A stretch of DNA of 10,044 bases from Deltaproteobacteria bacterium (GTDB taxonomy: Bacteria; Desulfobacterota; Desulfobacteria; Desulfobacterales; Desulfatirhabdiaceae), in contig JAPLJE010000317.1 of NCBI GenBank assembly GCA_026388755.1, positions 1-10,044 on the forward strand. The letters are read 5' to 3'. The translations under genes and the position numbers were made by a program. The notes under the pieces are model-generated. The model worked only from the letters and a program-made list of their open reading frames with translations, was not told the DNA's origin and searched no databases. Positions 1-10,044 of this stretch are shown here, in pieces; position 1 is the stretch's first letter; each line of letters opens with the position of its first letter.

Positions 1-492
1 GCCAACTGGGATAAAACCATCGATATTGCCGCGTTGGAGACGCTGCCGCCGGATGGCAGGCTTTCAGTTGTCCTGGGGTGGGGAATTCCCCTGGCAATTG
101 TCCTGATGATGGCCATCGGGTTTTTCGTTGGCGGCGCGCATGTGGGAACCAATATGATCACCGGATGGATACTGACAACCGGTATTCTGGCAGGTATTGG
201 TGCTGCCGCTGCCCTGGCCCATCCCCTGACGATCCTCTCCTCAATGCTGGCGGCTCCCATAACCACGCTTCATCCGCTGATTGCAGCGGGCTGGGTTTCG
301 GGTTTGGTTGAGGCCTTTTCGCGAAAACCCAGAGTCCGGGACATTGAGGCTCTGCCGCAGGATATTCTGTCTGTAAAAGGGTTCTGGAGGAACAAGGTGA
401 CGCGGATTCTTCTGGTGGTGGTGTTTACCAATATCGGAGCCTCAATCGGAACATTTGTGGCAGTGCCGCTGATGTTGAGAATGATTCACTGA
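1..492 (+). CDS. TraB/PrgY-family membrane protein, C-terminal part (5' end outside window)
   Basis: The reading frame is open from base 1 and ends with TGA at 490-492, giving about 163 residues of a protein whose start lies upstream. What is visible is the polytopic membrane end. One hydrophobic segment follows GRLSVVLGWGIP, a second stretch runs from MITGWILTTGILAG through the small-residue-rich AAAALAHPLTILSS, and a last helix is RILLVVVFTNIGASIGTF. The segment APITTLHPLIAAGWVSGLVE followed by a charged loop (RKPRVRDIEAL) is characteristic of the membrane half of bacterial and archaeal TraB/PrgY-like proteins. In that family an N-terminal soluble GumN/TraB domain would sit upstream, but it is not in the window. 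Enterococcal PrgY limits pheromone activity; the role of the widespread homologues is not settled. An internal TTG at 34 is an unlikely start because the frame continues upstream. No strong terminator follows the gene. Confidence 0.8.
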   Translation, partial: ANWDKTIDIAALETLPPDGRLSVVLGWGIPLAIVLMMAIGFFVGGAHVGTNMITGWILTTGILAGIGAAAALAHPLTILSSMLAAPITTLHPLIAAGWVSGLVEAFSRKPRVRDIEALPQDILSVKGFWRNKVTRILLVVVFTNIGASIGTFVAVPLMLRMIH

Positions 493-587
493 CGGATGAT
501 AAATGCCGATGAATGTAATTTAAAATATGATGTTTAAATATTTTCAAGATAAAACCAGAAAAAAACAATTGAATTCAAACCTGAAAT

Positions 588-1343
588 ATGATCAAATCAA
601 CCATGGTGGGTGTTTCTTGTAAATCTTTGTCATTCTCATCAGACGGTTTTCGGTTATCTGGGACCCTCCATTTGCCTGGAAATCATCAACCACCGCTTGT
701 AGTAGGTTCGCACGGCCTGTTAAGCAGTGGCAGTTCACCCAAACAGATTGATATGGCCAGGCAATGCTGCGCAAACGGCATGGCTTATTTTCGATTCGAT
801 CATCGTGGCTGTGGCCAAAGTGAGGGCAGTAAGGCCGATGCTGCTGATTTTTACGGCCGTTGCCGGGACCTGTTCAGTGCGATTGACTTTTTGCGCACTC
901 TGGTTGGTCTTCACTCCGGAATCGGGTTGTTCGGCAGCAGCCTGGGAGGGGCGGTTTGTCTTTCGGTAGCAGCCACAATACGCGTCCATGCACTGGTTAC
1001 CGTTGCCGCACCCCTTGACAGCAGTTCTTTGATTGATTCGGCTCAGGGCGTTGTTCCAGCCGGACTTTCGGCGGATCTGGCACTTTCTCCACGGTTTCGG
1101 TTCGATCTGTCCGGCAACCTGTCGGCCGTTCGCAATCTCTTGATCTTTCATGGGGAAAAGGATTCGGTTGTACCGGTATCCCATGCCCGGAAATTGTTCG
1201 AAAGAGCAGGTCATCCCAAAAAACTGGTAATTCAGGAAAATGGAGACCATGTCATGAGCCTTCCCCTTCATCAGAAATCTTTCATGCAAGAATCCCTTTT
1301 GTGGTTTTCAACGATTCTGAAGACCGACTCGAAGACAGATTAG
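588..1343 (+). CDS. alpha/beta hydrolase (serine hydrolase / esterase-like)
   Basis: This is a 251-residue soluble protein with the full alpha/beta-hydrolase signature. An oxyanion-hole HG lies at residues 42-43 (VVGSHGLLSSG), and FRFDHRGCGQSEG (68-80) is the usual segment after strand beta4. The nucleophile elbow GSSLG has Ser118, the acid is Asp192 in HGEKDSVVP, and the catalytic His221 is in GDHVM. There is no signal peptide, so a cytoplasmic location is expected. Family members act as esterases, acyl-peptidases or thioesterases, and the substrate cannot be read from the sequence. The ATG at 588 has no clear Shine-Dalgarno; a second in-frame ATG at 603 is an equally possible start because the conserved core begins only around residue 13. 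The SPFH gene starts 19 nt after the stop, so the hydrolase probably shares its transcript. Confidence 0.85.
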   Translation: MIKSTMVGVSCKSLSFSSDGFRLSGTLHLPGNHQPPLVVGSHGLLSSGSSPKQIDMARQCCANGMAYFRFDHRGCGQSEGSKADAADFYGRCRDLFSAIDFLRTLVGLHSGIGLFGSSLGGAVCLSVAATIRVHALVTVAAPLDSSSLIDSAQGVVPAGLSADLALSPRFRFDLSGNLSAVRNLLIFHGEKDSVVPVSHARKLFERAGHPKKLVIQENGDHVMSLPLHQKSFMQESLLWFSTILKTDSKTD

Positions 1344-1362
1344 ATCGCCCAGAGGAGTCATC

Positions 1363-2304
1363 ATGCCTGAAGAACTTCCCAGACATTTTTTTACCAGAGC
1401 CTTTGTGAAAACCATCCTCCGCCGCTTGCTTGCACTGGCAACCCTGGTGGGGCTCTTTTATGGTCTGTCTGCGCTGGTATATGCCACCCGTGCCATATTC
1501 AAGGTCAAAATGAATTACGCCGTGGTTCTGGAACGTTTTGCCGGACAGCGTGAGGCCATCACGGATATCGGCTGGCATGTTCGCCTACCGTATTTTACCC
1601 GCATTGAACAGGAAGTCTCCCTGATGAACCAGACGCTGTTTCTGGGCGGAAGTCCGGAACCCATGAGAATCATTTCAAAGGAAAGCGTGGCACTCTGGAC
1701 GTCGGCCGTACTAACCTACCGGATCCGGGATCTGAAAACCTGGGCCATAGAGAATCTGGATCCTTTGCACCTGCTCCAGGGAGATTATGATGGCATTGTC
1801 AAGGACATCCTTCAGGCCCATGAGGTCAACCAGCTCATCAGCAGCCGTGAAAAAATCAAGGATGATATTTTTGTCGCCTTGAAATCCAGACCGATCAATG
1901 AAGGCGGACCCACACTTGAAAAAAAATACGGTATTGAAGTGGTGAGCTTTGTCCTGAAGGAAACCCGCTTTGGCGATAAACTGGTTGAAGCCACGGAAGA
2001 AAAGAAACGCAGGGAACTGATTGCCGAAGCGGATAATTATTCGGCCGACCAGGAAGCCAGCCGGATTCGAAAGCTCTATGCTGCCTATCTGGAAAGCATT
2101 CAATCCCTGCAGCAGGCCCTTGGCAGGCCGGACGGATCCACGGACACGGCGCTTCTGCAGTTTCTGACCCAGCAGAAATGGGCCACGGCCTATGAAAAAA
2201 ATGTTGAGGGCCAGAATACCATCGTGATTCAGAACACCCAGGATCCACCGGCAATTACGCTTCCCTCTGCGCAACCCCGTCGGAAACCCTCTGGAGAGCG
2301 GTAA
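1363..2304 (+). CDS. SPFH/Band-7 domain membrane protein (HflC/prohibitin-like)
   Basis: This is a 313-residue protein with one N-terminal membrane anchor (about residues 17-46, TILRRLLALATLVGLFYG and following). An SPFH/Band-7 domain of about residues 48-210 comes next. Supporting features are VVLERFAGQRE, GWHVRLPYF, the paired strands ending in AVLTYRIRD, and KYGIEVVSFVLKETRF before a charged helix (EATEEKKRRELIAEADNY) typical of HflC, HflK and prohibitin. The last 40 residues are Pro/Gln-rich and probably disordered. Family members build ring-shaped membrane scaffolds that hold or gate AAA+ proteases, as HflKC does with FtsH. The ATG at 1363 has a strong ribosome site, GAGGAG at 1352-1357. 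The stop TAA overlaps the next start by one base (TAATG), implying translational coupling with the two-AAA Lon-like protease and, by inference, a physical partnership. No FtsH gene is present here. Confidence 0.85.
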   Translation: MPEELPRHFFTRAFVKTILRRLLALATLVGLFYGLSALVYATRAIFKVKMNYAVVLERFAGQREAITDIGWHVRLPYFTRIEQEVSLMNQTLFLGGSPEPMRIISKESVALWTSAVLTYRIRDLKTWAIENLDPLHLLQGDYDGIVKDILQAHEVNQLISSREKIKDDIFVALKSRPINEGGPTLEKKYGIEVVSFVLKETRFGDKLVEATEEKKRRELIAEADNYSADQEASRIRKLYAAYLESIQSLQQALGRPDGSTDTALLQFLTQQKWATAYEKNVEGQNTIVIQNTQDPPAITLPSAQPRRKPSGER

Positions 2305-5300
2305 TGGCAAAAAGACTGACAAAAGAAGTCAGGTATATCAGTCTTCCTGAAAACCGGATTCAGGAAATCAGACGACTTGTGGCTTCCTGGCCGTATGAAA
2401 CCAAGGCGTTCATGCGCTCGCGCCTGAATCAGTTCAGCCCGCCTTCGGACTGGCTCAATACCATTTTGGAAAGTTTTCTGTCTTTCTTTTTTACAGCCCC
2501 GGAAAAGCGTTTTGTGATTCTGAAAGATCCAAAGATTCTGACCGACTGGCAGCGTCGTTTTGAAATTTCCGGAAAAACCAACCCCCAGCAGGCCTGGAAC
2601 AAGATTCTGGAAAAGGAAGTATCGGCCAAGGATTACATATATCTGCTGTCGCTTCTGGATAAGGACCTCAGTGACGTCCACGTTCCCGTGGAACTGACAT
2701 CGCTGTTTGATAAAATCTACCGGGCCCACATTCGAAAAGAATATCTCTCTGACCCGTCCGTTCCCAAGGCACCCCTGATTCTTTTTATCGGCCCGAGTGG
2801 CAGCGGCAAGACATCTACCGTCCACCAGACCCTGGAACAGGTTATTTTTGTCAACGAGGTGCGGCCCGAGGTGGATCTGGAGCAGAAAAAAGAAGAAGCC
2901 CTTGCCGGAGAACCGTTCTGGAAAACCATCGACCAGGTGGACCCGACCCTGGCGGCGGAAATCGCCAGACGGAAAAAAGTGGCTTTTTATAAGTCGTTGG
3001 CCCGCGTGCCGGGAATCAGCCGCCTTCTGAAAAACCGGATCGGCAAAAATCTCTCCCAGCTTGAAGAGCAGGGGGTTCTGGTCGATTATACTATGATTAC
3101 CCCGAACGATTACCAGACCGCTCTTGCCGGAGAGCCCGGCAATTATTTCAAGAAAGCGCTGGGTGATCCCCGAAGAACCACCATCCGACATGTCGAAGAG
3201 GCGCATAGCGCTTTTGGAAAAACCGATGGCAAGGACAGCGGCCCCGATCGTCAGCAGCGGACCCTGATCGATACCGCAAATGTCGTGATCGATGAAATCA
3301 TCAATGGACGAAGAGACTGTCTGCTGATCGCAACGACCGATCAGCCCGAGCGGTTTGATCAGACGATTTACCGGCGTTTTGTGGAAAAAGGCAAGATACT
3401 GGATCTGTCGGATTTCTGGAAAAACCCGGAAAATCTGATGGAAGTCGTTCGCCTGGAGCTGATTCGAAATGATATCGTGGTTACCGATTCGCCGGATGAC
3501 ATCTGCCTGCATAACGCCCGGTGCGTTTCCCCGTCACAGGTGCAATCGGCCGTGGACAGGATCTATGCCATTTTTCAGGAAAGAACCCTTAAAATCACCC
3601 CGGCCTATGTTCGAAAGCTGGTTCATTCCATCATAGAAATTCAGGGTGGCTTTTTGTCAGCCTATCTGGAGGATTCGCTTCTGGTAAGAAAAGCCTTTGA
3701 GCTGGTCGCCAGAAACGCTTTCGGTGATTTGTTTGAAAAAGTTGTGGACCGGATGGATCGCCACGTGCACTGGGATGAATATGTGGGAAAAGTAAAAGAC
3801 GTGTTTTCGGAAATGGCCAACAATTGCCTCTATTACAATGTCAGCGAAGAGAAAGGCGTGGTATTGAACGGCCCGCCTGGAAGCGGCAAAACCTTTCTCA
3901 TCCGGGCCTGGCTCAGCGAGAACAGCGATATACATGATATCTCCACCAGCGCGTCCGCGCTTCAGGACCCGGTAAATCCATGGGAAGGCGCCATAGAGAA
4001 CCTGGAAAAAGTCTATGACATCGCCAAAATGATTGCGCCTTCCCTGGTATTTTTTGATGAAGGGGATTCCCTGGCGCCCCGGCGCAGTACTTCCGGCGGT
4101 TCTCCTTCCGATAAACTGACCAATAAATTTCTGAATTTAATCGACGGCGAGATCCCTCTTAACCGGGTGTTTACGGTGCTGACCACCAACCGGCTCGATA
4201 TCCTGGATCCGGCACTGATCCGCTCCAAGCGGCTGAAGGTGCAAGAAGTATCCGGCCATCTGCGGCTAAAGGATATTACGGACATCATTCGACAGACTTT
4301 AAGGGATGTTCCCCTGGCCCCGGATCTTTCGATAGAAGCCATTGTGGAATCCGCCAAAGGACTCTGCAACACCCCGGCGGATTATTCTGCTTTTGTTGAA
4401 AAAGCCCGTTCGCTTCGCAGCACGGAATATGAAGTCCTGCAGCGGATTCGCGATCTTGCCCAAGCTTCGAGTGCGATCCGTGATAAATTTGTGAAATTCA
4501 ATTTTAAAACCCTGATGGGGATTCTTGAGGCCGTGGATGCGCCGCAGTCACTTCGGTCCGCCGTTTATGGAGATCCTGCAACGTTTTTATCCCGCTACGG
4601 CGACGTAATCGAGTTGCTTAAACCGGTTACAAGGATGGAAGGGTATCCGCTGATGTCTTCCCACTTGAATTCAGCGCGTCAGGAAATCTCTCACAGTCCG
4701 GTAAAAATCGGCAAGATGCAGCTCGATGATTTTCTGGAGGCCGAACTCAGCCAGGAACCCCAGGTGGGCTTTATTATCGGCGTGGGTGCAAACGATGTGT
4801 CCGGCGTTCTTCTTCCCATTGCCACCAGCCTGACTTACAGCCTGTCCGCCGAAAAAGTCCTCGTGACCGGGGCGGTATCATCCGGATCCGCGGCAACGGC
4901 TGAGCTTGACATGGCGGTTCAGATGACCCAGCAGTCGGCTCAGGAAGCCCTGACCATGGTGAAAAACTACCTTCAGGAACTGGATCCCAAGGTTAGCATT
5001 CCCAAGCTGCTGGGGGAATTTCTGGATCGGTATACCATCCATCATCAGCTTCTTTCCGCTTCCTACAATGTCGGCGGTCCTTCCGCGGGCTATGCGCTGG
5101 CGCTGAACACCCTTTCCGCATTGCTTCAGATTCCCATTTATCACGATTTCGGGATTACCGGGGCGCCCTGGACCAAGGGGGTTAAAAAAGGCGCGGTGGG
5201 CGGTTCCGTCATCATCGGCCGGCATCAGAAAAAAGCCGAAAAAGTCCTTCAGTATTTACGTAGGATGTATATGCCGCTTCAAAATTACAAAGATCTGGAA

Positions 5301-5732
5301 AATGAATTCCTGGTGAATTACTGGGAACAGGGAAAAGACATTCTGGGGATTTCCAATTTCGGTGAACTGGTTCCGGAAGTTGTCTGTCTGGGGCCGGGAT
5401 ATGAGGCAATGCTGAAGGAACTGATTGCCATGCGGATCGACTTTAAACTTAAAAAATCCAGGGGCAATTCCGCCTATGATATACATAAGGAAAATATCCT
5501 GAAAAACAAGAAAATCCTGAAAGATCAGCTTGAGACCCGGATTGTCAATCGGCTCGAAGCCATTCGGAAATACCTCAGAAATCCTGTCAGCGATCCCCAT
5601 CAGTCGCTGGAGGAGATTTTTCTGGAACAGGGTAACCCCAGACTTATTGGTATTACGCCGATTCTGAATTTTCTGAGCAATCAGAAAAAGTGGATAGGAC
5701 GCTGGTCCCTCAGGGGTCGAAAACTGGAATAA
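2304..5732 (+). CDS. large Lon-type (S16) protease with two AAA+ modules
   Basis: This is a 1142-residue protein. Residues 1-155 are charged and helical and do not look like the N-domain of classical Lon. AAA+ module 1 has Walker A GPSGSGKT (163-170), a possible Walker B HVEEAH (296-301) after an unusually long charged insert, and a sensor-1-like LLIATTD (340-346). AAA+ module 2 is canonical, with GPPGSGKT (523-530), Walker B LVFFDEGD (581-588), sensor-1 VLTTNR (625-630) and DPALIRSKR with a possible arginine finger. Residues about 816-1048 form a Lon protease domain with GGPSAG (nucleophile Ser927), ITGAPWTKG and a likely general-base Lys at 976 or 977 in GRHQKK. A basic helical tail of about 95 residues follows. 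No membrane segment is seen, so the SPFH partner encoded just upstream could provide membrane attachment. GGAG at 2293-2296 precedes the start. Inference: an ATP-dependent protease or unfoldase; substrates unknown. Confidence 0.85.
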   Translation: MAKRLTKEVRYISLPENRIQEIRRLVASWPYETKAFMRSRLNQFSPPSDWLNTILESFLSFFFTAPEKRFVILKDPKILTDWQRRFEISGKTNPQQAWNKILEKEVSAKDYIYLLSLLDKDLSDVHVPVELTSLFDKIYRAHIRKEYLSDPSVPKAPLILFIGPSGSGKTSTVHQTLEQVIFVNEVRPEVDLEQKKEEALAGEPFWKTIDQVDPTLAAEIARRKKVAFYKSLARVPGISRLLKNRIGKNLSQLEEQGVLVDYTMITPNDYQTALAGEPGNYFKKALGDPRRTTIRHVEEAHSAFGKTDGKDSGPDRQQRTLIDTANVVIDEIINGRRDCLLIATTDQPERFDQTIYRRFVEKGKILDLSDFWKNPENLMEVVRLELIRNDIVVTDSPDDICLHNARCVSPSQVQSAVDRIYAIFQERTLKITPAYVRKLVHSIIEIQGGFLSAYLEDSLLVRKAFELVARNAFGDLFEKVVDRMDRHVHWDEYVGKVKDVFSEMANNCLYYNVSEEKGVVLNGPPGSGKTFLIRAWLSENSDIHDISTSASALQDPVNPWEGAIENLEKVYDIAKMIAPSLVFFDEGDSLAPRRSTSGGSPSDKLTNKFLNLIDGEIPLNRVFTVLTTNRLDILDPALIRSKRLKVQEVSGHLRLKDITDIIRQTLRDVPLAPDLSIEAIVESAKGLCNTPADYSAFVEKARSLRSTEYEVLQRIRDLAQASSAIRDKFVKFNFKTLMGILEAVDAPQSLRSAVYGDPATFLSRYGDVIELLKPVTRMEGYPLMSSHLNSARQEISHSPVKIGKMQLDDFLEAELSQEPQVGFIIGVGANDVSGVLLPIATSLTYSLSAEKVLVTGAVSSGSAATAELDMAVQMTQQSAQEALTMVKNYLQELDPKVSIPKLLGEFLDRYTIHHQLLSASYNVGGPSAGYALALNTLSALLQIPIYHDFGITGAPWTKGVKKGAVGGSVIIGRHQKKAEKVLQYLRRMYMPLQNYKDLENEFLVNYWEQGKDILGISNFGELVPEVVCLGPGYEAMLKELIAMRIDFKLKKSRGNSAYDIHKENILKNKKILKDQLETRIVNRLEAIRKYLRNPVSDPHQSLEEIFLEQGNPRLIGITPILNFLSNQKKWIGRWSLRGRKLE

Positions 5733-5801
5733 GACACAATCCGATCACCATCAGCAGAAGGAAAATGCCTGAAATCAAGTCGGGTATTTCTTCAGTAGTC
5801 G

Positions 5802-5818
5802 CGGCGATTTTTTCGCCG
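5802..5818. terminator. perfect 6-bp hairpin between convergent genes (possible bidirectional terminator)
   Basis: CGGCGA at 5802-5807 pairs perfectly with TCGCCG at 5813-5818 around a T5 loop. On the + strand it is followed by TCATTTTG, a weak U-tract. On the opposite strand no good T-run follows. It lies 70 nt after the stop of the Lon-like gene and just past the stop of the converging amidohydrolase gene, which is where a shared terminator would be expected. The weak U-tract keeps confidence moderate. Confidence 0.45.
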
Positions 5819-5826
5819 TCATTTTG

Positions 5827-7068
5827 TCAGCAGGGTGTGACAAGCCACTCAGCCTGGATGATGTGTTTCAGGCTCTCCGGAATTCCCGACGGGTTGCCTT
5901 TGACGGCAATCCATGAGGCTGGCATTCCCGGAGTCAGGAGTCCCATATCCGTGATTTCCAGAAGTCCAGCTCCGGTCTTTGTGGCGCATTGCACGACCTC
6001 CGGGATAGTATAGCCGGCTTCCAGAAGGAGTCTAAGTTCTTCCCTGACACTAATCCCATGATGGACCCCCAGGCTGCCGGCATCTGTTCCTATAGCAACC
6101 GGTACGCCCAGCTCCCTGGCCATTCGAAGCTGATCCATCTGATGGGAGAGGTTCCGCTTGGCAGTGTCGGCTTCACGGCTTGAAGGTGACAGATGGGAGG
6201 CATAAGCCCGCATGGTAAAGGCAGTCGGTACCCAGACGGTCTGCCTGTCCCGCATGCGCGCCAGGTTTTCGGCTCCCATGAAAAAACCATGCTCAATGGA
6301 ATGGCATCCGGCCTCAACGGCAATTTGTACCGGAAGTCTGCCATTGGCATGAACCATAACCTTAAGATGCCGGCGCCCGGCTTCGTTAACGGCTTGGGTG
6401 AGTTCCTCCAGGGAAAACTGCGGCAGGGTTTCCTTTCCAAAGCAGAGCAGGCTGTTGACCCCCGAATTGACCACTTTGATGTGATCGGGACGGGAATATT
6501 CCGGCAGCCTGGCTTCATGGCGAATGGCTTCTGCCAGCGATTGGCCGGGGGCCGGAGATCGACCTATCAGCTTTCCGTATCGCCCGCACTGATGCCAGGC
6601 TTTTCCGGCAACCTTGACATGAATCAACTTATGATGCGGCGAACCCTCACGGACGTGCGGTATTTTTCTATCATCGTTCAACTCCAGACTTTCTCGTTGA
6701 TACCGCTGAACAAGGCCCTTGCCGTCTCCGCCATCTCTTACAGCTCCGACACCGCTGTAAACATGTCGGGCGATATGTTCTGAAATGACGTCTTTCAGCT
6801 CATCATAGCCTGCTTCAAGCTGTCGTTTCCGTGCGGCAATGTCATCCGTCCCGGACATGAAAAGATGAACATGGCAATCCACCAGACTGGGAAGCAGGGT
6901 ATATTCCGAAAGATCCTGAAAAGGCGACGATTGGTGAAAGGCCGCCTTCGGCGCCGGTTTGATGGATTGGATGATATGTTGATGAATGGTTATCAGCACA
7001 TCCTTCCGAATAGGGCCGCTGCTGCCATCAATCAACCAGCCTGCATGAATGCATGATTTATCTGACAT
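5827..7068 (-). CDS. metal-dependent amidohydrolase (imidazolonepropionase/prolidase-like)
   Basis: This is a 413-residue enzyme of the amidohydrolase superfamily (TIM-barrel, binuclear or mononuclear metal). The N-terminal beta-sandwich strand HAGWLIDGSSGP leads into the metal-binding HVH motif (His66, His68) in LPSLVDCHVHLF. Further ligands are a lysine in DHIKVVNSG (Lys198, the position carboxylated in the prolidase-like subgroup), His240 in VMVHANG, His256 and His260 in CHSIEHG, and Asp329 in GTDAGSLG. The C-terminal LTPGMPASWIAVKGNP closes the second half of the sandwich, as in related deaminases, dipeptidases and imidazolonepropionases. There is no signal peptide, so it is cytoplasmic. 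The substrate is probably a cyclic amide or dipeptide, but this cannot be decided. The ATG at 7066-7068 is preceded by TCTGGA, a weak ribosome site. The gene converges on the Lon-like gene and diverges from minC, so it is probably transcribed alone. Confidence 0.85.
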   Translation of the reverse strand: MSDKSCIHAGWLIDGSSGPIRKDVLITIHQHIIQSIKPAPKAAFHQSSPFQDLSEYTLLPSLVDCHVHLFMSGTDDIAARKRQLEAGYDELKDVISEHIARHVYSGVGAVRDGGDGKGLVQRYQRESLELNDDRKIPHVREGSPHHKLIHVKVAGKAWHQCGRYGKLIGRSPAPGQSLAEAIRHEARLPEYSRPDHIKVVNSGVNSLLCFGKETLPQFSLEELTQAVNEAGRRHLKVMVHANGRLPVQIAVEAGCHSIEHGFFMGAENLARMRDRQTVWVPTAFTMRAYASHLSPSSREADTAKRNLSHQMDQLRMARELGVPVAIGTDAGSLGVHHGISVREELRLLLEAGYTIPEVVQCATKTGAGLLEITDMGLLTPGMPASWIAVKGNPSGIPESLKHIIQAEWLVTPC

Positions 7069-7118
7069 AATTCCAGAGTGTGTTCAGGCGAATTCAGTGA
7101 AACCGCTGTTTCTTTTTC

Positions 7119-7147
7119 TTGACACATCTGCCTTATATCACTATACC
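7119..7147 (+). promoter_or_regulatory. sigma70-like promoter for minCDE
   Basis: A perfect -35 box TTGACA (7119-7124) and a -10-like TATACC (7142-7147, 4 of 6 matches) are separated by exactly 17 nt. They lie about 80 nt upstream of minC in the divergent intergenic region. Transcription would begin near 7154, leaving a leader of about 70 nt. No equally good promoter is seen for the amidohydrolase gene reading the other way. Confidence 0.6.
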
Positions 7148-7167
7148 TTGAAAAATAAAATCTTTAG

Positions 7168-7195
7168 GTGCATCCATTCCAAGACAGGGATGCAT
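7168..7195 (+). promoter_or_regulatory. hairpin in the minC leader
   Basis: TGCATCC at 7169-7175 pairs perfectly with GGATGCA at 7188-7194 across a 12-nt loop, and a flanking G-T pair can extend it to 7168 and 7195. It sits between the predicted minC promoter and the minC start. There is no T-run after it, so it is not a terminator. It could influence translation or message stability, or be a protein-binding palindrome. Confidence 0.4.
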
Positions 7196-7226
7196 GAAAT
7201 AAATTCCTCTCCTGCTGCTGAAAATC

Positions 7227-7967
7227 ATGCAAATCGATTTAGATGAGGTCTTGAGTTTGATTAATAACAACGGAATGGATATCCAGAACCGCGATAAATC
7301 ACAAGTGCGCTTGAAAGGGGTGAAAGACGGTTTCCGGGTCACTTTGGATCCAACGCTGCCGATAGGTTTTATTGAAGAGGAGCTGACGCGTCTTTTTAAC
7401 CAACTTCAGCATCTGGCATTCAATTCGCGTGTTATTCTGGATATCGGAGATACGGAAAATCACCAGGAAGTCGTTGAAAGTCTGGCTATTTTTTTAAAAA
7501 ATAAATATAATGTAAAATCAGTATCAGCGCCTCAGCGGGAACATGACATGATAGAGGACAAGCCTCGAAAACTGGATATGTCCAGTACCTGGCATCAACA
7601 CCACACCGATGCATTGATCATTGCCGGAAGGGTGAGGTCCGGTCAGAAGATCAACGCCAAAAAGCATCTGGTTATCCTGGGTGATGTGAATCCCGGAAGT
7701 GAGATTATTGCCGGAGGCGATATTCTGATCATGGGCAATCTCGGCGGTACTGCCCTGGCCGGCCAACCGGATAACGAAGACGCCATTATTCTGGCCATCG
7801 GATTCAGGCCTATTCAGATCCAGATCGGGGGCATCATTGCTGCGGGACTGCCGACGTCATCCGCGCATGCTCTTGAGTTTGCCCATGTTGAAAACGGGGG
7901 CATTGTTGTGGAAGACTATATTAAAGCAAATCCATTCGGACGGCTCACGTGGCCGGTAGTTCGTTAA
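7227..7967 (+). CDS. minC: septum site-determining protein MinC
   Basis: MinC blocks FtsZ ring assembly away from midcell and is recruited to the membrane by MinD. The 246-residue product has an N-terminal domain that would contact FtsZ (QVRLKGVKDGFRVTLDP at about residues 26-42). A variable linker follows, and then the beta-helical C-terminal domain that binds MinD. That domain contains the hallmark GRVRSGQKI (RSGQ at 137-140), VILGDVNPGSEI, AGGDILIMGNLGG and AIGFRPIQIQIGG. A C-terminal extension (LEFAHVENGGIVVEDYIK) goes beyond the minimal E. coli-type end. The family usually shows LRG where LGG stands here. The ATG at 7227 has no Shine-Dalgarno; an in-frame ATG at 7275 (MDIQNRDK) is closer to the conserved core and could be the true start. 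minD follows after 11 nt, so the genes form one operon. Confidence 0.93.
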   Translation: MQIDLDEVLSLINNNGMDIQNRDKSQVRLKGVKDGFRVTLDPTLPIGFIEEELTRLFNQLQHLAFNSRVILDIGDTENHQEVVESLAIFLKNKYNVKSVSAPQREHDMIEDKPRKLDMSSTWHQHHTDALIIAGRVRSGQKINAKKHLVILGDVNPGSEIIAGGDILIMGNLGGTALAGQPDNEDAIILAIGFRPIQIQIGGIIAAGLPTSSAHALEFAHVENGGIVVEDYIKANPFGRLTWPVVR

Positions 7968-7974
7968 AGAGGTG
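7968..7974 (+). promoter_or_regulatory. ribosome binding site that fixes the minD start at TTG 7979
   Basis: AGAGGTG lies directly after the minC stop codon. Its core AGAGG ends 6 nt before the TTG at 7979-7981, an ideal spacing. From this TTG the protein starts MEGKIIVITSGKGG, exactly as MinD proteins normally begin. The longer frame from the GTG at 7949 would add ten residues overlapping minC and has no such site. Confidence 0.8.
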
Positions 7975-7978
7975 TTCA

Positions 7979-8779
7979 TTGGAAGGAAAAATAATCGTCA
8001 TAACGTCTGGTAAAGGCGGTGTTGGCAAAACGACTGCAACAGCCTCTATCGGTGCGGCGTTGGCTTTGGAAGGCAAACAGGTTGCCGTGGTGGATATGGA
8101 TATCGGCCTGCGGAATCTGGATGTGGTGATGGGGCTTGAAAACCGCATTGTGTTTAATGTCGTGGATGCGGTTAAGGGCAAATGTAAGATCAAACAGGCT
8201 GCCATAAAGGATCGGCGGATTGAAAACCTGTATCTGATTCCCGCATCTCAAAGTGACAACAAAGATGTCCTGACTCCCGATGCCATGGTTCGGTTCTGCA
8301 AGGAGCTGCGAAAAGAATTTGATTTTGTGCTGCTGGACTGTCCTGCAGGCATCGAACGGGGCTTTGAAAACTCCGTTGCGCCAGCGGACGAGGCCGTGGT
8401 GATCTGCACGCCTGAAATTTCTTCTGTTCGCGATGCCGACCGGGTCATCGGACTGTTGTATGCGCGATCCATTACGCCGAAACTGATTGTCAACCGTATC
8501 GTTCCTGAAATGGTTGAAAGAGGGGATATGCTCAGTCATGAGGATGTGGTGGAAGTATTGTCTATCGAACTTCTGGGCCTGGTTGAGATGGACACCCAGG
8601 TTATCATATCGACCAATTCGGGAATTCCCCTGGTTCTGCAGAAAGATTCAAATGCTGGCCAGGCGTTCCGGCGTATTGCCATGCGAATGAATGGGCAAAA
8701 AAATCTTCCCATAGAAATTCCGCAAACTTCCAAATCCTTCTGGAAACGAGTTGGCCAAAAAATCGGCATCGGTAAATAA
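7979..8779 (+). CDS. minD: septum site-determining ATPase MinD (TTG start)
   Basis: MinD is a ParA/MRP-type ATPase that dimerises with ATP, binds the inner membrane, recruits MinC and is released by MinE-stimulated hydrolysis. From the TTG the product is 266 residues, a normal MinD length. It carries the deviant Walker A GKGGVGKTT with signature Lys12 and Lys17. Switch I Asp39 and Asp41 lie in VVDMDIGLRNLD, and Walker B Asp120 is in VLLDCPAGIE. IVNRIVPEMVERGDML and NSGIPLVLQKDSNAGQAFRR are conserved family segments. The C-terminal SFWKRVGQKIGIGK (about 253-266) is the amphipathic membrane-targeting helix. All key residues are intact. It sits 11 nt after minC and 9 nt before minE. Confidence 0.96.
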   Translation: MEGKIIVITSGKGGVGKTTATASIGAALALEGKQVAVVDMDIGLRNLDVVMGLENRIVFNVVDAVKGKCKIKQAAIKDRRIENLYLIPASQSDNKDVLTPDAMVRFCKELRKEFDFVLLDCPAGIERGFENSVAPADEAVVICTPEISSVRDADRVIGLLYARSITPKLIVNRIVPEMVERGDMLSHEDVVEVLSIELLGLVEMDTQVIISTNSGIPLVLQKDSNAGQAFRRIAMRMNGQKNLPIEIPQTSKSFWKRVGQKIGIGK

Positions 8780-8788
8780 GGTGATCCT

Positions 8789-9058
8789 ATGCTTCATGGA
8801 TGGTTGAAAAAGCTGATGGGCAAAGGCGACAGCAAGAATGTTGCCAAAAAGCGGCTTCAGTTTGCACTGATATATGACAAGCTGGAAGTATCGGACGATA
8901 TCCTGATCAAATTGCACCAGGATATCGTGGATGTTATTTCCCGCTATTTTGAAATTGACAAGGAAACCCTCAAACTGGACATTCGAAAATCAGAAGGCAA
9001 ATCCGCCCTGGTTGTCAATACGCCGATATTGTCCGCCAAACGGCCTCATCCGGCGTGA
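8789..9058 (+). CDS. minE: cell division topological specificity factor MinE
   Basis: MinE stimulates the ATPase of MinD and restricts MinCD to the poles, giving the oscillation that leaves midcell free for FtsZ. The 89-residue product has the expected three parts. They are a short amphipathic N-terminal membrane segment (LHGWLKKLMG), the MinD-contact helix KNVAKKRLQFALIYDK (16-31), and a dimerisation domain containing LHQDIVDVISRYFEID and KLDIRKSEGKSALVVNTPI. Length and order match proteobacterial MinE. The ATG at 8789 has the ribosome site AAGGTGAT, whose first bases overlap the minD stop, so the two genes are closely coupled. The C-terminus (LSAKRPHPA) is short and not conserved. No clear terminator on the + strand follows the gene. 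Confidence 0.95.
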   Translation: MLHGWLKKLMGKGDSKNVAKKRLQFALIYDKLEVSDDILIKLHQDIVDVISRYFEIDKETLKLDIRKSEGKSALVVNTPILSAKRPHPA

Positions 9059-9062
9059 CAGC

Positions 9063-9089
9063 AAAAAAATGATTCAGCCTTTTCGCTGA
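9063..9089 (-). terminator. Rho-independent terminator of the downstream minus-strand gene
   Basis: Read on the minus strand, TCAGC (9089-9085) and GCTGA (9078-9074) form a 5-bp stem with a 6-nt GAAAAG loop. It is followed after ATCA by seven T residues (9069-9063). The gene's own stop codon TGA lies in the 3' arm. The stem is short, but position and T-run fit a terminator for the gene ending at 9074. Transcription leaving minE on the other strand has no T-run after this hairpin. Confidence 0.5.
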
Positions 9090-10044
9090 CGATTGATGTC
9101 AGCAGGGCTAATAAAATAGGCGATATCCTGAATGGTGTTTTTCCCCAGAAGGAATTTGATATATTCAACGGCCAGAACCGACTGCATCTGATACTGGCTG
9201 AGCTGGCTCAGATATGAACTGTCTTTTATGGTTTCAGCAATCAGCTTTCCGCCTGAACTGCTATCCTCTTTATATTTTTGTGACAAGAGGGTGATGTAAT
9301 TTTTGACTTTGTCTCTGAGTTCGTCTGCAGAAAATGTTTTGATCATGGAAAATATCTCTGCCATTTGATCCGGTTCCGGAAGAGAAGAATATTCAAGAAT
9401 CCCTTTTACCGTATCTGTATACCGCTGAAGTCCGCGATAGATATGCTGGTTCTGCACCATGTTCATATCCGCCCATCCTGCGCGAAGCCATTTGAAAATT
9501 CCACAGTGCACCAGGGGACTCGCGCCACCTTGCTCAACGAATATGGATATGGTATAGGAATCATACATATAGGAATTCACCCATCCCAGCCCCGGTTTGT
9601 TCAGCCCGTTCTGGCCTGAATAGAAATAATCCCAGTTATCATCTTTTCCCAGAACCACTCCTTTTTTGCCGACATCCGAAACATTTTTCTGCTTGGATAT
9701 GGAAACCAGGACAGGGCGACCCTGATATTTCAACAGAATCAGGGTGCGGTTCAGGTCATACCCATAATAAGCGCCGGTATTCAGATCAGGAGTGATTTCT
9801 TCATGCTCGACCCCGGTGACCATGATCGGGTGATCCAGCCGCGACAGCATTGAAGATAAATCGGGAGGGAGCTGTTTTTTTCCGTTAACCTCTGTCCAGT
9901 AAGCCAGACGAATCGAAGAGGGCGATAGGATGAACGGCGGAATACCGGGATTAAAACCGATATTCAGGACATGTTTGAGATCTTTGCGAATATCAAATTC
10001 ATGATAGGCCGAAGCGATGTTTGTTCGATTCCCGGGGAAATATA
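9074..10044 (-). CDS. protein of unknown function (5' end outside window)
   Basis: The minus-strand frame is open from the window edge down to TGA at 9074-9076, giving 322 complete codons. The ATG at 9848-9850 is internal, because the frame continues upstream through FNPGIPPFILSPSSIRLAYW with no stop. I do not recognise a family. The visible part has aromatic-rich beta-type segments (LNTGAYYGYDLNRTLILLKY, DDNWDYFYSGQNG, GWVNSYMYDSYTISIFVEQG). A predicted helical C-terminal half follows (GILEYSSLPEPDQMAEIF; YQMQSVLAVEYIKFLLGKN). There is no membrane segment or clear catalytic motif in the visible portion. A conserved-looking CGIFKWLRAGWADMNMV contains a lone cysteine. The gene converges on minE and has its own terminator-like hairpin, so it is not part of the min operon. 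Confidence 0.75.
   Translation of the reverse strand, partial: YFPGNRTNIASAYHEFDIRKDLKHVLNIGFNPGIPPFILSPSSIRLAYWTEVNGKKQLPPDLSSMLSRLDHPIMVTGVEHEEITPDLNTGAYYGYDLNRTLILLKYQGRPVLVSISKQKNVSDVGKKGVVLGKDDNWDYFYSGQNGLNKPGLGWVNSYMYDSYTISIFVEQGGASPLVHCGIFKWLRAGWADMNMVQNQHIYRGLQRYTDTVKGILEYSSLPEPDQMAEIFSMIKTFSADELRDKVKNYITLLSQKYKEDSSSGGKLIAETIKDSSYLSQLSQYQMQSVLAVEYIKFLLGKNTIQDIAYFISPADINRQRKG
9085..9103. repeat. inverted repeat at the end of the unknown gene
   Basis: GCTGAC at 9085-9090 pairs perfectly with GTCAGC at 9098-9103 around a 7-nt loop. It lies within the last codons of the minus-strand gene and shares the bases 9085-9089 with the terminator hairpin, so the two structures exclude each other. 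Confidence 0.4.

What the first reader, a model, noticed from the sequence alone, without database searches (positions are those of the whole stretch)
1363..5732. SPFH membrane scaffold translationally coupled to a two-AAA+ Lon-like protease
The SPFH/Band-7 gene and the 1142-residue AAA-AAA-Lon gene overlap by one base (TAATG), and the protease has no membrane segment of its own. Known SPFH proteins (HflKC, prohibitins) form membrane cages around FtsH-type proteases. Here the partner would instead be an S16 protease with two ATPase modules. This suggests an FtsH-independent membrane quality-control or regulated-proteolysis machine, perhaps with the hydrolase encoded upstream.
Basis: partly seen in the sequence, partly recalled or inferred. 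Interest (0 to 1): 0.72.

Follow-up and report, generated by a model that had tools for sequence, protein, structure and literature searches.

The report
Membrane scaffold paired with double-motor protease
In some sulfur- and metal-cycling bacteria a membrane scaffold gene sits directly beside a gene for an unusual protein shredder with two motors and a Lon-type blade, which suggests an undescribed machine for destroying proteins at the membrane.

Summary
An SPFH/Band-7 gene (1363-2304) and a 1142-residue AAA-AAA-S16 gene (2304-5732) overlap by one base. The pairing is no accident: in 56 of 56 distinct loci with an uncut protease start (window included, 51-100% identity) the SPFH gene lies directly upstream on the same strand. 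In 395 genomes of the phylum, at the thresholds used, both genes occur in the same 12 and neither in the other 383.

The protease is not a standard Lon. Its two ATPase modules align to tandem motors such as Rix7 and p97; the second is a classic AAA module whose best match among ten own-genome loci is FtsH. The S16 domain keeps Ser927 and Lys977 (241 of 241 near relatives) but with 49 rather than 42 residues between them. A helical tail follows.

The pair is an addition to FtsH (12 of 12 carriers; HflC in 11 of 12), so 'FtsH-independent' is unproven. The upstream hydrolase is not a conserved partner. Topology is open: charge bias leans weakly to SPFH domains outside, where a cytosolic protease could touch only the basic N-terminal tail.

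Best reading: a dedicated scaffold-protease module of a new architecture. Physical contact is inferred, not shown.

The parts
1363..2304 (+). SPFH/Band-7 membrane protein, 313 aa: basic N-tail 1-21, membrane segment 22-40, SPFH domain about 44-200, long helix 203-253, short helix and C-terminal beta hairpin 276-289
2304..5732 (+). AAA-AAA-S16 protease, 1142 aa
2304..2753 (+). N-terminal, mostly helical region, residues 1-150
   Evidence: model secondary structure
2754..3743 (+). first AAA+ module, about residues 151-480: Walker A GPSGSGKT, E298-E299 in the Walker B place, R357-R358
   Evidence: G163, G166, G168, K169, E298, E299, T344, R358 invariant in 241 of 241, R357 in 240; PF00004 29 bits
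3789..4463 (+). second, classic-type AAA module, about residues 496-720: Walker A GPPGSGKT, Walker B FFDEGD, then TTNRLDILDPALIRSKR
   Evidence: G523, G526, G528, K529, T530, D585, E586, D588, T627, T628, N629, R640, R643 invariant in 241 of 241; best match among ten own-genome loci is FtsH, 57.0 bits, versus 17.3 for a Lon
4701..5399 (+). S16 (Lon-type) peptidase domain, about residues 800-1032; catalytic Ser927 (5082-5084) and Lys977 (5232-5234)
   Evidence: S927 and K977 invariant in 143 of 143 and 241 of 241, overlapping sets; profile alignment to the genome's own Lon puts K977 on the last lysine of GGLKEK
5400..5729 (+). C-terminal helical extension after the peptidase domain, about residues 1033-1142
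   Evidence: model helices 1031-1052, 1059-1092, 1112-1141
2302..2306 (+). TAATG stop-start overlap of one base; in 5 of 8 inspected Desulfuromonadales loci the two genes overlap by 71 bases
   Evidence: sequence; gene spacing in relatives

Best explanation
The two genes encode one functional unit: a dedicated SPFH membrane scaffold and its own ATP-driven protease. Shown by sequence: constant adjacency in the loci seen, tight spacing, co-occurrence, intact ATPase motifs in both modules and an intact Ser-Lys dyad. Inferred: the protease assembles as a hexamer with a p97-like double ring stacked on an S16 peptidase ring. The SPFH protein multimerises in the membrane and recruits that hexamer, through its conserved basic N-terminal tail if the SPFH domain faces outward, or by a direct cage if it faces inward. 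Membrane or membrane-proximal substrates are then pulled through the two motor rings and cut. It would work like FtsH-HflKC, but with the membrane anchor in the scaffold instead of the protease.
For: SPFH directly upstream in 56 of 56 distinct loci, down to 51% protease identity. The same 12 of 395 genomes carry both, with no orphan of either at the thresholds used. Overlapping or nearly touching genes in most loci (the exceptions are +37, +55, +94 and +151 bases). Other neighbours are not conserved: the most shared other gene cluster occurs in 11 of 37 loci examined. ATPase and catalytic residues invariant among near relatives. Tandem AAA fold. SPFH fold. Precedent for SPFH proteins holding AAA proteases: HflKC-FtsH (PMC12048511, passages) and prohibitin-m-AAA (PMC12994072, passages).
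Against: No contact between the two proteins was computed or measured. Charge bias leans weakly to the SPFH domain and the protease lying on opposite sides of the membrane. No expression, oligomer or substrate data. The S16 part of the model is poor (pLDDT below 50 over 824-875, 911-925 and 952-978), so catalytic geometry is not shown. Fold matches have low whole-chain TM-scores and large rmsd (best Foldseek rows: 0.24 for the protease; 0.39 for SPFH). The invariance counts come from the best-scoring 120 hits of each of two searches, that is, from near relatives. FtsH is present in all 12 carriers tested, so the need for a second membrane protease is unclear.
Confidence: 0.62

Rival explanations
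1. The protease processes or turns over its own SPFH neighbour, as the long NfeD protease PH1510 cleaves the C-terminus of the stomatin PH1511 encoded in the same operon. The pair would be a scaffold and its switch, not a substrate-degrading machine.
For: The PH1510-PH1511 precedent is an SPFH-protease operon (PMC13086221, passages). The SPFH C-terminus after about residue 300 varies in length and sequence and could be a cleavable tail.
Against: That precedent uses a ClpP-type domain; two ATPase modules would be unusual equipment for clipping one tail (inference). If the SPFH domain faces outward, its C-terminus is out of reach of a cytosolic protease.
Confidence: 0.17
2. The two proteins share an operon and a stress response but work separately: a soluble Cdc48-like unfoldase-protease in the cytosol and an SPFH membrane organiser, with no physical complex.
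For: No membrane segment in the protease and a weak lean to opposite sides of the membrane; no contact data.
Against: Genes that only share regulation would be expected to part in some lineages (inference); here 56 of 56 loci keep them together and neither occurs alone in 395 genomes at the thresholds used.
Confidence: 0.16
3. The peptidase part is inactive or only regulatory and the protein acts mainly as a membrane-linked unfoldase or disaggregase, the S16 ring serving as a structural base.
For: S16 similarity is weak (Lon_C 27 bits); seven residues are inserted between Ser and Lys compared with the genome's own Lon; the peptidase region is poorly modelled.
Against: GGPSAG (924-929) and K977 are invariant in 143 of 143 and the dyad in 241 of 241 sequences, as expected under selection for catalysis.
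Confidence: 0.05

Closest known systems
FtsH with HflK/HflC (bacteria) and m-AAA protease with prohibitins (mitochondria)
   Same: An SPFH membrane protein paired with an AAA-driven protease; the second AAA module here matches FtsH best among ten own-genome loci scored
   Different: FtsH has its own membrane helices, one AAA module and a zinc peptidase (PMC12048511, passages), and in the own genome lies on another contig than hflC. Here: two AAA modules, an S16 peptidase, no membrane segment, and one SPFH gene in a tight operon. The SPFH protein does not match the hflC/hflK models
Lon proteases (MEROPS S16: LonA, LonB, LonC, LonBA)
   Same: S16 peptidase domain with Ser-Lys dyad and a proline before the serine, the A-type feature given in PMC9569914 (passages)
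   Different: That paper gives one ATPase domain with an AAA+ module, and exactly 42 residues between Ser and Lys in LonA and LonB; here two modules, a classic-type motor next to the peptidase, 49 residues between, and a helical tail
p97/Cdc48, Rix7, NVL (type II AAA)
   Different: These have no built-in peptidase (my knowledge); CDC48 model scores 85.9 bits against a cut-off of 802.65
Stomatin/SPFH with NfeD-ClpP-type protease (PH1511/PH1510, YqfA/YqeZ)
   Same: SPFH gene in an operon with a protease gene (PMC2636767, passages and section 11; PMC13086221, passages)
   Different: The partner there is a ClpP-domain NfeD protein; here the C-terminal 343 residues match only Lon_C at E up to 0.01

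Membership tests
SPFH/Band-7 superfamily | Band_7 domain above Pfam cut-off | tested here: met
   58 bits against 23.6
SPFH/Band-7 superfamily | SPFH fold followed by long helix | tested here: met
HflC / HflK | NCBIfam TIGR01932 / TIGR01933 above cut-off | tested here: not met
   neither model matches the window protein at E up to 10; one Desulfuromonadales orthologue 23.7 bits to hflC against 134.4
HflC / HflK | SPFH domain on the periplasmic side | tested here: inconclusive
   K/R excess before the segment in 22 of 23, 1 tie; net charge excess there in 16 of 23, 4 ties, 3 against; up to 20 residues counted before the segment and 15 after
Lon protease (S16) | S16 domain with Ser-Lys dyad | tested here: met
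   Lon_C 27 bits against 21.1; dyad invariant and in register with own Lon
Lon protease (S16) | 42 residues between Ser and Lys | tested here: not met
   S927 and K977 enclose 49 residues; 7-residue insertion against own Lon; rule from PMC9569914 (passages)
Lon protease (S16) | full-length Lon model above cut-off | tested here: not met
   TIGR00763 37.7 bits against 608, matched at 801-955; TIGR02902 39.5 against 723; TIGR00764 33 against 516.6
FtsH | full-length FtsH model above cut-off | tested here: not met
   66 bits against 600, best stretch 517-701 only
FtsH | own membrane segments | tested here: not met
   no segment by hydropathy
Cdc48/p97 | CDC48 model above cut-off | tested here: not met
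   85.9 bits against 802.65
Type II AAA (p97/Rix7-like) architecture | two AAA modules in tandem with type II fold | tested here: met
SPFH-protease supercomplex (FtsH-HflKC-like) | physical SPFH-protease complex | not testable with these tools
   only single chains can be modelled

The most novel reading that the evidence does not exclude
This is a further kind of SPFH-protease machine, built on a p97-like double motor with a peptidase fused to it: in effect a bacterial one-chain counterpart of p97 plus proteasome, held at the membrane by its own SPFH scaffold, that extracts and degrades membrane proteins in parallel with FtsH-HflKC.
Probability: 0.4. Interest if true: 0.8.

Novelty: new variant of a known kind. 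Interest (0 to 1): 0.6.

Why it matters
SPFH scaffolds are known to hold FtsH-type proteases; whether holding an AAA protease is a general SPFH role is open. A protease of another make with its own constant SPFH neighbour makes that testable in one small operon. The protease also joins a p97-like double motor to a Lon-type peptidase in one chain, an arrangement not in the S16 architecture table of PMC2605481 (passages; 91 genomes, two of them Deltaproteobacteria), so it could show how a peptidase ring works under a type II AAA motor.

Tried and rejected
Dead catalytic site: my first reading put valine or isoleucine at the lysine position. The profile alignment to the genome's own Lon puts K977 there, with seven residues inserted before it, so this was dropped.

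Upstream alpha/beta hydrolase as a third subunit: found in 6 of 22 genome-contig loci plus the window; dropped.

Sigma-54 or sigma-70 control: a sigma-54 pattern (5 found, 4.96 expected) and promoter-like sites (4 found, 5.1 expected) are at chance level.

Defence system: PADLOC gives sub-family AAA matches (IetA, TRIP13, MkoA on the second module, mad8 on the first P-loop) and nothing for SPFH; not taken as evidence of defence.

Wider spread: a plasmid search found 483 records with a match and none covering 80% of the protease; the 25 listed rows (458 not listed) cover 27-38% and are annotated mostly as AAA family ATPases. The best (Tsukamurella) has no SPFH gene among the 10 features shown. 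Other phyla could not be sampled, so absence elsewhere is not claimed. In one search only the two best candidates per genome were scored, so distant copies may be missed. The protein searches listed the best 120 of 706, 585 and 1346 hits.

Count corrected: one search gave 68 of 68 but counted places twice; one search gives 56 distinct (39 keyed plus 17 of 18 unkeyed, L054 and L093 being one place).

Charge count corrected: my notebook says 23 of 23 have more K/R before the membrane segment; one search shows 22 and one tie (L004), and net charge is equal in the window protein (+3, +3).

Gene clustering chose antisense shadow frames in some GC-rich loci and so shows SPFH in only 22 of 37; tblastn shows it in those loci too. 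The 37 contain at least one repeat (L003 and L047).

Fold search for the peptidase domain: the list is filled by AAA chains (rows span residues 2-803), so the S16 and C-terminal parts are barely tested by structure.

Literature: ten searches listed no paper that, from title or abstract start, describes an SPFH-Lon pair or an AAA-AAA-S16 protein; some searches listed only 15 of 33, 15 of 17, 10 of 12 and 12 of 1,028 papers. The small SPFH subfamilies 6-12 of PMC2636767 could include this SPFH; not tested.

Full report
WHAT IS THERE. The window holds, on the + strand, an SPFH/Band-7 gene (1363-2304, 313 aa) and a 1142-aa gene (2304-5732) that stop and start in one TAATG. Pfam finds Band_7 in the first and AAA plus Lon_C in the second. 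Neighbours are an alpha/beta hydrolase (588-1343), a convergent amidohydrolase (5827-7068, minus) and minCDE (7227-9058). The window is one contig of a 4.0 Mb, 839-contig genome with a single full-length copy.

THE PAIRING. A scan of genome contigs gave 29 loci, mostly titled Desulfobacteraceae, Desulfobacterales or Deltaproteobacteria. SPFH lies immediately upstream in 22 of the 22 whose protease start is not cut. In 395 genomes of the phylum the protease occurs in 12 (E up to 1e-30) and the SPFH orthologue in the same 12 (E up to 1e-20); all 12 are adjacent. In the order of genome G225, whose copy is identical to a Geothermobacter protein, the protease occurs in 39 of 136 genomes, and 30 of the 30 fetched loci have SPFH upstream on the same strand. 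Removing repeats leaves 56 distinct loci, the window included, all 56 adjacent, at 51-100% identity to the window protein. Seven loci cut by contig ends cannot be judged. Spacing runs from -29 to +33 bases in the genome-contig loci. It is mostly overlapping in the Desulfuromonadales order, where 5 of 8 inspected loci overlap by 71 bases; exceptions are +37, +55, +94 and +151. By contrast the most shared other neighbour cluster is in 11 of 37 loci. The second clade includes Geothermobacter, Desulfuromonas, Geoalkalibacter and Malonomonas by source names. The co-occurrence p value (3.9e-23) is not corrected for ancestry.

THE SCAFFOLD. The SPFH model (mean pLDDT 62.5) has a helix through the membrane segment, the SPFH fold, a long helix and a C-terminal hairpin. 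VIA Z runs from 10.8 (prohibitin) through 10.0 (flotillin) and 9.6 (stomatin, erlin, 7vhq) to 8.8 (QmcA) and 8.0-9.3 (HflK/C entries), so no closer membership is claimed. It matches neither the hflC nor the hflK model. Before the membrane segment there are more K/R residues than after it in 22 of 23 proteins, one tie (4-8 versus 2-4). Counting acidic residues too, the excess is there in 16 of 23, equal in 4 (the window among them) and reversed in 3, and the counted stretch is longer on the N side. R12 is invariant and R20 and R21 nearly so in 56 sequences. The positive-inside rule thus leans to N-in, SPFH-out, like HflKC; YbbK/QmcA has the opposite orientation and also interacts with FtsH (PMC2636767, section 11).

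HOW IT PROBABLY WORKS. Shown: constant gene pair in the loci seen, conserved catalytic and ATPase residues, tandem AAA and SPFH folds. Inferred: a hexameric double ring over an S16 ring, recruited to the membrane by the SPFH oligomer, pulling and degrading membrane-proximal proteins. If the SPFH domain is outside, the cytosolic handle is the short basic N-tail, which would replace the membrane anchor that FtsH carries itself. Carriers keep FtsH (12 of 12) and HflC (11 of 12 over cut-off), so this is an addition and not a replacement.

AGAINST KNOWN SYSTEMS. SPFH-protease partnerships in the papers seen are FtsH-type (PMC12048511, PMC12994072, passages) or ClpP/NfeD-type (PMC2636767, PMC13086221, passages). 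The S16 architecture table of PMC2605481 (passages) has no AAA-AAA-S16 form. Ten literature searches (four of them with capped lists) listed no paper that appears, from title or abstract start, to describe this pair. I therefore call it a new variant of a known kind: an SPFH-linked AAA protease with an unlisted motor-peptidase architecture.

VERDICT. Observation confirmed, interpretation partly supported. That the two genes form one functional unit is well supported; that they form a physical membrane machine is moderately so (0.62).

Noticed in passing
L008, L011, L025, upstream of the SPFH gene: Three relatives share two genes just upstream of the pair; in L008 these are a different SPFH protein (Band_7_1 with zinc ribbons) and a protein with a weak double-zinc-ribbon match.
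   Followed up: partly
L080, L081, L086, L091, L105: The SPFH and protease genes overlap by 71 bases with an ATG in the same place, a long overlap kept in five Desulfuromonadales-order genomes inspected.
   Followed up: partly
own genome contig C453 (L037): The hflK frame upstream of hflC reads interrupted by stop codons in this assembly; hflC is intact. Sequencing error or real was not decided.
   Followed up: no
window 9074-9850, minus strand: 258-aa reading frame (322 aa open at the window edge) with no Pfam match at E up to 1 and no NCBIfam match at E up to 0.01.
   Followed up: no
window 1-492: Partial gene without a Pfam match by itself; 91% identical to the C-terminal part of a TraB/PrgY/GumN-family protein in L002.
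   Followed up: partly
window residue R973 of the protease (5220-5222): Arginine where the other 142 of 143 aligned sequences have glycine, four residues before the catalytic lysine.
   Followed up: no
window 2229-3512, minus strand: A 427-aa antisense reading frame over the gene junction; long antisense frames also stay open in some relatives; looks like a shadow frame.
   Followed up: no
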